Below, piece after piece: positions 1 to 64,000 of a stretch of 64,000 nucleotides of DNA. The notes under the pieces were generated by a model. It was not told where the DNA came from and did no database searches. It saw nothing but the letters and a program-made list of their open reading frames with translations. This DNA is from Methylomonas sp. MK1 (GTDB lineage Bacteria; Pseudomonadota; Gammaproteobacteria; Methylococcales; Methylomonadaceae), in the NCBI RefSeq assembly GCF_000365425.1, contig NZ_AQOV01000002.1, positions 434,001 through 498,000 of the forward strand, written 5' to 3'. The number at the start of each line of letters is the position of its first letter. Within the stretch, counting starts at the first letter, position 1. The position numbers and the translations under genes were made by a program.

Positions 1-1022
1 ATCTGGCTGTGCTTCGGCAGCTGGTCAGTCATGCGCTGCAAGCCTCGCTAACTCGGGTGTCCGACAAAGAGCGGCGCACCCGCGACATCTTGCTCGGCGA
101 GTCGGCGCTGATGTGTGCCATTCGTTCGAAGATCGACAAGGTGGCTCGCAATCAGGCGCCGGTTTATATCAGCGGCGAGTCCGGTTCGGGGAAAGAGTTG
201 GTGGCCAGATTGATACATCAGCAAAGCCCGCGCGGCGATAAGCCATTTATTGCGATCAACTGCGGCGCGATTCCTCCCGAATTGATGGAAAGCGAATTCT
301 TCGGCCATAAAAAAGGCAGTTTCACCGGCGCGGTAGCCGACAAGCAGGGATTGTTTCAAGCGGCCGATGGCGGCACCTTGTTTTTGGACGAAGTGGCCGA
401 TTTGCCTTTGCCCTTGCAAGTCAAATTGTTGCGGGCGATTCAGGAGAAAAAAGTCCGTCCGGTTGGCGAGCAGCGGGAGGTTGCAGTCGATGTGCGCTTA
501 TTGAGTGCAACTCACAAGGATTTGACCAAAATGGTTCAAGAAGGCAGTTTTAGGCAGGATTTGTATTACCGGATCAATGTCATCGAACTGAGTTTGCCGC
601 CCTTGCGCGCCCGGCCTGCCGATATTCCTCAGCTTACCGAGCACTTATTGGCGGGGTTGGCTAATGCTAACTGTATGGATTTGCCCAGGCTCAGTGACTC
701 AGCGCTAAACGCTTTAAAGCACTATTATTTCCCAGGAAATGTCCGGGAGCTGGAAAATATACTGGAGCGAGCGCTGGCCTTGCACGATGGCGGCGTGATC
801 GAAGCCGACGATCTGAACCTGCCTTTGGGGATGGAATTGGCGGCGGTCGAAGATTTTGATGCGGAGAAGATGTCGCTGGAAACGTATCTCGAAGACATAG
901 AGAAAAAAGCCTTGAGCGCCGCGCTGGAGGAAAATCGTTGGAACAAAACCGCCACTGCTAAATACTTGGGCCTAAGTTTTCGTTCGCTACGGTATCGCTT
1001 GAAAAAGTTGGGTCTGGAATAA
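1..1022 (+). CDS. pilR: Sigma-54-dependent response regulator, PilR-like (5' end missing)
   Basis: The reading frame is open from the left edge, so the N-terminal part (a receiver domain in this family) lies outside the window. Counting from the GTG at 9, visible motifs are Walker A GESGSGKE at about 56-63, the sigma-54 contact loop GSFTGA at 103-108 (usual form GAFTGA), Walker B GGTLFLDE at 121-128, and a Fis-type helix-turn-helix in the last 40 residues (RWNKTATAKYLGLSFRSLRY). AAA+ activators of this kind hydrolyse ATP to remodel RNA polymerase-sigma-54 at promoters. The C-terminal helix resembles PilR, the type IV pilus regulator, but the partner kinase PilS is not visible, so the symbol is a family-level guess. 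A short inverted repeat follows the stop, and the next gene is convergent. Confidence 0.85.
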   Translation, partial: LAVLRQLVSHALQASLTRVSDKERRTRDILLGESALMCAIRSKIDKVARNQAPVYISGESGSGKELVARLIHQQSPRGDKPFIAINCGAIPPELMESEFFGHKKGSFTGAVADKQGLFQAADGGTLFLDEVADLPLPLQVKLLRAIQEKKVRPVGEQREVAVDVRLLSATHKDLTKMVQEGSFRQDLYYRINVIELSLPPLRARPADIPQLTEHLLAGLANANCMDLPRLSDSALNALKHYYFPGNVRELENILERALALHDGGVIEADDLNLPLGMELAAVEDFDAEKMSLETYLEDIEKKALSAALEENRWNKTATAKYLGLSFRSLRYRLKKLGLE

Positions 1023-1038
1023 CAAAAATCGATTGTAA

Positions 1039-1061
1039 GCGAGTAGGAGCCTACTACTCGC
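1039..1061. terminator. Inverted repeat between convergent genes
   Basis: GCGAGTAG (1039-1046) pairs with CTACTCGC (1054-1061) around a 7-base loop. It sits between the stops of the PilR-like gene and the convergent small membrane protein gene. There is no clear T-run, so termination is only suggested by position. Confidence 0.35.
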
Positions 1062-1081
1062 CTAAATAACTCGAAATATCC

Positions 1082-1555
1082 CTATTGATATTTGCTCATG
1101 CCTTTCAGTTGTTGCAGCGCGGCTTGGATTTTGGCGTTTGCGGCGTCGTCCAGTTCGTTGTTTTTATACACTTTGTCCAGCAAGCCTTCTTCTACTAATG
1201 CATCTTTGATCCAGCGTTTGGCAAAGGCATAGCTGGCTGGAACTTTGGCCACTTCACCTGTGTTTGGATTTTTCAGGCTATCGACAGCGGGTGTTGGAGA
1301 AACTGCGGCGGCTTTTTTTACCGGGGCGGATTTACTGGCTTTGGGGGCGGCGGGTTTGGGTGTGGCGGCTTTGGCTGGAGCGGGTTTTGCGGTGGTTTTT
1401 ACAGCTGCGGGAGGAGGAGGTGCCAGTTCGGTTTGGATTGCCGGCTTGGCGGGCTCGGGTTTACTTGTTTCCGGTTTTTCTTTTTTGCCGCCCATCACTA
1501 CAAATACTACATAAGCTACAAAAATAGTCGTCGCTATAAAAAGCAATTCAGCCAT
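1082..1555 (-). CDS. Small membrane-anchored protein with Ala/Pro/Lys-rich linker
   Basis: 157 residues; I do not recognise the family. Residues about 3-21 form one hydrophobic helix (LLFIATTIFVAYVVFVVM), followed by a positively charged GGKKEK stretch, so the bulk is probably cytoplasmic. Residues about 30-90 are a low-complexity linker rich in alanine, proline and lysine. The last 60 residues look folded and helical (YAFAKRWIKDALVEEGLLDKVY). The architecture is that of an anchor, flexible spacer and small terminal domain. The GC-rich simple-sequence linker creates long open frames on the opposite strand, but those lack any protein-like feature. It converges on the PilR-like gene. Confidence 0.65.
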   Translation of the reverse strand: MAELLFIATTIFVAYVVFVVMGGKKEKPETSKPEPAKPAIQTELAPPPPAAVKTTAKPAPAKAATPKPAAPKASKSAPVKKAAAVSPTPAVDSLKNPNTGEVAKVPASYAFAKRWIKDALVEEGLLDKVYKNNELDDAANAKIQAALQQLKGMSKYQ

Positions 1556-1705
1556 AACCCTTCCCCTTTGTTTGTTTTATTTATTAAGATTCAGAACAAT
1601 GTGATGACACGTTTTAAACTCCGCGGGCGAATATACCAGAGCTAGTCAAGTCGGTAAACTAATACCCCATTTGCCGAAAAGTTCGCGAATTATGTTTAAT
1701 CCGTT

Positions 1706-3541
1706 TCAAGTGATTAAACTGGCTACCTGGCTGCTACCCAGCAAAAGGTTCAGCGAAACCTTCTGGCCATCCAGTAGATTCTGCTCGGGTTTGCCGAATG
1801 CGTAGCCTTGGCCGAAATTGACGCCGATTTCTTTCAGCTTTATCGCCGTACCTGCCGATTCGACGAATTCGGCGATGGTTTTCTTGCCGAGTTTTGAGGC
1901 AATTTCCACCATGGATTTAACGAGTATCTGGTCGGTTTCGTTGTCGAGCAGGTTTCTGATGAATTGACCGTCGATTTTCACGTAATCGACCGGAAAGGTT
2001 TTGAGATAGTTGAACGAACAAAAGCCGGCGCCGAAATCGTCCAGAGCGAATTTGCAACCCAAGGCTCTTATTTTGTTAATCATGTGCCGGGTTTTTTCAA
2101 AATTGTCCACGGCGGCTGTTTCAGTAATTTCGAAGGTTAAACGGTTGGCGTCTATCCAGGTCATTTCCAGTTTATCCTTAATAGTGGAAAGTAAATCCGG
2201 ATACTGAAACGCGGTACTTGAAAGGTTTACGGCCAGGGAAATATAAGACATGTAACTGGGTAGTGCCGCCAGAAAGTCGATGGCGTTTTCAACGACCCAA
2301 AGGTCTATCGCGTGAATCAAGCCGGTTCTTTCCGCCACCGGAATAAACTGATCCGGCGTGATGACTTCATTGCCTTCGCCGCGCATGCGCAACAACACTT
2401 CGTAGTGAGAGACATTGCCGTCCGACAACTGCACCACAGGCTGGAACACCAGAAATAGCTGATTATCCCGCAAGGCCTTGCGAATCAACGGCACCCAATA
2501 AATGTCCCGGCGTCTTTCCTTGACGATTAGATCATCGCTGTTGTAAACGCAGATTTTGTCTCTGCCGGTGCTTTTTGCAAAATTGCAAGCTTGGCGCGCA
2601 TGTAAAATCATTTCGCCCGGATGGAACGCGGAAACGGTATTGTCCAGCGCGGCGATACCGATGGACACCGAGGCGCTGTAAGACACTTCTCCGGTGAAGA
2701 AACGGAAATTGTCCACGGTGGTTTTGATGGTTTCTGCGAGAATCTGTGCTTGCTTTTTGGTTTTGTTTTCCAGGAATAAACAAAACTCGTCGGCACCGAT
2801 GCGGGCGAATAAACTGCCGGCCGGTAATAGTTTTCGGACCAGAATGGCCATTTCGACCAGTAAACGATCACCCACTTCAAAGCCTTCCAGTTCGTTAATC
2901 AGGCTGAAGCGGTCCACATCAATGAACAATAAAGACCCGTCTTTTTGCGCTTTATTACTATGATTTAGCACCAATCTCAGTTGGCGCTCGAAACTACTGC
3001 GATTAAATAAACCGGTTAATTCGTCGTGCGCGACCAGAAACTTCAGTTTCGCATCGATAACGTTTTTGGCGGCTAATTCATTGATCAATTGTTCTTCCTG
3101 ACGGTGACGCAATTGGCGTTCCTGTTTCAGGCTCAGCAAAAACTTTACTGCAAGTATCAGCTCCTGGGTGTTAACCGGCGTATTGATTTTATAAGTTAAG
3201 CAATTGTCTTGTTGCGGCTGACAACGATCAAGTTCGCAGTCAAAGCAGTCGTCGTTCAGAATCACCACCGGGATGACTGATACCGAGTTGGCGCTGGATA
3301 AGCTTTGACACATCTCCCGAGGATGGCAAAGCGGCAACATTGCGTTCAGCACGATCAGACCGATTCTGTCGGGTTGATCGGCGTAAGGCTTCAATATTTC
3401 GTATATTTGTTCGCCATTTTCAGCAATACGAATATCGGTAAAGCCTTTGGCTTTCAATGTGGAAGCGATTTTTTGAGCAGAGACTTCATTATGCTCCGCA
3501 ACGACAATCAGTTTTTCTTTGAGCGCGTCATTGGCAATCAT
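1706..3541 (-). CDS. Degenerate receiver-GGDEF-EAL protein, probable c-di-GMP phosphodiesterase
   Basis: 611 residues. Residues 8-135 have a CheY-like fold pattern, but the acidic pair is A15-E16, the phosphoacceptor position is N66 (context LIVLNAMLP) and the usual KP is T121-P122, so phosphorylation is unlikely. A cysteine group C99-x2-C102-x4-C107-x6-C114 sits where a receiver has beta-4/alpha-4. The diguanylate cyclase domain (about 165-335) has GADEF at 249-253 in place of GGDEF. The EAL domain (about 350-600) keeps all expected catalytic residues: E381 (EVLLR), N439, E471, D501-D502 (DDFGAG), K522, E558 and Q578. Inference: an active cyclic-di-GMP phosphodiesterase controlled by a non-phosphorylated sensor domain. 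It is divergent from the HDOD gene. Confidence 0.9.
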   Translation of the reverse strand: MIANDALKEKLIVVAEHNEVSAQKIASTLKAKGFTDIRIAENGEQIYEILKPYADQPDRIGLIVLNAMLPLCHPREMCQSLSSANSVSVIPVVILNDDCFDCELDRCQPQQDNCLTYKINTPVNTQELILAVKFLLSLKQERQLRHRQEEQLINELAAKNVIDAKLKFLVAHDELTGLFNRSSFERQLRLVLNHSNKAQKDGSLLFIDVDRFSLINELEGFEVGDRLLVEMAILVRKLLPAGSLFARIGADEFCLFLENKTKKQAQILAETIKTTVDNFRFFTGEVSYSASVSIGIAALDNTVSAFHPGEMILHARQACNFAKSTGRDKICVYNSDDLIVKERRRDIYWVPLIRKALRDNQLFLVFQPVVQLSDGNVSHYEVLLRMRGEGNEVITPDQFIPVAERTGLIHAIDLWVVENAIDFLAALPSYMSYISLAVNLSSTAFQYPDLLSTIKDKLEMTWIDANRLTFEITETAAVDNFEKTRHMINKIRALGCKFALDDFGAGFCSFNYLKTFPVDYVKIDGQFIRNLLDNETDQILVKSMVEIASKLGKKTIAEFVESAGTAIKLKEIGVNFGQGYAFGKPEQNLLDGQKVSLNLLLGSSQVASLIT

Positions 3542-3719
3542 CTAATACCATCCAGGTATTGGCATAAAATCGGGAGCTGTCAGCATGGTCAGGAGGAGGC
3601 CGGCATTTAATAAGCTTGTATTTTCATATAATTGGTCTAGGTTTAAGCGCAGCCTTTAATGCTATTTCTATGCTATTGGTTTTCAGTATAGGTGTAAATT
3701 TAATTTTTTAGAATTATTG

Positions 3720-4571
3720 ATGATAGCTTACTCACCGTCCACATTGACTGTTGCCGATTTGCTTAGAGGTGATTTACAACTCGCCTCGCCGCCGAATGTC
3801 TATTTTTTGTTAAAAAAAATAGTCGAAGATCCGAATAAGACCGCGAAAGACGCGGCTGTGGTGATCGAAGCCGATGCGGCATTGGCGGTAAAGCTACTGA
3901 AGATAGTGAATAGTGCTTTTTATGGGTTTCCATCCCAAATCAGTTCGATTGCCAAAGCCATTACCATGATTGGTACCCGTGAGTTGCAGAATCTGGTGCT
4001 GGGTACCTTAATTGTCGAACGCTTTTCCGATTTACCGGGACAACATTTCTCTATACACGATTTTTGGGCCAGAAATTTGCGCTGCGCGTTGATTGCACGC
4101 GAGTTGGATATTCATTTCGGCAAGCACTATGCCGACACCGCGTTTCTGTGCGGCTTGGTCCACAACATCGGGCAATTGGTGTTTTATCGGCGGATTCCGG
4201 TATTGGCCCGGGAAGTCGACTTATTACTGCAATCGCAAATCCCGCTCGCGGTGGACGAAGAGGTCACGGTGGAGCAGAACGTGATCGGCTTCGACCACTT
4301 TCAGGCCGGTGCCGAGTTGTGCAAACAATGGATGTTACCGGACGTTATCGTGGAAAGTATTCGCTTGCATTGCTTTCCTGATCTGATCGGGCCTTACGCC
4401 GATCTGGCGGCCATGGTCAGGCTGGCCAACTGCTTAAGTCGAATCGAAAATCCCTACGATGCCCACGCTGTCAATGCTTTGAATCTGACGCCCGAACAAA
4501 TCAGTTTCATCCTCGATAAAATCAGCGACGAATTCGAAGTCATTTTTAAATTGTTCTATCCCACTGTCTAA
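3720..4571 (+). CDS. HDOD domain protein
   Basis: 283 residues from ATG 3720; a TTG directly before it (3717) is a less likely start. Residues about 20-220 match the HDOD domain, a relative of HD phosphohydrolases that mostly lacks full metal ligands and acts in signalling (features: ADAALAVKLLKIVNSAFYG, ITMIGTRELQNLVLG, CGLVHNIGQL). No output domain follows, so it is a single-domain HDOD protein. Such proteins are often found with cyclic-di-GMP proteins and chemotaxis or stress signalling, in keeping with the divergent GGDEF-EAL gene 180 bases away. No good Shine-Dalgarno sequence is seen. Confidence 0.85.
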   Translation: MIAYSPSTLTVADLLRGDLQLASPPNVYFLLKKIVEDPNKTAKDAAVVIEADAALAVKLLKIVNSAFYGFPSQISSIAKAITMIGTRELQNLVLGTLIVERFSDLPGQHFSIHDFWARNLRCALIARELDIHFGKHYADTAFLCGLVHNIGQLVFYRRIPVLAREVDLLLQSQIPLAVDEEVTVEQNVIGFDHFQAGAELCKQWMLPDVIVESIRLHCFPDLIGPYADLAAMVRLANCLSRIENPYDAHAVNALNLTPEQISFILDKISDEFEVIFKLFYPTV

Positions 4572-4742
4572 GTGCGCTTAGGCAATTGCAGCTGCTTCCT
4601 ACAATTCCTTGAATATCTGTTGCTGAAAGGTGACAGCAGCCAATCGAAAAGATCTCAATAATTAGCTAGAGATAGGCTATCGACTTTTCTCGAATGCGGT
4701 TTTTGTCGCAAAAAAACAACGGATAGGCCAATTAAATTCGTT

Positions 4743-4776
4743 TTGTCATAAAGTTGTCATATTGCCTCCATACAAT
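4743..4776 (+). promoter_or_regulatory. Pho box and PhoB-type promoter for the porin gene
   Basis: Two direct repeats TTGTCAT start at 4743 and 4754, 11 bases apart, separated by AAAG: a near-consensus PhoB site (consensus CTGTCATAWAWCTGTCAY). A -10 element TACAAT lies at 4771-4776, ten bases after the second repeat, which is the geometry of PhoB-activated promoters where the Pho box replaces the -35 element. The downstream gene is a phosphate-type porin, which fits. Confidence 0.8.
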
Positions 4777-4846
4777 GCGCTCAAGCTCGCTGGTCGTTGT
4801 GATCTTTGAGTAACGCATTGATTTATATAATTATTGGAGAAATTTG

Positions 4847-6475
4847 ATGAGACTTTCTAAGCTGAGCCTGGCAGTGGCAGCCGTTATCGGCTCGGGTATT
4901 TGCGCCGAGGCGATGGCGCTGGATTTGTATGTTGATGCCAAAACCAAGCAGATTTTTGCCGAGCCAGGTCCGGGTCGCACTAAGTTGGGTTCATTTGAAA
5001 AAGTCGAAGATACCGCCGCACAAAAAGCTGAAGCGCAAGCCACGAAAGCTGAAATTGCACAAATCAAGGAAGATTTGGCTTTGAAAAACAACGAATTAAA
5101 AGCACTGGATGAGCACATTAAAGATCCTAAATTTAGCGAACTAGAACTTAGCGAGAAAGGTATCAAGTTCGAAAGCAAGGATGGCAATTTCGAAATGGCT
5201 ATCAATGGCAGGATGCAGGTTGATGCGCAAATGAACGTTCAGGACGCAAACACCACGACTGGCAGTACTCCGAATAGTACTCAACAACTGGCAGATGGCG
5301 CAAATATTCGCCGTGCTCGTCTGGGTGTCGAAGGTAGTTTCTTTAAGGATTACGAATATAAGTTCGAGTACGATTTTAGCCGCGGTAATGGCTCTGTAGC
5401 GGCTGGTATTACCGATGCCTACCTTAACTGGAAAGGTTACAGTAACCTTGGCGTGAAAATCGGATCGTTCAAGGAACCCTTCAGTTTGGAGGAAGCAACC
5501 AGCAACCGTTGGCTAACCTTTATTGAACGTAACATGGCGGTCAACTCGTTCTCCGATAACCCGAATGCCTACAAAACGGGTATTGGCTTGACTTGGGCGG
5601 AACCTCGGTGGACCGCATCTGGTGCCGTAATGACTGAGCCGGTGGGTGGCGGTTGGGCTTACTCTACATCTAAAAACGGTAACGCGGTCTGTACAAACGC
5701 TGGGTGTACGACATCAGTGGTAGTCAATAGTAACGGCGATAACAATCGCAATGGTGGCTCAGGTGATATGGGCTGGGAAATTACAGGTCGTGTGACGGGC
5801 TTGCCGTGGTTTGTTGATAAAACCAAGTTTTTACACATTGGTGCTTCAGGTTCTGAGCGATTCATGCCGAACAATCTTGGCGGTGGCACTAATAACATGG
5901 CCTATACCGCTGCGGTCAATAGCAACGTTGATAGAACCAACGTACTCAATACTGGCACGATTCCTCTTGGTTCAACGCTCACCCGGATGGGTGGTGAAAC
6001 AGCATTGCTGTACGGTCCATTTTCGGCACAGGCTGAGTACATCCAAACTGATATCAGCAATTCATCCAACGCGCCAAACGCTCGATTTGCTGATGGTGCG
6101 ACGCTATCTGGTTACTATGGATATGTCAGTTACTTCCTGACAGGCGAATCACGTGCCTACAAAGCGAAAACCGGTGCTTGGGATCGTATTAAACCCAATA
6201 GAAACTTCGATATGAAAGGTGGCTCAGGCGCCTGGGAAGTTGCGGCGGGTTATGACCATCTGAACTTAAATAGTGGCGGCATAAATGGGGGGGAAGCATC
6301 AACTGCGAAATTCGGTGTGAATTGGTATCCTCATTCTCACTTCAAATTTATGGCTAACTACATTCATGTACTGGATGTTCAGCAAGCCAACACTACACTT
6401 GGTGGCGCAAGAGGCGCTTCTTGGGACGGTGGCAACTTGGATATGTTCGAAATGCGCGGCCAAGTTGATTTCTAA
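4847..6475 (+). CDS. Phosphate-selective porin, OprO/OprP family
   Basis: 542 residues from ATG 4847, chosen over the TTG at 4844 because GGAGA at 4836-4840 is spaced six bases from it. A signal peptide (cleavage near AMA-LDL, residue about 25) is followed by a helical coiled-coil stretch (about 55-95, EAQATKAEIAQIKEDLALKN) and then a long beta-barrel with alternating aromatic residues, ending in phenylalanine (GQVDF), the usual outer membrane barrel terminus. Features such as GRMQVDAQ, RRARLGVEGSFFKDYEYKFE and KIGSFKEPFSLE are typical of the O/P porin family, which forms trimeric anion channels for phosphate or polyphosphate. The Pho box upstream supports phosphate starvation control. A single-gene unit with its own terminator. 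Confidence 0.92.
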   Translation: MRLSKLSLAVAAVIGSGICAEAMALDLYVDAKTKQIFAEPGPGRTKLGSFEKVEDTAAQKAEAQATKAEIAQIKEDLALKNNELKALDEHIKDPKFSELELSEKGIKFESKDGNFEMAINGRMQVDAQMNVQDANTTTGSTPNSTQQLADGANIRRARLGVEGSFFKDYEYKFEYDFSRGNGSVAAGITDAYLNWKGYSNLGVKIGSFKEPFSLEEATSNRWLTFIERNMAVNSFSDNPNAYKTGIGLTWAEPRWTASGAVMTEPVGGGWAYSTSKNGNAVCTNAGCTTSVVVNSNGDNNRNGGSGDMGWEITGRVTGLPWFVDKTKFLHIGASGSERFMPNNLGGGTNNMAYTAAVNSNVDRTNVLNTGTIPLGSTLTRMGGETALLYGPFSAQAEYIQTDISNSSNAPNARFADGATLSGYYGYVSYFLTGESRAYKAKTGAWDRIKPNRNFDMKGGSGAWEVAAGYDHLNLNSGGINGGEASTAKFGVNWYPHSHFKFMANYIHVLDVQQANTTLGGARGASWDGGNLDMFEMRGQVDF

Positions 6476-6518
6476 TAGATACGCAAGGGGGCTTAAATTG
6501 CTCCTTTGATTAAACTAA

Positions 6519-6557
6519 AAACCGCCTGGATTCAAAATGATCCAGGCGGTTTTTTTT
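6519..6557 (+). terminator. Rho-independent terminator of the porin gene
   Basis: A 12-base stem (AACCGCCTGGAT / ATCCAGGCGGTT) with a short loop is followed by eight T residues, 45 bases after the porin stop codon. Confidence 0.9.
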
Positions 6558-6667
6558 GGATTGAATTTCAGAAGGAATGTACTCCAACGTTACTTGGTGT
6601 TATCGATAGCTGTTGTTATGACTCGGTCTGTTAAACTAACCAGCTATTTTTAGCATTTGCTTTTGAT

Positions 6668-7606
6668 ATGACTGACCAACAATCTCTAGCCCGATATGGC
6701 TGGCTATCCATTGCTGCCGCCGTCAGCACCATCGCACTAAAAAGTTACGCCTATTGGCTGACCGGTTCCGTGGGCTTGCTGTCCGATGCACTTGAGTCGC
6801 TGATTAATTTGGTGGCGGCGATCATCATGCTGGTAGTGCTGACTATTTCGGCGCGGCCGCCGGACGATACCCACGCCTACGGTCACGAAAAAGTTGAATA
6901 TTTTTCCAGCGGTGCGGAAGGCATCATGATTTTGCTGGCGGCTTTTAGTATTGGCTACGCGGCCTGGGAACGCTTGTGGAATCCACTGCCGCTACAGCAA
7001 CTTGATCTGGGTATTGCGGTTTCGGTGTTTGCTTCTCTGATCAATTTGGCGGTTGCCCGAATTTTGATTGGTGTCGGCCGCCGTCGGCAGTCGATTACCC
7101 TGGAAGCCGACGGTAAGCATTTGATGACCGATGTCTGGACGACAGTCGGGATTTTGGTCGGCATTGCCATTATCTCGGTGGCAAACCGTTTCGAGCCGAG
7201 TCTGGCGTTTGCCAGGCAATTGGGGTTGAATGGCTGGGAAATACTCGACCCGATTATTGCCATAGGAGTGGCGTTAAATATTGTCTGGGCCGGCTTGCAA
7301 TTGATTCGCCGGACAGTGTCGGGCTTGTTGGATGCGGCACTATCGCCGGCGGAAATCGCTGAAATTGTCGCTGTGCTGGATGAGTATGTGGCCGGCGATG
7401 GCATTGCTTATCATGCGTTACGGACGCGTTACGCCGGCGCCAGGCGTTTCATGTCGGTGCATGTGTTGGTGCCGGGTGGCTGGACGGTGCAGCAGGGCCA
7501 TGATTTGCTGGAAGCCATTGAGCAGCAGATCAAGGACAAGTTCGACAATATTGATATCGATACCCATCTTGAACCTATCGAAGATGTGGCTTCCTGGGAG
7601 CACTAA
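6668..7606 (+). CDS. Cation diffusion facilitator (CDF) metal exporter
   Basis: 312 residues, usual CDF length, with about six membrane segments in residues 12-220 and a cytoplasmic C-terminal domain (about 225-305) that dimerises in this family. The membrane metal site is represented by D40 in SDALES and by H151-x3-D155 (HLMTD); the HAYGHEKVEYF motif at 69-79 is the usual loop signature. CDF proteins export divalent cations such as zinc, iron, cadmium or manganese in exchange for protons. The TM2 motif is D40-A-L-E43-S44, so the second aspartate of the YiiP-type DxxxD pair is serine; substrate therefore cannot be assigned. Stands alone, with a REP-like palindrome after it. Confidence 0.9.
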   Translation: MTDQQSLARYGWLSIAAAVSTIALKSYAYWLTGSVGLLSDALESLINLVAAIIMLVVLTISARPPDDTHAYGHEKVEYFSSGAEGIMILLAAFSIGYAAWERLWNPLPLQQLDLGIAVSVFASLINLAVARILIGVGRRRQSITLEADGKHLMTDVWTTVGILVGIAIISVANRFEPSLAFARQLGLNGWEILDPIIAIGVALNIVWAGLQLIRRTVSGLLDAALSPAEIAEIVAVLDEYVAGDGIAYHALRTRYAGARRFMSVHVLVPGGWTVQQGHDLLEAIEQQIKDKFDNIDIDTHLEPIEDVASWEH

Positions 7607-7631
7607 CTCGAAATAGTCTTTGCGGGTAGAG

Positions 7632-7702
7632 TAGGATGTGCTGAGCGAAAGCGAAGCGCATCAATCGCGCCCGATGCGCTTCACGTTGTTCAGCACATCC
7701 TA
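7632..7702. repeat. REP-like double palindrome
   Basis: Outer arms TAGGATGTGCTGA (7632-7644) and TCAGCACATCCTA (7690-7702) are perfect 13-base complements. Inner arms GAAGCGCATC (7653-7662) and GATGCGCTTC (7673-7682) are perfect 10-base complements around a 10-base loop. It lies between two convergent genes, where REP elements and bidirectional terminators are common. Confidence 0.8.
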
Positions 7703-7717
7703 TATTTCCTTTGAGTT

Positions 7718-8140
7718 TCATATCTCAATCAGACTCAACCCCAGCTCTTCCACGCTTTGTCCGGCAATTTTGAAGCCGCGCATTTCCAACACGCCCTTGG
7801 TATTTAAGGAAATGATCAAATGCAGCGCATCCGGATAGCTGGCTTCCTGGATGTCGGTCGGTGAAGGCTGGGCCGGAGTGTGCGGGTGCGAGTGGTAGAT
7901 AGCAAATAGCGTTTCGCCTTTTTCGCGTATTTGGCGCATGGCTTCGATTTGCTGGCTGGCGTCCAATAGGAACCGGTTCTCTGGTGTGGCCGCGCAATTT
8001 GCCACCGGATAACAACTCACTGGCAGGCCCGCGTTATCCGCGCCGATTAGACCGCAAATCTCCGTGTCCGGGGATAGCTGCGCCAAGTGCAGTAACTGAT
8101 TGGTGAGCTTGCGCGGCAGAGAAATTTCGCTGTTGTTCAT
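7718..8140 (-). CDS. JAMM/MPN+ metallopeptidase (M67 family)
   Basis: 140 residues from ATG 8140. A TTG at 8152 would also be open, but the ATG overlaps the prmC stop as ATGA and has GGA seven bases upstream, so the ATG is preferred. The zinc motif is complete: an upstream glutamate (E27 in EICGLIG), then HSHP with the serine and aspartate at the JAMM spacing (HSHPHTPAQPSPTD). Stand-alone bacterial JAMM proteins cleave isopeptide-like or C-terminal extensions from ubiquitin-like carriers such as ThiS/MoaD relatives, or process sulfur carriers for cysteine synthesis. Here it is instead the last gene of hemA-prfA-prmC, so its target is unknown. Confidence 0.85.
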   Translation of the reverse strand: MNNSEISLPRKLTNQLLHLAQLSPDTEICGLIGADNAGLPVSCYPVANCAATPENRFLLDASQQIEAMRQIREKGETLFAIYHSHPHTPAQPSPTDIQEASYPDALHLIISLNTKGVLEMRGFKIAGQSVEELGLSLIEI

Positions 8141-8997
8141 AATGTGTTCCAAATTCCTGAAGTCACCCGAGGATTGCCGGATAAATCGGCATGTGTGTTG
8201 ACCTGTCGGTAACCCAATTCGTTGAAAATGGCCTGTACCTCGGTTTGTTGATTGTAGCCGTGTTCGACCAATAATTGCCCATAGTCTTTCAAATGCGCAC
8301 GGGCTTGTTCGGCAAGTTGCCGAATGTCTTGCAGGCCGTTTTCGGCGCTGATCAAAGCGCTGCTGGGTTCGAAGCGTACATCGCCTTCGTACAAATGCGG
8401 GTCTTTATCCGCGATGTAGGGTGGATTGCTAAGTACCAAATCAAAGCCCGTTTCCTCGATATTGTCGAACCAACTCGATTGCAAAAAACTCACACTGCCC
8501 GTGTTGAGTTGCTGCGCGTTATATCGGGCGACTTCTAAAGCTGCCGAGCTTAGATCGCTGGCAAATACTTGGGTCAATGGTCGCTCGGCGGCCAGCGTGA
8601 CGGCAATAATCCCGGAACCGGTGCCGAGATCGATGATTTTACAGGGCCGGTCTGTCGGTAATAGCGACAGGCTGAGCTCGATCAGCAATTCGGTGTCGGG
8701 TCGGGGAATCAACACATCCGGGCTGACTTTGAAATCGCGCGACCAGAACTCGCGCTGGCCGGTTAGGTAGGCAACCGGCGTGCCTTGCGAGCGTTGTTCG
8801 ACCAGTAATTGAAACTGCGCGAGTTGTTCAGCGCTAGGCTGATGTTCCGGCCAGGCCCGGAGAAATGAGCGGTTTTTGTTCAGGCAGTGGCAAAGCAATA
8901 CTTCGGCGTCAAGCATTGCGGTTTCGGATGTCGTGCTTAGCTGTTCGTTTGCCGCGATTAACAGGCTCAGGAGCGAATGGTCATTGTTTTTAGACAT
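8137..8997 (-). CDS. prmC: Peptide chain release factor N5-glutamine methyltransferase
   Basis: 286 residues. An N-terminal helical domain (about 1-85) binds the release factor; the SAM-binding domain has DLGTGSG at 123-129 and the catalytic NPPY at 191-194. PrmC methylates the glutamine of the GGQ motif in RF1 and RF2, raising termination efficiency. Its start overlaps the end of prfA, its substrate gene, by eight bases, and its stop overlaps the JAMM gene as ATGA, which indicates translational coupling in one operon. Confidence 0.96.
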
Positions 8998-10075
8998 TGC
9001 CCAACTGCGTCAATAATTCCGCCTGATGTTCGTGTATCAGCGGTTGAACCACATGCTCCAGTCCGCCTTCCATAATCTCTTCCAGTTTGTAGAGCGTCAG
9101 ATTGATCCGATGATCGGTCAGACGGCCTTGCGGGTAGTTATAGGTGCGGATGCGCTCGGAACGATCACCGCTACCGACTTGCAGTTTGCGGCTTTCAGAC
9201 TGTTCGGCATGCTGTTTTTCCTGGGCTGCAGACATTAAGCGCGCTTGTAAAACCGACATCGCGCGGGCGCGATTTTTATGCTGCGAGCGTTCGTCCTGAC
9301 ATTCCACCACCACACCGGACGGAATATGGGTGATACGGATAGCCGATTCAGTACGGTTGACGTGCTGGCCGCCGGCGCCGGAGGCACGGAAGGTGTCGAC
9401 GCGCAAATCCGCAGGGTTTATGTCGATTTCGTCAACCGCATCGACCTCCGGCATGATCGCCACGGTGCACGCCGAAGTATGCACGCGGCCTTGCGATTCG
9501 GTTTCCGGTACGCGTTGTACGCGATGGGTGCCCGACTCGAATTTCAGTTGCGAGTAAACATTCTGGCCGCTGATGCGCATGATGACTTCTTTAAAGCCGC
9601 CGTGTTCGCCGCGATTTTCGTTGATGATCTCGGTGCTCCAGCCTTGCTTTTCCGCATAGCGTTGATACATGCGCGCAAGATCGCCAGAGAATATTGCCGC
9701 TTCGTCGCCACCGGTACCGGCTCGGACTTCCAGAAACACGTTGCGGTTGTCGTTCGGGTCTTTTGGCAGCAGCAGGATTTGCAGTTGTTGTGTCAATTCC
9801 TCGCGTTGGGCTTCAGCAGCCTGGATTTCCTCCTTGGCCATTTCCCTCAGTTCCGGGTCGCTGTCCTTGGCCATTTCCTGGGCCGATTCCAGATTGGCTT
9901 CGTTTTCCTGATAGGTTTTGTAACAGGCGACCAGTGGCTCGATCTGCGCGTATTCCTGGCTTAGACTGCGGAATTGGTTTTGATTGCTTTGTACTTCCGG
10001 TTGCGACAACAACGCGGTGATTTCTTCGAAGCGTTCGCCGAGGTTTTCCAGTTTGGTTTGTATCGAGGGTTTCAT
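8990..10075 (-). CDS. prfA: Peptide chain release factor 1
   Basis: 361 residues, the normal length for RF1. The stop-codon recognition motif of the PxT type is PET at 190-192 (context [10 protein letters not shown]), typical of RF1 rather than the SPF of RF2; RF1 reads UAA and UAG. The GGQ motif that triggers peptide release is at 235-237 ([10 protein letters not shown]). It is placed between hemA (gap eight bases) and prmC (overlap), the classic gammaproteobacterial order. Confidence 0.98.
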
Positions 10076-10083
10076 TCAGTGGC

Positions 10084-11334
10084 TTATCGTAATTTGAAAA
10101 TTTCGCGGGAAGCGGCGATCAGGTCGTGGCGTTCATTGGCGCCAGCCTCGCGCAATTGCGCGCAGGGGGTGTGGATCAATTTATTGGTCAAGGTGTGGGC
10201 GAGGCGCTGCAACACTTCGTCGGCAGCTGCGCCGCTGTTGAGTTGGGCTAAAGCCTTTTGTAATGCTTCGTCGCGAGTTTGTTCGGCCTGGGTGCGGAAA
10301 TCGCGGATGGTTTCCTGCGCGCCTTGAGAGCGTAGCCAGGCCATAAAATGTTCGACTTGAGTGTCGATAATTTCCTCAGCCTGCTCGGCGGCGCGGCGGC
10401 GCGAGTCCATATTTTGATTGACGGTGTTTTGCAGGTCGTCGACGGTATACAAATACACGTCGCGCAGTTGTGCAACCTCTGCCTCAATGTCACGCGGCAC
10501 GGCTAGATCAACCATGAACATCGGTTTGTGCTTGCGGATCTTGATCGCGCTTTCCACGCGGCCTTTGCCAAGTATCGGCAATTGGCTGGCGGTGGACGAC
10601 ACCACAATATCGGCTTCCGCCAAATGATTCGGCAACTCGGCTAGGTTTATCGCGTAGCCGTTGAATTGCATGGCTAAAGCGTGGGCTTTGTCGTAAGTGC
10701 GATTGGCAATAATGATGCGGCCGATACCGTGCTGGTATAGATGGCGGGCGGTAAGTTCTATGGTTTCGCCTGCACCTATTAGTAACGCGGTTTGTTCGCT
10801 GAGCTTGTCGAAAATCTGTTGCGCCAGTTGCACGGCGGCAAATGCGACGGAGACCGGGCTGGAGCCGATAGCGGTGTCGGTGCGCACTTTTTTTGCGGCG
10901 GAAAAGGTGTGTTGAAATAATTTACTGAGATTTCTGCCCAGCGTGCCGGCTTGTGAAGCGGCATGGTAGGCGGTTTTCATTTGGCCGAGAATTTGCGGCT
11001 CGCCCAAGATCATCGAATCCAGACCGCAAGCCACTCGGAACATATGTCTTATCGACTGGCTGTCTTTGTAGCTGTAAAGGTAGGGAGTGAAGTCGGCTGG
11101 TTTGATCTGTTTGGTGTCGGCTATCCAGTTTACCAACGAGGATTGGTTATCGCTGTCGGCCTGGTAGTAAAACTCGGTGCGATTGCAAGTCGATAGAATG
11201 GCCGCTTCGCTGATTTCGCGAAGATTCCACAGGTTTTTCAAGGTGTTATCGAGCGCTTCCGTCGGGAACGCCAAGCGTTCGCGGATCGCGACCGGGGCGG
11301 TATTGTAATTTATCCCTACGGCAAGAAGAGTCAT
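10084..11334 (-). CDS. hemA: Glutamyl-tRNA reductase
   Basis: 416 residues from ATG 11334 (start MTLLAVGINYNTAPV, which aligns with known GluTR; the frame stays open a few codons further upstream). It reduces Glu-tRNA-Glu to glutamate-1-semialdehyde, the first committed step of C5 haem and tetrapyrrole synthesis, with NADPH. The catalytic cysteine is C50 in STCNRTE; the Rossmann domain has GAGETIELTARHL, and a C-terminal helical dimerisation domain follows. First gene of hemA-prfA-prmC-JAMM and divergent from the TPR lipoprotein gene. Confidence 0.97.
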   Translation of the reverse strand: MTLLAVGINYNTAPVAIRERLAFPTEALDNTLKNLWNLREISEAAILSTCNRTEFYYQADSDNQSSLVNWIADTKQIKPADFTPYLYSYKDSQSIRHMFRVACGLDSMILGEPQILGQMKTAYHAASQAGTLGRNLSKLFQHTFSAAKKVRTDTAIGSSPVSVAFAAVQLAQQIFDKLSEQTALLIGAGETIELTARHLYQHGIGRIIIANRTYDKAHALAMQFNGYAINLAELPNHLAEADIVVSSTASQLPILGKGRVESAIKIRKHKPMFMVDLAVPRDIEAEVAQLRDVYLYTVDDLQNTVNQNMDSRRRAAEQAEEIIDTQVEHFMAWLRSQGAQETIRDFRTQAEQTRDEALQKALAQLNSGAAADEVLQRLAHTLTNKLIHTPCAQLREAGANERHDLIAASREIFKLR

Positions 11335-11480
11335 CGGTTGCGAACAATAGCACAAGAAAAGTCCGCTATTTTAAGGAATGCGCTGTTTTTGTCCAAATAC
11401 AATGAAACGACAGTCCGATTCAGGGGCTTTTTCTGGTAATCTATCGTCAATAGTTTTTCAAAAGTGGGTCAATTGATTGC

Positions 11481-13205
11481 ATGAAAAAATGGATAGCCAT
11501 AGCAATGTTTTTATCGATGTCAGGATGTGCGGTTTCTCCTGAGAAAGAGCCTGACGCAGAAGGTGTGCCAGCCAAGCCGGAGGGTTTGGAAAGCAGAGTT
11601 AACCGCAATACTGTGATCGACGAAGAGGTGCTGTATTTGCTGATGGCCGCCGAATTGGCAGGGCAGCGCAATCAGTATCATTTGGCCATGGATGCTTATT
11701 TGCAAGCCGCTAAGCGAGTCGATGATCCTAGGATTGCAGAGCGTGCCGTCAAAATCGGTTTGTTTTTGAAAGATGAGCAGCGTACCCGCGAGGCCTTGAC
11801 AGTTTGGTTGTCCAAAGACGGTAAAAATTTGGCGGCGAGAAAGTTTGCCGTGTTGTTGGCGATCAAAAATTCAGATCAAAAGGCGGCTTTAGAAAATCTC
11901 AATGCCATGCTGGCTGATGATCCGGCCGGTTTTGAGGCTGGTGTGCTGGAAATGACCAAATTGATGGAAAAGGAAGGTCGCACGCAATTTACCTATGACG
12001 TGTTGGAAGAGTTGGCTGTTGAGCATCCTAATCAAGCGAGCGTATTTTTCTTGCAGGCGGTTTTGGCGTCGGTTCTCCAGAATAATGAGTTGGCTCAGCA
12101 GAAAGTTAGTCAAGCGTTGCTGATCCAGCCTGATTGGAATAAGGCTGTGATTTTGCAAGCACAGCTGGCCGGACGCTCCGGCGACTTGGCTAAGGCGCGC
12201 GCCTCTTTGGAAAAAGCGGTTAAGGCGGCGCCGGAAGATAGAATGCTGAGAAAGATGTTGTTGGAAGTGTTGGTTAACGGTCACGACTATGACGATGCGA
12301 TAAAGCTGTGCCAGAGTGTGCTGGAAGATAGGCCGGACGATGCTGAAACGCTGTTTACGTTGGCTTTGGTATATATGCAGCAAGGCCAGGTCGATAAGGC
12401 TGAAAACGTACTTGAGAAGTTGCTGAATAACCCAGAGTGGGAAGGGCAGGCTAGTTTTTACTTGGGTAAGATTGAAGTTGATCAACAGCATCCGGATAAG
12501 GCGTTAACTTGGTTTGATCGGGTGAGCGACGGCAATTATGCATTCGACGCGGATATGGCTGCGGTGTCTTTGTTGATGAATCAAAAACGCTTCGACGAGA
12601 TCGAGGCGCGCATCAAGCGGATGGATAACAAGTATCCTGAGCAGCATTTGCGGGTGTTGATGGTTAAGGCGGAGCTTTACAATCAATTGGGTAAATACCA
12701 GGAAGCCTTCGATGTTTTGACGCTGGCTTTAAAAGATATGCCCGATAATCGCGAAGTCTTATATGCCAGGGCATTGGTTGCGGAGCGCTTGGACAAGCTG
12801 GATGTGCTGGAATCCGACTTGCAGAAAATTTTAGAGAAAAAGCCGGACGATGTGGGGGCCCTGAACGCGTTGGGTTATACGTTGACCGATAGAACACAAC
12901 GCTATGAGGAAGCGGCCAAATATTTGGAGCGCGCTCTCAGTTTGCAGCCTGATGAAGCAGTGGTGATAGATAGCTACGGATGGTTGCAATTTAAGCTCGG
13001 AAAGCCTGATCGGGCCCTGGAGTTTTTGCGTAGAGCCTACGAGAAGCAGCCGGAAAATGAAATTGCCGCGCATATTGCCGAGGTGCTTTGGTCTTTAGGC
13101 GAAAAAAAGGAAGCAAAAGAGCTTTTCGACAGTGTTTATAAAAAATCTCCTGATGACGAATATTTGTTGGAGTTTAAAAAGCGGTTTTTGCAGAACGGGC
13201 AATGA
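11481..13205 (+). CDS. TPR-repeat lipoprotein upstream of lolB
   Basis: 574 residues. A lipoprotein signal with lipobox MSGC puts the modified cysteine at C16; the next residue is alanine, so outer membrane sorting is expected. Residues about 45-565 are helical tetratricopeptide-like repeats (examples ALVYMQQGQVDKAENVLEKL and AKYLERALSLQPDEAVV). TPR solenoids are protein-binding scaffolds. The same TPR-lolB-ispE-tRNA-Gln-prs arrangement is known in Pseudomonas (PA4667 and neighbours); a direct role in lipoprotein transport is not shown. The stop overlaps the lolB start as ATGA. Confidence 0.9.
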   Translation: MKKWIAIAMFLSMSGCAVSPEKEPDAEGVPAKPEGLESRVNRNTVIDEEVLYLLMAAELAGQRNQYHLAMDAYLQAAKRVDDPRIAERAVKIGLFLKDEQRTREALTVWLSKDGKNLAARKFAVLLAIKNSDQKAALENLNAMLADDPAGFEAGVLEMTKLMEKEGRTQFTYDVLEELAVEHPNQASVFFLQAVLASVLQNNELAQQKVSQALLIQPDWNKAVILQAQLAGRSGDLAKARASLEKAVKAAPEDRMLRKMLLEVLVNGHDYDDAIKLCQSVLEDRPDDAETLFTLALVYMQQGQVDKAENVLEKLLNNPEWEGQASFYLGKIEVDQQHPDKALTWFDRVSDGNYAFDADMAAVSLLMNQKRFDEIEARIKRMDNKYPEQHLRVLMVKAELYNQLGKYQEAFDVLTLALKDMPDNREVLYARALVAERLDKLDVLESDLQKILEKKPDDVGALNALGYTLTDRTQRYEEAAKYLERALSLQPDEAVVIDSYGWLQFKLGKPDRALEFLRRAYEKQPENEIAAHIAEVLWSLGEKKEAKELFDSVYKKSPDDEYLLEFKKRFLQNGQ

Positions 13206-13771
13206 TTTTTAAGAGCAGCGTATTTTTGTTGTCTGTGATGTCCGTGGCCGGCTGTTCTTTGTTGTCCGAGAAGCCTGTAGAGGCTTATCGGCTGCAAGAT
13301 ATGCAAGTTTTGCAGCAGCAGCGGCAATGGTATTTCGAGGGGCGTTTGGCTTTAGCTGATGAGAGGGATTCCTTTTCCGCTTCAGTGAGTTGGCGGCATC
13401 GCTTGGATCGGGATGATATAGAGCTTGCTGGGCCGCTGGCTCAAGGCAAGCTTGTGATTTCCGTGTCCGCTGATATGGTGTCTGTGGATGATGGCGATAT
13501 CCGTAAAGAGTTTCGCGGGCCGGTTGAAGATGTATTGGCTGAGCAACTCGGCGTGATGATGCCTGTGGATGCTTTGAGATATTGGGTGCTTGGCTTGCCT
13601 GACCCAGAGCAGTCTTTTGTCGAGCAGGCTGATGGTTTTTTCCAGGCTGGATGGCGGGTCGGTTTCAAAGAAATGCAGCATGTTAACGCAGTGGTACTGC
13701 CGAGAAAAATCAATGCGGAAAAAGATAAGACAAGAATTAAATTAATAGTGGATCAATGGGATTTGTCGTGA
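13202..13771 (+). CDS. lolB: Outer membrane lipoprotein receptor LolB
   Basis: 189 residues. The signal peptide ends in SVAGC, making C18 the lipidated residue. LolB receives lipoproteins from the periplasmic carrier LolA and inserts them into the outer membrane. Family features include the early WYFEGRLAL strand, SWRHRLDRDDIELAGPLAQG, the LRYWVLGLPDP segment, and a single open beta-barrel-like fold of normal length. Starts within the stop of the TPR gene and overlaps ispE at its 3' end. Confidence 0.93.
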   Translation: MIFKSSVFLLSVMSVAGCSLLSEKPVEAYRLQDMQVLQQQRQWYFEGRLALADERDSFSASVSWRHRLDRDDIELAGPLAQGKLVISVSADMVSVDDGDIRKEFRGPVEDVLAEQLGVMMPVDALRYWVLGLPDPEQSFVEQADGFFQAGWRVGFKEMQHVNAVVLPRKINAEKDKTRIKLIVDQWDLS

Positions 13772-14643
13772 CGGGAATGCAAGAACAGGCGGCGGGTTGG
13801 GGTGAGAAATGGCCAGCGCCGGCTAAGTTGAATTTAATGTTGAGGATCACCGGGCGTCGTCCCGATGGCTACCATTTGCTGCAAACAGTATTTCAGATTA
13901 TTGATTTGTGTGATTGGATAACTTTTTTTCCTGCGGAAAATGGCCGGGTTTATTTGCGCCATCCAATTCCAGGTGTCCCGGAACACGAAGACTTAACTGT
14001 TCGTGCCGCCAACTTATTGAAGCAATTTACCGAGTGTTCATCCGGGGTGTGTATCGACGTCGAAAAGAATCTACCTATGGGCGGCGGCTTGGGTGGCGGT
14101 AGTTCCGATGCTGCAACTACTCTGGTGGTGCTGAATAGGTTGTGGAATTTGCAGTTACCATTAGAAAAACTGATGGAGTTGGGCTTGCAGCTTGGTGCTG
14201 ATGTGCCTGTTTTTGTCTATGGTTACACCGCTTGGGGTGAAGGTGTTGGGGAGGAATTAAAGCCCGTAACGATTCCGGAACAATGGGTTGTGGTGATCAA
14301 GCCTGATTGTCACGTGAACACTAAGCAGATTTTTTTGGCGGAAGAGTTGACAAGAGATAGCAAACCCATCACAATGCGCGACTTCATTGCAGGCGATTGG
14401 CGGAATGATTGTCTTCCCGTCGTTAGTAAGTTGTATGAGTCGGTGAGTAATGCATTGGATGCATTGTCTCAATATGCAGAAGCGAGATTAACTGGAACAG
14501 GGGCTTGTGTGTTTGCCCAGTTCAACTCGGAAGAGTCGGCGCGTGAGGCCTTTTCTGTGTTGAGTCAGAATTGGTCGGTTTATTTGGCTCGAGGGCTTAA
14601 TGTGTCGCCTCTGCATGAAAAATTAGAACACGGATCTGTTTAA
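13756..14643 (+). CDS. ispE: 4-diphosphocytidyl-2-C-methyl-D-erythritol kinase
   Basis: 295 residues from ATG 13756; GTG 13768, which overlaps the lolB stop, and ATG 13777 are possible alternative starts. IspE phosphorylates CDP-methylerythritol with ATP in the non-mevalonate isoprenoid pathway. GHMP kinase signs are PAPAKLNLMLRITGRRPDGYH near the N terminus (catalytic lysine in AKLNL) and the phosphate loop PMGGGLGGGSSDAA. It precedes tRNA-Gln and prs, the order seen in Pseudomonas. Confidence 0.97.
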   Translation: MGFVVTGMQEQAAGWGEKWPAPAKLNLMLRITGRRPDGYHLLQTVFQIIDLCDWITFFPAENGRVYLRHPIPGVPEHEDLTVRAANLLKQFTECSSGVCIDVEKNLPMGGGLGGGSSDAATTLVVLNRLWNLQLPLEKLMELGLQLGADVPVFVYGYTAWGEGVGEELKPVTIPEQWVVVIKPDCHVNTKQIFLAEELTRDSKPITMRDFIAGDWRNDCLPVVSKLYESVSNALDALSQYAEARLTGTGACVFAQFNSEESAREAFSVLSQNWSVYLARGLNVSPLHEKLEHGSV

Positions 14644-14652
14644 TCAATTTAA

Positions 14653-14727
14653 TGGGCTGTCGCCAAGCGGTAAGGCACGAGGTTTTGATCCTCGCATACC
14701 AAGGTTCGAATCCTTGCAGCCCAGCCA
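14653..14727 (+). tRNA. tRNA-Gln (anticodon TTG)
   Basis: 75 bases with a full cloverleaf: acceptor TGGGCTG/CAGCCCA, anticodon stem CGAGG/CCTCG with loop TTTTGAT (anticodon TTG), T-arm CAAGG TTCGAAT CCTTG, discriminator G and an encoded CCA. Lies between ispE and prs, probably cotranscribed. Confidence 0.97.
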
Positions 14728-14762
14728 TAATCTCCACACAATAGTTCCTTAGGAGTGCTTGA

Positions 14763-15716
14763 ATGCGTGAAGCCTCGGTAATGGTATTCTCGGGGAATGC
14801 CAATAAGGCGTTGTCTGAAGGTATTGTGAAGAAGCTCAATATGCGCCTCGGCATGGCCACTGTTGGTCGTTTTAGTGATGGCGAGATTTTTGTTGAGATA
14901 GAAGAGAATGTTAGAGGTAGGGATGTATTTGTCATACAGCCTACCTGTGCGCCTACCAACGAAAACCTGATGGAATTGTTGGTGATGATCGATGCTATGA
15001 GGCGGGCGTCTGCGGCTAGAATAACCGCTGTGATGCCTTATTATGGTTATGCTCGGCAAGATAGGCGCTCAAGATCGGCCAGGGTGCCTATTACTGCAAG
15101 ATTGGTTGCGGATATGATAGGAAATGCCGGGGCTGACAGGGCTTTGACCGTTGATTTGCATGCTGATCAAATTATGGGGTTCTTTGGGATTCCTGTTGAT
15201 AATGTGTATGCTTCCCCTATTTTGCTAGGCGATATTTGGCGGCAAGAATACGAAGATTTGATCGTGGTGTCGCCCGATGTTGGAGGGGTGGTAAGGGCTA
15301 GAGCCATTGCCAAGCGCCTCGGCGATGCTGATTTGGCGATAATCGACAAGCGTAGGCCTAGGCCGAACGTTTCTGAAATAATGCACATTATCGGCGATGT
15401 AGAGGGTCGGACATGTGTCATGGTAGATGACTTGGTCGATACGGCCGGCACTTTGTGTCATGCGGCAGAAGCACTCAAGAAAAATGGTGCCAAGAAGGTT
15501 GTTGCATACTGTACTCACCCGGTGTTATCCGGTGCGGCTGCGGAGAATGTTGAAAATTCCGTTCTTGATGAGTTGGTGGTTACTGATACGATTCCGTTGA
15601 CTGCAGAATTGTCCGGGATTGATAAGATCAGGCAGCTAAGTGTTGCGGAAATGTTGGCGGAAACAATACGGCGGATAGCTGTGGGCGAGTCTGTAAGCTC
15701 GCTTTATGTTGACTGA
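14763..15716 (+). CDS. prs: Ribose-phosphate pyrophosphokinase
   Basis: 317 residues, typical length. Makes PRPP from ribose-5-phosphate and ATP, the precursor for nucleotides, histidine, tryptophan and NAD. Motifs: [21 protein letters not shown] near the N terminus, the catalytic flexible loop [17 protein letters not shown], and the PRPP-binding loop [16 protein letters not shown] 14763 has AGGAG at 14751-14755. It follows tRNA-Gln and precedes rplY as in Pseudomonas. Confidence 0.98.
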
Positions 15717-15761
15717 TAAGAATTAAAGTAGTGCTTGTGGAACAAGCTTTTGGAGAAAAAA

Positions 15762-16358
15762 ATGGCTAACGTGTTTGAATTTGTTGCAGAAGCTCGCAGT
15801 GCCTCGGGCAGTAGTGCGGCCAAAGTTGTTCGTCGCCAGGGTAAAGTGCCAGCCGTAGTTTATGGTGGTAACGGTGCTCCTGAGATGTTGTTGCTGGACC
15901 ATAACGAAGTGGTTAAGCATTTGGTGCATGAGGCGGTTTATTCTCATGTGCTTGATCTTAAAATCGACGGCAAAACAGAAAAAGCTGTTCTTAAGCATAT
16001 ACAGAGACACCCTGCAAAGCCGATAGTTTTGCATATGGACTTTATGCGTGTTGATGAGACGCATAAATTGAAAGTCCATGTTCCTTTGCATTTTATCAAT
16101 GAAGCTATTTCGGTCGGCGTTAAAAAGGGCGGTTTAGTCACTCATGCAATGGCTGATGTCGAGGTGTTGTGTATGCCTTCTGCTTTGCCGGAATTTATCG
16201 AGGTAGATCTGGCTGGTGTAGATGTTGGTTCGACAATACATTTGTCTGATTTGGTTTTGCCGGCCGGTGTTGAAATCGCTGCGTTGCAGCATGGTGCTGA
16301 GCATGATCATCCGGTTGCACAAATTGTTAAGCCAAGATCTGTGGAGTCAGCTGAGTAG
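15762..16358 (+). CDS. rplY: 50S ribosomal protein L25, long (Ctc) form
   Basis: 198 residues from ATG 15762, chosen over an in-frame GTG at 15735 because GGAG at 15752-15755 is well spaced and MANVFEFVAEARS matches the family start. The first 90 residues are the 5S rRNA-binding L25 domain; the rest is the C-terminal Ctc/TL5 domain, absent from the short enterobacterial protein. Located between prs and pth. Confidence 0.95.
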   Translation: MANVFEFVAEARSASGSSAAKVVRRQGKVPAVVYGGNGAPEMLLLDHNEVVKHLVHEAVYSHVLDLKIDGKTEKAVLKHIQRHPAKPIVLHMDFMRVDETHKLKVHVPLHFINEAISVGVKKGGLVTHAMADVEVLCMPSALPEFIEVDLAGVDVGSTIHLSDLVLPAGVEIAALQHGAEHDHPVAQIVKPRSVESAE

Positions 16359-16380
16359 TAGCATATTAAGCTTCGCTTGA

Positions 16381-16935
16381 ATGATTAAGTTAGTTGTTGG
16401 TCTGGGTAATCCTGGGCGGCAATACGAAAAAACCCGGCATAATGCCGGGTTTTTGTTTGTGGAGTACCTGGCGGGATTGGCTGGTGTTGGTTGGTCGAGC
16501 AGTGGTCAGTTTTCCGGTGAGGTGGCGGAGTGCAATATTGGCGGATGTAAGCTGATATTGTTAAAGCCGATGACTTTTATGAATAAAAGCGGCATGTCTG
16601 TTGGTAAGCTTTTGCGATATTACAAGCTCAATCCAGACGAGATGCTTGTGGTTCATGATGATCTTGAGTTGTCCGAGGGTGTTGTCAGGTTAAAGCGGGA
16701 TGGAGGTCATGGGGGGCATAATGGGCTTCGCGATATTATCGCCCACATTGATTCTCGTGATTTTTACCGGCTGAGACTCGGTATTGGTCGCCCTGTGACA
16801 AGGGAAAAGGTAGCTGATTACGTATTGTCTGGGTTGTCGCTAGACGGTCAGGCGAGACTGCTTGGTATGTTTGAGGGAGTGGCAAAAAATATGGAGGCGC
16901 TAATTGCGGGCGATTATGCTCTGATTAATGCCTAA
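16381..16935 (+). CDS. pth: Peptidyl-tRNA hydrolase
   Basis: 184 residues. Releases tRNA from peptidyl-tRNAs that drop off the ribosome. Catalytic residues are visible: N10 (GLGNPG), H20 (TRHNAGF), D93 (VVHDD) and N114 (GGHNGLRDI). It follows rplY by 22 bases and has only a weak ribosome-binding site. Its fifth to eleventh percent of coding sequence forms a terminator-like hairpin (see separate entry). Confidence 0.97.
   Translation: MIKLVVGLGNPGRQYEKTRHNAGFLFVEYLAGLAGVGWSSSGQFSGEVAECNIGGCKLILLKPMTFMNKSGMSVGKLLRYYKLNPDEMLVVHDDLELSEGVVRLKRDGGHGGHNGLRDIIAHIDSRDFYRLRLGIGRPVTREKVADYVLSGLSLDGQARLLGMFEGVAKNMEALIAGDYALINA
16427..16455 (+). terminator. Terminator-like hairpin inside pth
   Basis: AAAAAACCCGGC (16427-16438), loop ATAAT, GCCGGGTTTTTG (16444-16455): a 6-base GC stem extended by A/T pairs and ending in five T. 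It has the form of an intrinsic terminator but lies within codons 16-25 of pth, which encode the conserved RHNAGF active-site motif. Activity is unproven. Confidence 0.5.
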
Positions 16936-16965
16936 GAGTCTTTAGAAAGGATTCTTAAAAAAAAC

Positions 16966-16994
16966 TTGACTAGGATTTTATAAATAAGGATAAT
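16966..16994 (+). promoter_or_regulatory. Strong sigma-70 promoter for the tRNA-tuf unit
   Basis: TTGACT (16966-16971) and GATAAT (16989-16994) with a 17-base spacer, 16 bases upstream of tRNA-Tyr. The -35 and -10 each differ from consensus by one base. Likely drives tRNA-Tyr, tRNA-Gly, tRNA-Thr, tuf, tRNA-Trp, secE and nusG. Confidence 0.8.
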
Positions 16995-17010
16995 TGACCG
17001 AATAAGTAAC

Positions 17011-17095
17011 GGAGGGGTTCCCGAGCGGCCAAAGGGATCAGACTGTAAATCTGCCGGTTCTACCTTCGGAGGTTCGAATCCTCCCCCCTCCACCA
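17011..17095 (+). tRNA. tRNA-Tyr (anticodon GTA)
   Basis: 85 bases, class II with a long variable arm. Acceptor GGAGGGG/CCCCTCC, anticodon loop CTGTAAA (GTA), T-arm GGAGG TTCGAAT CCTCC, discriminator A, encoded CCA. Confidence 0.97.
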
Positions 17096-17113
17096 CCAAA
17101 TTTAATGGGATCT

Positions 17114-17187
17114 GCGGGTGTAGTTCAATGGTAGAACTCCAGCCTTCCAAGCTGATTGCGTGGGTTCGATTCCCATCACCCGCTCCA
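17114..17187 (+). tRNA. tRNA-Gly (anticodon TCC)
   Basis: 74 bases. Acceptor GCGGGTG/CACCCGC, anticodon stem CCAGC/GCTGA region with loop CTTCCAA (TCC), T-loop TTCGATT, discriminator T, encoded CCA. Second tRNA of the tRNA-tuf unit. Confidence 0.97.
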
Positions 17188-17207
17188 TTCTCGAGGTAAT
17201 GGTACTC

Positions 17208-17283
<76 letters not shown>

Positions 17284-17324
17284 GATAAGGTTGATTGTTT
17301 CTGTTGTAGTTAGGGTGTTTCATA

Positions 17325-18515
17325 ATGGCTAAAGAAAAATTTGAAAGAAAGAAACCGCACGTAAACGTTGGCACCATTGGTCACGTTGACCATGGTAAAA
17401 CCACATTGACAGCGGCATTAACAAAAGTAATGGCGGAGCTGCAAGGCGGCGAGGTCAAGGCTTTTGATCAAATCGACAACGCCCCGGAAGAACGTGCGCG
17501 CGGTATCACTATTTCTACCTCACACGTAGAGTATGAGTCAGCCAACCGCCACTATGCCCACGTTGACTGCCCTGGTCACGCTGACTACGTTAAAAACATG
17601 ATTACCGGTGCGGCCCAAATGGACGGCGCCATCCTGGTTTGCTCGGCTGCGGACGGTCCTATGCCGCAAACGCGCGAACACATCCTGTTGTCACGTCAAG
17701 TCGGTGTGCCTTACATTGTCGTGTTCTTGAACAAAGCAGATATGGTAGACGACGCCGAGCTGATTGAGCTTGTCGAAATGGAAATTCGTGAGCTGTTGAA
17801 TCAATATGAATTCCCTGGTGACGATACCCCTATTATTGTGGGTTCTGCATTGAAAGCTTTAGAAGGCGAGCAAAGCGAAATTGGTGTACAATCCGTAGTC
17901 CGCTTGGTTGAGGCCCTGGATAGTTACATTCCTGAGCCAGAGCGTGCGATCGACGGCAAATTCTTGATGCCCATCGAAGACGTGTTCTCAATTTCAGGTC
18001 GCGGTACCGTAGTAACCGGTCGTGTTGAGCGTGGCATCATCAAAGTGGGCGAAGCAGTTGAAATCGTCGGCATCAAAGACACCGTTCAAACGACCTGCAC
18101 CGGTGTGGAAATGTTCCGCAAGCTGCTCGATCAAGGTCAAGCGGGTGATAACGTCGGTGTCCTGTTGCGTGGTACCAAAAGAGAAGATGTTGAACGTGGT
18201 CAAGTATTGGCGCATGTTAACTCCATCAAGCCACACGCTCACTTTAAAGCAGAGATTTATGTGCTGTCCAAAGAAGAGGGTGGTCGTCATACCCCGTTCT
18301 TCAACGGCTACCGTCCGCAGTTCTACTTTAGAACAACCGACGTAACCGGTGCGGTTGATTTGCCAGAAGGTGTGGAAATGGTGATGCCAGGCGATAACAT
18401 CGCTGTTACCGTAAAACTAATCTCACCGATTGCGATGGAAGACGGCTTACGTTTTGCGATTCGCGAAGGTGGTCGCACCGTTGGTGCGGGTGTTGTTGCT
18501 TCAATTATCGAGTAA
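17325..18515 (+). CDS. tuf: Elongation factor Tu, copy 1
   Basis: 396 residues. GTPase that delivers aminoacyl-tRNA to the ribosomal A site. G motifs: [10 protein letters not shown] (P-loop), DCPGHADYV (switch II), NKADMVDD (guanine specificity) and SALKALEG. Same protein as the copy at 33.5 kb; the two genes differ only at 18503 (Ser codon TCA here, TCT there). This copy lies between tRNA-Thr and tRNA-Trp, the position of tufB in E. coli. Confidence 0.99.
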
Positions 18516-18549
18516 TAACCGGTTTTGATTCAAAAAATATTTTCTGAAT

Positions 18550-18625
18550 AGGTCAGTAGTTCAATTGGTAGAGCAGCGGTCTCCAAAACCGCAAGTTGGG
18601 GGTTCGAGTCCCTCCTGGCCTGCCA
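18550..18625 (+). tRNA. tRNA-Trp (anticodon CCA)
   Basis: 76 bases. Acceptor AGGTCAG/CTGGCCT with one G-T pair, anticodon stem GCGGT/ACCGC with loop CTCCAAA (CCA), T-arm GGGGG TTCGAGT CCCTC, discriminator G, encoded CCA. Between tuf and secE, the conserved location. Confidence 0.97.
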
Positions 18626-18662
18626 TTCAGAGAATCTTCATAATTTAATTCAAGTTGACTAA

Positions 18663-19043
18663 ATGAACGCACAGGCAGAAGAAGTCTCCTCAGTGGTGGA
18701 CATCGTAAAGTTGGCTTTATCTCTGGTTTTTGTTGTTGCCGGCATATCAGCGTTCTACTATTTTTCTGATTTGCAGCTTCTTTATCGCGTTTTAGTTTTG
18801 GTGGCGGTTTTAGCGGCTGCTGTGGCTGTCGCTTTTACGACTGCTAAAGGTCGTGGTCTATGGGGTTTTATGCTGGAGTCGAAGCAGGAATTCAAGAGAA
18901 TCGTATGGCCCACTAAAGACGAGGCGGTTCGTACTACGCTAATGGTTTTTTTAATGGTCTTCATAGTAGGCTTAATACTGTGGTTGCTAGATATGTTTTT
19001 GTTTTGGGGTGTTCAGCTTTTGATGAGCCAGGGGATTAAATAA
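18663..19043 (+). CDS. secE: Preprotein translocase subunit SecE
   Basis: 126 residues with three membrane helices, the long gammaproteobacterial form (about 13-31, 37-57, 92-115). The conserved amphipathic segment before the last helix, [16 protein letters not shown], clamps SecY. Partner of SecY (43.8 kb) in the SecYEG channel. The stop overlaps the nusG start as TAATG. Confidence 0.96.
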
Positions 19044-19576
19044 TGGCGCTTCGCTGGTATGTCGTTCATGCTTATTCCAACTTTGAAAATAAAGTCAAGC
19101 AAGCTCTGGAAGAGCGCATAAAACGTGAAGGATTGGAGGAATTTTTTGGAAAAATTCTGGTTCCTACCGAAGAGGTCGTTGAAATGCGTATGGGTCAGCA
19201 GCGTAAAAGTGAAAGAAAATTCTTTCCCGGATACGTGCTTGTGCAAATGGAATTGAATGACGAAACATGGCATTTGGTAAGGAACGTCCCCAGAGTATTG
19301 GGCTTTATTGGTGGGGCATCAGATAGGCCGTCACCAATCTCTGAAAAAGAAGCGATGGCAATATTAAATCGCGTTGAAGAGGGTGTGAATAAACCGAGGC
19401 CTAAAGTGTTGTTCGAAGTTGGGGAAGTTGTTCGGATTACCGATGGCCCATTTAAAGACTTCAATGGCAACATAGAAGAAGTCAATTACGAGAAGAGCCG
19501 GTTGCGCGTATCGGTTCTTATTTTCGGTCGATCTACACCAGTTGAATTAGAATTTGGACAGGTTGAAAAAGTCTAA
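19043..19576 (+). CDS. nusG: Transcription termination/antitermination protein NusG
   Basis: 177 residues. The N-terminal NGN domain (about 1-115: [28 protein letters not shown]) binds RNA polymerase; the C-terminal KOW domain (about 125-177: [18 protein letters not shown]) contacts Rho or ribosomal protein S10. Links transcription with translation. Coupled to secE by overlap. Confidence 0.98.
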
Positions 19577-19598
19577 CCTACAATCCGAGATTTTTACG

Positions 19599-19631
19599 AA
19601 TCCCTGTCATTTATGTGGCCGGGATTTTTGT
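19599..19631 (+). terminator. Possible weak terminator/attenuator between nusG and rplK
   Basis: AATCCC (19599-19604) pairs with GGGATT (19621-19626) around a 16-base loop, followed by TTTG. The stem is short and the loop large, so partial termination or a leader structure for the rplK-rplA unit is all that can be suggested. No clear promoter is seen after it. Confidence 0.35.
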
Positions 19632-19675
19632 TTGTTGGGGAGCTGAAAAGCGTTTGCACCCGTTAGGAGTATAAA

Positions 19676-20107
19676 ATGGCAAAAAAAATTGATTCGTACA
19701 TCAAGCTGCAAGTTAAAGCAGGTGAGGCTAATCCTAGTCCACCAATTGGTCCTGCATTGGGTCAGCGTGGTGTCAATATTATGGAGTTCTGCAAGGCGTT
19801 TAATGCGAGAACTCAAGAAGTTGAGAAAGGCCTGCCTTTGCCTGTTGTTATCACCGTCTATAGTGATAAAAGCTTTACTTTTATTACCAAGACGCCACCC
19901 GCTTCGGTTTTGTTGAAAAAAGCAGTGGGTATTAAAAGCGGAAGCAGCAAGCCCAATTCTAATAAAGTCGGCACGGTTTCGCGTGCGCAGTTGGAAGAAA
20001 TCGCTAAAACCAAAATGGAAGACTTGAACGCAGCTAATTTGGAAGCGGCGATAAGAATTATTGCGGGAAGCGCTCGCAGCATGGGTTTGAACGTGGAGGG
20101 CGTGTAA
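19676..20107 (+). CDS. rplK: 50S ribosomal protein L11
   Basis: 143 residues. N-terminal domain with the proline-rich [20 protein letters not shown] segment that meets the GTPase centre, C-terminal domain binding 23S rRNA ([12 protein letters not shown]). L11 is needed for stringent response by RelA. The stop overlaps rplA as TAATG. Confidence 0.98.
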
Positions 20108-20802
20108 TGGCAAAAGTAACTAAAAAAGCAAAGGCTATCAAAGAAAAGGTAGTTAGAAGTAAACAATATTCGGTTGCCGAAGCGGTGGCTCTTTTAAAAG
20201 AGTTCGCGAATAGCAAGTTTGATGAGTCAGTGGATGTGAGTGTTAATTTGGGTGTTGATCCACGCAAATCCGACCAAAACGTTCGTGGTGCCTCCGTGTT
20301 GCCTAACGGGACTGGCAAAACGGTAAGAGTTGCTGTGTTTACTCAAGGCCCTAATGCTGATGCAGCGCGTGAAGCGGGCGCGGACATCGTCGGAATGGAC
20401 GATTTGGCCGAGCAAGTTAAGCGCGGCGAGATGAACTTTGATGTGGTCATTGCCTCACCTGATGCAATGCGGGTGGTTGGTCAATTGGGCCAAATTTTGG
20501 GCCCAAGAGGCCTGATGCCTAACCCAAAGGTGGGTACCGTAACCCCAGATGTCGTTACCGCAGTCAAAAATGCCAAATCAGGACAGGTCAGGTACCGCAC
20601 CGATAAATCAGGCATCATTCATTGCTCTATCGGCAAAGTGTCTTTCGATGAAACCTCACTTAAACAAAATCTGGAGTTTTTGATTTCAGATCTGAAAAAA
20701 GCCAAGCCTACGGCAGCGAAAGGCGTGTATCTGAAAAAAATTGCCCTGTCGTCGACTATGGGTCCAGGTTTGTGGATCGATCAAAGCAGCATCGATATTT
20801 AA
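20107..20802 (+). CDS. rplA: 50S ribosomal protein L1
   Basis: 231 residues. Forms the L1 stalk that helps release deacylated tRNA; in E. coli it also represses the rplK-rplA mRNA. Family motifs: [33 protein letters not shown] and [11 protein letters not shown] near the C terminus. Followed by the L10-type leader. Confidence 0.98.
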
Positions 20803-20821
20803 GAAATTAACAGTTGTAAGG

Positions 20822-20945
20822 CTTTGGGTTGCCGAGTTATCGGCAACCGTCAAAGACCGTAGGTGCGCAAGCTTAATTTTCCTACGCAGACGGGAGCTGG
20901 AGCCGCAAAGTTGGTGAAAGGGACCGTGAAAGGGGCATCGAAAGA
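20822..20945 (+). promoter_or_regulatory. L10-type leader of rplJ-rplL
   Basis: The 190 bases between rplA and rplJ hold two good helices: GGTTGCCGA/TCGGCAACC (20827-20848, extended by CTTTG/CAAAG at 20822-20855) and CGTAGG/CCTACG (20858-20886), followed by the conserved segment CGCAGACGGGAGCTGGAGCC. This matches the known L10 leader, where the L10-(L12)4 complex binds its mRNA and represses translation. Identification is by pattern memory; a covariance search would settle it. Confidence 0.75.
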
Positions 20946-20992
20946 TGCGTTTCATAGATCCGATGCATAATCGGAAAGTACCGGAGGTAGAT

Positions 20993-21487
20993 GTGGCACT
21001 CAATTTAGATAGCAAAAAAGTTGTCGTAGAGGAAGTTGCTGAATTCGCCGCTAAAGCCCATTCCGCAATTGCTGCGGAATATCGGGGTTTGACAGTTACC
21101 GAATTAACGGAACTGCGTAAAACCGCGAGAGAAACGGGCGTTTATTTGCGCGTAGTCAAAAATACACTGGCTAAACGTGCTGTCGCTGGGACTGAGTTTG
21201 AATGTATGCAGGAAGGACTGGTTGGTCCTTTAATTCTGGCATTTTCCATGGAAGATCCAGGCTGCGCTGCACGACTCATCAGCGAATTCTCCAAAGGCCA
21301 TAACAAACTGATCGCTAAAGTAGTTGCGATCGGCGGACAAGCCTTTGACGGATCGGAGCTGGATAGATTGGCAAGATTGCCAACCCGTGATCAAGGTATC
21401 AGCATGCTGATGTCGGTCATGAAAGCACCGGTCGAGAAACTCGCGCGTACTCTGGCTGCAATCAGAGACGAGAAAGAAGCAGCATAA
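20993..21487 (+). CDS. rplJ: 50S ribosomal protein L10
   Basis: 164 residues from GTG 20993. An in-frame ATG at 20945 would add 16 residues, but GGAGG at 20983-20987 and the family start (ALNLDSKK, like E. coli ALNLQDKQ) select the GTG. L10 anchors the L7/L12 dimers at the stalk base. Motifs: AEYRGLTVTELTELRK, VVKNTLAKRAV and the C-terminal helix ARTLAAIRDEK that binds L12. Confidence 0.96.
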   Translation: MALNLDSKKVVVEEVAEFAAKAHSAIAAEYRGLTVTELTELRKTARETGVYLRVVKNTLAKRAVAGTEFECMQEGLVGPLILAFSMEDPGCAARLISEFSKGHNKLIAKVVAIGGQAFDGSELDRLARLPTRDQGISMLMSVMKAPVEKLARTLAAIRDEKEAA

Positions 21488-21533
21488 TCTCTCGTTAACC
21501 AGTTAAAACTCATTAATTTTAGAGGAATACACA

Positions 21534-21902
21534 ATGGCAATTTCACAACAAGACATCTTGGAAGCAGTCTCTAACATGACTGTTATGGAAATCGTTGATC
21601 TGATTTCAGCGATGGAAGAAAAGTTTGGCGTTTCTGCTGCGGCGGCAGTGGCGGTTGCAGCTCCTGTAGCAGCGGCTGTTGTTGAAGAGCAAACCGAGTT
21701 CGATGTTATCTTGACCGGTTTCGGCGAGAACAAAGTAGCGGTTATTAAAGCAGTTCGCGGTTTGACAGGCTTGGGCTTGAAAGAAGCTAAAGACGCTGTT
21801 GAAGGCGCACCAACTACCGTTAAAGAAGGTGTCAACAAAGCCGAAGCTGAAGCGGCGAAAAAAGAGCTTGAAGAAGCTGGCGCAACTGCCGAAATCAAAT
21901 AA
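21534..21902 (+). CDS. rplL: 50S ribosomal protein L7/L12
   Basis: 122 residues. N-terminal dimerisation helix pair (about 1-33), alanine-rich hinge (about 38-52), and the C-terminal factor-binding domain with [20 protein letters not shown]. Recruits elongation factors to the ribosome. Strong site AGAGGAAT upstream, in line with its multiple copies per ribosome. Confidence 0.98.
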
Positions 21903-21942
21903 GCATCTTGACTGCATACCAGGCATAAGCCTACCAAACCGG

Positions 21943-21971
21943 GCTGACGGCATTTTGCCGTCGGCCTTTTA
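21943..21971 (+). terminator. Attenuator-type hairpin between rplL and rpoB
   Basis: GGCTGACGGCA (21943-21953), loop TTT, TGCCGTCGGCC (21957-21967), then TTTT. It lies 40 bases after rplL. In E. coli a partial terminator at this place lowers rpoBC transcription relative to rplJL; the same role is inferred here. Confidence 0.75.
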
Positions 21972-22024
21972 CTGTTTCTAAAACAGTAGTAAATAATCTC
22001 TGACGACGAAGGTATAGAAGCAAT

Positions 22025-25000
22025 ATGGCCTATTCTTTTACCGAAAAAAAGCGTATCCGTAATAATTTTGGGAAGGGTTCCGAAGTATTGGAAGTCCCCT
22101 ATCTTTTGGCAACACAAATTGATTCGTATGCAAATTTTTTGCAGTCCGGCATAGAGCCGGATAAAAGACGTAATCAGGGGCTGCATGCCGCATTCTCCAG
22201 TGTCTTTCCGGTAGTAAGTCATTCCGGCTATGCCGTATTGGAGTACGTTAAATATCGCTTGGGGGAACCCGCATTCGATGTAAGAGAATGTCAACAGCGC
22301 GGTGCTACATTTTCAGCTCCGTTGCGCGTTTTAGTACGTTTAGTTATCTATGATAAAGACGCGCCTGCCAATACCAAGGTCGTTAAAGACATTAGAGAGC
22401 AAGAAGTTTACATGGGCGAACTTCCGCTAATGACCGATAACGGCACTTTCGTGATTAACGGTACTGAGCGGGTCATTGTGTCGCAGTTGCACAGATCTCC
22501 CGGTGTATTCTACGATCACGACAAAGGTAAAACCCATTCGTCCGGTAAATTGCTGTTCAATGCACGGGTAATACCGTATCGTGGCTCATGGTTGGATTTT
22601 GAATTCGATCATAAAGACGCCGTATATGTGCGTATAGACAGACGTAGAAAAATTCCGGCTACTATTTTGTTACGGGCTTTGGGATATGAAAACGAAGAAA
22701 TGATCAACATTTTCTTCGAAACCAACAAGTTCTCATTGAGCGCCGAAAAATTGATGTTCCACGTTATTCCGGATAGGTTGCGTGGTGAAATGGCTGTTTT
22801 CGATATTAAGCACGACGGTAACGTTGTTATCGAAGAAGGTCGCAGAATTACAGCGAAGCATGTTCGTCAACTGGAAAAGTCCGGTGTCACTGAAATCGAA
22901 GTGCCTAGAGACTATCTGTATGGAAAAATTCTGGGCCACAATATTGTCGATAAATCCACTGGCGAGTTGTTGGCCAGTGTTAACGACGAAATCACCGATA
23001 ATTTATTGCAAAAATTGATCGACGCAGGTGTTACCGAGATAAACACCCTGTATGTCAACGATTTGGATAGGGGGCCGTATATCTCCAATTCGATGCGCCT
23101 GGATACCACCACAAATCGCTTGGAAGCCTTGGTAGAAATTTATCGTATGATGCGTCCTGGCGAGCCGCCTACCGTCGAGTCTGCGGAAAATTTATTCGAA
23201 AACCTGTTCTTTACCGACGAGCGTTACGACCTGTCAGCTGTTGGACGGATGAAATTTAACCGTCGCCTGGGTCGTGAAGAGACAGAAGGCTTAGGGACTC
23301 TAAGCAAAGAAGACATCATCGATGTACTGAAAGAACTGATCAAGATCAGAAATGGTAACGGTACCGTAGACGATATCGATCATTTGGGTAACAGACGCGT
23401 ACGTTCTGTTGGGGAAATGATCGAGAACCAGTTCCGTATCGGTTTAGTACGAGTTGAAAGGGCTGTCAGAGAGCGTTTGACTTTGGCGGATTCCGAAGGC
23501 TATATGCCGCAGGAAATCATCAATGCGAAACCAGTTTCCGCTGCGGTCAAAGAGTTCTTTGGTTCTAGCCAGCTGTCGCAGTTTATGGACCAAAACAATC
23601 CGCTGTCGCAAGTCACTCATAAACGCCGAGTTTCGGCCTTGGGACCAGGTGGTTTGGCCAGAGAACGCGCTGGATTCGAGGTTCGTGACGTTCACACCAC
23701 TCACTATGGTCGGGTTTGCCCTATCGAAACGCCAGAGGGACCGAACATCGGTTTGATTAACTCTCTGTCGGTGTATGCTAGAACCAACGAATATGGCTTC
23801 CTGGAAACCCCTTATCGGAAAGTGGTCGATGGCAAAGTTACCGATCAGGTCGATTACATCTCGGCTATTGAGGAAGGCGAATACGTTATTGCGCAGTCCA
23901 GCGTTGCGGTTGACGAAAGCGGCAAATTGGTTGAAGGCTTAGTATCTTGCCGTTACAAAGACGAATTTACTTTGGCCTCCTCCGAAACTGTGCAGTATAT
24001 GGACGTATCGTCCAAACAGATCGTTTCCGTGGCAGCATCGATTATTCCGTTCCTTGAGCACGATGACGCGAACCGGGCTTTGATGGGTTCTAACATGCAA
24101 CGGCAAGCCGTTCCGACGTTGCGCGCTGAGAAGCCTTTAGTTGGTACCGGTATGGAACGCGTAGTGGCCAAAGACTCTGGCGTAACCGTAGTTGCGACTC
24201 GCGGCGGTCGTATCGAAGCGGTCGATGCAGCGCGCATCGTGGTACGTGCAAACGATAATGAAACGGTAGCTGGCGTACCAGGTGTCGATATTTATAACTT
24301 GATTAAATATACCCGATCTAACCAAAACACCTGCATTAACCAGAAACCACTGGTTAAACTCGGTGACATAGTTAGAGCCGGCGATATTTTGGCGGACGGT
24401 CCATCGACCGACATAGGCGAATTGGCACTTGGTCAAAACATGTTGATCGCCTTCATGCCATGGAACGGTTATAACTTCGAAGACTCGATTCTGGTTTCAG
24501 AGCGGGTGGTAAAGGAAGATCGTTTTACCACGATTCATATCGAAGAAAAAACCTGCGTAGCGCGTGAAACCAAACACAGCCCCGAAGAGATTACTGCGGA
24601 TATACCAAACGTTAGTGAAGAAGCCTTATCCAAACTGGACGAATCCGGCATCGTTTATGTGGGCGCGGAAGTGAAAGGCGGCGACATTCTGGTTGGTAAA
24701 GTGACGCCAAAAGGCGAAACGCAATTAACGCCGGAAGAAAAACTGCTGAGAGCGATTTTCGGCGAAAAAGCGGCCGACGTTAAGGATACTTCTCTGCGCG
24801 TACCCGGCAATGTTCGCGGTACGGTGATCGATGTGCAAGTTTTCACCCGCGATGGTGTGAAGAAAGACAAGCGAGCATTGGAAATCGAAGATGCGGAAAT
24901 CAAGCGTTACCGGAAAGACTTGGACGACCAGCTGAAAATCGTCGAGCACGATATTTTTGCGCGGGTAAAAACTTTGTTAGCCGGTAAAAAGGCTGAAAAA

Positions 25001-26101
25001 GGCCCGAATGGCTTGAAAAAAGGCGAAGAGATTACTGCCGATTACCTCGATGGACTGGTTCCCTCAGAGTTGTTGAAAATTCGCACACAGGACGAAGATG
25101 TCAATGTGCAGTTGGAGACTGTTGCCGAGCATGTAGAGCAGCAACGTAAAGAGTTCGACGAACGTTTCGAGCAGAAAAAGAAAAAAATCACGATGGGCGA
25201 CGATTTGGCGCCAGGTGTGTTGAAAATGGTCAAAGTTTATTTGGCCGTGAAAAAACGCATTCAGCCCGGCGACAAAATGGCGGGTCGCCATGGTAACAAA
25301 GGTGTTATCTCGCAAATCGTACCGATTGAAGATATGCCTTATACAGCTGACGGCAATCCTGTCGACATTCTATTAAACCCACTCGGTGTACCGTCGCGTA
25401 TGAACGTTGGACAGGTACTGGAAACACATTTGGGTTGGGCTTCCAAAGGTTTGGGTATCAAGATCGGTAAGATGCTTGAAGCTCAAGCAAAAGTCGTCGA
25501 AATTCGTGGTTTCTTGGAGAAAATTTACAATTGCAGCGGTAGAAAAGAAGATCTTAATTCATTCACCGATAAAGAAATTCTGGAGATGGCGGTAAATCTG
25601 GTCGCCGGTGTGCCGATGGCGACTCCTGTATTCGACGGTGCTTCCGAAGAAGATATTCGTACAATGTTGCGTTTAGCGGATTTGCCGGAACATGGACAAA
25701 CCGTGCTTTATGATGGCTTAACGGGCGAACCGTTTGAGCGTGAAGTTACAGTGGGTTACATGTACATGCTGAAACTGAATCACTTGGTGGACGACAAAAT
25801 GCATGCACGTTCAACCGGCCCATATAGTTTGGTAACACAACAGCCTTTGGGCGGTAAAGCCCAATTCGGTGGCCAACGTTTTGGTGAGATGGAGGTTTGG
25901 GCGCTCGAAGCTTACGGTGCCGCTTATACGTTACAAGAAATGTTGACGGTCAAATCCGACGACGTCACAGGCAGAACCAGAATGTATAAAAACATTGTCG
26001 ATGGCAACCATTCAATGGAAGCCGGCATGCCGGAATCATTCAATGTCTTAGTGAAAGAGATTCGTTCGCTAGCAGTGAATATCGAAATGGAACAAGATTA
26101 A
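22025..26101 (+). CDS. rpoB: DNA-directed RNA polymerase subunit beta
   Basis: 1358 residues. Forms one pincer of RNA polymerase and part of the catalytic site. The rifampicin-binding cluster has the wild-type pattern ([22 protein letters not shown]). Also visible: [17 protein letters not shown] and the C-terminal clamp segment [25 protein letters not shown]. Full length with both dispensable regions shorter or longer as usual in Gammaproteobacteria. Confidence 0.99.
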
Positions 26102-26162
26102 TTCTGTTCTTTGCGAGATAGATTCTGGACAATATCGGATAACATTTAAAGGGGATAAGCTC

Positions 26163-29100
26163 TTGAAAGATTTAATGAATTTCTTAAAACGTCAAGGTCG
26201 TACAGATGATTTTGACAATATCCGCATTGGATTGGCTTCGCCGGACATGATTCGTTCTTGGTCTTATGGTGAAGTTAAAAAGCCTGAGACAATCAATTAC
26301 CGTACCTTTAAGCCGGAACGTGATGGCCTGTTTTGCGCCAAGATTTTTGGACCGATCAGCGATTACGAGTGTTTGTGCGGTAAATACAAGCGCCTAAAAC
26401 ATCGCGGTGTCATCTGCGAAAAATGCGGAGTCGAAGTTACCCTGTCTAAGGTGCGCCGGGAACGAATGGGCCATATCGATTTGGCCAGCCCGGTTGCGCA
26501 TATTTGGTTTCTGAAATCACTGCCTTCTCGGATTGCTTTGTTGTTGGATATGACGCTGCGTTCTATCGAGCGGGTGTTGTATTTCGAAACATTCGTAGTG
26601 ATCGATCCGGGCATGTCGCCTTTGGAAAAAGGCCAGCTGCTGACCGACGAAGAATATTTGAACGCCGTTGAAGAGCACGGCGATGATTTTGTGGCAAAAA
26701 TGGGTGCAGAAGCCATCTATGATTTGCTCAAGTCAATTGATTTAAAAGAAGAAATCAACACGCTGCGGGAAGAGATCAACGCGACGAATTCCGATACCAA
26801 AATCAAAAAATATTCGAAGCGTCTGAAAGTTATCGATTCCCTGCTGGCTTCCAATAATCGTCCAGAATGGATGATTATGACGGTGTTGCCAGTATTGCCG
26901 CCCGAGTTGCGCCCATTGGTGCCGCTGGATGGTGGTCGCTTTGCGACGTCTGATTTGAATGATTTGTATCGCCGGGTGATCAACAGAAACAATCGTTTGA
27001 CACGCTTGTTGGACCTGAACGCGCCAGACATTATCGTTCGCAACGAAAAACGCATGCTGCAAGAGGCTGTCGATGCCTTGTTAGATAATGGTCGCCGCGG
27101 TCGTGCTATCACCGGTAGCAACAGACGTCCGTTGAAATCTTTGGCCGATATGATCAAAGGTAAGCAGGGTCGTTTCCGGCAAAACTTGTTGGGTAAACGT
27201 GTCGATTACTCGGGACGTTCGGTTATCGTGGTCGGCCCGACATTAAGACTGCATCAGTGCGGCTTGCCAAAAAAAATGGCACTGGAGCTGTTTAAACCTT
27301 TCATTTTTAGCAAATTGCAGCTACGCGGTTTGGCGACAACGATCAAAGCTGCCAAAAAAATGGTAGAACGGGAAGGCGCCGAAGTGTGGGATATTCTCGA
27401 AGAGGTAATTCGCGAACACCCTGTGCTGTTGAATCGTGCCCCGACTTTGCATAGATTGGGTATTCAAGCATTCGAGCCGATTTTGATCGAAGGCAAAGCC
27501 ATTCAGCTGCATCCATTAGTTTGTAGTGCGTTTAACGCAGACTTTGACGGCGACCAAATGGCCGTGCATATTCCGTTGTCGATCGAGGCTCAGCTCGAAG
27601 CGCGTACCTTGATGATGGCGACTAACAATATTTTGTCACCCGCCAACGGTGAGCCTGTAATCAATCCGTCCCAGGACGTGGTATTGGGTTTGTATTACAT
27701 CACGCGTGAGAAAATCAATGCGGTAGGCGAGGGTAGTGTGTTTGGCGATTTGTCCGAGGTAATGCTAGCTCTGGACGCTAAAGCTATTGAATTGCAGAGT
27801 AAAATCGAAGTACGTGTGACGGAGAAGTTAAAAACTCCGGAAGGTGACTTTGAAACTATAGTCAGTAGAAAGAAAACCACGGTTGGCCGTGCAATTGTTT
27901 GGGGCATCGTTCCTGACGGCATGCCATACGAATTGGTCAATGTGGACATGACCAAAAAGAACATATCCCGGCTGATCAACTATAGCTACCGCTATCTCGG
28001 TATCAAAGAAACCGTGATGTTGGCAGATAAGATCATGTATCTGGGATTCAAATACGCGACTCGTTCAGGCGTATCCTTCGGTATTGAAGACATGGAAATT
28101 CCGGTCAAAAAAGCCGACATCATCCGTTCAGCCGATGCTGAAGTTAACGAAATCCAGAATCAATACGCCTCAGGTTTGGTTACCGACGGCGAGCGCTACA
28201 ACAAGGTTGTCGATATTTGGTCCCGCGCCAATGATCAGGTCGCCAAAGTGATGATGGAAGGCTTGGGGGAAGACGAAGTTGTCAACTCAAAAGGCGAGAA
28301 AGTAAAACAAAAGTCGTTCAACTCTATCTTTATGATGGCTGAATCCGGTGCGCGGGGTTCTGCGGCACAGATTCGACAGTTGGCGGGTATGCGTGGTTTG
28401 ATGGCTAAGCCGGATGGCTCCATCATCGAGACCCCAATTACCGCGAACTTCCGTGAAGGTTTGGACGTATTACAGTACTTCATTTCAACCCACGGTGCGC
28501 GAAAAGGCTTGGCCGATACCGCTCTGAAAACCGCTAACTCGGGTTATTTGACCCGCCGTTTGGTTGACGTCGCGCAGGATTTGGTGATTGCCGAATCCGA
28601 CTGCGGTACGCAAAACGGCCTGACCATGATGCCGATTATCGAAGGCGGCGACGTTGTCGAGCCATTGGTTGATCGCGTACTGGGACGGGTTGCTGCAATG
28701 GATGTAACTGATCCAGCCGGCAACAACGTTCTAATTCCTGCGGGCACGATGATCGATGAAAATCTGGTCACGGTTCTGGAGGATAACGGCGTCGATAAAA
28801 TGTTGGTACGCTCAGTGATTACATGTGAATCGCGGCAAGGCGTGTGCGCCAAATGCTATGGTCGTGATTTGGGACGCGGCCATTTAGTCAACATTGGCGA
28901 AGCTGTTGGCGTTGTAGCGGCGCAGTCGATCGGTGAGCCGGGTACTCAGTTAACGATGCGGACGTTCCACATCGGAGGTGCTGCCTCCCGGTCTGCCGCG
29001 GTCAGTAACGTTCAGGTTAAATCGAGCGGTACTGCGAAGCTCAATAACTTGAAAACTGTGAAGAACAGAGAAAACAATCTCGTAGCCGTATCGCGGTCAG

Positions 29101-30374
29101 GCGAGGTTGGGGTGATGGATGATTACGGTCGTGAGCGCGAACGTTACAAAATACCTTACGGCGCTGTATTGTCTGTTGGTGACGGTAGTCCTGTCAGTGC
29201 CGGCGACATCATCGTTAATTGGGATCCGCACACCCATCCAGTTATTACCGAGGTAGACGGGTTTATTCAGCTGATCGATTTTATGGACGGTATTACTGTT
29301 CAAGAACAGTCGGATGACGTAACCGGCTTAACCTCGCGAGTGGTTACCGATCCTAAGCAAAGAAGCTCCGCTGGTAAAGAGTTGCGGCCTATGGTTCGTC
29401 TTCTCGATGAGCAAGGCGGACAAATCAATTTGCCGGGAACTGATATTCCCGCCCAATACTTCTTGCCGGCAGGCGCTATCGTCGGTGTTAAAGACGGTGG
29501 GGAAGTAAAGGTTGGTGACGTTTTGGCGAGAATTCCGCAAGAGTCTAGTAAAACTCGGGATATTACCGGTGGTTTGCCACGGGTCGCTGATTTGTTCGAA
29601 GCCCGGAAAACCAAAGATCCTGCGATTTTGGCCGAGGCAACCGGTATGGTCTCCTTTGGTAAAGAAACTAAGGGTAAGCAGCGCGTCATCATCACTGATT
29701 CGGAAGGCGAGCAATACGAAACATTGATTCCAAAATGGCGCCATATCACTGTGTTCGAGGGTGAGTTTGTCGATAAGGGCGAAACCATCGCTGAAGGTGA
29801 ATTGACCCCGCATGACATCTTGAGATTACGTGGTATCGAAGAGTTGGCGGACTATCTGGTAAAAGAAATTCAGGATGTCTATCGTTTGCAAGGTGTGAAA
29901 ATCAATGACAAGCACATTGAGGCAATCATCCGTCAAATGCTCAGAAAAGTTGAGATTACCGCGTCTGGTGATACCGATTTTGTTAAGGGGGAGCAGGTCG
30001 AGCGCACCATGATTAACGCGGTTAACGACCAAGTTGAAAGAGAAGGGAAGATTCCGGCTAGCTACGATTCTTTGTTGTTGGGCATCACGAAAGCGTCGTT
30101 GGCCACTGAGTCATTTATTTCGGCGGCGTCGTTCCAGGAGACAACTCGTGTATTGACCGATGCTGCGGTAAGAGGCATCAGCGATAGCTTGAATGGCTTG
30201 AAAGAGAACGTAATTGTTGGGCGTCTCATTCCAGCGGGTACTGGTTTGGCTTACCATGAACAACGGCGTAAGAGAAGAGCTGCGGACTCTGGCTCCAGCT
30301 CAGAAACGGCTACCCAGGCCATTGAAGCGGTTGACGTTGAAGAGGCTTTGAAACAAGCATTGAATGTAGAGTAG
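26163..30374 (+). CDS. rpoC: DNA-directed RNA polymerase subunit beta'
   Basis: 1403 residues from TTG 26163; the alternative ATG at 26175 would remove four residues (MKDL), which match the E. coli start MKDLLKFL, and GGGG upstream favours the TTG. Contains the zinc site [20 protein letters not shown], the catalytic magnesium motif [12 protein letters not shown], the bridge helix and the second zinc site ([16 protein letters not shown]). Cotranscribed with rpoB. Confidence 0.99.
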
Positions 30375-30390
30375 AGATTCTCAAAAATGC

Positions 30391-30419
30391 TTGACCTGGT
30401 TCTATTGTAAAGGTATTAT
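30391..30419 (+). promoter_or_regulatory. Sigma-70 promoter for the str operon
   Basis: TTGACC (30391-30396) and TATTAT (30414-30419), 17-base spacer, in the 150-base gap between rpoC and rpsL. Likely drives rpsL-rpsG-fusA-tuf and on into the S10/spc genes. Confidence 0.75.
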
Positions 30420-30462
30420 GTTCTGCTCACATCAGCCAATAGGTTTGGGCGGAGCTGTATTG

Positions 30463-30486
30463 ATCTGTGATTGCGCAGATTTCTTT
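30463..30486 (+). terminator. Hairpin in the rpsL leader
   Basis: ATCTGTG (30463-30469), loop ATTG, CGCAGAT (30474-30480) with one G-T pair, then TTCTTT. It lies downstream of the rpsL promoter, so it could end rpoBC readthrough, attenuate the str operon, or bind a ribosomal protein. Which of these applies is not clear. Confidence 0.35.
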
Positions 30487-30524
30487 ATTGCTTATTAAAC
30501 ATTGCATATTCGGAGTAGTTAAGA

Positions 30525-30899
30525 ATGGCCACGATCAATCAATTGGTCCGTAAGCCTCGTGCTAAAAAAATAGAGAAGACTAACGTTCCGGCGTTGGAAG
30601 CTTGTCCGCAAAGACGCGGGGTTTGTACCAGAGTTTATACCACAACCCCTAAAAAGCCGAACTCGGCTTTGCGTAAAGTTGCAAGGGTGAGGTTGACCAA
30701 TGGTGCCGAGGTAAGTAGTTACATCGGTGGCGAGGGTCATAATCTTCAGGAGCATTCCGTGGTGTTGATTCGGGGTGGTCGTGTAAAAGATTTACCTGGT
30801 GTTCGCTATCACGTGGTTCGGGGAAGTCTCGATACTTCTGGTGTTAAGGATAGAAAATGTGGTCGCTCCAAATATGGCGCGAAAAGACCTAAGAAATAA
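30525..30899 (+). CDS. rpsL: 30S ribosomal protein S12
   Basis: 124 residues. Sits at the decoding centre. The streptomycin-related segments are wild type: [16 protein letters not shown] (lysine 43 equivalent) and [17 protein letters not shown] (lysine 88 and proline 91 region). First gene of the str operon. Confidence 0.99.
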
Positions 30900-30913
30900 A
30901 AGGTTGATAACAG

Positions 30914-31384
30914 ATGTCAAGAAGAAGAGTTGCTGCAAAAAGAGTCATTAATCCGGATCCGCGTTTTGGTAGCGATATGTTGTCAAAATTCATGAATATG
31001 ATCATGGAAGATGGTAAGAAGTCTGTCGCTGAGAAAATTGTTTACGGTGCGTTGGATGTCATTGAAGGTAAAGGCCATAAAGAGTCTTTAGATTTGGTTG
31101 CAAAAGCACTGGAAAATGTCCAGCCACGGGTTGAGGTTAAATCCCGCCGGGTTGGCGGTGCGACTTATCAGGTGCCTGTAGAGGTGCGTCCTGCTAGAAG
31201 GTTGGCGTTGTCGATGCGGTGGTTAATTGATGCTGCGCGCAAGCGCAACGAAAGAACCATGGCTGCTAAGTTGGCAGGTGAGTTGTTGGATGCGTCGGAA
31301 GGTCGTGGAGCGGCAGCAAAGAAACGCGAAGATACGCATAGAATGGCGGAAGCGAATAAAGCGTTTGCTCATTATCGCTGGTAA
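30914..31384 (+). CDS. rpsG: 30S ribosomal protein S7
   Basis: 156 residues. Primary 16S rRNA binder that starts 30S head assembly. Motifs: [17 protein letters not shown] near the N terminus and [16 protein letters not shown]. Follows rpsL by 14 bases. Confidence 0.98.
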
Positions 31385-31407
31385 TAAAGTTAGATTGGAT
31401 TGTTGTT

Positions 31408-33501
31408 GTGGCTCGTAAGACGCCTATAGAGCGTTACCGTAATATAGGCATCATGGCTCATATCGATGCTGGAAAGACAACAACCACCGAGAGAATTCTG
31501 TTTTATACGGGTGTTTCTCACAAGATGGGCGAGGTCCATGATGGCGCCGCTACTATGGACTGGATGGAGCAAGAGCAAGAAAGAGGGATAACAATCACCT
31601 CTGCGGCGACTACGTGCTTTTGGTTGGGTATGGAAAAGCAATATCCAGAGCATCGGATCAACATAATTGATACGCCAGGGCATGTTGATTTCACGATAGA
31701 AGTGGAGCGGTCGTTGCGTGTGTTGGACGGTGCGTGCGCTGTTTTTTGTGCTGTAGGTGGGGTAGAGCCGCAGTCGGAAACAGTGTGGCGTCAAGCGAAC
31801 AAGTATCATGTGCCTAGGCTGGCTTTTGTGAACAAAATGGATCGTTCCGGGGCTAATTTTTTGCGCGTCGTTGAGCAAATTAAGACGCGGCTAGGTAGTG
31901 TCGTAGTGCCGATGCAACTGCCCATTGGGGCAGAGGAAAGTTTTAAAGGTGTTGTAGATTTGCTGAAAATGAAGGCTATCTACTGGGAAGATGCCAACAT
32001 GGGTGTAGGCTTTACGGAAATGGAAATTCCAGCAGAACTGCAAGATCGCGCAAGAGAGTGGCGTGAACGTATGGTTGAGGCCGCCGCTGACGCATCTGAA
32101 GAATTGATGGATAAATACCTTGAAAAAGGTGTTTTGACAAACGAAGAAGTAAAGCAGGGTATAAGAGCGCAGGTTCTGCAGAATAAGTTGGTCCCGGCTT
32201 ATTGTGGGTCGGCGTTTAAGAACAAAGGTGTGCAGTGTATTCTCGATGGCGTGATAGATTTTCTGCCGTCTCCTCTCGATATAAAGCCCGTAGAAGGTCT
32301 ATCGGATGCGGAGAGTAATGTCGTTCGCAGCGCCTCTGATGATGAGTCTTTCTCAGCCTTGGCATTTAAAATAGCCACAGATCCATTTGTTGGAACACTG
32401 ACTTTTTTCAGGGTTTATTCTGGATTGGTCAAGTCTGGAGATGTGGTTTTAAATGCTGGTAAGGGTAAAAAGGAAAGGGTTGGACGCATTGTGCAGATGC
32501 ATGCCAACAGTCGCGTTGAAATCAGTGAAGTAAGAGCGGGTGAAATCGCGGCGTTTATTGGGCTGAAAGACGTAACAACCGGCGATACGCTTTGTGATAT
32601 TGAGAAGCCGATTTTGCTCGAGAAAATGGAATTCCCTGAGCCGGTTATTGCCGTGGCTGTAGAGCCAAGAACAAAAGCAGATCAAGATAAAATGGGAGCT
32701 GCGCTAGCCAAGTTAGCCCAAGAAGATCCGTCCTTTAGAGTCGGTAGTGACCCGGAATCGGGTCAAATAATAATTTCGGGCATGGGTGAATTGCATCTTG
32801 AAATTATCGTTGACCGAATGAAAAGAGAGTTTAACGTTGCGGCAAATGTGGGCGCGCCGCAAGTTGCATACAGGGAAACAATTAAGAGCGTCGTAGAGTG
32901 TGAAGGGAAGTTTATAAGGCAGTCAGGAGGCAAGGGTCAATATGGACATGTGTGGCTCAGGTTAGAACCAAAGGAGCGTGGTTCGGGCTATGAATTTGTG
33001 AGTGAAGTGGTTGGTGGAGCTATTCCAAAGGAATATATTCCAGCTATAGATAAAGGTGTGCAAGAGCAAATGGAGAACGGCGTTTTAGCTGGTTTTCCGG
33101 TTGTTGATGTAAAGGTTAGTTTATTCGATGGTTCATATCATGATGTCGATTCGAATGAAATGGCTTTCAAGATAGCAGGATCTATGTGCTTCAGGGATGG
33201 GGCTAAGACTGCAAATCCTGCGTTGCTGGAGCCCATTATGAAAGTCGAGGTAGTAACCCCCGAGGACTATATGGGTGAGGTAGTGGGTGACATTAATCGA
33301 CGGAGAGGTGTTATTCATGGAATGGAAGATGTTCCGGCCGGAAAAGTAATAGAGTGCGAAGTGCCTCTTGCTGAAATGTTCGGTTATGCCACGGATCTAA
33401 GGTCGGCGACTCAGGGTAGGGCAACGTACAGTATGCAGTTTGAAAGATATAACGAAGCACCTGCAAATATTGCGGAAGCGATTATTAGAAAAGTATCTTA
33501 A
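31408..33501 (+). CDS. fusA: Elongation factor G
   Basis: 697 residues from GTG 31408. GTPase for ribosomal translocation and, with RRF, ribosome recycling. G motifs: [32 protein letters not shown]. Domain IV carries the [12 protein letters not shown] loop. No second fusA copy is seen here. Confidence 0.99.
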
Positions 33502-33527
33502 ATTTTTTACATATCAGGTATTGAATC

Positions 33528-34718
33528 ATGGCTAAAGAAAAATTTGAAAGAAAGAAACCGCACGTAAACGTTGGCACCATTGGTCACGTTGACCATGGTA
33601 AAACCACATTGACAGCGGCATTAACAAAAGTAATGGCGGAGCTGCAAGGCGGCGAGGTCAAGGCTTTTGATCAAATCGACAACGCCCCGGAAGAACGTGC
33701 GCGCGGTATCACTATTTCTACCTCACACGTAGAGTATGAGTCAGCCAACCGCCACTATGCCCACGTTGACTGCCCTGGTCACGCTGACTACGTTAAAAAC
33801 ATGATTACCGGTGCGGCCCAAATGGACGGCGCCATCCTGGTTTGCTCGGCTGCGGACGGTCCTATGCCGCAAACGCGCGAACACATCCTGTTGTCACGTC
33901 AAGTCGGTGTGCCTTACATTGTCGTGTTCTTGAACAAAGCAGATATGGTAGACGACGCCGAGCTGATTGAGCTTGTCGAAATGGAAATTCGTGAGCTGTT
34001 GAATCAATATGAATTCCCTGGTGACGATACCCCTATTATTGTGGGTTCTGCATTGAAAGCTTTAGAAGGCGAGCAAAGCGAAATTGGTGTACAATCCGTA
34101 GTCCGCTTGGTTGAGGCCCTGGATAGTTACATTCCTGAGCCAGAGCGTGCGATCGACGGCAAATTCTTGATGCCCATCGAAGACGTGTTCTCAATTTCAG
34201 GTCGCGGTACCGTAGTAACCGGTCGTGTTGAGCGTGGCATCATCAAAGTGGGCGAAGCAGTTGAAATCGTCGGCATCAAAGACACCGTTCAAACGACCTG
34301 CACCGGTGTGGAAATGTTCCGCAAGCTGCTCGATCAAGGTCAAGCGGGTGATAACGTCGGTGTCCTGTTGCGTGGTACCAAAAGAGAAGATGTTGAACGT
34401 GGTCAAGTATTGGCGCATGTTAACTCCATCAAGCCACACGCTCACTTTAAAGCAGAGATTTATGTGCTGTCCAAAGAAGAGGGTGGTCGTCATACCCCGT
34501 TCTTCAACGGCTACCGTCCGCAGTTCTACTTTAGAACAACCGACGTAACCGGTGCGGTTGATTTGCCAGAAGGTGTGGAAATGGTGATGCCAGGCGATAA
34601 CATCGCTGTTACCGTAAAACTAATCTCACCGATTGCGATGGAAGACGGCTTACGTTTTGCGATTCGCGAAGGTGGTCGCACCGTTGGTGCGGGTGTTGTT
34701 GCTTCTATTATCGAGTAA
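33528..34718 (+). CDS. tuf: Elongation factor Tu, copy 2
   Basis: 396 residues, protein identical to copy 1 at 17.3 kb; the nucleotide sequences differ only at 34706 (T, versus A at 18503), a silent serine change. This is the str-operon copy (tufA position), directly after fusA. The identity stops at the ends of the coding regions, as expected from gene conversion between copies. Its stop is five bases before rpsJ. Confidence 0.99.
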
Positions 34719-34723
34719 TCAAG

Positions 34724-35035
34724 ATGGCCAATCAAACTATCAGAATCCAATTAAAAGCGTTTGATCATAAATTGATTGATCAGTCAGCGGGTGAGATAGT
34801 AGAAACAGCGAAGAGAACAGGCGCCCAAGTTAAGGGGCCTATTCCTTTGCCTACTAGAAAAGAACGTTTTACTGTATTGATTTCACCGCATGTTAATAAA
34901 GATGCTCGTGATCAATATGAACTGAGAACTTACAAAAGGTTGCTTGATATCGTTGAGCCAACCGATAAGACTGTTGACGCCTTGATGAAGTTGGATCTGG
35001 CGGCTGGGGTCGATGTTCAAATTAAGCTTAAATAG
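34724..35035 (+). CDS. rpsJ: 30S ribosomal protein S10
   Basis: 103 residues, with [28 protein letters not shown] split across the standard fold and the rRNA-contacting loop near GPIPLPT. Also NusE, the partner of NusB in antitermination and of NusG. Only five bases separate it from tuf, so no separate S10 leader of the E. coli kind exists. Confidence 0.98.
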
Positions 35036-35065
35036 CAGCAAGTAATAATTTAGAGGGATTGGCAG

Positions 35066-35716
35066 ATGTCAATAGGTCTTATTGGTCGTAAATGTGGTAT
35101 GACCAGAATTTTTTGCGAAGATGGCTCTTCGGTACCTGTTACCGTACTTCATATAGACTCTAACAGAGTTATACAGGTGAAGAGCATTGAAACTGATGGT
35201 TATCGCGCTATTCAGGTAGCGGCGGGTGATGTTAAGTCTTCAAAAGTCAACAAAGCAATGGCTGGGCATTACGCATCTGCCAATGTCACCGCAGGTCGTG
35301 GTCTGTGGGAATTTAGGCTAAGTGAGAGCGAGGCTGGCGAGTTTTCTGCAGGGACGGAGTTAAAAGTTAATGTGTTTGAAGCTGGGCAGGTCGTCGATGT
35401 GTCCGGTACTAGCATTGGTAAAGGTTTTGCCGGTACAGTTAAGCGCCATAATTTCAGAACGCAAGATGCGACGCACGGTAACTCACGTTCCCATCGGGTT
35501 CCAGGTTCTAGCGGTATGAATCAAACTCCGGGCCGAGTATTTAAAGGTAAGAAAATGTGCGGACACATGGGGGCGGTCAAAACTACAATACAGAATTTGA
35601 CTATCCATGCTGTAGATGCTGAGCGGAGCCTGATTTTAGTCAGAGGCGCTGTGCCTGGTGCCAAGGGTGGTGATGTAGTGATCACCCCTGCAGTAAAAAT
35701 GTTAAATAAAGGTTAA
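35066..35716 (+). CDS. rplC: 50S ribosomal protein L3
   Basis: 216 residues. Binds near the peptidyl transferase centre and starts 50S assembly. Family signs: [13 protein letters not shown] at the start, and [15 protein letters not shown] with [19 protein letters not shown] carrying the glutamine that PrmB methylates. Confidence 0.98.
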
Positions 35717-35719
35717 TTT

Positions 35720-36340
35720 ATGACTTTGCAAATACCTGCAATCAATAATCAAGATTCAGCACAGGCGCTCGATGTCTCCGAGGCGGTATTCGGACAGGAT
35801 TTTAACGAAACGTTGGTGCATCAACTGGTAACCAAATATCTTTCAGCAGCAAGAGCGGGCACTAAAGGCCAAAAAAACCGCGCGGCGGTAAGTGGTGGTG
35901 GTGCTAAGCCTTTCCGTCAAAAAGGTACTGGTCGTGCGCGCGCAGGAACAACCAGGAGCCCGGTATGGCGTACAGGCGGTGTTACATTTGCAGCTCAACC
36001 AAGATCTTTTGATCAGAAGTTGAACAAGAAGATGTATAAGGTTGGTATTAGGTCTATTTTTTCTGAGTTGTTGAGACAGGGTAGGTTGGCTGTATGCAAC
36101 GACATAACGCCGGCGACACCAAAAACAAAAGACTTTTTGAGCAAGATAAAAGGTATCGATGCGAAAAGATTGTTAGTGGTTGCGGATGACTTAAATGAAA
36201 ATTTAATTCTGGCGGCTAGAAACATCCCTTATATAGCGGTAGTTACTCCAAGTAGTGTGGACCCAGTGTCCTTGGTTTCTGCGGATAAGGTAATTGCGAC
36301 AGCAGCAGCGCTGAAACAGATTGAGGAGCGTTTGGCATGA
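35720..36340 (+). CDS. rplD: 50S ribosomal protein L4
   Basis: 206 residues. Lines the peptide exit tunnel; the extended loop is KPFRQKGTGRARAGTTRSP. In E. coli L4 also represses the S10 operon through the S10 leader, which is not present here in that form. Overlaps rplW by four bases. Confidence 0.97.
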   Translation: MTLQIPAINNQDSAQALDVSEAVFGQDFNETLVHQLVTKYLSAARAGTKGQKNRAAVSGGGAKPFRQKGTGRARAGTTRSPVWRTGGVTFAAQPRSFDQKLNKKMYKVGIRSIFSELLRQGRLAVCNDITPATPKTKDFLSKIKGIDAKRLLVVADDLNENLILAARNIPYIAVVTPSSVDPVSLVSADKVIATAAALKQIEERLA

Positions 36341-36636
36341 GCATTGAAAAAATCAAACTAGCAAGCGTTCTGTATGCGCCAATTGTGTCGGAGAAAAGCT
36401 CCAACGCGGCTGACCAAAGTAATCAGTTTGTATTCAAAGTAAAAAAGTCTGCAACTAAATTGCAGATTAAAAATGCAGTTGAATTGATGTTTGGTGTTGA
36501 AGTAGCTGCCGTTCGTGTTCTGAATGTTAAAGGAAAAATTAAACGATTCGGACGTACATTGGGCAAGCGATCCGACTGGAAAAAAGCTTATGTTAAGCTT
36601 CAGCCCGGTCATAACATTGAATTAGCGACAGCATAA
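36337..36636 (+). CDS. rplW: 50S ribosomal protein L23
   Basis: 99 residues. Located at the tunnel exit, docking site for trigger factor and SRP. Pattern VLYAPIVSEKSSNAAD and FKVKKSATKLQIKNAVE is typical. ATG overlaps the rplD stop. Confidence 0.97.
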   Translation: MSIEKIKLASVLYAPIVSEKSSNAADQSNQFVFKVKKSATKLQIKNAVELMFGVEVAAVRVLNVKGKIKRFGRTLGKRSDWKKAYVKLQPGHNIELATA

Positions 36637-36669
36637 TACTTTAAAGCAAATAAGGAGCGGTAGAAGAGC

Positions 36670-37497
36670 ATGGCTATTCTAAAATCAAAACCGACATCTC
36701 CGGGTTCTCGGTTTGTAGTGCGTGTACAAAATAATGATTTGCATAAGGGTAAGCCATTTGCACAACTACTTGACAAAAAGAACAATACCGGTGGTCGTAA
36801 CAATCTAGGTAGAATAACGACTCGCCATATTGGCGGCGGACACAAAAAATTCTATCGGATAGTAGACTTTAAACGCGACAAAACTGATATTCCCGCGCTA
36901 GTTGAGCGTATCGAATACGATCCGAACAGAACTGCGAATATAGCGCTGATTCTTTTTAAAGATGGCGAGCGCAAATATATAATCGCGCCAAAAGGCATCG
37001 AGATAGGCCAAGAGATATTGAGTGCTGAAACGACTCCGGTTAAGCCTGGAAATTGTATGCCTCTGCGGAATATGCCTTTGGGCACCACAATTCATTGTAT
37101 CGAACTGAAGCCAGGAAAAGGCGCTCAAATTGCAAGAAGCGCTGGAACCTCTGTTCAATTGGTTGCTAAAGATGGCGCATACGTCACCATCCGGCTTCGT
37201 TCTGGAGAGATGAGGAAAGTCCCGTCAGATTGCAGAGGTGTAGTTGGCGAAGTCTCCAACTCTGAGCACAATCTTATTTCGTTAGGAAAAGCTGGTGCGA
37301 AAAGATGGCGCGGTGTTAGACCTACTGTTAGAGGTGTAGCGATGAATCCTGTAGACCATCCACATGGTGGTGGTGAAGGTAGAACCTCCGGTGGTAGACA
37401 CCCTGTCTCTCCTTGGGGAACGCCTACAAAAGGCTATAAAACTCGAAAAAACAAACGTACTGACAACATGATTGTCAGACGCCGTAAGCAAAAATAA
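36670..37497 (+). CDS. rplB: 50S ribosomal protein L2
   Basis: 275 residues. Needed for subunit joining and peptidyl transfer. The C-terminal [21 protein letters not shown] segment contains the essential histidine. Followed closely by rpsS. Confidence 0.98.
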
Positions 37498-37509
37498 GAG
37501 GTATTTGAC

Positions 37510-37782
37510 GTGCCACGTTCAATTAAAAAAGGTCCATTTATAGATCATCACTTGCTTAAGAAAGTAGAAGAAGCGGTGAGAGCGAATAATAGGAAACCGA
37601 TTAAAACCTGGTCTAGAAGGTCAATGATCAGCCCAGATATGCTGGGATTGACTATTGCCGTGCATAATGGCAAACAGCATGTGCCGGTATTGATTTCAGA
37701 AAATATGGTCGGGCATAAGCTGGGTGAGTTCTCGCCTACAAGGACTTATAAAGGTCATATAGCAGACAAGAAATCAAGATAA
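37510..37782 (+). CDS. rpsS: 30S ribosomal protein S19
   Basis: 90 residues from GTG 37510. Head protein of the 30S subunit near the A-site finger ([38 protein letters not shown]). S10-operon position between rplB and rplV. Confidence 0.98.
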
Positions 37783-37791
37783 GGAGTGAAT

Positions 37792-38124
37792 GTGGAAGTT
37801 TCGGCTAAATTAAGTAACGCTCCTCTTTCTGCGCAAAAAGCACGGCTTGTAGGGGATCAAATACGCGGGTTACCTGTTGAAAAAGCATTGAATTTGCTGA
37901 GTTTCAGCTCTAAGAAAGCTGCTGCGATAATCAAAAAAGTTCTTGAGTCGGCAATAGCTAACGCAGAACATAACGAAAGTGCTGATGTAGATGAATTAAG
38001 GGTTTCGACCGTATTCGTTAACGAAGGCAGAACGTTAAAGAGAGTTAGCGCAAGGGCGAAAGGACGTGCGAATCACATCCTAAAAAGAACTTGTCATATA
38101 ACAATTAAAGTAGCAGAGAAATAG
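37792..38124 (+). CDS. rplV: 50S ribosomal protein L22
   Basis: 110 residues from GTG 37792; a GTG two codons earlier is open but overlaps the AAGGAG ribosome-binding site at 37781-37786. The chosen start gives the same length as E. coli L22. Its beta-hairpin reaches into the exit tunnel. Motif [14 protein letters not shown] is conserved. Confidence 0.95.
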
Positions 38125-38133
38125 AGGTAGCAA

Positions 38134-38805
38134 ATGGGACAAAAGGTACATCCCACTGGGATTCGTCTCGGGATAGTAAAAGATTGGACTTCGAGATGGT
38201 ATGCAAATAGCCAGAATTACCCTGTGTTTCTGTTGCAGGATTTGAAGGTTAGAGAATACATCAAACAAAAGTTAGCTCACGCATCTGTCAGCAGGGTGCA
38301 AATAAATCGTCCTGCGAATAATGCCAATATTACTGTGCACACAGCTCGTCCTGGGATTGTGATAGGTAAGAAAGGTGAAGATATAGATGTGTTAAGGCAG
38401 AGTATATCTGTAATGATGGGAGTTCCTGTTCAATTAAATGTCGAAGAGATTCGCAAGCCAGAACTTGACGCGTATTTAGTGGCTGAAAGCATAGCTCAGC
38501 AGCTTGAAAAACGGATTATGTACCGTCGTGCGATGAAGCGAGCTGTTACTAACACCATGCGTTTAGGTGCTGAGGGAATAAAAATCACCGTAGCAGGTAG
38601 ACTGAACGGAGCTGAGATTGCTAGAACGGAATGGTATCGCGAAGGCCGTGTGCCGCTTCATACTTTGCGGGCAGATATTGATTACGGAACTGCTGAAGCC
38701 AAAACCACTTATGGAATTATCGGTATAAAGGTTTGGATATTTAAGGGTGAGGTGTTTGATATGGATGCTCATGCAGCGTCATTAAGCGCCGACTCAAAAA
38801 AATAG
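38134..38805 (+). CDS. rpsC: 30S ribosomal protein S3
   Basis: 223 residues. N-terminal KH domain with the GXXG loop (VIGKKGEDI), C-terminal domain with [19 protein letters not shown]. Contributes to mRNA entry and helicase activity. Start [13 protein letters not shown] is typical. Confidence 0.98.
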
Positions 38806-38824
38806 TTGAAGGAGTATATAAGAG

Positions 38825-39238
38825 ATGCTTCAGCCAAAAAGAACAAAATTCCGCAAACAACATACCGGTAGAAATAACGGTACAGCGTTGCGCGGTTCGT
38901 CAGTAAGCTTCGGCGAGTATGGTTTAAAATCAGTTAGCCGTGGTAGAATGACCGCCCGCCAAATTGAGGCGGCCAGGAGAGCTATTAGTCGTCACGTAAA
39001 GCGTGGTGGTAAAATCTGGATCAGAATTTTTCCAGACAAGCCTATCACGAAAAAACCATTAGAAGTTCGTATGGGTAAAGGTAAAGGTAGTGTAGAATAC
39101 TGGGTTGCTCAAATTAAACCCGGCACGATGCTGTTTGAAATTGAGGGTGTTTCTGAGGAATTAGCAAGAGAAGCCTTTGAATTGGCCGCAGCTAAACTGC
39201 CTGTGAAAACTACGTTCTCTGCACGGACAATAATGTAA
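38825..39238 (+). CDS. rplP: 50S ribosomal protein L16
   Basis: 137 residues. Binds near the A site of the 50S subunit. Start [17 protein letters not shown] and [22 protein letters not shown] are typical; the arginine that YcfD hydroxylates would fall in the VRMGKGKGS segment. Stop overlaps rpmC as TAATG. Confidence 0.98.
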
Positions 39239-39429
39239 TGAAAGCGAAAGATTTAAGAAGCAAAACAAAAGAAGAGTTGAATTCCAGTCTTTTGGAGTTG
39301 TCTCGCGAACAATTCAATTTGAGAATGCAAAAGGGAACTGGGCAACTTAGCAAGCCGAGTCAAATTAAGCAGGTGAGGCGAGATATTGCTCGCATTAATA
39401 CTATTCTAAGTGAAATGGTAAGAGTATAG
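39238..39429 (+). CDS. rpmC: 50S ribosomal protein L29
   Basis: 63 residues, two helices ([36 protein letters not shown]). Located near the tunnel exit beside L23. Overlaps rplP by one base. Confidence 0.97.
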
Positions 39430-39431
39430 AT

Positions 39432-39695
39432 ATGAGCGAAAATCTAGATACTGTACGTAAGGTAACTGGTCGGGTAGTTAGCAATAAAATGGATAAGACC
39501 GCTTCTGTTTTGGTTGAGCGCCTGGTAAAGCACCCTGTATACGGAAAGTATATAAAGCGATCCACCAAGCTTCTCGTTCACGACGAAAACAATATATGCC
39601 AAGAGGGCGACGTGGTTTCAATTACCTCTTGCCGTCCTATTTCTAAGAATAAGGCGTTCAAACTGTTGGAAGTATTAGAAACTGCCAATAGATAA
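39432..39695 (+). CDS. rpsQ: 30S ribosomal protein S17
   Basis: 87 residues, OB fold that binds 16S helices 7 and 11 ([34 protein letters not shown]). Two bases after rpmC. In E. coli this ends the S10 operon; here only 27 bases follow before rplN, with no promoter seen. Confidence 0.97.
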
Positions 39696-39722
39696 TCAAT
39701 AATTTTAGTTGGGATTTTAAAA

Positions 39723-40091
39723 ATGATTCAGATGCAAACTAGCCTTGACGTCGCCGATAACAGTGGCGCAAAAAAGGTCATGTGTATCAAGGTCCTTGGA
39801 GGTTCGCACCGCCGCTATGCTGGCATCGGTGATATCATCAAGGTAAGCGTCAAAGACGCTATGCCGCGTACGAGGGTTAAAAAAGGCGACGTATATAACG
39901 CATTAGTTGTAAGGACTCGTAAAGGTGTTCGTAGGGCTGATGGTTCAGTTATACGCTTTGACGGCAATGCCGCGGTAATTTTAAATAACCAACTACAACC
40001 AATTGGTACTCGTATCTTTGGGCCGGTTACTCGTGAATTAAGAGGCGATAAATTCATGAAGATTATCTCTCTAGCGCCAGAAGTATTGTAG
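39723..40091 (+). CDS. rplN: 50S ribosomal protein L14
   Basis: 122 residues. Forms intersubunit bridges with 16S rRNA and binds the silencing factor RsfS. Typical start [17 protein letters not shown] and conserved [13 protein letters not shown]. First spc-type gene but continuous with S10 genes. Confidence 0.98.
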
Positions 40092-40101
40092 AGGTCCAAA
40101 G

Positions 40102-40419
40102 ATGCAAAAGATTAAACAAGGCGATGAAGTCATCGTAATAGTAGGAAAAGATAAGGGTAAGCTAGGGAAGGTAAGTAAAGTACTTGAAGACCAAAAACTA
40201 TTAGTCGAGGGTATTAACTTAGTAAAGAAGCATCAAAGAGGTAATCCGAACCTAGGTGTTTCTGGTGGTATTGTTGATAAAAACATGCCAATCGACATTT
40301 CGAATGTTGCCTTATTTAACCCAAAAACGAAAAAAGGCGACAGAGTGGGTTTTAGAATTCTAGATGATGGAAAAAAAGTCAGATATTTTAAATCTACTAA
40401 CGAAAACGTTGGTCTCTAA
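40102..40419 (+). CDS. rplX: 50S ribosomal protein L24
   Basis: 105 residues. KOW motif at the N terminus ([18 protein letters not shown]). Assembly initiator that binds the 5' end of 23S rRNA. In the spc gene order. Confidence 0.97.
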
Positions 40420-40431
40420 GGTAATAACGCT

Positions 40432-40971
40432 ATGGCTAGACTACAAAGTAAATACAAATCCGAAATTGTTCCCGCGATGCAGGAGCAGTTTGGCTACAAA
40501 ACAATAATGCAAGTGCCAAAGCTCACAAAAATAACGCTTAATATGGGTGTTGGTGGGGCTATTGCAGATAAAAAAGTTCTGCAATCTGCGGTTTCTGATA
40601 TGGAAAAAATATCAGGACAGAAAGCTGTGATTACGTTGGCTAGAAAATCAATTGCAGGATTTAAGATTCGCGATGACATGCCGATTGGTTGCAAGGTTAC
40701 GTTGCGCGCCGATAAAATGTATGAATTTCTGGATAGGCTAATTACGATTTCTATACCTAGAATACGCGATTTTAGAGGTATGAGTTCTAAGAGTTTCGAC
40801 GGTCGTGGTAACTATTCAATGGGAATTAAAGAGCAAATTATTTTCCCTGAAATAGATTATGACAAGATTGATGCGCTCCGTGGTATGGATATTTGTATCA
40901 CAACAACTGCTAAAACAGATGAAGAAGGTTTAGCACTGTTGAAGTTATTCAATTTTCCATTTAAAAACTAG
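40432..40971 (+). CDS. rplE: 50S ribosomal protein L5
   Basis: 179 residues. Binds 5S rRNA and forms a bridge with S13 in the 30S head. Conserved: [32 protein letters not shown]. In E. coli, S8 represses the spc operon at the start of this gene; whether the same site exists here was not worked out. Confidence 0.98.
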
Positions 40972-40982
40972 GGCGTATCGAC

Positions 40983-41288
40983 ATGGCAAAAAAATCAATG
41001 ATTGCTCGCGAAGTAAAGCGTGAAGGACTGATAAAAAAATATCAGGCAAAAAGAAGCGAATTGAAGGGAATAATTAGATCTCCGAATGCCTCCTTCGAAG
41101 AGAAAGAGAACGCTCAAATTCAACTTCAAAAATTACCCAGAGACTCCAGTAAATCCAGGTTGCGCAATAGATGTAATCTGACGGGGCGCCCGCATGGATA
41201 TTACAGAAAATTTGGTCTTAGCAGAAATAAATTGAGGGAGGCCACCATGCGTGGTGACGTGCCAGGTTTATCAAAGGCTAGCTGGTAG
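40983..41288 (+). CDS. rpsN: 30S ribosomal protein S14, zinc-free form
   Basis: 101 residues, the long C-minus form. Near the C terminus [20 protein letters not shown] keeps only one cysteine, so it does not bind zinc. Part of the 30S head. Confidence 0.98.
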
Positions 41289-41316
41289 TTCTGTTTAAGT
41301 TTTGGAGAATTGAAAA

Positions 41317-41712
41317 ATGAGTATGACAGATCCAATAGCAGATATGCTTACCAGAATTAGAAATGGTCAATCTGCTGGCAAAAAAAGTGTAAAAATCCCT
41401 TCGTCTAAGCTAAAGCTGGCTATCGCGAAGGTTTTGAAAGAAGAGGGATATATTACCGATTTTAAAACTGAAGTTACTGGTTGTCATACAGAAATGACTG
41501 TTGAGCTGAAGTATTACAACGGGGTTCCTGTTATCGAGAGCGTTAAGCGAGTTAGCCGTCCAGGTCTTAGAATATACAAGTCTAAAGACGAGTTGCCTAA
41601 AGTGCTAGGTGGTTTAGGCATAGCTATAGTGTCAACCTCTAATGGTGTGATGACTGATCGCGCTGCGCGTGCTATAGGGCACGGCGGCGAAGTCATTTGC
41701 ACTGTCTGCTAA
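41317..41712 (+). CDS. rpsH: 30S ribosomal protein S8
   Basis: 131 residues. Binds 16S helix 21 in the central domain and, in E. coli, represses spc genes. Start [18 protein letters not shown] and [13 protein letters not shown] are typical. Confidence 0.98.
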
Positions 41713-41727
41713 TTTAAGAGGTATATC

Positions 41728-42261
41728 ATGTCTAGAGTAGCTAATGCGCCTATAACTTTGCCATCAGGCGTTGATGTAAGAGTTGACGGTAAGCAAATGA
41801 TAGTTAACGGTAAACTAGGTCAGCTTGCGTTTGATCTTTGTGATGCTGTTGATCTTGAAATCGAATCTAACGTAATTAGAGTTAAATGGGACGATAGTGT
41901 AAAAGGTGCTAAGGCTCACGCTGGTACTGCTAGAGCTTCAATTAACAACATGGTGAAAGGAGTCTCTGAGGGCTTCGTAAAAAAAATGTTGTTGGTTGGA
42001 GTCGGGTACAGGGCGCAAGTTAAAGATAATCTTTTAACGCTCTCCTTGGGTTATTCAAATCCTGTCGAATATCTAATTCCCGACGGTGTAACTGTTGAAG
42101 CGCCAACGCAAACAGAATTGCATGTGAAGAGCAATGATAAACAGAAAGTCGGCCAAGTCGCATCTGAAATCAGAGCTTTTCGTCCGCCCGAGCCTTATAA
42201 AGGTAAGGGTGTGAGAATCGCTGACGAATACGTGGCTAGAAAAGAAGCCAAAAAGAAATAG
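41728..42261 (+). CDS. rplF: 50S ribosomal protein L6
   Basis: 177 residues, two related domains near the factor-binding region. Conserved end: [20 protein letters not shown]. Precedes rplR by eight bases. Confidence 0.98.
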
Positions 42262-42269
42262 GTGAAGTG

Positions 42270-42623
42270 ATGGATAAGAAGTCTTCAAGATTAAAAAGGG
42301 CGTTAAGACTACGCTGCAAAATAAAAAAGTTAAATGTAAATAGACTTACCATACATAGAACTTCCCAGCATATTTATGCACAGGTTCTTAGTGCTGACGG
42401 CACGGCCACTCTTGCGGCGGCGTCTACATTGCAAGCTGACGTAAAGGCTGGTCTCAGTAATACAAGTAATATTAAGGCTGCTACCGAGGTGGGGCGTATT
42501 GTTGCTGAAAGAGCTATTGCAGCTGGTGTAACAGAGGTTGCATTTGATCGCTCTGGTTTTAAATATCATGGCCGCGTAAAAGCGTTAGCAGACGCTGCAC
42601 GTGAAGCTGGCTTGAAGTTTTAG
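42270..42623 (+). CDS. rplR: 50S ribosomal protein L18
   Basis: 117 residues from ATG 42270, rather than the GTG one codon earlier, because [11 protein letters not shown] and the length match E. coli L18. Binds 5S rRNA. Conserved end [20 protein letters not shown]. Confidence 0.97.
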
Positions 42624-42632
42624 GGGAATAGC

Positions 42633-43139
42633 ATGGCAACAGCACCATCTCAAGGTAGTACAGACGGATTGCAGGAAAAATTGGTTTCAGTAAGACGCGT
42701 TGCAAAAGTAGTAAAAGGCGGTCGGGTTTTTGGTTTCGCTGCGCTTACAGTCGTTGGCGATGGCGACGGGCGTGTTGGTTATGGCGTGTCCAAGGCGAGA
42801 GAAGTGCCTGTAGCGATTCAAAAATCGCTTGAGCAAGCTAGAAAAAATATGCGAAAAGTAGCGTTAAAAGAAGGTACTTTACAATATTCAATTATGTCGA
42901 ATACCGGTGCCGCTAAGGTTTATATGCAGCCTGCTTCAGAGGGTACAGGTATTATCGCTGGTGGCGCTATGCGTGCCGTATTTGAGGTAGTTGGCGTGCA
43001 TAATGTGCTGGCTAAGTGTATCGGTACAAGTAACCCGATCAATGTTGTGCGTGCCACAATTAACGGTTTGACCGCAATGCATGATGCTAAGAAAATCGCA
43101 GCAAAGCGCGGTTTATCTGTTGATCAAATAACAGGGTAA
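42633..43139 (+). CDS. rpsE: 30S ribosomal protein S5
   Basis: 168 residues. Double-stranded RNA-binding-like N-terminal domain ([16 protein letters not shown]) and a C-terminal fold; takes part in decoding fidelity and mRNA entry. Confidence 0.98.
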
Positions 43140-43145
43140 AACGAT

Positions 43146-43331
43146 ATGAGTGGCAAAAAATTAAGCGTAATGATGACTAAAAGTAAAAATGGTCGCTTAA
43201 AGAGTCATCAGCAATGTTTGAAAGGATTGGGTCTGAGCAGAATAAGGCAGGTCGTTGAGGTTATCGATACGCCTGAAAATCGCGGAATGATCAATAAGAT
43301 CGCGTACATGCTAAAAGTTGAGGAAGTTTAA
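43146..43331 (+). CDS. rpmD: 50S ribosomal protein L30
   Basis: 61 residues, the short ferredoxin-like ribosomal protein that binds 23S domain II ([34 protein letters not shown]). Stop overlaps rplO as TAATG. Confidence 0.95.
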
Positions 43332-43765
43332 TGTATCTAAACACAATACAAGCTGCATGCGGCGCAAGAAAAAAAGCGAAACGCGTTGGGCGGGGCATAG
43401 GATCTACTGATGGTAAAACTTGCGGTAGAGGTCATAAGGGTCAAAAGGCGCGGTCTGGAGGTTTTCATAAAGTCGGCTTTGAGGGTGGTCAGATGCCCTT
43501 ACAGCGTAGACTGCCTAAAGTGGGCTTTACCTCCAGAACTAAAAAATTTACCGCTGAAGTTCGTCTAGCTGAAATTGATGTCCTTCAGGCTGATGTTGTA
43601 GATATTCAATTATTGATTAGTGAAAACATCATTCCTGCATTTTCGAAAAAAGTTAAAGTAGTGAATACTGGAACTGTTTCTAGGTCTTTAATTTTAAAAG
43701 GACTTGGTGTGACGGCTGGTGCAAAATTAACTATTGAAGCTGCTGGTGGCAAAGTCGAGGCTTAA
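43331..43765 (+). CDS. rplO: 50S ribosomal protein L15
   Basis: 144 residues. Basic glycine-rich N terminus (GARKKAKRVGRGIGSTDGKT) threading into 23S rRNA, and a globular C-terminal domain. The stop is directly followed by the secY GTG. Confidence 0.98.
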   Translation: MYLNTIQAACGARKKAKRVGRGIGSTDGKTCGRGHKGQKARSGGFHKVGFEGGQMPLQRRLPKVGFTSRTKKFTAEVRLAEIDVLQADVVDIQLLISENIIPAFSKKVKVVNTGTVSRSLILKGLGVTAGAKLTIEAAGGKVEA

Positions 43766-45091
43766 GTGAGTGCTAAAGGAGTTGATGTTTCTGCAGGCAC
43801 ATTTCGGTTTGGTGAGCTCAAGTCAAGATTGTTGTTTGTTTTAGGCGCATTTGTCGTATACAGAATTGGCGCTCATATCCCTGTCCCAGGGATAGATCCA
43901 AAAGCGTTATCAATAATGTTCGAGCAGCAGTCCGGTTCCATCCTAAACATGTTTAACATGTTTTCAGGGGGGGCTTTGATGCGTTTGAGCCTCTTTGCGC
44001 TAGGTATAATGCCTTACATTTCGGCTTCTATCATTATGCAGCTTATGACTATAGTCATTCCTGCTATGGAGCAGCTTAAAAAAGAGGGTGAGTCCGGGCG
44101 TAGAAAGATTTCTCAGTACACCCGTTACGGTACCGTTGTGTTGGCCATGTTCCAATCGATTGGTATTTCAGTGGCCTTGCAAAACCAAACAGCCGGTGGG
44201 CTAGCTGTTGTTATCCAGCCAGGTGTTAGTTTTGTCCTTATAACCACCATAACGTTGGTTACTGGGACAATATTCCTAATGTGGCTTGGAGAGCAGGTTA
44301 CGGAGAGGGGAATTGGTAATGGTATATCGCTAATTATCTTTGCCGGCATCGTGTCCGGGTTGCCTTCCGCAATCGGTGGAACACTAGAGCTTGCTCGTAC
44401 TGGTGAAATGAATGGTGCGTTTATTGTTGTGTTGTTCGCGTTATCTATAGCCGTAACGGGTATTGTGGTTTTTGTTGAAAGAGGGCAAAGACGGATAACA
44501 ATTAATTATCCAAAGAGACAGCAAGGCAATAAGGTGTATTCAGGGCAGAGTTCGTTTCTGCCCCTTAAGTTAAATATGGCTGGCGTGATTCCACCTATTT
44601 TTGCATCGAGCATTATATTGTTTCCTGCGACAATAGCGGGGTGGTTCGGGAATGTCGACGGCTTTTCATGGCTTCAGGATATTTCGTCTGTGCTTTCCCC
44701 AGGTCAGCCAGTGTACGTTTTGTGTTATGCTTTGGCCATTGTGTTCTTTTGTTTCTTTTATACTGCTCTGGTCTTTAACTCAAAAGAAACGGCCGAAAAC
44801 CTGAAGAAGTCAGGTGCCTATCTGCCTGGGATTAGGCCGGGTGCTCATACCACCAGTTATATCGATAAGGTAATGACTCGGCTGACGTTGATAGGTGCAG
44901 TTTACATCACGCTGATCTGTTTGTTGCCCGAGTTTTTAATTGTTTATTGGAACGTGCCGTTTTCTTTTGGTGGTACCTCTTTGCTGATTATTGTGGTTGT
45001 TGTGATGGACTTTATTTCGCAAATGCAGACGCATTTAATGTCGCAGCAATATGAAGGCTTGATGAAAAAAGCTAATTTGAAAAAATCTTAA
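43766..45091 (+). CDS. secY: Preprotein translocase subunit SecY
   Basis: 441 residues from GTG 43766, ten membrane helices. Central channel of SecYEG. Conserved: [55 protein letters not shown], and the cytoplasmic loop [19 protein letters not shown]. No Shine-Dalgarno of its own apart from the rplO 3' end, so translational coupling is likely. Confidence 0.98.
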
Positions 45092-45109
45092 AAATTCCAG
45101 GAGTTTGCC

Positions 45110-45223
45110 GTGAAAGTACGAGCTTCAATAAAAGCTATATGCAAAAGTTGTAAAGTAATTAAAAGAAACGGCGTTGTGCGGGTTATCTGCAAAGATGGCA
45201 GGCATAAACAGCGTCAAGGCTAA
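45110..45223 (+). CDS. rpmJ: 50S ribosomal protein L36
   Basis: 37 residues from GTG 45110, with a CAGGAG ribosome-binding site ten bases upstream. It begins [15 protein letters not shown] and has the zinc ligands C11, C14, C27 and H32, so it is the zinc-binding form. Follows secY by 18 bases, the usual location. Too short for many gene callers. Confidence 0.95.
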
Positions 45224-45230
45224 CTTGTTT

Positions 45231-45259
45231 TTGTGATTTATTTTGCAGGGTGATATAAT
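45231..45259 (+). promoter_or_regulatory. Extended -10 promoter before rpsM
   Basis: TTGTGA (45231-45236), 17-base spacer, TATAAT (45254-45259), preceded by TG in the extended -10 pattern (TGATATAAT). Located between rpmJ and rpsM, this separates the alpha-type genes rpsM-rpsK-rpsD-rpoA-rplQ from the upstream run. Confidence 0.8.
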
Positions 45260-45299
45260 CCCCTGTTTAACCTTATAGTACTGTTTTTGGAGTATTTGA

Positions 45300-45656
45300 A
45301 TGGCTCGTATTGCCGGTATAAACGTGGCTGACCATAAGCATGCGGAGATAGCGTTGACTGCTATCTATGGAATTGGCAGGCAAACTGCTAGAAATATCTG
45401 CGATGAAGTTGGGGTTCAGCCAACCGTCAAGATTCGAGACCTTTCTGAGGATCAAGTGGAATCGATACGTAAGGTTATTTCAGCGATGACTGTCGAAGGT
45501 GATCTTCGCAGAGAAGTTTCAATGAATATAAAAAGATTAATGGATCTGGGTTGCTATCGTGGTATCAGGCACCGTCGTGGCTTGCCATTGAGAGGGCAAA
45601 GAACCAGAACAAATGCTCGGACTCGAAAAGGTCCGCGTAAGTCAGTTACTAAATAA
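45300..45656 (+). CDS. rpsM: 30S ribosomal protein S13
   Basis: 118 residues. 30S head protein contacting L5 and the P-site tRNA by its basic tail ([18 protein letters not shown]). Helix-two-turn-helix signature [15 protein letters not shown]. Confidence 0.98.
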
Positions 45657-45679
45657 ATACATCTAGATAGGCATTTTTG

Positions 45680-46066
45680 ATGGCAACCCAGAATCGAGTT
45701 AAAAAACGTATTAAGAAAGAAGTGGCGGACGGTATCGTTCACGTCCACGCTTCCTTTAACAATACAATCGTTACTATCACAGACAGAAAAGGTAACGCGT
45801 TATCTTGGGCAACATCTGGTGGATCCGGTTTTCGTGGCTCGCGCAAAAGTACGCCTTTCGCAGCTCAGGTAGCTGCTGAGAAAGCTGGAGCCGTGGCCCA
45901 GGAATATGGCATGAAGAATCTGGATGTTATGATAAAAGGGCCTGGCCCTGGTAGGGAATCTGCTGTTCGCTCCTTGAACAGTATGGGGTTCAAAATTTCA
46001 AATATCGTGGACGTTACTCCCATACCTCATAATGGTTGTCGCCCACCCAAAAAACGTCGTGTTTAG
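45680..46066 (+). CDS. rpsK: 30S ribosomal protein S11
   Basis: 128 residues from ATG 45680 rather than the adjacent TTG 45677. Lines the platform near the mRNA exit. Conserved: [15 protein letters not shown] and [14 protein letters not shown], the asparagine-glycine site where isoaspartate often forms. Confidence 0.97.
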
Positions 46067-46084
46067 GATAGTGGAGTAAATTTA

Positions 46085-46705
46085 ATGGCAAGATATCTTG
46101 GTCCTGCTTGCAAGCTGAGTCGTAGGGAAGGTACTGATTTATTTTTGAAAAGCAGAGGGAAGTCTCTGGAAAGCAAATGTAAATTGGAACAAAGACCTGG
46201 TCAACATGGTGCTAAGCGTACAAGGAATTCTGATTATGCTATGCAGCTCCGCGCCAAACAGCGCTTGCGTCGCATATACGGAGTATTAGAAAAACAGTTC
46301 CGAAACTATTACAAAGCTGCAGATCTACAAAAGGGTGCTACCGGTCAGAACCTGCTCGATTTTTTAGAGTCTCGTTTGGATAACGTTGTTTACCGGATGG
46401 GCTACGCTGCTACTCGAGCGGAAGCTAGGCAGTTAGTCTCTCACAAAGCGATTTTGGTAAATGATAGGTTAATTAATATCCCTTCTTTCCAAGTTGCTGC
46501 CGGCGACGTAATTAAGATTAGAGAAAAAGCTAAGAGCCAACAACGCATTAAAGACTCGCTGGTCGTTACGGAGCAGTATGGTTTTCCGGTTTGGGTTGAA
46601 GTAAATTCGAAAGAGATGAGTGGAACATTCAAGTCTGTTCCTGACCGCGTAGATTTAGGCTCTGACATCAACGAACAGCTGGTTGTTGAGCTTTATTCTA
46701 AGTAA
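46085..46705 (+). CDS. rpsD: 30S ribosomal protein S4
   Basis: 206 residues. Initiates 16S 5'-domain assembly and represses alpha-operon translation in E. coli. Has the S4 RNA-binding domain ([20 protein letters not shown]). The N-terminal region lacks the four zinc cysteines of some homologues. Confidence 0.98.
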
Positions 46706-46728
46706 TAAATAAGTCCAGGATTTAAATT

Positions 46729-47739
46729 ATGCAGAGTTCTATTGTTGGCCTACTAAAGCCTAGACTTGTCGAGGTGATTAACGAATCGGCCAACCACTCG
46801 AGAATCGTTATCGAACCTCTGGAGCGCGGCTTTGGGCATTCTTTGGGCAATGCTTTGAGGCGGGTCATGCTGTCTTCAATTCCAGGTTGCGCAGTTACAG
46901 AAATTTCTATCGAGGGTGTATTGCATGAATTCACCACGATAGAGGGAGTTCAGGAGGATGTTATAGACATCATACTGAACCTTAAAAAACTAGCTGTTGT
47001 CGTTCATTCTAAGGACGAAGTAACTCTTACACTGTCAAAATCTGGCGTCGGTGTGGTAACTGCTCGGGATATTGACCTACCTCATAACGTAGAGTTGGTA
47101 AACCCCGATCTGATAATAGCTAACATCAATAATCAAGATTGTTCGCTCAACATTAAGATTAAAGTCGAGCGAGGTAGAGGATATGTCCCTGCCAGTCTGA
47201 GGAAGGAAATGCACGACGACGCTCCGGTAGGAGTGTTAATGGTCGACGCGGCTTTTAGTCCTATAGTAAAAGTTGCTTATCATGTAGAAAGCACACGTGT
47301 CGAACAGCGCACTAACCTGGACAGGCTTGTTATCGAATTGGAGACAAACGGCACAGTCGATCCCGAACAGGCAATCAAGCTGGCTGCTTCTATTCTTCAT
47401 GATCAATTATCAGTTTTTGTTGATTTCGAGAAAGTTAATGAGCAGATACATGAAGAGGTGGCGATTGAAGAAGAGTCTTTCGATCCTGTGTTGTTACGTC
47501 CTGTAGACGATTTGGAGTTGACGGTTCGTTCTGCCAACTGCCTAAAGGCAGAAAACATCTTCTATATCGGTGATCTTATTCAGCGGACTGAGGTAGAGTT
47601 GTTGAGAACACCGAATCTAGGTAAGAAATCGTTAACGGAAATTAAAGATATTCTTGCAATTAAAGGTCTGTCATTGGGTATGCGGTTGGAAAACTGGCCA
47701 CCTGAAAATCTGGCTGATCAATCGCAAGCTGGAATTTGA
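46729..47739 (+). CDS. rpoA: DNA-directed RNA polymerase subunit alpha
   Basis: 336 residues. N-terminal dimerisation domain (about 1-235: [19 protein letters not shown]) and C-terminal DNA- and activator-binding domain (about 250-336: [36 protein letters not shown]), joined by a flexible linker rich in acidic residues. Confidence 0.99.
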
Positions 47740-47757
47740 ATATAAGGCATTTGAAAA

Positions 47758-48138
47758 ATGAGACACCGTAAATCTGGAAGACAGTTAAATAAAAATAGTA
47801 GCCACAGAAAAGCGCTATTTAGTAACATGGCTTGCTCTTTGTTTAGACACGAATTAATCAAAACTACGTTACCAAAAGCAAAAGAGTTGCGTGTAATCGC
47901 TGAACCTTTGATTACACTATCTAAAGTCGATTCTGTTGCGAAACGTCGTCAGGCGTTCTCTAAGTTGCGTGATAGAGATGTTGTAACGAAGTTATTTAAC
48001 GAGCTTGGTCCAAGATACCAATCCAGAAACGGTGGGTATTTAAGGATTATTAAATGCGGATTTCGATCTGGTGATGACGCACCTATGGCTTACGTTGAGT
48101 TGGTAGATAGGCCGGAGCCCGTTAAAACCGAGGAATAA
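47758..48138 (+). CDS. rplQ: 50S ribosomal protein L17
   Basis: 126 residues, located near the tunnel exit. Typical start [19 protein letters not shown]. Last gene of the long translation run, followed by a strong terminator. Confidence 0.98.
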
Positions 48139-48170
48139 GTACCATTAGGTATTTAAATCTATCGTTTTAG

Positions 48171-48212
48171 ACGGCAGATTAGCTAAACAGCTAATCTGCC
48201 GTTTTTGTTTTT
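48171..48212 (+). terminator. Rho-independent terminator of the ribosomal gene run
   Basis: ACGGCAGATTAGCT (48171-48184), loop AAAC, AGCTAATCTGCCGT (48189-48202), a perfect 14-base stem, then TTTTGTTTTT. Lies 32 bases after rplQ. Confidence 0.95.
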
Positions 48213-48287
48213 GTGCCCTCCGGTGTCATCCAGATTCCTAAAATACATTCCTTGGGCTGATTATTTTGTTTCTTTCTGATGTAGCTC

Positions 48288-48818
48288 TCATTTTTCGCTG
48301 TGCGAGGTTTTTGCTATTATCCTTGTTAATATGCGCCAACTTTCCAGTTTTTTTTGGAATGGCATTGTTGCATGCGCTGGGCTTGTGGACGGTAATCGGT
48401 GGTATATTAATCCATCTGTGGAAATATAAGGTTGAACAAGCTTTTGAAAGGTTTTTTCTGCCGTTAAGCCGTTAAAGAATAAATGCGTAATACTAGGGTG
48501 AGCTAGGAAAAAGTCTGGAAAATCATTCGTAACAATACTGTTTTTGTCTATTTTCGTATCCAGACTGCTATTGTGCCTATGGCATGACTTGACTACATCC
48601 CATAGTGCTATGCCAGCTAATTTTAATGATTCGATTCTCGCTGAGTATGGGCTGGCGGGATCGATTGCCAGAAGCTCGGTTATGATAGGCCAAAAATGAT
48701 TACGTGGATGTGCGTAATATTGACCAGCCTCCAGTGAAGCTTTTCCCGGAATGCTGCCAAGAATCAAAACTGTTGCATCCGGTGATGACTCCGCTGAGAA
48801 GCTTGTTATTTGGTTCAT
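48288..48818 (-). CDS. DNA-deoxyinosine glycosylase (uracil-DNA glycosylase family 6)
   Basis: 176 residues. Family 6 UDG-superfamily signs are the P-loop LILGSIPGKASLEAGQYY, the HPRNHFW segment, CHRHNSSLDTKI, and the late LPSTSPAH motif that holds the base-flipping loop. Characterised members (HDG) remove hypoxanthine, the deamination product of adenine, from DNA and leave an abasic site for repair. The LPSTSPAH loop and fold are distinct from Mug (family 2). Follows the GAPDH-like gene on the same strand by 51 bases; a joint role is not implied. Confidence 0.88.
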   Translation of the reverse strand: MNQITSFSAESSPDATVLILGSIPGKASLEAGQYYAHPRNHFWPIITELLAIDPASPYSARIESLKLAGIALWDVVKSCHRHNSSLDTKIDKNSIVTNDFPDFFLAHPSITHLFFNGLTAEKTFQKLVQPYISTDGLIYHRLPSTSPAHATMPFQKKLESWRILTRIIAKTSHSEK

Positions 48819-48869
48819 TCAGCCGGAATTTGATGGGGTCGCATTAGGCGTTTTGCAAACTTGCTAGCA

Positions 48870-49910
48870 CTAGTTTTGTAAAATGCCCAATACGTCTAAT
48901 ACTCGGCAGCAATATGCGTGCTCATTGTCATGCATCAAAGATAGGCCGAGCTGGTGGCCTTGGCTGACAGTTAGATGATGCATCAATAATATAGAAGAAT
49001 ATTGGGTTTCCATATAATCTATGCTGGCCTTTTGATGGCCCCATGCGCCATAGTCACAATGAATAATTCCCGCTAATTGTTTGTTGGCGTAATCTTCAAA
49101 CAGTTCTACGCATTCTTCTAACGACGTTTTCCGCGAAAGATTGGCCGTTAAATCAATGACTGAGACAATTGCTGTTGGCACTCTGTAAGACATAGCTACC
49201 AGTTTGCCTTCGAGTCTCGGTAATACCAATGTCGTGGATTTACCTACGTTCGTGCTAGTTGGGATAATGGAAGACGCACATCCGCGGCCAAGTTGGGATG
49301 ATGCGTGATAACCATCCAATACGCGTTGATCTGAAAGTTGCGGATGGATAGTGATGGCTCTGGCGTAATCGATGCCGATATGCTTATCAAGCACATGACA
49401 GATAGGAACCAGTGCATTACCCGTGCAAGTACTGGCTGAGATGACATCATGGTGCAATGGATCGTATGCCGAATGATTTACTCCGAATACCACGCTAATG
49501 TCGCAACCGCTCACATTCCAGGTACAAAGGACTTTTTTAGCGACTTCCTGCTTTATCAAGGAACGGAAATCATGGATCGTGGCGGTGCCCGTGGCGTCAA
49601 ATAATACATCAAGATCAAATTGGCGCAATACGCCGAAGCTGTCGTCATCGGGTGAGCTACGGCGCCTGTCTACCTTCTGATAGCGAACTCTTTTGCCGTC
49701 TATGATCAGGTCGTTGCCATCACAGTCCACGCTAAACGGAGGGCGGCCATAGGTGCTGTCGTTTGCTAATAAGTAAGCAACGTGATCGATAGCCATTACG
49801 TCACAGACTACGCGTATATCGAATCTGCCGCCTTTTTCTTGCGCGAAATTTCCTCTTAATACCCCGCGACCAATTCTGCCTAAACCGACGATCCCTATGT
49901 TAAGGCCCAT
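48870..49910 (-). CDS. GAPDH-family dehydrogenase with altered active-site loop
   Basis: 346 residues. The fold is glyceraldehyde-3-phosphate dehydrogenase type: GIVGLGRIGRGVLRG binds NAD(P), and IIPTSTNVGKSTTLVLPRLEGK and SYRVPTAIVSVIDLT match the sugar-phosphate domain. The catalytic loop is STCTGNALVP (C162, N165) in place of ASCTTNCLAP, and the general-base histidine is H189. Loss of the threonine after cysteine-threonine and a different nucleotide-binding C-terminal segment (DNEHAY instead of DNEWGY) suggest a changed substrate or rate. It also resembles erythrose-4-phosphate dehydrogenase in its IDL segment. The exact reaction cannot be named. Confidence 0.8.
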   Translation of the reverse strand: MGLNIGIVGLGRIGRGVLRGNFAQEKGGRFDIRVVCDVMAIDHVAYLLANDSTYGRPPFSVDCDGNDLIIDGKRVRYQKVDRRRSSPDDDSFGVLRQFDLDVLFDATGTATIHDFRSLIKQEVAKKVLCTWNVSGCDISVVFGVNHSAYDPLHHDVISASTCTGNALVPICHVLDKHIGIDYARAITIHPQLSDQRVLDGYHASSQLGRGCASSIIPTSTNVGKSTTLVLPRLEGKLVAMSYRVPTAIVSVIDLTANLSRKTSLEECVELFEDYANKQLAGIIHCDYGAWGHQKASIDYMETQYSSILLMHHLTVSQGHQLGLSLMHDNEHAYCCRVLDVLGILQN

Positions 49911-50043
49911 TGTTTAAAATCTCCGCTTTGATAGTGCTTTGCGTTAAAACGCCAATAGCGCCTGTGGTTTGGGGAGGTCGCTGGTGTTGGTTTATGCTCA
50001 TGGCGTTAGTTTTCGTTTTTATTTGTCAAGATTGGGAGTAGCA

Positions 50044-50091
50044 ATGCTTGAAAAACTAGAGCAACAAGCCGCCCAAGTCAAGGCAAAGTAA
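50044..50091 (+). CDS. Candidate 15-residue ORF
   Basis: MLEKLEQQAAQVKAK with GGGAG five bases upstream (50034-50038). The sequence is a charged helix and could be a mini-protein or the remnant of a longer coiled-coil protein. The rest of the 255-base gap between the GAPDH-like and Smr genes shows no other feature. Confidence 0.2.
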   Translation: MLEKLEQQAAQVKAK

Positions 50092-50165
50092 AATATAACG
50101 GAGGGGCTGCTTCTGTTTCGGGTAGGGTGCGGTAGATTGGAGAGTCCAGCCAAATGGGCTTATTC

Positions 50166-50735
50166 CTATTGAGGCTCGTCCTCGGATGTCACAAATTTTT
50201 CTGATAAGCGTAACAGCACGAACAAGGCACCTGTACCGCCAGCCTTGGGAGGGGCTGAGCAAAACGCCAGGACATCTTTATGTTGGCGTAGCCAGAGATT
50301 AATATCATTTTTTAAGACTGGCTGATTGTCCGTAGAGTTGTACCCCTTGCCGTGAATGATTTGTACGCAGCGATAACCGTCTTCAACGCAATAGTGTAAA
50401 AATCGTAATAGCTGCTGTTGTGCATCCCGGCTACTTAAGCCATGTAGATCGATATCGGCATCCACGCCGTAATATCCCTTACGAAGCTTTTTGATGACGC
50501 TTTTTTGCATGCCTGGTACCAGGAAGGCGATCTTGTCTTCTTGGAACAGGGTCTCCAAGTTGCCCTCAACATCTTTTTGTAACGGATCAACCTGCTCCAG
50601 CGGCTTAAATAAGGGTATAGGCCGCGGTTTCTTGTCTGGCTTAAGAATAGCGGTATTGGTGTCTATGGTCTGGACTTTACCGATCGAGTTTCGAAACAAG
50701 AGGGCATCGTCTGCGGAAGTGGTTTTTTTTGTCAC
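50166..50735 (-). CDS. Smr-domain protein, SmrB/YfcN-like
   Basis: 189 residues. C-terminal Smr domain (about 93-180) with the signature DLHGL, HGKG and PKAGGTGALFVLL; the N-terminal 90 residues are poorly conserved and charged. Smr domains cleave DNA or RNA; SmrB of E. coli cuts mRNA at collided ribosomes, and this protein resembles it in length and layout (KKLRKGYYG before the domain). Divergent from surE with a 64-base gap. Confidence 0.85.
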   Translation of the reverse strand: MTKKTTSADDALLFRNSIGKVQTIDTNTAILKPDKKPRPIPLFKPLEQVDPLQKDVEGNLETLFQEDKIAFLVPGMQKSVIKKLRKGYYGVDADIDLHGLSSRDAQQQLLRFLHYCVEDGYRCVQIIHGKGYNSTDNQPVLKNDINLWLRQHKDVLAFCSAPPKAGGTGALFVLLRLSEKFVTSEDEPQ

Positions 50736-50799
50736 GTAAGCTGCTGGTTTTGCGGTTTTTTTGCTACTATGCGGGAATTTTAAAGCGTTTCACGGCAGT

Positions 50800-51555
50800 A
50801 TGCACATACTAATCAGCAACGACGACGGTTATTTAGCGCAAGGCATCAACACACTGGCCGAAGCTCTGCGTCAATACGCCAGCGTGTCAGTTGTGGCGCC
50901 CGATAAAAACCGGAGTGCCGCAAGCAATTCTTTAACCTTGGATATGCCTTTGCGAGCCACACAATGCGAAAACGGTTTTGTCAGGGTGGATGGTACACCG
51001 ACGGATTGCGTGCATCTGGCCATTACCGGGCTATTAGCGCACGAACCCGATATGGTATTCGCCGGTATCAATCATGGCGCCAATCTCGGCGACGATGTGC
51101 TTTATTCTGGCACCGTGGCTGCGGCTACCGAAGGGCGTTTTCTTGGACTGCCTGCGGTAGCTATATCTTTGGCATCCAGCGATCCTAAACATTTCGATAC
51201 GGCGGCACATGTGGCTGTGACATTAATGCAAAAAATCCTCGCTCATCCATTGCCCGAAGACACTTTGTTAAACGTCAACGTGCCTGATTTGCCGATCGCT
51301 GAATTAAAAGGTTATCAATCTACCCGACTCGGACAGCGGCACAAAGCGGAAGCGGTAATACGCTCGCAGGATCCGCGCGGTCACATTATTTACTGGGTAG
51401 GGCCGCCCGGTAGCGAACAAGACGCCGGGCCGGGTACCGATTTTGATGCGATAAGAAACGGGTACGTGTCCGTAACGCCGTTACAGCTGGATTTAACGCG
51501 TTACGAACGACTAGAGGGATTGCGCGATTGGCTGGCAATGGAGGCGCGCGTATGA
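50800..51555 (+). CDS. surE: 5'/3'-nucleotidase SurE
   Basis: 251 residues from ATG 50800 ([10 protein letters not shown]); an open frame further upstream has no support. A metal-dependent survival phosphatase active on nucleoside monophosphates. Metal ligands in [11 protein letters not shown], then [14 protein letters not shown] and [21 protein letters not shown]. Its stop overlaps pcm as ATGA, the standard surE-pcm pair. Confidence 0.96.
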
Positions 51556-52214
51556 GTAGACGCATCCAGGGTATAGGTATGACTTCTCGGCGGACCAGAG
51601 AGCGGATGATTTCTCGGCTGCGCGAGCAAGGTATCCATAACAGCAAAGTCTTGGCGGTAATGTCTGACACACCGAGGCATATTTTTGTCGACGAAGCTTT
51701 GGAGAGTCGCGCTTATGAAGATACCGCCTTGCCAATCGGCCACAATCAAACTATATCTCAGCCGTATATTGTCGCCAAAATGACGGAATTGCTATTGGAA
51801 AAAGGTCCGCTGCATAAGGTACTGGAAATTGGTACGGGTTGCGGATATCAAACCGCAATATTGTCGAAGTTGGTAGAGCAAGTATATTCGGTGGAACGGA
51901 TTGCGCCGTTGATGAAAAAAGCCCGAGATACCCTATGGGAGTTGGATATTAAGACCGTGGGTTTTAAGCATAGCGATGGCGGTTGGGGTTGGCCGGAGCA
52001 TGCGCCATACGATGGGATTTTAGCTGCTGCCGCGCCGGTCGAAATTCCAGAAGCCCTACTTGAGCAAATGGCGCTGGGAGGCGTGATGGTGATTCCAGTC
52101 GGGCTGGAAGGGATGCAGGAATTGCATCGGGTAACCCGCACAGAGCATGGCTTTGAGGATGAAGTGATTGAGCGCGTCAGTTTTGTGCCGTTTTTATCAG
52201 GTGTCAGTCAATAA
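51552..52214 (+). CDS. pcm: Protein-L-isoaspartate O-methyltransferase
   Basis: 220 residues from ATG 51552, which overlaps the surE stop. Repairs isoaspartyl residues in aged proteins with SAM. Motifs: [15 protein letters not shown] (substrate region), [15 protein letters not shown] (SAM motif I) and [15 protein letters not shown]. The usual downstream nlpD and rpoS are absent here; a convergent PEP-CTERM gene follows instead. Confidence 0.95.
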
Positions 52215-52229
52215 GTTTTAATCGTTTTA

Positions 52230-52269
52230 TCGCGCCGGTTTTGTTAGCCAATTGGCGTGTCCGGCGCGA
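52230..52269. terminator. Long-loop hairpin between pcm and the PEP-CTERM gene
   Basis: TCGCGCCGG (52230-52238) pairs with CCGGCGCGA (52261-52269) and encloses the palindrome GCCAATTGGC (52247-52256). It lies between converging genes. There is no T-run on either strand, so it is only a possible terminator. Confidence 0.4.
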
Positions 52270-52283
52270 CGGTGATGAATTTG

Positions 52284-53210
52284 CTAGAAATTCAAATGCT
52301 GCTTACGTTTGCTGGCTATAAATCCTAATAAAGCAGAGCCGAATAGCCAAACGGACGAAGGAACCGGCACAGCTGTTACCGAAACTTGCCAGCCCACATC
52401 TTTCAGCGCGGCGAGATCGAGTTGCGTAAACACCTTGCGCGTGCCAACGTGTATAGTTGGGTCCATTGCTGTTTCTTGTTCAATGCCGTTTACCGTGCTT
52501 TTGGTACCGTCTAACCAATGAACCTTATCTCCTTCCAGCGGCACATTGCTGCCATAAGCCGCTACTGCATTGGCACCGGTAAAGCCGGAGCCTGAGGCTT
52601 GATTATCCCAAGAGTCGGAACTGCCTAGACCTAATAAGTGGCCTAACTCATGCAGAGCCACCGAATAAAAATCGTTGCCGCTAAAGGCTTCTGTGGTTGA
52701 AAGATCGGCGTCGAAATACCAGTTTGCCGAACTGCTGAAGGTCAATTGGCCGCCCCATGGTGCAAAATCAGTTGCCAATGGGCCGGAGGTAGGATTTGAT
52801 TGGCCGCGTTGCGCTGCATTGGTCAAAAAATCTTGGGTACCGCTGACGTTGTAACCGCCGTAGCCGCCATAGCCCAAGTTGCCGGCGCCCATGGTCTGTC
52901 CGCCAACAAACACCGTGAGTGTGTCGGCTGCTACACTGAAATTGCTTAATGTAGTCTCGGCGCCAGTATCCGGGCGATTAAATACCGCGCTGAAATTATT
53001 GGCACCGCCGGATGTAATCGCTGTCAAGCTGTCGGTCAAGATGCTTCCCAAAAAGCCGCCGGCGGCGTCTAGGATGTCTCGTCTACTTGTGTTGCTGCCG
53101 GAGAAAAAGCCGCCATCGTAGGTATAGTCAAAATTGATGACGACAGCGTCAGCTGATTGGCTGGCGGCCAGCAACAAGACGCCGGCGAATGCGGATGGTT
53201 TAATAAGCAT
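52284..53210 (-). CDS. PEP-CTERM-type metalloprotease-like protein
   Basis: 308 residues. An N-terminal signal peptide (cleavage near SADA-VVI) and a C-terminal sorting tail: VPVPSSVWLFGSALLGF, a membrane helix, and a basic end (SKRKQ). This is the PEP-CTERM design, processed by exosortase and linked to exopolysaccharide producers. A metzincin-like zinc site HELGHLLGLG spans H187-E188-H191 and G194-G196. The residue at the classical third ligand (197) is serine; H231 (in KVHWLDG) may be the third ligand. A later methionine (M249) fits a Met-turn. Also rich in glycine and asparagine. Confidence 0.8.
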   Translation of the reverse strand: MLIKPSAFAGVLLLAASQSADAVVINFDYTYDGGFFSGSNTSRRDILDAAGGFLGSILTDSLTAITSGGANNFSAVFNRPDTGAETTLSNFSVAADTLTVFVGGQTMGAGNLGYGGYGGYNVSGTQDFLTNAAQRGQSNPTSGPLATDFAPWGGQLTFSSSANWYFDADLSTTEAFSGNDFYSVALHELGHLLGLGSSDSWDNQASGSGFTGANAVAAYGSNVPLEGDKVHWLDGTKSTVNGIEQETAMDPTIHVGTRKVFTQLDLAALKDVGWQVSVTAVPVPSSVWLFGSALLGFIASKRKQHLNF

Positions 53211-53573
53211 GAATTTAACTCGCTCAAGTTGGTTAATAATTGCTGCGGTTAGCTCGGTCTTGATTTAGATTCGAGCACTGTGCAGCGCTAGTTCTTGTTC
53301 TCGGTGGGCGCATTCAGTAATGCAATACACTGATGATTGCCGTAGGCGAAAAGTAACATCGCAAATATTCGCCAGGCAAGCATTTTATTCGAAACACGTC
53401 GAAAAATTGTTCTTTGCTGAAATTTATTTCACTTGGCAACCACTGCGTGGATAGTGCTATCCAGAAAAACGAGAGTGTTCGATCAGAAAGCCGACTAAAA
53501 TAGGCGCGTCGCTTGCTTGCTTGAATACTTGGCAGGCTGCTCTTCATAATTAGAATAAACATACTAAGTACTT
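53211..53573. other. 363-base divergent intergenic region with a dyad
   Basis: Between the PEP-CTERM gene and the Hsp70 gene. The 7-base inverted repeat TGGATAG-TG-CTATCCA (53448-53463) could be an operator. An 82-residue open frame on the minus strand (53314-53562) lacks any recognised motif or clear ribosome-binding site and is not called. No convincing promoter seen. Confidence 0.4.
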
Positions 53574-56342
53574 TTGAAAAACAACGCTGCTACTTATTCG
53601 GTCGGAATCGACCTAGGCACGACCCATACCGTGGTCGCCTACTCCGACATCCACGATCCTGCGAAAGCAATTCACCTGTTCGAGATTCCTCAGCTGATCG
53701 CGCCAGGGGAAGTGAATGCCAAGCCACTATTACCGTCGGTGCGTTACCATCCTGCGCTCGGAGAAATAAGCGCCGAGGCCGGGTTTTTAACCCAGGAAAA
53801 TGGCGCTGTGCTGGGTGAAGCGGCGCGCTTGCTGGGTGCCAAGTCGCAAGGCCGTTTGGTTACCAGCGCCAAGAGTTGGTTGTCGCACACAGCCGTTGAT
53901 CACAGTGCTGCTATTTTGCCTTGGGGCAGTGACGAATCGGTATTTAAAGTCTCGCCGCTGGAAGCCAGCGCTAGTTATTTGCGACATGTCTGTTCCGTTT
54001 GGGAGCAGCGTTTTCCCTCTGCGCCACTTGCTCTGCAGGAAGTTGTGATTACGGTGCCGGCGTCCTTCGACGAGTCCGCGCGATCCTTGACCCTGGAAGC
54101 GGCAAAGATGGCCGGTTTGAAAGGCGTCAGGTTGCTAGAAGAGCCGCAAGCAGTTTGTTACGACTGGCTGCGCCGGCATGCCGGTACCATCAAATCCAGT
54201 CTGGCCGGTAGCCGGTTATTGCTGGTCTGCGATGTCGGCGGCGGTACTACCGATTTGACTTTGATCAAGATTGAGCAGGGTCTAGATGAGCCGCGGCTGA
54301 CGCGCATAGGTGTCGGCGACCACCTGATGTTGGGTGGCGACAATATTGATCTGGCTCTGGCGCATTTAGCGGAAAGCCGCTTGCGAGCCGGCGACAAAAA
54401 ACTCTCTACCGCCGATTTATCGCAATTGCTGGAGCAATGTCGGATCGCCAAGGAATTGTTATTGGCTGACGATGCCCCGGAGCACGTTGCTGTAACCTTA
54501 TTGGGCGGCGGTTCCAGGTTGATTGGCGGCACTAAAAGCGCCACGCTAAGCAGAGAGGAAGTTAAGCAAATTGCCTTGGATGGTTTTTTGCCCCTATCCG
54601 GTTTGCAAGACCTGCCGGACAGGAAGCGTAGCGGAGTAGTGGAGTTTGGCTTGCCCTACGCGGCGGAGCCGGCTATCAGTAAGCATATAGCCGCCTTTTT
54701 GCAGTTGCATGCGCAAGCGGCACAAACTGCCCTGGGTAGTACGGGCGCAGAGCATCAAATAGTCCCCGACGCCTTATTGCTGAACGGCGGCGTGTTTCGC
54801 AGTTCGGCCATGGTGCAACGGTTAATTGATTTATTAACCCGATGGCGTGGCGGGCGGCCGCCGTTATTGCTGGATAATAGCCATCCGGAATTGGCGGTGG
54901 CTTACGGTGCGGTAAGTTATGCAGTTGCCCGCCGCGAGAAGAACTTGAAAATCGGCGGCGGTGCGGCGCGTAGTTATTTTCTGCTTGTTGATGCCACGGT
55001 CAAAAGTGGCGATGGTAAGCAAGGCGGTCGTGGCGTTTGTATCCTGCCGAAAGGTAGTGAGGAAGGCCATGAGATTTTGTTAAGTGATCGGCAATTCGCT
55101 CTCCGAGTGGGACAACCGGTACGGTTTCATTTGCTGTCCAGCAGCGGAGACGGTAATTACCGGCCCGGCGCAATAGTCGAGCTAGATGACGAGCGGTTTC
55201 ACAGTCTGCCGCCGTTGGCAGTGGCGTTCGAAGGCCAGTTGAAAACTGAAGTTGCGGTGCAATTGCTGGCGACATATACCGAAGTCGGTACTTTGCAATT
55301 GCAGTGCGTAGCGGTGGCAGACTCCAACCAGCGTTGGGATGTAGAGTTTCAAATTCGCAAAAAAGCCCAAACATCCATAAATGCCGAATTACCTGGTCAA
55401 TTGCCGCAAGCGCTGGAGAAAGTCCAGGCCGTATTCGGAGCCAAATCCAAACAAGTCGATCCGCAGGCGGTAAAAACCTTGCGCGCCGATCTGGAAAACG
55501 TTCTCGCGGCACCGCGAGGCGCCTGGCAAACCCCGTTACTGCGCGAGTTGTTTACGGCCTTGCTGGACGGCAGTAAATACCGGCGGCGTAGTGAACAGCA
55601 CGAACGCCTCTGGTTGAGTTTGGCTGGCTTTTGCCTGCGTCCGGGCTTTGGTTATCCGCTCGACGATTGGCGGGTAGAGCAACTCTGGAAGCTATATGCA
55701 GAAGGGCTGCAGTTCGTTAACGAAAAACAGAACTGGGCCGAATGGTGGACCTTATGGCGGCGCGTTGCCGGTGGCCTGGGTGCGGATGCTCAACATCGTA
55801 TCTTTAACGACATCGCCAAATTCATCAATCCGGCTGCCTCGCGCCAGCCGGGTGTCGCGAAGCAACTGGCTACACGAGGTTACGAAGATATGGTGCGACT
55901 GGCGGCGGCACTAGAGCGGTTGAACCTTGTCGATAAAATTCAACTGGGCGAGTGGCTCTTGAAGCGTCTGGAAAAAGCCGGAGAGCCTGAGCAGAGTTGG
56001 TGGGCGGTCGGACGTATCGGTGGGCGGATTCTGTTTCACGGCAACAATCATCAGGTAATTCCAGCGAAGACTGCCGAAATCTGGCTGAAACAGCTATTGA
56101 GAGCTGATTGGAAAAAGCTAACCCAGGCCGGCTTTGCCGCCACCTTGTTGGCGAGGCGTTGCGACGACCGTGCTCGGGATATCGACGATAGCCTGCGAGC
56201 GCAGGTGATCGACAAGCTCAAACAAGCTAAATCCCCTGTGTCGTGGGTAGACATGGTTGCCGAATTCAAACAACTGGATGAACAACAGGAAAAGCAAGTC
56301 TTCGGCGAAGCGCTGCCGCCGGGCTTGAAACTAATTGTTTAA
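53574..56342 (+). CDS. Hsp70-family protein with C-terminal extension
   Basis: 922 residues from TTG 53574; no ATG occurs before the ATPase motif. Nucleotide-binding domain about 8-450: GIDLGTTHTVVAYSD (phosphate 1), DVGGGTTDLTLIKIE (phosphate 2, about 219), and LLLNGGVFRSSAM (adenosine). Residues about 470-640 resemble a substrate-binding beta domain; the last 280 residues are helical and fit the DUF3731-type extension known for such DnaK relatives. Chaperone or remodelling function is inferred from the ATPase domain only. No DnaJ or GrpE gene lies nearby, and it is divergent from the PEP-CTERM gene. Confidence 0.8.
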   Translation: MKNNAATYSVGIDLGTTHTVVAYSDIHDPAKAIHLFEIPQLIAPGEVNAKPLLPSVRYHPALGEISAEAGFLTQENGAVLGEAARLLGAKSQGRLVTSAKSWLSHTAVDHSAAILPWGSDESVFKVSPLEASASYLRHVCSVWEQRFPSAPLALQEVVITVPASFDESARSLTLEAAKMAGLKGVRLLEEPQAVCYDWLRRHAGTIKSSLAGSRLLLVCDVGGGTTDLTLIKIEQGLDEPRLTRIGVGDHLMLGGDNIDLALAHLAESRLRAGDKKLSTADLSQLLEQCRIAKELLLADDAPEHVAVTLLGGGSRLIGGTKSATLSREEVKQIALDGFLPLSGLQDLPDRKRSGVVEFGLPYAAEPAISKHIAAFLQLHAQAAQTALGSTGAEHQIVPDALLLNGGVFRSSAMVQRLIDLLTRWRGGRPPLLLDNSHPELAVAYGAVSYAVARREKNLKIGGGAARSYFLLVDATVKSGDGKQGGRGVCILPKGSEEGHEILLSDRQFALRVGQPVRFHLLSSSGDGNYRPGAIVELDDERFHSLPPLAVAFEGQLKTEVAVQLLATYTEVGTLQLQCVAVADSNQRWDVEFQIRKKAQTSINAELPGQLPQALEKVQAVFGAKSKQVDPQAVKTLRADLENVLAAPRGAWQTPLLRELFTALLDGSKYRRRSEQHERLWLSLAGFCLRPGFGYPLDDWRVEQLWKLYAEGLQFVNEKQNWAEWWTLWRRVAGGLGADAQHRIFNDIAKFINPAASRQPGVAKQLATRGYEDMVRLAAALERLNLVDKIQLGEWLLKRLEKAGEPEQSWWAVGRIGGRILFHGNNHQVIPAKTAEIWLKQLLRADWKKLTQAGFAATLLARRCDDRARDIDDSLRAQVIDKLKQAKSPVSWVDMVAEFKQLDEQQEKQVFGEALPPGLKLIV

Positions 56343-56401
56343 TGCTAAGCTTTGTGATGCCGATATAACAATCAACAGCGGCACGTTACCTGAACCGGTT
56401 A

Positions 56402-56418
56402 TTGGCATAGAAATCGCT
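56402..56418 (+). promoter_or_regulatory. Candidate sigma-54 promoter upstream of the sugar cluster
   Basis: TTGGCATAGAAATCGCT: GG and GC fall 12 bases apart, and most positions agree with the -24/-12 consensus (mismatches at 7, 8 and 14). It lies about 55 bases before the radical SAM start at 56473. Single sites of this quality occur by chance, so this is only a candidate. Confidence 0.3.
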
Positions 56419-56472
56419 TTATCCAGTTCAATAGCGGTTTTTCACTCTGAAAGCACATTAAACGACAAAAAT

Positions 56473-57573
56473 ATGGCAGACAAATACGGCATAGACAGTC
56501 ATAAACTGGTGTATCACCCGCAGCGGGTGGCGCAATGGTTGGATGGCAGGCACGATTGGCAGCAAGCGAAAGCCGTGTATCCTATCTACATGGAGGTCTC
56601 TCCGGTAGGTGCCTGTAATCACCGTTGCACGTTTTGCGCAGTGGATTACATCGGTTATAAAGCGCAGCGTCTGGATGTCAAAATTTTGGCGGAGCGTTTG
56701 ACTGAGATGGGTAAGCTTGGTGTGAAAAGCATCATGTACGCCGGCGAAGGCGAGCCTATGCTGCACAAGGAGATCAATGACATCGTCAAATGGACTTTCG
56801 ATGCCGGTATCGATGTGTCTTTCACTACCAACGGCACCTTGATGAACCAGCGTTTTGTCGAGCAATCCTTGCCGCTGGTATCGTGGATAAAGGTGTCGCT
56901 GAATGCCGGCAGTGCCGAAAATTATGCAGCCATTCATCAAACCAAGGCGTCCGATTTTGACTTGGTGCTGAACAATCTGCGTCGTGCGGTCGACCATAAG
57001 AAAACCCAGCAATTATCCTGCGCTCTGGGAGCACAAATTTTATTGTTGCCGGAAAATCAACATGAAGTAAGCACGCTGGCAAAAATCTGCCGCGAAATCG
57101 GTTTGGATTATCTGGTCGTCAAGCCGTATTCCCAACATCTATTCAGCGAAACCCGCCGCTACGAAGCCTTGCGATACGACAATCTACTGGGAATGGCCGA
57201 GGAACTGGCCCAATTCAACGGCGACGGCTTTAACGTGGTATTTCGCGAACAGACCATGAAGAACTACAGCCAATCGGAAACCGAGCGTTACAAAACCTGC
57301 CACGCCACTCCTTATTTTTGGGGCTATATCATGGCTGACGGCGAAGTCTACGGCTGCAGTGCCTATCTCACCGATCAACGCTTTGCTTACGGCAATATCC
57401 ATCAGCAGTCTTTCCAAGCCATCTGGGAAGGCGAGAAACGCCGGCAGAACTGGCAGTACATCACCCAGGACTTGGATATTAGCCAATGCCGCAAAAATTG
57501 CCGGATGGAGTCGGTTAATCAGTATCTGGACAAGCTCACGGCCAATCAGCCGGCCCATATCAATTTTATCTAG
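56473..57573 (+). CDS. Radical SAM enzyme with SPASM-like C terminus
   Basis: 366 residues from ATG 56473 (MADKYGIDSHKLVYHP); the frame is open another 46 codons upstream but that part has no protein-like features and overlaps the Hsp70 end. The 4Fe-4S cluster motif is C48-x3-C52-x2-C55 (GACNHRCTFCAVD); MYAGEGEPMLH is the glycine-rich SAM-binding strand. The C terminus has cysteines in YGCSAYL and QCRKNCRMES, suggesting an auxiliary cluster. Substrate is unknown. Probably the first gene of the sugar cluster, ten bases before the SDR gene. Confidence 0.85.
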   Translation: MADKYGIDSHKLVYHPQRVAQWLDGRHDWQQAKAVYPIYMEVSPVGACNHRCTFCAVDYIGYKAQRLDVKILAERLTEMGKLGVKSIMYAGEGEPMLHKEINDIVKWTFDAGIDVSFTTNGTLMNQRFVEQSLPLVSWIKVSLNAGSAENYAAIHQTKASDFDLVLNNLRRAVDHKKTQQLSCALGAQILLLPENQHEVSTLAKICREIGLDYLVVKPYSQHLFSETRRYEALRYDNLLGMAEELAQFNGDGFNVVFREQTMKNYSQSETERYKTCHATPYFWGYIMADGEVYGCSAYLTDQRFAYGNIHQQSFQAIWEGEKRRQNWQYITQDLDISQCRKNCRMESVNQYLDKLTANQPAHINFI

Positions 57574-57582
57574 GACAGACGC

Positions 57583-58569
57583 ATGAAAGTATTGGTTACC
57601 GGCGGAGCGGGATTTATTGGCAGTCATTTGAGTCGCGAGTTATGGCAACAAGGCCATCAGGTCAGCGTGATCGACAGTCTGGTTGGCGGCCGTAAAGAAA
57701 CTATTGCCGATTTGCTCGACCAAGAGCGTTTTGAGTTTCATCACGCCGATATTCGCGACGCCGAAACCATCGCGCCATTATTTGCAGGTATTGACTGGGT
57801 TTTTCACTTGGCCGGTCTAGCCGACATCGTACCCTCCATCGAGCAGCCGCGCGCGTATTACGAGACCAATGTCAGCGGTACATTCAATGTATTGGAAGCG
57901 GCTCGCGCCGCCGGTATCAAGCGATTTGTCTACGCGGCGTCGTCATCCTGCTACGGCATTCCAGATCAGTTTCCCACGCCGGAATCTGCGCCCGTTCAGC
58001 CACAGTATCCTTACGCTTTGACTAAATACTTGGGTGAGGAACTGGTGATGCACTGGGCACAGCTCTATGACTTGCCTGCAGTGTCGCTGCGCTTATTCAA
58101 CGTCTACGGCCCACATGCTCGTACCACGGGCGCTTACGGCGCGGTGTTCGGGGTGTTTCTGGCGCAAAAGATTAATGGTAAACCCTTTACCGTGGTCGGC
58201 GACGGCACCCAGACCCGCGACTTTACCTACGTCACGGATGTGGCCAAAGCCTTTATCGCCGCTGCCGAATCGGAACTTTGTGGCGAGATCATGAATGTCG
58301 GTAGCGGCGGCACCTACAGTGTCAATCAACTGGTGGGATTATTGGGCGGTGCGATCGAATACATTCCCAAGCGGCCCGGCGAGCCCGATTGCACCTTTGC
58401 CGACACCCGTAAGATCAAGACAAAACTTGGCTGGCAACCGCAAGTTAGTTTCGAGCAGGGTGTGGCCAATATGCTGGCGCACATCGATTACTGGCAAAAC
58501 GCCCCGCTGTGGACTTCGGCTTCTATCGCTGACGCTACTGCGGGCTGGTTTAAGTACCTGGACAAATAG
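57583..58569 (+). CDS. Extended SDR, NDP-sugar epimerase/dehydratase family
   Basis: 328 residues. NAD binding motif GGAGFIGSH at residues about 7-15; catalytic tyrosine and lysine in YALTK (context PYALTKYLGEE) with the serine in ASSSCYG. RLFNVYGPHARTTGAYG and GDGTQTRDFTYVTDVA are typical of UDP-sugar 4-epimerases and related GDP/CDP-sugar enzymes. Acts on a nucleotide sugar; which one is unknown. Eleven bases before the SIS gene. Confidence 0.9.
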   Translation: MKVLVTGGAGFIGSHLSRELWQQGHQVSVIDSLVGGRKETIADLLDQERFEFHHADIRDAETIAPLFAGIDWVFHLAGLADIVPSIEQPRAYYETNVSGTFNVLEAARAAGIKRFVYAASSSCYGIPDQFPTPESAPVQPQYPYALTKYLGEELVMHWAQLYDLPAVSLRLFNVYGPHARTTGAYGAVFGVFLAQKINGKPFTVVGDGTQTRDFTYVTDVAKAFIAAAESELCGEIMNVGSGGTYSVNQLVGLLGGAIEYIPKRPGEPDCTFADTRKIKTKLGWQPQVSFEQGVANMLAHIDYWQNAPLWTSASIADATAGWFKYLDK

Positions 58570-58579
58570 GGAGGAGCCC

Positions 58580-59143
58580 ATGGCTATCGGACAAGCGGCA
58601 GCGGATTTTGCGACTTTGCTGAACAACAGCGTATTTACAGACGCGCAGGGCCAAACCCTGGACGGCGAATCGGTGATACAGCAATTGCTTGCCGAGTTTG
58701 CCAGAGTCCGCGACCAGCAGGCTAAGATCATGGTGTTGGGCAACGGCGGCAGCGCTGCGATTGCCAGTCATGTGATTACCGACTTACGGAATGTCGGCGG
58801 CTTGTGCGCCTTGACCTTGCACGAAGCCGCGCCTTTGACTTGTTTTACCAATGATTTCGGTTACGAGCAGGCCTTCGCCAAACAAATTACCGCATTCGCG
58901 AATCCGGACGATTTATTGATCGCGATTAGCAGTTCCGGGCAATCCTTGAATATCGTCAACGCGGTACAAGCTGCCAACGCCAAAGGCTTGCCGGTCATGA
59001 CCCTAAGTGGCTTTAAGGCCGACAATCCGCTCCGTAAACTGGGGCGCTGGAATTGCTGGCTGGACAGCAGTCATTACGGCATGGTCGAGTTGGGGCATCT
59101 GTTCGTGTTGCACCATATTACCGATCATCTGCTCAGGAAATAA
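58580..59143 (+). CDS. SIS-domain sugar-phosphate isomerase, GmhA-like
   Basis: 187 residues from ATG 58580, chosen for GGGAGGAG immediately upstream and for family length; a longer frame from 58295 overlaps the SDR gene and is not used. SIS motifs: VLGNGGSAAIASHVITDL, LLIAISSSGQSLNIVNAV, and the late HYGMVELGHLFVLHHI with histidines like those of GmhA. GmhA converts sedoheptulose-7-phosphate to D-glycero-D-manno-heptose-7-phosphate, the step before HldE; next to an HldE-like gene this role is the natural guess. Confidence 0.85.
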   Translation: MAIGQAAADFATLLNNSVFTDAQGQTLDGESVIQQLLAEFARVRDQQAKIMVLGNGGSAAIASHVITDLRNVGGLCALTLHEAAPLTCFTNDFGYEQAFAKQITAFANPDDLLIAISSSGQSLNIVNAVQAANAKGLPVMTLSGFKADNPLRKLGRWNCWLDSSHYGMVELGHLFVLHHITDHLLRK

Positions 59144-59147
59144 GCTC

Positions 59148-60668
59148 ATGTCCACGGAAAAAATTGTCTCCATCGAACAACTGGCAAAACGTGCCGCCGA
59201 GTTGAAAGGCCAAGGCAAAACGGTGGCTTTATGTCACGGCACCTTCGATTTATTGCATATCGGCCATATTCGCCACCTGCAAAGCGGCGCGCGGCAGGCC
59301 GATGCATTGCTGGTCAGCGTTACCGCCGACGAATACGTCAATAAAGGCCCAGGGCGGCCGGTGTTCAACCAATATTTGCGTGCGGAAAACATAGCGGCAC
59401 TGGCTTGCGTCGATAGTGTGGCTATCAATCATGCGATTACCGCTGTGGAAGTATTGGACCAGGTCAAGCCTGATTTATATGTGAAGGGTAGCGATTACAA
59501 AAGTACCAGCGACGATTTGACCGGTAATATCCAGCACGAAAAAGACGCGGTAGAACGGCACGGCGGCAAGATTTACTTTACCGATGAACTGACATCCAGT
59601 TCGACGCGCTTATTGAACGAATATTTTGAGGTGTTCTCCCCGGAAATCTCCGCGTACCTGGATCAATTCAAGGAAACTGTCGGCGCCAACGAGATTATTG
59701 ATAAACTCAAGGCCTTAAGCGGTTTGAATGTATTGGTGTTGGGCGAAGCAATTGTCGACGAATACCATTACACCTCGCCCCTGGGGCAGACTGGCAAGGG
59801 CAATGTGTTTTCGGTGAAATACAACGACTACGAACGCTTTGCCGGTGGCGCGATAGCGGTGGCGAATCACGTCGCGGAATTTGCCCACAACGTCACTTTG
59901 CTGTCGGGTTTGGGCGCCACCAAAAGTCACGAAGATTTCATCCGTACCAATCTGAACCCGGCGATTGATCCGGTGTTCTTCTTCAGTCAGGATCGGCCGA
60001 CGATCGTGAAGCGACGTTATGTCGATGCCGACATCGCTAAGTTATTTGAAGTGTATTTTTATAACGATGCGCCCTTGCCGGAGGAAACCAATCGCAAGAT
60101 CGTGGCTTGGCTGGAAAAGCATTTGCGCGATTACGATGTGGTGATCGTGCCGGATTTTGGTAATGGCTTCATCTCCAATCAAATGGTCGCGGCCTTGTCC
60201 AAAGGCGCTAAATATTTGGCGGTGAACGCGCAGGTCAATAGTGGCAATCGGGGTTATCACTTAATCACGCGTTATCCGAACGCGGATTTCTTGTCGTTAA
60301 ACGAACCGGAATTACGATTGGCGAGCCACGATAGAGGTGGTGCCATCGAGGAATTGGCCGGCCAGTTGGCCGACAAATTAAGCGCCAACCATATCGCCAT
60401 TACCCGCGGTACTAAAGGTGCGTTAATGCTGGATCACGCTAAAACGGCATACAAGATTCCCGCTTTGTCGTCCAAAGTGGTGGATCGGATCGGTGCCGGC
60501 GATGCTTTTCTGTCCGTGGCGGGTTTATGTTTGGGCGGAGGGCTGTCGCCGGAGCAAGCCTTGTTTGCCGGCAGTGCCGCCGCCGCGCTGGATGTGCAAA
60601 TTGTCTGTAACCGCGAGCCGGTGCGGGCAGTGGCTTTATTCAAATACATTACCACCTTGTTGAAATGA
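59148..60668 (+). CDS. HldE-like bifunctional nucleotidyltransferase-kinase, reversed domain order
   Basis: 506 residues from ATG 59148; the frame is open upstream into the SIS gene but AGGAA precedes the chosen ATG. The N-terminal domain (about 20-160) is a cytidylyltransferase: GTFDLLHIGH at 31-40 (HxGH), a lysine-glycine-serine-aspartate segment, and SSSTRLLNEYF. The C-terminal domain (about 190-500) is a PfkB/ribokinase-type kinase with DRIGAGDAF at about 445-455 (catalytic aspartate). E. coli HldE has kinase first and transferase second; here the order is reversed. The 3' end overlaps the E1 alpha gene (ATGA). Confidence 0.9.
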   Translation: MSTEKIVSIEQLAKRAAELKGQGKTVALCHGTFDLLHIGHIRHLQSGARQADALLVSVTADEYVNKGPGRPVFNQYLRAENIAALACVDSVAINHAITAVEVLDQVKPDLYVKGSDYKSTSDDLTGNIQHEKDAVERHGGKIYFTDELTSSSTRLLNEYFEVFSPEISAYLDQFKETVGANEIIDKLKALSGLNVLVLGEAIVDEYHYTSPLGQTGKGNVFSVKYNDYERFAGGAIAVANHVAEFAHNVTLLSGLGATKSHEDFIRTNLNPAIDPVFFFSQDRPTIVKRRYVDADIAKLFEVYFYNDAPLPEETNRKIVAWLEKHLRDYDVVIVPDFGNGFISNQMVAALSKGAKYLAVNAQVNSGNRGYHLITRYPNADFLSLNEPELRLASHDRGGAIEELAGQLADKLSANHIAITRGTKGALMLDHAKTAYKIPALSSKVVDRIGAGDAFLSVAGLCLGGGLSPEQALFAGSAAAALDVQIVCNREPVRAVALFKYITTLLK

Positions 60669-61693
60669 CCGTCATGAGTCCAGCATCTGCCGACTTGAAG
60701 CACCTGTATTATCAAATGCTGCGCATCCGCCGCGCTGAGGAAGCGATTGCTCGGCGCTATGCCGAGCAGCAAATGCGTTGTCCCACGCACCTTTGCATCG
60801 GCGAGGAAGCTATCGCAGTGGGGGTTTGCGCGCATTTGACAGTTCAAGACAAAGTGTTCAGCAATCATCGCGGTCACGGCCACTATTTGGCCAAAGGCGG
60901 TGATTTGCCACGCCTGTTGGCCGAGCTCTATGGTTTTGCCGAAGGCTGCTGCGGTGGTCGAGGTGGATCCATGCATCTTACCGACTTGGACGCCGGCTTT
61001 GTCGCTTCCACGCCCATCGTCGGCGGCACTGTGCCATTAGCCGCCGGTTATGCCTGGGCCGAGCAGATGAAAAAATCCGGCGCCGCACAGGGATGTGCCA
61101 GTGTCGCGGGAGGCAGGATGCCGGAAGCGACCAACGTTGTGGTGATTTTCTTCGGCGATGGTTGCTTTGAAGAAGGGGTGATGCACGAAACCTTGAATTT
61201 TGCGGTTTTAAAGCAACTGCCGTTGCTATTTATCTGCGAGAACAACCAATATTCGGTTATGACGCCGTTGGCGGAGCGCCAGCCCAAACGCGATATTTAT
61301 AAAATAGCCGCTGCCCACGGTTTACACGCAGTTAGCGGCGACGGTAATCGGGTTGATGAAGTATATGAACTGGCGCAAGCGGCTGTTGCCAACGCCCGAA
61401 ATGGATTGGGTCCGCAGTTTTTGGAATTGCATACCCATCGCTGGCCGGAACACTGCGGACCTAACGAAGATGACGACTTAGGTTATCGCAACCCAGGCGA
61501 ATTGGCGGCTTGGAAATTGCGCTGCCCGTTATTGCAAACCCGGCAGACGTTGCTTGACGCACAATTGAGCGATGATGCCGAAATAATACAAATGGAAACC
61601 TGTTTGGCCCTGGAAATTGAACAAGCCTTTGCCTGGGCTTTGCAAGGGACACGTCCCAAGATCGACAGCATGAGGCAGCACCTGTATGCGTGA
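60665..61693 (+). CDS. ThDP-dependent 2-oxoacid dehydrogenase E1, alpha subunit
   Basis: 342 residues; ATG 60665 overlaps the preceding stop, and a second ATG lies at 60674. The thiamine diphosphate motif GDG followed by NN is in FFGDGCFEEGV...CENNQYS. Also present: LCIGEEAIAVGV, NHRGHGHYLAKGGD and GGRGGSMHL, as in acetoin and pyruvate dehydrogenase E1 alpha. The enzyme would decarboxylate a 2-oxoacid and carry an acyl or aldehyde unit on ThDP. Overlaps E1 beta by eight bases. Confidence 0.92.
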   Translation: MTVMSPASADLKHLYYQMLRIRRAEEAIARRYAEQQMRCPTHLCIGEEAIAVGVCAHLTVQDKVFSNHRGHGHYLAKGGDLPRLLAELYGFAEGCCGGRGGSMHLTDLDAGFVASTPIVGGTVPLAAGYAWAEQMKKSGAAQGCASVAGGRMPEATNVVVIFFGDGCFEEGVMHETLNFAVLKQLPLLFICENNQYSVMTPLAERQPKRDIYKIAAAHGLHAVSGDGNRVDEVYELAQAAVANARNGLGPQFLELHTHRWPEHCGPNEDDDLGYRNPGELAAWKLRCPLLQTRQTLLDAQLSDDAEIIQMETCLALEIEQAFAWALQGTRPKIDSMRQHLYA

Positions 61694-62759
61694 TGTTAGG
61701 CTGATGAGTTATGGTGAGGCGATCCGCGAAGCGTTGGACGATGCTTTGGCCCAGTTTCCGGACATGTTATTAATCGGCGAAGGCGTGCCGGACCCGAAGA
61801 CCATCTTTGCAACGACCCAGGGTTTGCGCGAGAAGCACGGTGCTGATCGGGTATTAGACATGCCGTTGGCAGAAAACGGCATGACCGGGATCTGCATCGG
61901 TGCGGCCCTGGCGGGTATGCGGCCGGTGCTGGTGCATCAGCGTATTGATTTTGCCTTGCTGTCGGTTGATCAATTGGTCAATAACGCCGCGAAATGGCAT
62001 TACATGTTCGATGGCCAGCAACAGGTGCCGCTGGTGATTCGGGTGATTATTGGAAGGGGATGGGGGCAGGGACCGCAGCATTCCCAAAGTCTGCAAGCTA
62101 TGTTCGCGCAAGTGCCGGGCTTGAAAGTGGTGATGCCGACCACCGCCGGCGATGCCTACCACTTTATGTTGGCGGCAATTGCCGATAACAATCCGGTGCT
62201 GTTTATCGAACATCGCTGGTTGCATCACATCATTGGCGAGGTGGATAAACAGGCGCCGGCGGCTGGCTTGGACGGCGCGGCGGTAATGCGCGAAGGCCGG
62301 GATGTGACGTTGGCGGCGTTCTCGCACATGAGTATTGAAGCCTTGAAGGCGGCAACGACACTGGCCGAACACGGCATTGATGCCGAAGTATTGGATATGC
62401 GATGCGTCAGTGCGTTGGACGTAGAGAGTGTTGCCGCATCGCTGGCTAAAACCGGCGGTAAATTGTTAATAGCGGATTGCGCGCCGGAAATGGCGTCGAG
62501 CGGCCATCAGTTGCTATCTAAGCTCGTGTTGGCGCACGGGGATAGCCTGAAGCAAGCGCCGCGCTTGATTGTTTATCCTAATCACCCGGTACCGACCTCG
62601 CATTATGTCGCGAACCACTATTATCCGGGAGCCGAGCAGATCGCCAGTGCCGTACTGGAAATGCTAGGTCGATCAGAATTAACAGCCTCGGTAATCGGCG
62701 CTTTGCAGTCCGATTTGCCCAAAGATCAACCCGACCGCAGCTTCGTCGGCCCGTTTTAA
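61686..62759 (+). CDS. ThDP-dependent 2-oxoacid dehydrogenase E1, beta subunit
   Basis: 357 residues. Transketolase-like central fold with the catalytic glutamate in PLAENGMTGICIGAALAG, then GRGWGQGPQHSQSL and the C-terminal regulatory fold (GGKLLIADCAPEMASSG). It pairs with E1 alpha to form an alpha2-beta2 enzyme. Neither E2 nor E3 is in the window, so acyl transfer to another acceptor is possible. The stop is 19 bases before the radical SAM gene. Confidence 0.92.
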   Translation: MRDVRLMSYGEAIREALDDALAQFPDMLLIGEGVPDPKTIFATTQGLREKHGADRVLDMPLAENGMTGICIGAALAGMRPVLVHQRIDFALLSVDQLVNNAAKWHYMFDGQQQVPLVIRVIIGRGWGQGPQHSQSLQAMFAQVPGLKVVMPTTAGDAYHFMLAAIADNNPVLFIEHRWLHHIIGEVDKQAPAAGLDGAAVMREGRDVTLAAFSHMSIEALKAATTLAEHGIDAEVLDMRCVSALDVESVAASLAKTGGKLLIADCAPEMASSGHQLLSKLVLAHGDSLKQAPRLIVYPNHPVPTSHYVANHYYPGAEQIASAVLEMLGRSELTASVIGALQSDLPKDQPDRSFVGPF

Positions 62760-62778
62760 CGAAAAAGAGCATCAGACC

Positions 62779-64000
62779 ATGGCAAAAATTGAACAAACCA
62801 ATCGCTTCGGCAACAGCGCCGTCACCGATATACCCGACAACGTGCCCATGTTCAGCCAACCCGGACATAAACTGCGCACGTCCAATAACATCGTGGACCG
62901 CAGCGCCTTGTCGAGCGACTATCAGGTGATCGACACCAGCCAGTTGGCTAAATTGCCAGGCCAGAAATTACAAAGCATTTCCCACGACGATCAAGAAGGC
63001 ATCATCCGCCTGGAAGCGGGCAGTGAGCAGGAACAGCACGTTCCCAACCAGTTTACTGGCCCCAGTTTCCGCACCCAGCGAGAACGGTTTCGTTTCGACG
63101 GTCACAAAATGATGCACCATTTAGACAGAGTGCAGGCTTGGCAAAACGGCCAACGTTTTGCGCCGGTGCATATCGATATGGGGTTGACCAAGTTTTGCAA
63201 TACCGCCTGCCTGTATTGCTACGCCGTGGTACAGAACATGACCAAGGGCACCATGATAGGCCGGGATGCTTTGCTGAATTTTGTCCGTGATTGCGGCAAG
63301 TTGGGTGTGCGCTCCTTGGGCTTTATCGGCGATGGCGAACCGACGCTGAACCCGACCCTCTACGATGCTACTGTGCTGGCCGGCGAACTGGGTATCGATA
63401 CAGCGATGGCCACGAATGGTTTGTTATTGGATATGGATCGGGCTCACGACTTACTGAAAAATATGAGTTACATCCGCTTCAATCTATCCGCCGGTACCCC
63501 GGAAGGTTTCAGACGAGTGCATCAATCCAAAGAAGTCAATTTTCATTTGCTGATCGACAAGATCCGCGAACTGGTGAAAATCAAGAAAGAAAACAATTAC
63601 AAATGCACGCTGGGCTTGCAGATGGTGCTAATCCCGGAATGCTTTGATGAGGTATTGGACGAGGCTAAACTGGGTGCCGAATTGGGTGTGGATTATTTCG
63701 TGATCAAGCATTGTTCAGATTCAGAATACAAGGAAATCGGTATCGATTACGACGCCTATCTAAAAATCGGCGATACCCTGAAACAAGCTGAGGCGCTGAG
63801 TAATGACACCTACGTGGTTCAAGCCAAATGGAACAAGATCAACGCTGCCGGTGAAACAAATCTTTATAAGGACGGCTACCGCAAATACGACCAATGTTTC
63901 GGCACGCCGTTTTTATTGCAGATTTCCGGTAACGGCAAAATTTATCCTTGTGGACCGTTTTTCAATAAAGAGCGCTTTTACATCGGCGATCTACATACCG
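62779..64000 (+). CDS. Radical SAM enzyme, partial at the right edge
   Basis: At least 407 residues; no stop in the window. Start MAKIEQTNRFGNS at 62779. The first about 130 residues form an N-terminal extension without clear family signs. The 4Fe-4S motif is C140-x3-C144-x2-C147 (FCNTACLYCYAV), followed by GFIGDGEPTLNP (GGE-type strand). Towards the edge, YDQCFGTPFLLQISGNGKIYPCGPFF resembles a SPASM-like cysteine segment. It continues the sugar cluster, 19 bases after E1 beta. Confidence 0.85.
   Translation, partial: MAKIEQTNRFGNSAVTDIPDNVPMFSQPGHKLRTSNNIVDRSALSSDYQVIDTSQLAKLPGQKLQSISHDDQEGIIRLEAGSEQEQHVPNQFTGPSFRTQRERFRFDGHKMMHHLDRVQAWQNGQRFAPVHIDMGLTKFCNTACLYCYAVVQNMTKGTMIGRDALLNFVRDCGKLGVRSLGFIGDGEPTLNPTLYDATVLAGELGIDTAMATNGLLLDMDRAHDLLKNMSYIRFNLSAGTPEGFRRVHQSKEVNFHLLIDKIRELVKIKKENNYKCTLGLQMVLIPECFDEVLDEAKLGAELGVDYFVIKHCSDSEYKEIGIDYDAYLKIGDTLKQAEALSNDTYVVQAKWNKINAAGETNLYKDGYRKYDQCFGTPFLLQISGNGKIYPCGPFFNKERFYIGDLHT

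What the first reader, a model, noticed from the sequence alone, without database searches (positions are those of the whole stretch)
56473..64000. Compact cluster joining nucleotide-sugar, thiamine-E1 and radical SAM genes
Seven genes on one strand with overlaps or gaps of 19 bases or less: radical SAM, SDR, GmhA-like SIS, reversed HldE-like enzyme, E1 alpha, E1 beta, radical SAM. GmhA, HldE and an SDR are the parts of a nucleotide-heptose pathway; E1 without E2/E3 suggests transfer of a decarboxylated 2-oxoacid unit to a sugar or other acceptor; two radical SAM enzymes could add further C-H or C-C chemistry. I know no named pathway with this set. The cluster continues past the right edge, so glycosyltransferases, GmhB-like phosphatase or a transporter may follow.
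Basis: partly seen in the sequence, partly recalled or inferred. Interest (0 to 1): 0.8.

Follow-up and report, generated by a model that had tools for sequence, protein, structure and literature searches.

The report
Surface-sugar cassette with lone E1 enzyme
A methane-eating bacterium carries, beside its flagellin-sugar genes, a seven-gene cassette also found in other bacterial groups that appears to build an unknown sugar using a vitamin-B1 enzyme usually known as part of pyruvate dehydrogenase; in related bacteria a different B1 enzyme often takes its place.

Summary
In detail: seven + strand genes (radical SAM rS1, GalE-like SDR, GmhA-like SIS, reversed HldE-like HLD, E1 alpha, E1 beta, radical SAM rS2), gaps of 19 bases or less, in a Methylomonas near strain LW13. 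Rightward come glycosyltransferase-like genes, a legionaminic-acid gene set and flagellin genes: a flagellin glycosylation island. No E2 is near.

Elsewhere the cassette recurs: 30 of 41 full-flank HLD loci carry E1 alpha/beta, 27 of those rS2. These E1 betas form one clade apart from nine ordinary ones. In a second draw of 40 HLD genomes E1 alternates with a split transketolase: E1 14, transketolase 21, both 3, neither found 2 (17 judged by locus only); two HLDs 98% identical sit in genomes with one or the other. So a thiamine-diphosphate C-C-bond step seems part of the pathway and swappable.

Best reading: an uncharacterised activated-sugar pathway in which E1 alpha/beta, without E2, adds an acyl unit from a 2-oxoacid to a sugar carbonyl, as proposed for AviB1/AviB2 and EvdU5/EvdS3. 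Product, nucleotide and step order are unknown. 'Nucleotide-heptose' is unproven: SIS, HLD and SDR miss the GmhA, HldE and HldD cut-offs, and the SIS metal site differs.

The parts
56473..57573 (+). rS1, radical SAM/SPASM enzyme (366 aa), first gene of the cassette
   Evidence: PF04055 and PF13186 over cut-off; CxxxCxxC invariant in 29 of 29 aligned; predicted fold nearest DesII, SkfB, BlsE, SuiB
57583..58569 (+). SDR, GalE-like NDP-sugar epimerase/dehydrogenase
   Evidence: PF01370; galE 198 bits vs cut-off 262, heptose epimerase 116 vs 275; at least 50% identical in 29 of 30 full-flank E1 loci
58580..59143 (+). SIS, GmhA-like sugar-phosphate isomerase with H-D-E-H at the GmhA metal-site positions
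   Evidence: PF13580; gmhA 84 bits vs cut-off 209; H, D and E in 61 of 61 aligned, last H in 60 of 61, placed by alignment to GmhA structures
59148..60668 (+). HLD, N-terminal cytidylyltransferase-like + C-terminal PfkB kinase (HldE domains in reversed order)
   Evidence: PF01467 then PF00294; HldE 163 bits vs cut-off 521; HG.FDL.H.GH and DR.GAGD invariant in 12 of 12 aligned
60665..61693 (+). E1 alpha-like ThDP subunit
   Evidence: PF00676 176 bits; PDH E1 alpha 260 bits vs cut-off 394; EHCG in 44 of 44 cassette relatives, 0 of 9 controls
61686..62759 (+). E1 beta-like ThDP subunit with C-terminal tail ending GPF
   Evidence: PF02779+PF02780; GxGWGQGP and GPF end in 43 of 43, GxGWGQGP in 0 of 9 controls; one clade 100/100
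62779..64000 (+). rS2, second radical SAM enzyme (463 aa in full; continues beyond the window)
   Evidence: PF04055; full gene L004 8779-10170; CxxxCxxC invariant in 19 of 19 aligned

Best explanation
The seven genes make an unusual activated sugar for a surface glycan, in this lineage most likely one put on flagellin. Inferred route: SIS isomerises a ketose phosphate to an aldose phosphate; the PfkB half of HLD phosphorylates it and the nucleotidyltransferase half activates it; the GalE-like SDR and rS1 create or move a carbonyl or alter a C-H/C-O position; E1 alpha/beta binds thiamine diphosphate, decarboxylates a 2-oxoacid (pyruvate is the default guess) and, having no E2, hands the acyl carbanion to a carbonyl of the sugar, giving a two-carbon-extended or branched sugar; rS2 edits that product; GT1 or a neighbouring transferase attaches it. 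Shown: anatomy, conservation, lack of a neighbouring E2, distinct E1 clade, flagellin-island setting, alternation of E1 with split transketolase. Inferred: every reaction, the substrate, the nucleotide and the step order. My shares: surface-sugar pathway 0.85; E1 acting without E2 in C-C bond making 0.7; acting after HLD on the activated sugar 0.45.
For: Cassette beside LegB/LegC/NeuC/NeuB/NeuD and flagellin genes. E2 homology only weak and off the cassette in 3 of 65 loci, while in 5 of 5 annotated ordinary E1 loci fetched E2 is the next gene. E1 beta clade 100/100 against 9 ordinary E1 betas. Active-site Glu and His stretches kept in 43 of 43 E1 betas (the roles are recalled). Alternation with split transketolase: among 23 genomes searched genome-wide E1 only 7, transketolase only 13, both 2, neither 1 (Fisher p 0.001). 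This points to ThDP carbanion chemistry, not acyl-lipoate, as the conserved need. Two HLDs 98% identical occur with E1 in one genome and transketolase in another, so the ThDP step follows HLD or both enzymes yield one HLD precursor. Other genes change with it: rS2 in 27 of 30 and 5 of 7 E1 loci but 0 of 7 and 1 of 8 transketolase loci; HAD/kinase in 6 of 7 and 8 of 8 transketolase loci but 0 of 37 E1 loci. Precedent: AviB1/AviB2, Pau11/Pau12, EvdU5/EvdS3 proposed to acetylate keto-sugars. Of 72,556 plasmid records two carry HLD; one has the best E1 beta match, the other the best transketolase match.
Against: No substrate or product known. The SDR is GalE-type, so how a stable keto-sugar would arise is unclear. 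AviB/Pau/Evd sequences were not held, so kinship to them is untested. SIS is not constant: found in 30 of 30 full-flank E1 loci of the first sample but only in 2 of 7 E1 and 3 of 8 transketolase loci of the second. In the second sample 17 of 40 loci show HLD with none of the queried partners and were judged genome-wide with identity cut-offs chosen after seeing the gap. Genomes in that sample are related, so the p-values are optimistic, and the 17 judged by locus were not searched genome-wide for the other enzyme. In L062 and L069 the Asp of the GDG stretch of E1 alpha is replaced. SPASM folds match peptide-modifying enzymes about as well. E1 could make an acyl group rather than a sugar C-C bond.
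Confidence: 0.5

Rival explanations
1. The ThDP enzyme works first: E1 (with hydroxypyruvate or another 2-oxoacid) or split transketolase (with a ketose phosphate) builds the same longer ketose phosphate, which is then isomerised and activated by HLD. E1 and transketolase are interchangeable sources of one precursor.
For: Explains why HLD stays near-identical (98%) while E1 and transketolase differ.
Against: Accompanying genes swap too (rS2 with E1; HAD/kinase, often rS4, and a methyltransferase with transketolase), which a shared precursor would not need. With pyruvate, E1 would give a 1-deoxy ketose that a GmhA-type isomerase could not turn into an aldose (reasoning).
Confidence: 0.27
2. E1 alpha/beta makes an acyl group (acetyl or hydroxyacyl) that is passed to an amino or hydroxy group of legionaminic acid or the sugar, without C-C bond formation to sugar.
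For: Nonulosonic acids carry varied N-acyl groups (recalled); a NeuD-type acetyltransferase lies in the island.
Against: No CoA ligase, E2 or acyl carrier among the seven genes; replacement by a transketolase fits poorly.
Confidence: 0.1
3. E1 alpha/beta is an ordinary 2-oxoacid dehydrogenase E1 that borrows E2/E3 from elsewhere and only happens to lie here.
For: Three E2-type (PF00198) matches exist elsewhere in the genome.
Against: Kept in the same loci as the sugar genes in 30 of 41 full-flank loci; own clade and signatures; the genome's other strong E1 alpha match lies within about 2 kb of an E2-type match on another contig.
Confidence: 0.05
4. The cassette is a variant nucleotide-heptose pathway (GmhA, HldE, HldD equivalents) and E1/rS2 belong to a separate neighbouring pathway.
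For: Best NCBIfam matches of SIS and HLD are GmhA and HldE; 8 of the 11 full-flank loci without E1 keep the SDR at 50% identity or more.
Against: All three enzymes below curated cut-offs; altered metal site; cassette-type E1 or transketolase seen in 38 of 40 HLD genomes of the second draw, so the ThDP enzyme tracks HLD.
Confidence: 0.08

Closest known systems
AviB1/AviB2 (avilamycin), Pau11/Pau12 (paulomycin), EvdU5/EvdS3 (everninomicin)
   Different: Actinomycete antibiotics; no SIS, HLD or radical SAM partners in the passages seen; sequence kinship not tested. The passages call the transfer proposed or hypothesised; pau11 was disrupted, but the outcome is cut off in the passage I saw.
YerE (yersiniose)
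   Same: ThDP enzyme adding a two-carbon branch to a sugar of Gram-negative O-antigens
   Different: Single acetolactate-synthase-type flavoprotein, not an E1 alpha/beta pair
GmhA-HldE-GmhB-HldD ADP-heptose pathway
   Same: SIS isomerase, PfkB kinase and nucleotidyltransferase of the same superfamilies
   Different: HLD domain order reversed; scores far below cut-offs; SIS metal site H-D-E-H instead of H-E-Q-H; no GmhB among the seven; GalE-like SDR
Pyruvate/2-oxoacid dehydrogenase E1
   Same: ThDP-binding region, active-site Glu and His stretches
   Different: No E2 nearby, different loop region (EHCG), GxGWGQGP, GPF tail
DesII and BlsE
   Same: SPASM radical SAM enzymes on a nucleotide sugar or a sugar nucleoside (functions recalled and from names); among the top matches of rS1
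   Different: 17-20% identity; peptide enzymes SkfB and SuiB match about as well
Legionaminic-acid flagellin islands (Campylobacter-type; recalled)
   Same: LegB, LegC, NeuC, NeuB, NeuD set and Maf-type protein beside flagellin
   Different: The E1 cassette is extra

Membership tests
2-oxoacid dehydrogenase complex | E2 (and E3) partner in the operon | tested here: not met
   Five E2 queries gave three weak hits (L044, L068, L059), off the cassette, in 65 loci plus L004; no E2 family among the right-flank genes scanned. E3 was not searched by itself.
2-oxoacid dehydrogenase complex | Curated PDH E1 alpha score | tested here: not met
   TIGR03182 260 bits against 394
2-oxoacid dehydrogenase complex | ThDP site and E1 beta active-site Glu/His | tested here: met
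   Window proteins align over GDG...NN, AEN and HSQ with PDH-type E1; which residues are catalytic is recalled
ADP-heptose pathway | GmhA equivalog score and H-E-Q-H metal site | tested here: not met
   83.6 vs 209.45 bits; H-D-E-H, first three in 61 of 61, last H 60 of 61. The GmhA ligand positions are recalled.
ADP-heptose pathway | HldE equivalog score, kinase-first order | tested here: not met
   163 vs 521 bits; order reversed
ADP-heptose pathway | HldD epimerase | tested here: not met
   116 vs 275 bits
ADP-heptose pathway | Uses sedoheptulose 7-phosphate, yields an NDP-heptose | not testable with these tools
   needs enzyme assay
AviB1/AviB2-type sugar acyltransferase pair | E1 alpha/beta pair without E2 inside a sugar cluster | tested here: met
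AviB1/AviB2-type sugar acyltransferase pair | Sequence clade with AviB/Pau/Evd proteins | not tested
   I did not have their sequences
AviB1/AviB2-type sugar acyltransferase pair | Transfer of a two-carbon unit to a keto-sugar | not testable with these tools
   needs enzyme assay
SPASM radical SAM enzymes | CxxxCxxC plus SPASM domain (rS1) | tested here: met
   PF13186 36.6 vs 21.5 bits, cysteines invariant in 29 of 29
SPASM radical SAM enzymes | SPASM domain in rS2 | tested here: inconclusive
   No Pfam SPASM hit for the part inside the window (full protein not scanned); CxxxCxxC invariant in 19 of 19; model poor, pLDDT 64
Flagellin glycosylation island | Nonulosonate genes and flagellin/Maf genes side by side | tested here: met
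   flagellin block also in 3 of 4 related genomes fetched

The most novel reading that the evidence does not exclude
A widespread, undescribed modular pathway for carbon-extended surface sugars: an activation core (HLD with SDR, usually SIS and rS1) into which different ThDP modules are plugged, E1 alpha/beta + rS2 for acyl transfer or split transketolase + HAD/kinase + methyltransferase, often another radical SAM, for ketol transfer, so that a lineage changes its surface sugar by swapping the C-C-bond-forming enzyme. The E1 family here would be a new E2-independent carboligase acting on activated sugars.
Probability: 0.35. Interest if true: 0.82.

Novelty: new variant of a known kind. Interest (0 to 1): 0.62.

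Why it matters
E1 alpha/beta pairs are usually annotated as pyruvate dehydrogenase parts. A conserved E2-less clade tied to sugar activation would correct many annotations and offers a tractable system to prove E1-type C-C bond making on sugars, which the passages read on avilamycin, paulomycin and everninomicin describe as proposed. The alternation of E1 and transketolase with the same activating enzyme would show how bacteria diversify surface sugars by exchanging one chemical step, and the flagellin setting gives an easy readout.

Tried and rejected
Considered and set aside: ordinary PDH E1 (no E2 near, own clade); plain ADP-heptose pathway (cut-offs failed); peptide-modifying role of the radical SAM genes (no precursor peptide was looked for; the fold comparison does not separate sugar from peptide SPASM enzymes). 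The rS2 model was too poor to search. The Hsp70/DUF3731 gene upstream (53574-56342) is not counted as part: its cluster has six loci, the window's own and five Methylomonas. Nucleotide specificity stayed open: NCBIfam favours the HldE half (97 vs 36 bits), the PDB profile search has a cytidylyltransferase on top. Literature: searches listed no paper, one search listed 25 of 42 and one, none on this gene set by title and abstract; one search listed flagellin papers (10 of 115). I saw passages of three papers and searched a fourth for four terms without a hit; for the rest listings only. Treede 2005 (AviB1/AviB2) was not held.

Results against my reading, and limits: 11 of 41 full-flank loci lack E1. 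A third module without any ThDP enzyme found (HAD + enolase-superfamily + DJ-1) occurs in L021, L026, L033, L065, in the last three with a B12-type radical SAM and an SDR. Two Myxococcota loci (L061, L063) lack rS1, SDR and SIS. L062 and three second-draw genomes carry both E1 and transketolase. L044 and L068 (transketolase loci) also have a distant E1 pair (30-36%), with a weak E2 hit beside it. Second draw: 23 of 40 loci show neither a transketolase pair nor E1 beside HLD (G536 has E1 about 3.5 kb away), 17 of these 23 no queried partner at all; they were judged genome-wide, where the SDR turned up in 18 of 23, and G651 had neither ThDP enzyme; G1048 was judged by locus only. Flagellar genes were seen in only 3 of the 65 loci (flanks up to 10 kb), so flagellin as target is claimed for the window's lineage only. 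The HLD tree keeps some module signal (21 changes, 500 shuffles mean 33, least 25).

Rows dropped: HLD tree, 18 of 66 first-sample rows (close copies, short contigs or no module visible) and L101, whose contig is that of L043, so that 39 of the 40 second-draw genomes are new. Of 48 other genomes with HLD I fetched 39, of three one.
Full report
1. What is there. The finding's coordinates hold. On the + strand lie rS1 56473-57573, SDR 57583-58569, SIS 58580-59143, HLD 59148-60668, E1 alpha 60665-61693, E1 beta 61686-62759 and rS2 from 62779. The window is G000:C2:434001-498000. HLDs 98% identical sit in Methylomonas sp. LW13 and M. fluvii. The next stretch of contig was read. rS2 ends about 170 bases past the window. 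Then follow a 1280-aa protein with Glyco_trans_1_2 hits (GT1), a third radical SAM/SPASM gene, a gene without Pfam hit that I call GT2, PhyH, two methyltransferases, then a CTP_transf_3 gene, LegB (526 vs cut-off 475), LegC (547 vs 420), NeuC, NeuB and NeuD (all over their cut-offs), an NTP transferase with CBS domains, flagellin, FlaG, FliD, a FliS-like gene (my naming, not family-scanned), a second flagellin (80% identical to the first), and an MptE-like/TPR protein of the Maf kind ('Maf' is recalled). So the cassette heads a flagellin glycosylation island. In four related genomes fetched, Leg genes follow the cassette in four and the flagellin block was seen in three.

2. Conservation. A pattern scan of the genome collection with the HLD alignment returned 65 loci, by record title from several classes of Pseudomonadota, Nitrospirota, Nitrospinaceae, Omnitrophota, Sericytochromatia, Acidobacteriota, Myxococcota and Chlamydiae (titles not checked). 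In 41 loci with at least 3.5 kb left and 5 kb right, rS1 occurs in 33, SDR in 37, SIS in 37, the E1 pair in 30, rS2 in 28 and in 27 of the 30 with E1 (35% identity cut-off, anywhere in the locus). Ten of the 30 are Methylomonas/Methylobacter. Within the window's own family HLD is patchy: 9 of 151 genomes, 2 of 29 genera, as expected of a surface-glycan locus. dN/dS is 0.009-0.123; in all eight comparisons the highest value of the seven genes is that of E1 alpha or E1 beta.

3. E1 is a family of its own. Five E2 queries found three weak hits, off the cassette, in 65 loci plus L004; the same queries found the genome's own E2-type genes. By contrast, of seven ordinary E1 loci fetched from plasmid records five are annotated, and in all five E2 is the next gene. 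EHCG in the E1 alpha loop that carries the phosphorylation site in human PDH (recalled) is present in 44 of 44, GxGWGQGP in E1 beta in 43 of 43, and a GPF C-terminus in 43 of 43; 0 of 9 controls has the first or second. These sets were picked at 40% identity or more, so this describes the family rather than tests it. In L062 and L069 the Asp of the E1 alpha GDG stretch is replaced. A tree of 53 E1 betas puts the 43 cassette proteins and one from Azospirillum oryzae on one side of a 100/100 branch and nine ordinary ones on the other. More distant pairs (40-43% identity) without an annotated E2 beside them occur in two Azospirillum plasmids next to aminotransferase genes (EHVGP, WGQGA, GPF variants), in Solidesulfovibrio magneticus next to sugar genes (no such loop motif found) and in Streptomyces griseofuscus in a setting without evident sugar genes. 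In six of nine further genomes E1 alpha and beta share one open frame of 690-724 codons (two read in full).

4. E1 alternates with transketolase. Of the 11 full-flank loci without E1, 7 carry a split transketolase N-half. A second draw, 40 loci from 40 genomes (one genome already in the first sample), was then judged. Seventeen by locus: E1 7, transketolase 8 (one of them, L116, cut by the contig end), both 1, neither 1; the other enzyme was not searched elsewhere in these. Twenty-three genome-wide with E1 beta and a transketolase N-half from L118: E1 only 7, transketolase only 13, both 2, neither 1. Cut-offs were 50% (E1 beta; next hit 44%) and 63% (transketolase; next hit 51%), set at the gaps after seeing the data. 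Fisher p for the 23 is 0.001, for all 40 2.8e-6; kinship makes both optimistic. Inside one genus (g382) 4 have E1, 3 transketolase, none both. HLDs of G639 (E1; genome 78% complete, so a missed transketolase is possible) and G542 (transketolase; 99%) are 98% identical. On an HLD tree of 87 rows the module label needs 21 changes (shuffles: mean 33, least 25 of 500). Partner genes track the module: rS2 in 27 of 30 and 5 of 7 E1 loci against 0 of 7 and 1 of 8 transketolase loci; HAD/kinase in 0 of 37 against 14 of 15; a methyltransferase in 2 of 37 against 14 of 15; rS4 in 0 of 37 against 7 of 15. Plasmid records give an independent check: only two of 72,556 hold HLD at E 1e-60; the Azospirillum oryzae one holds the best E1 beta match, the Solidesulfovibrio carbinolicus one the only transketolase match of 60% or more among 349.

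6. Known context. Passages seen say that, to the authors' knowledge in 2015, two mechanisms had been described for two-carbon sugar branches, AviB1/AviB2 with AviO2, and YerE, and that pau11, an AviB1 homologue, was disrupted to prove the paulomycin cluster (PMC4425429); that installation of the branch by AviB1/AviB2 is proposed (PMC4753412); and that EvdU5/EvdS3, PDH-like, is hypothesised to acetylate UDP-4-keto-xylose (PMC10338323). The window pair works like these are proposed to; membership was not tested by sequence. No paper on this gene set appeared in the listings.

7. Verdict. A real, conserved, uncharacterised sugar cassette; new variant of a known kind. The strongest new fact is the E1/transketolase alternation; the weakest point is the lack of any substrate evidence.

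Noticed in passing
window 52284-53210 (-): 308-aa protein with a HELGHLLGLG zinc-protease-like motif and a C-terminal VPVPSSVWLFGSALLGF stretch like a PEP-CTERM sorting signal (motifs recalled, no family search made).
   Followed up: no
window 60665-61693: E1 alpha of the window, L006 and Methylobacter L011 carries a length-variable insertion just before the GDG motif that is absent from the other 17 relatives shown.
   Followed up: partly
L142, L145-L149: E1 alpha and E1 beta of the cassette type share one open frame (690-724 codons) in six of nine genomes.
   Followed up: partly
L021, L026, L033, L065: Third module beside HLD without a ThDP enzyme found: HAD phosphatase, enolase-superfamily protein, DJ-1/PfpI; in L026, L033, L065 also a B12-type radical SAM and an SDR.
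   Followed up: partly
L022, L023, L024, L037, L043, L045: A small conserved protein (median 123 aa) lies between E1 beta and rS2; the one scanned (L024 13577-13945) has no Pfam match.
   Followed up: no
L108, L109, L112, L113, L114, L117: A GT1-like glycosyltransferase lies near HLD, hinting that GT1 uses the HLD-derived sugar.
   Followed up: no
L186 7989-10035: Streptomyces griseofuscus plasmid has an E1 pair without annotated E2, with the GRGWGQG motif, beside a condensation-domain gene and away from evident sugar genes.
   Followed up: no
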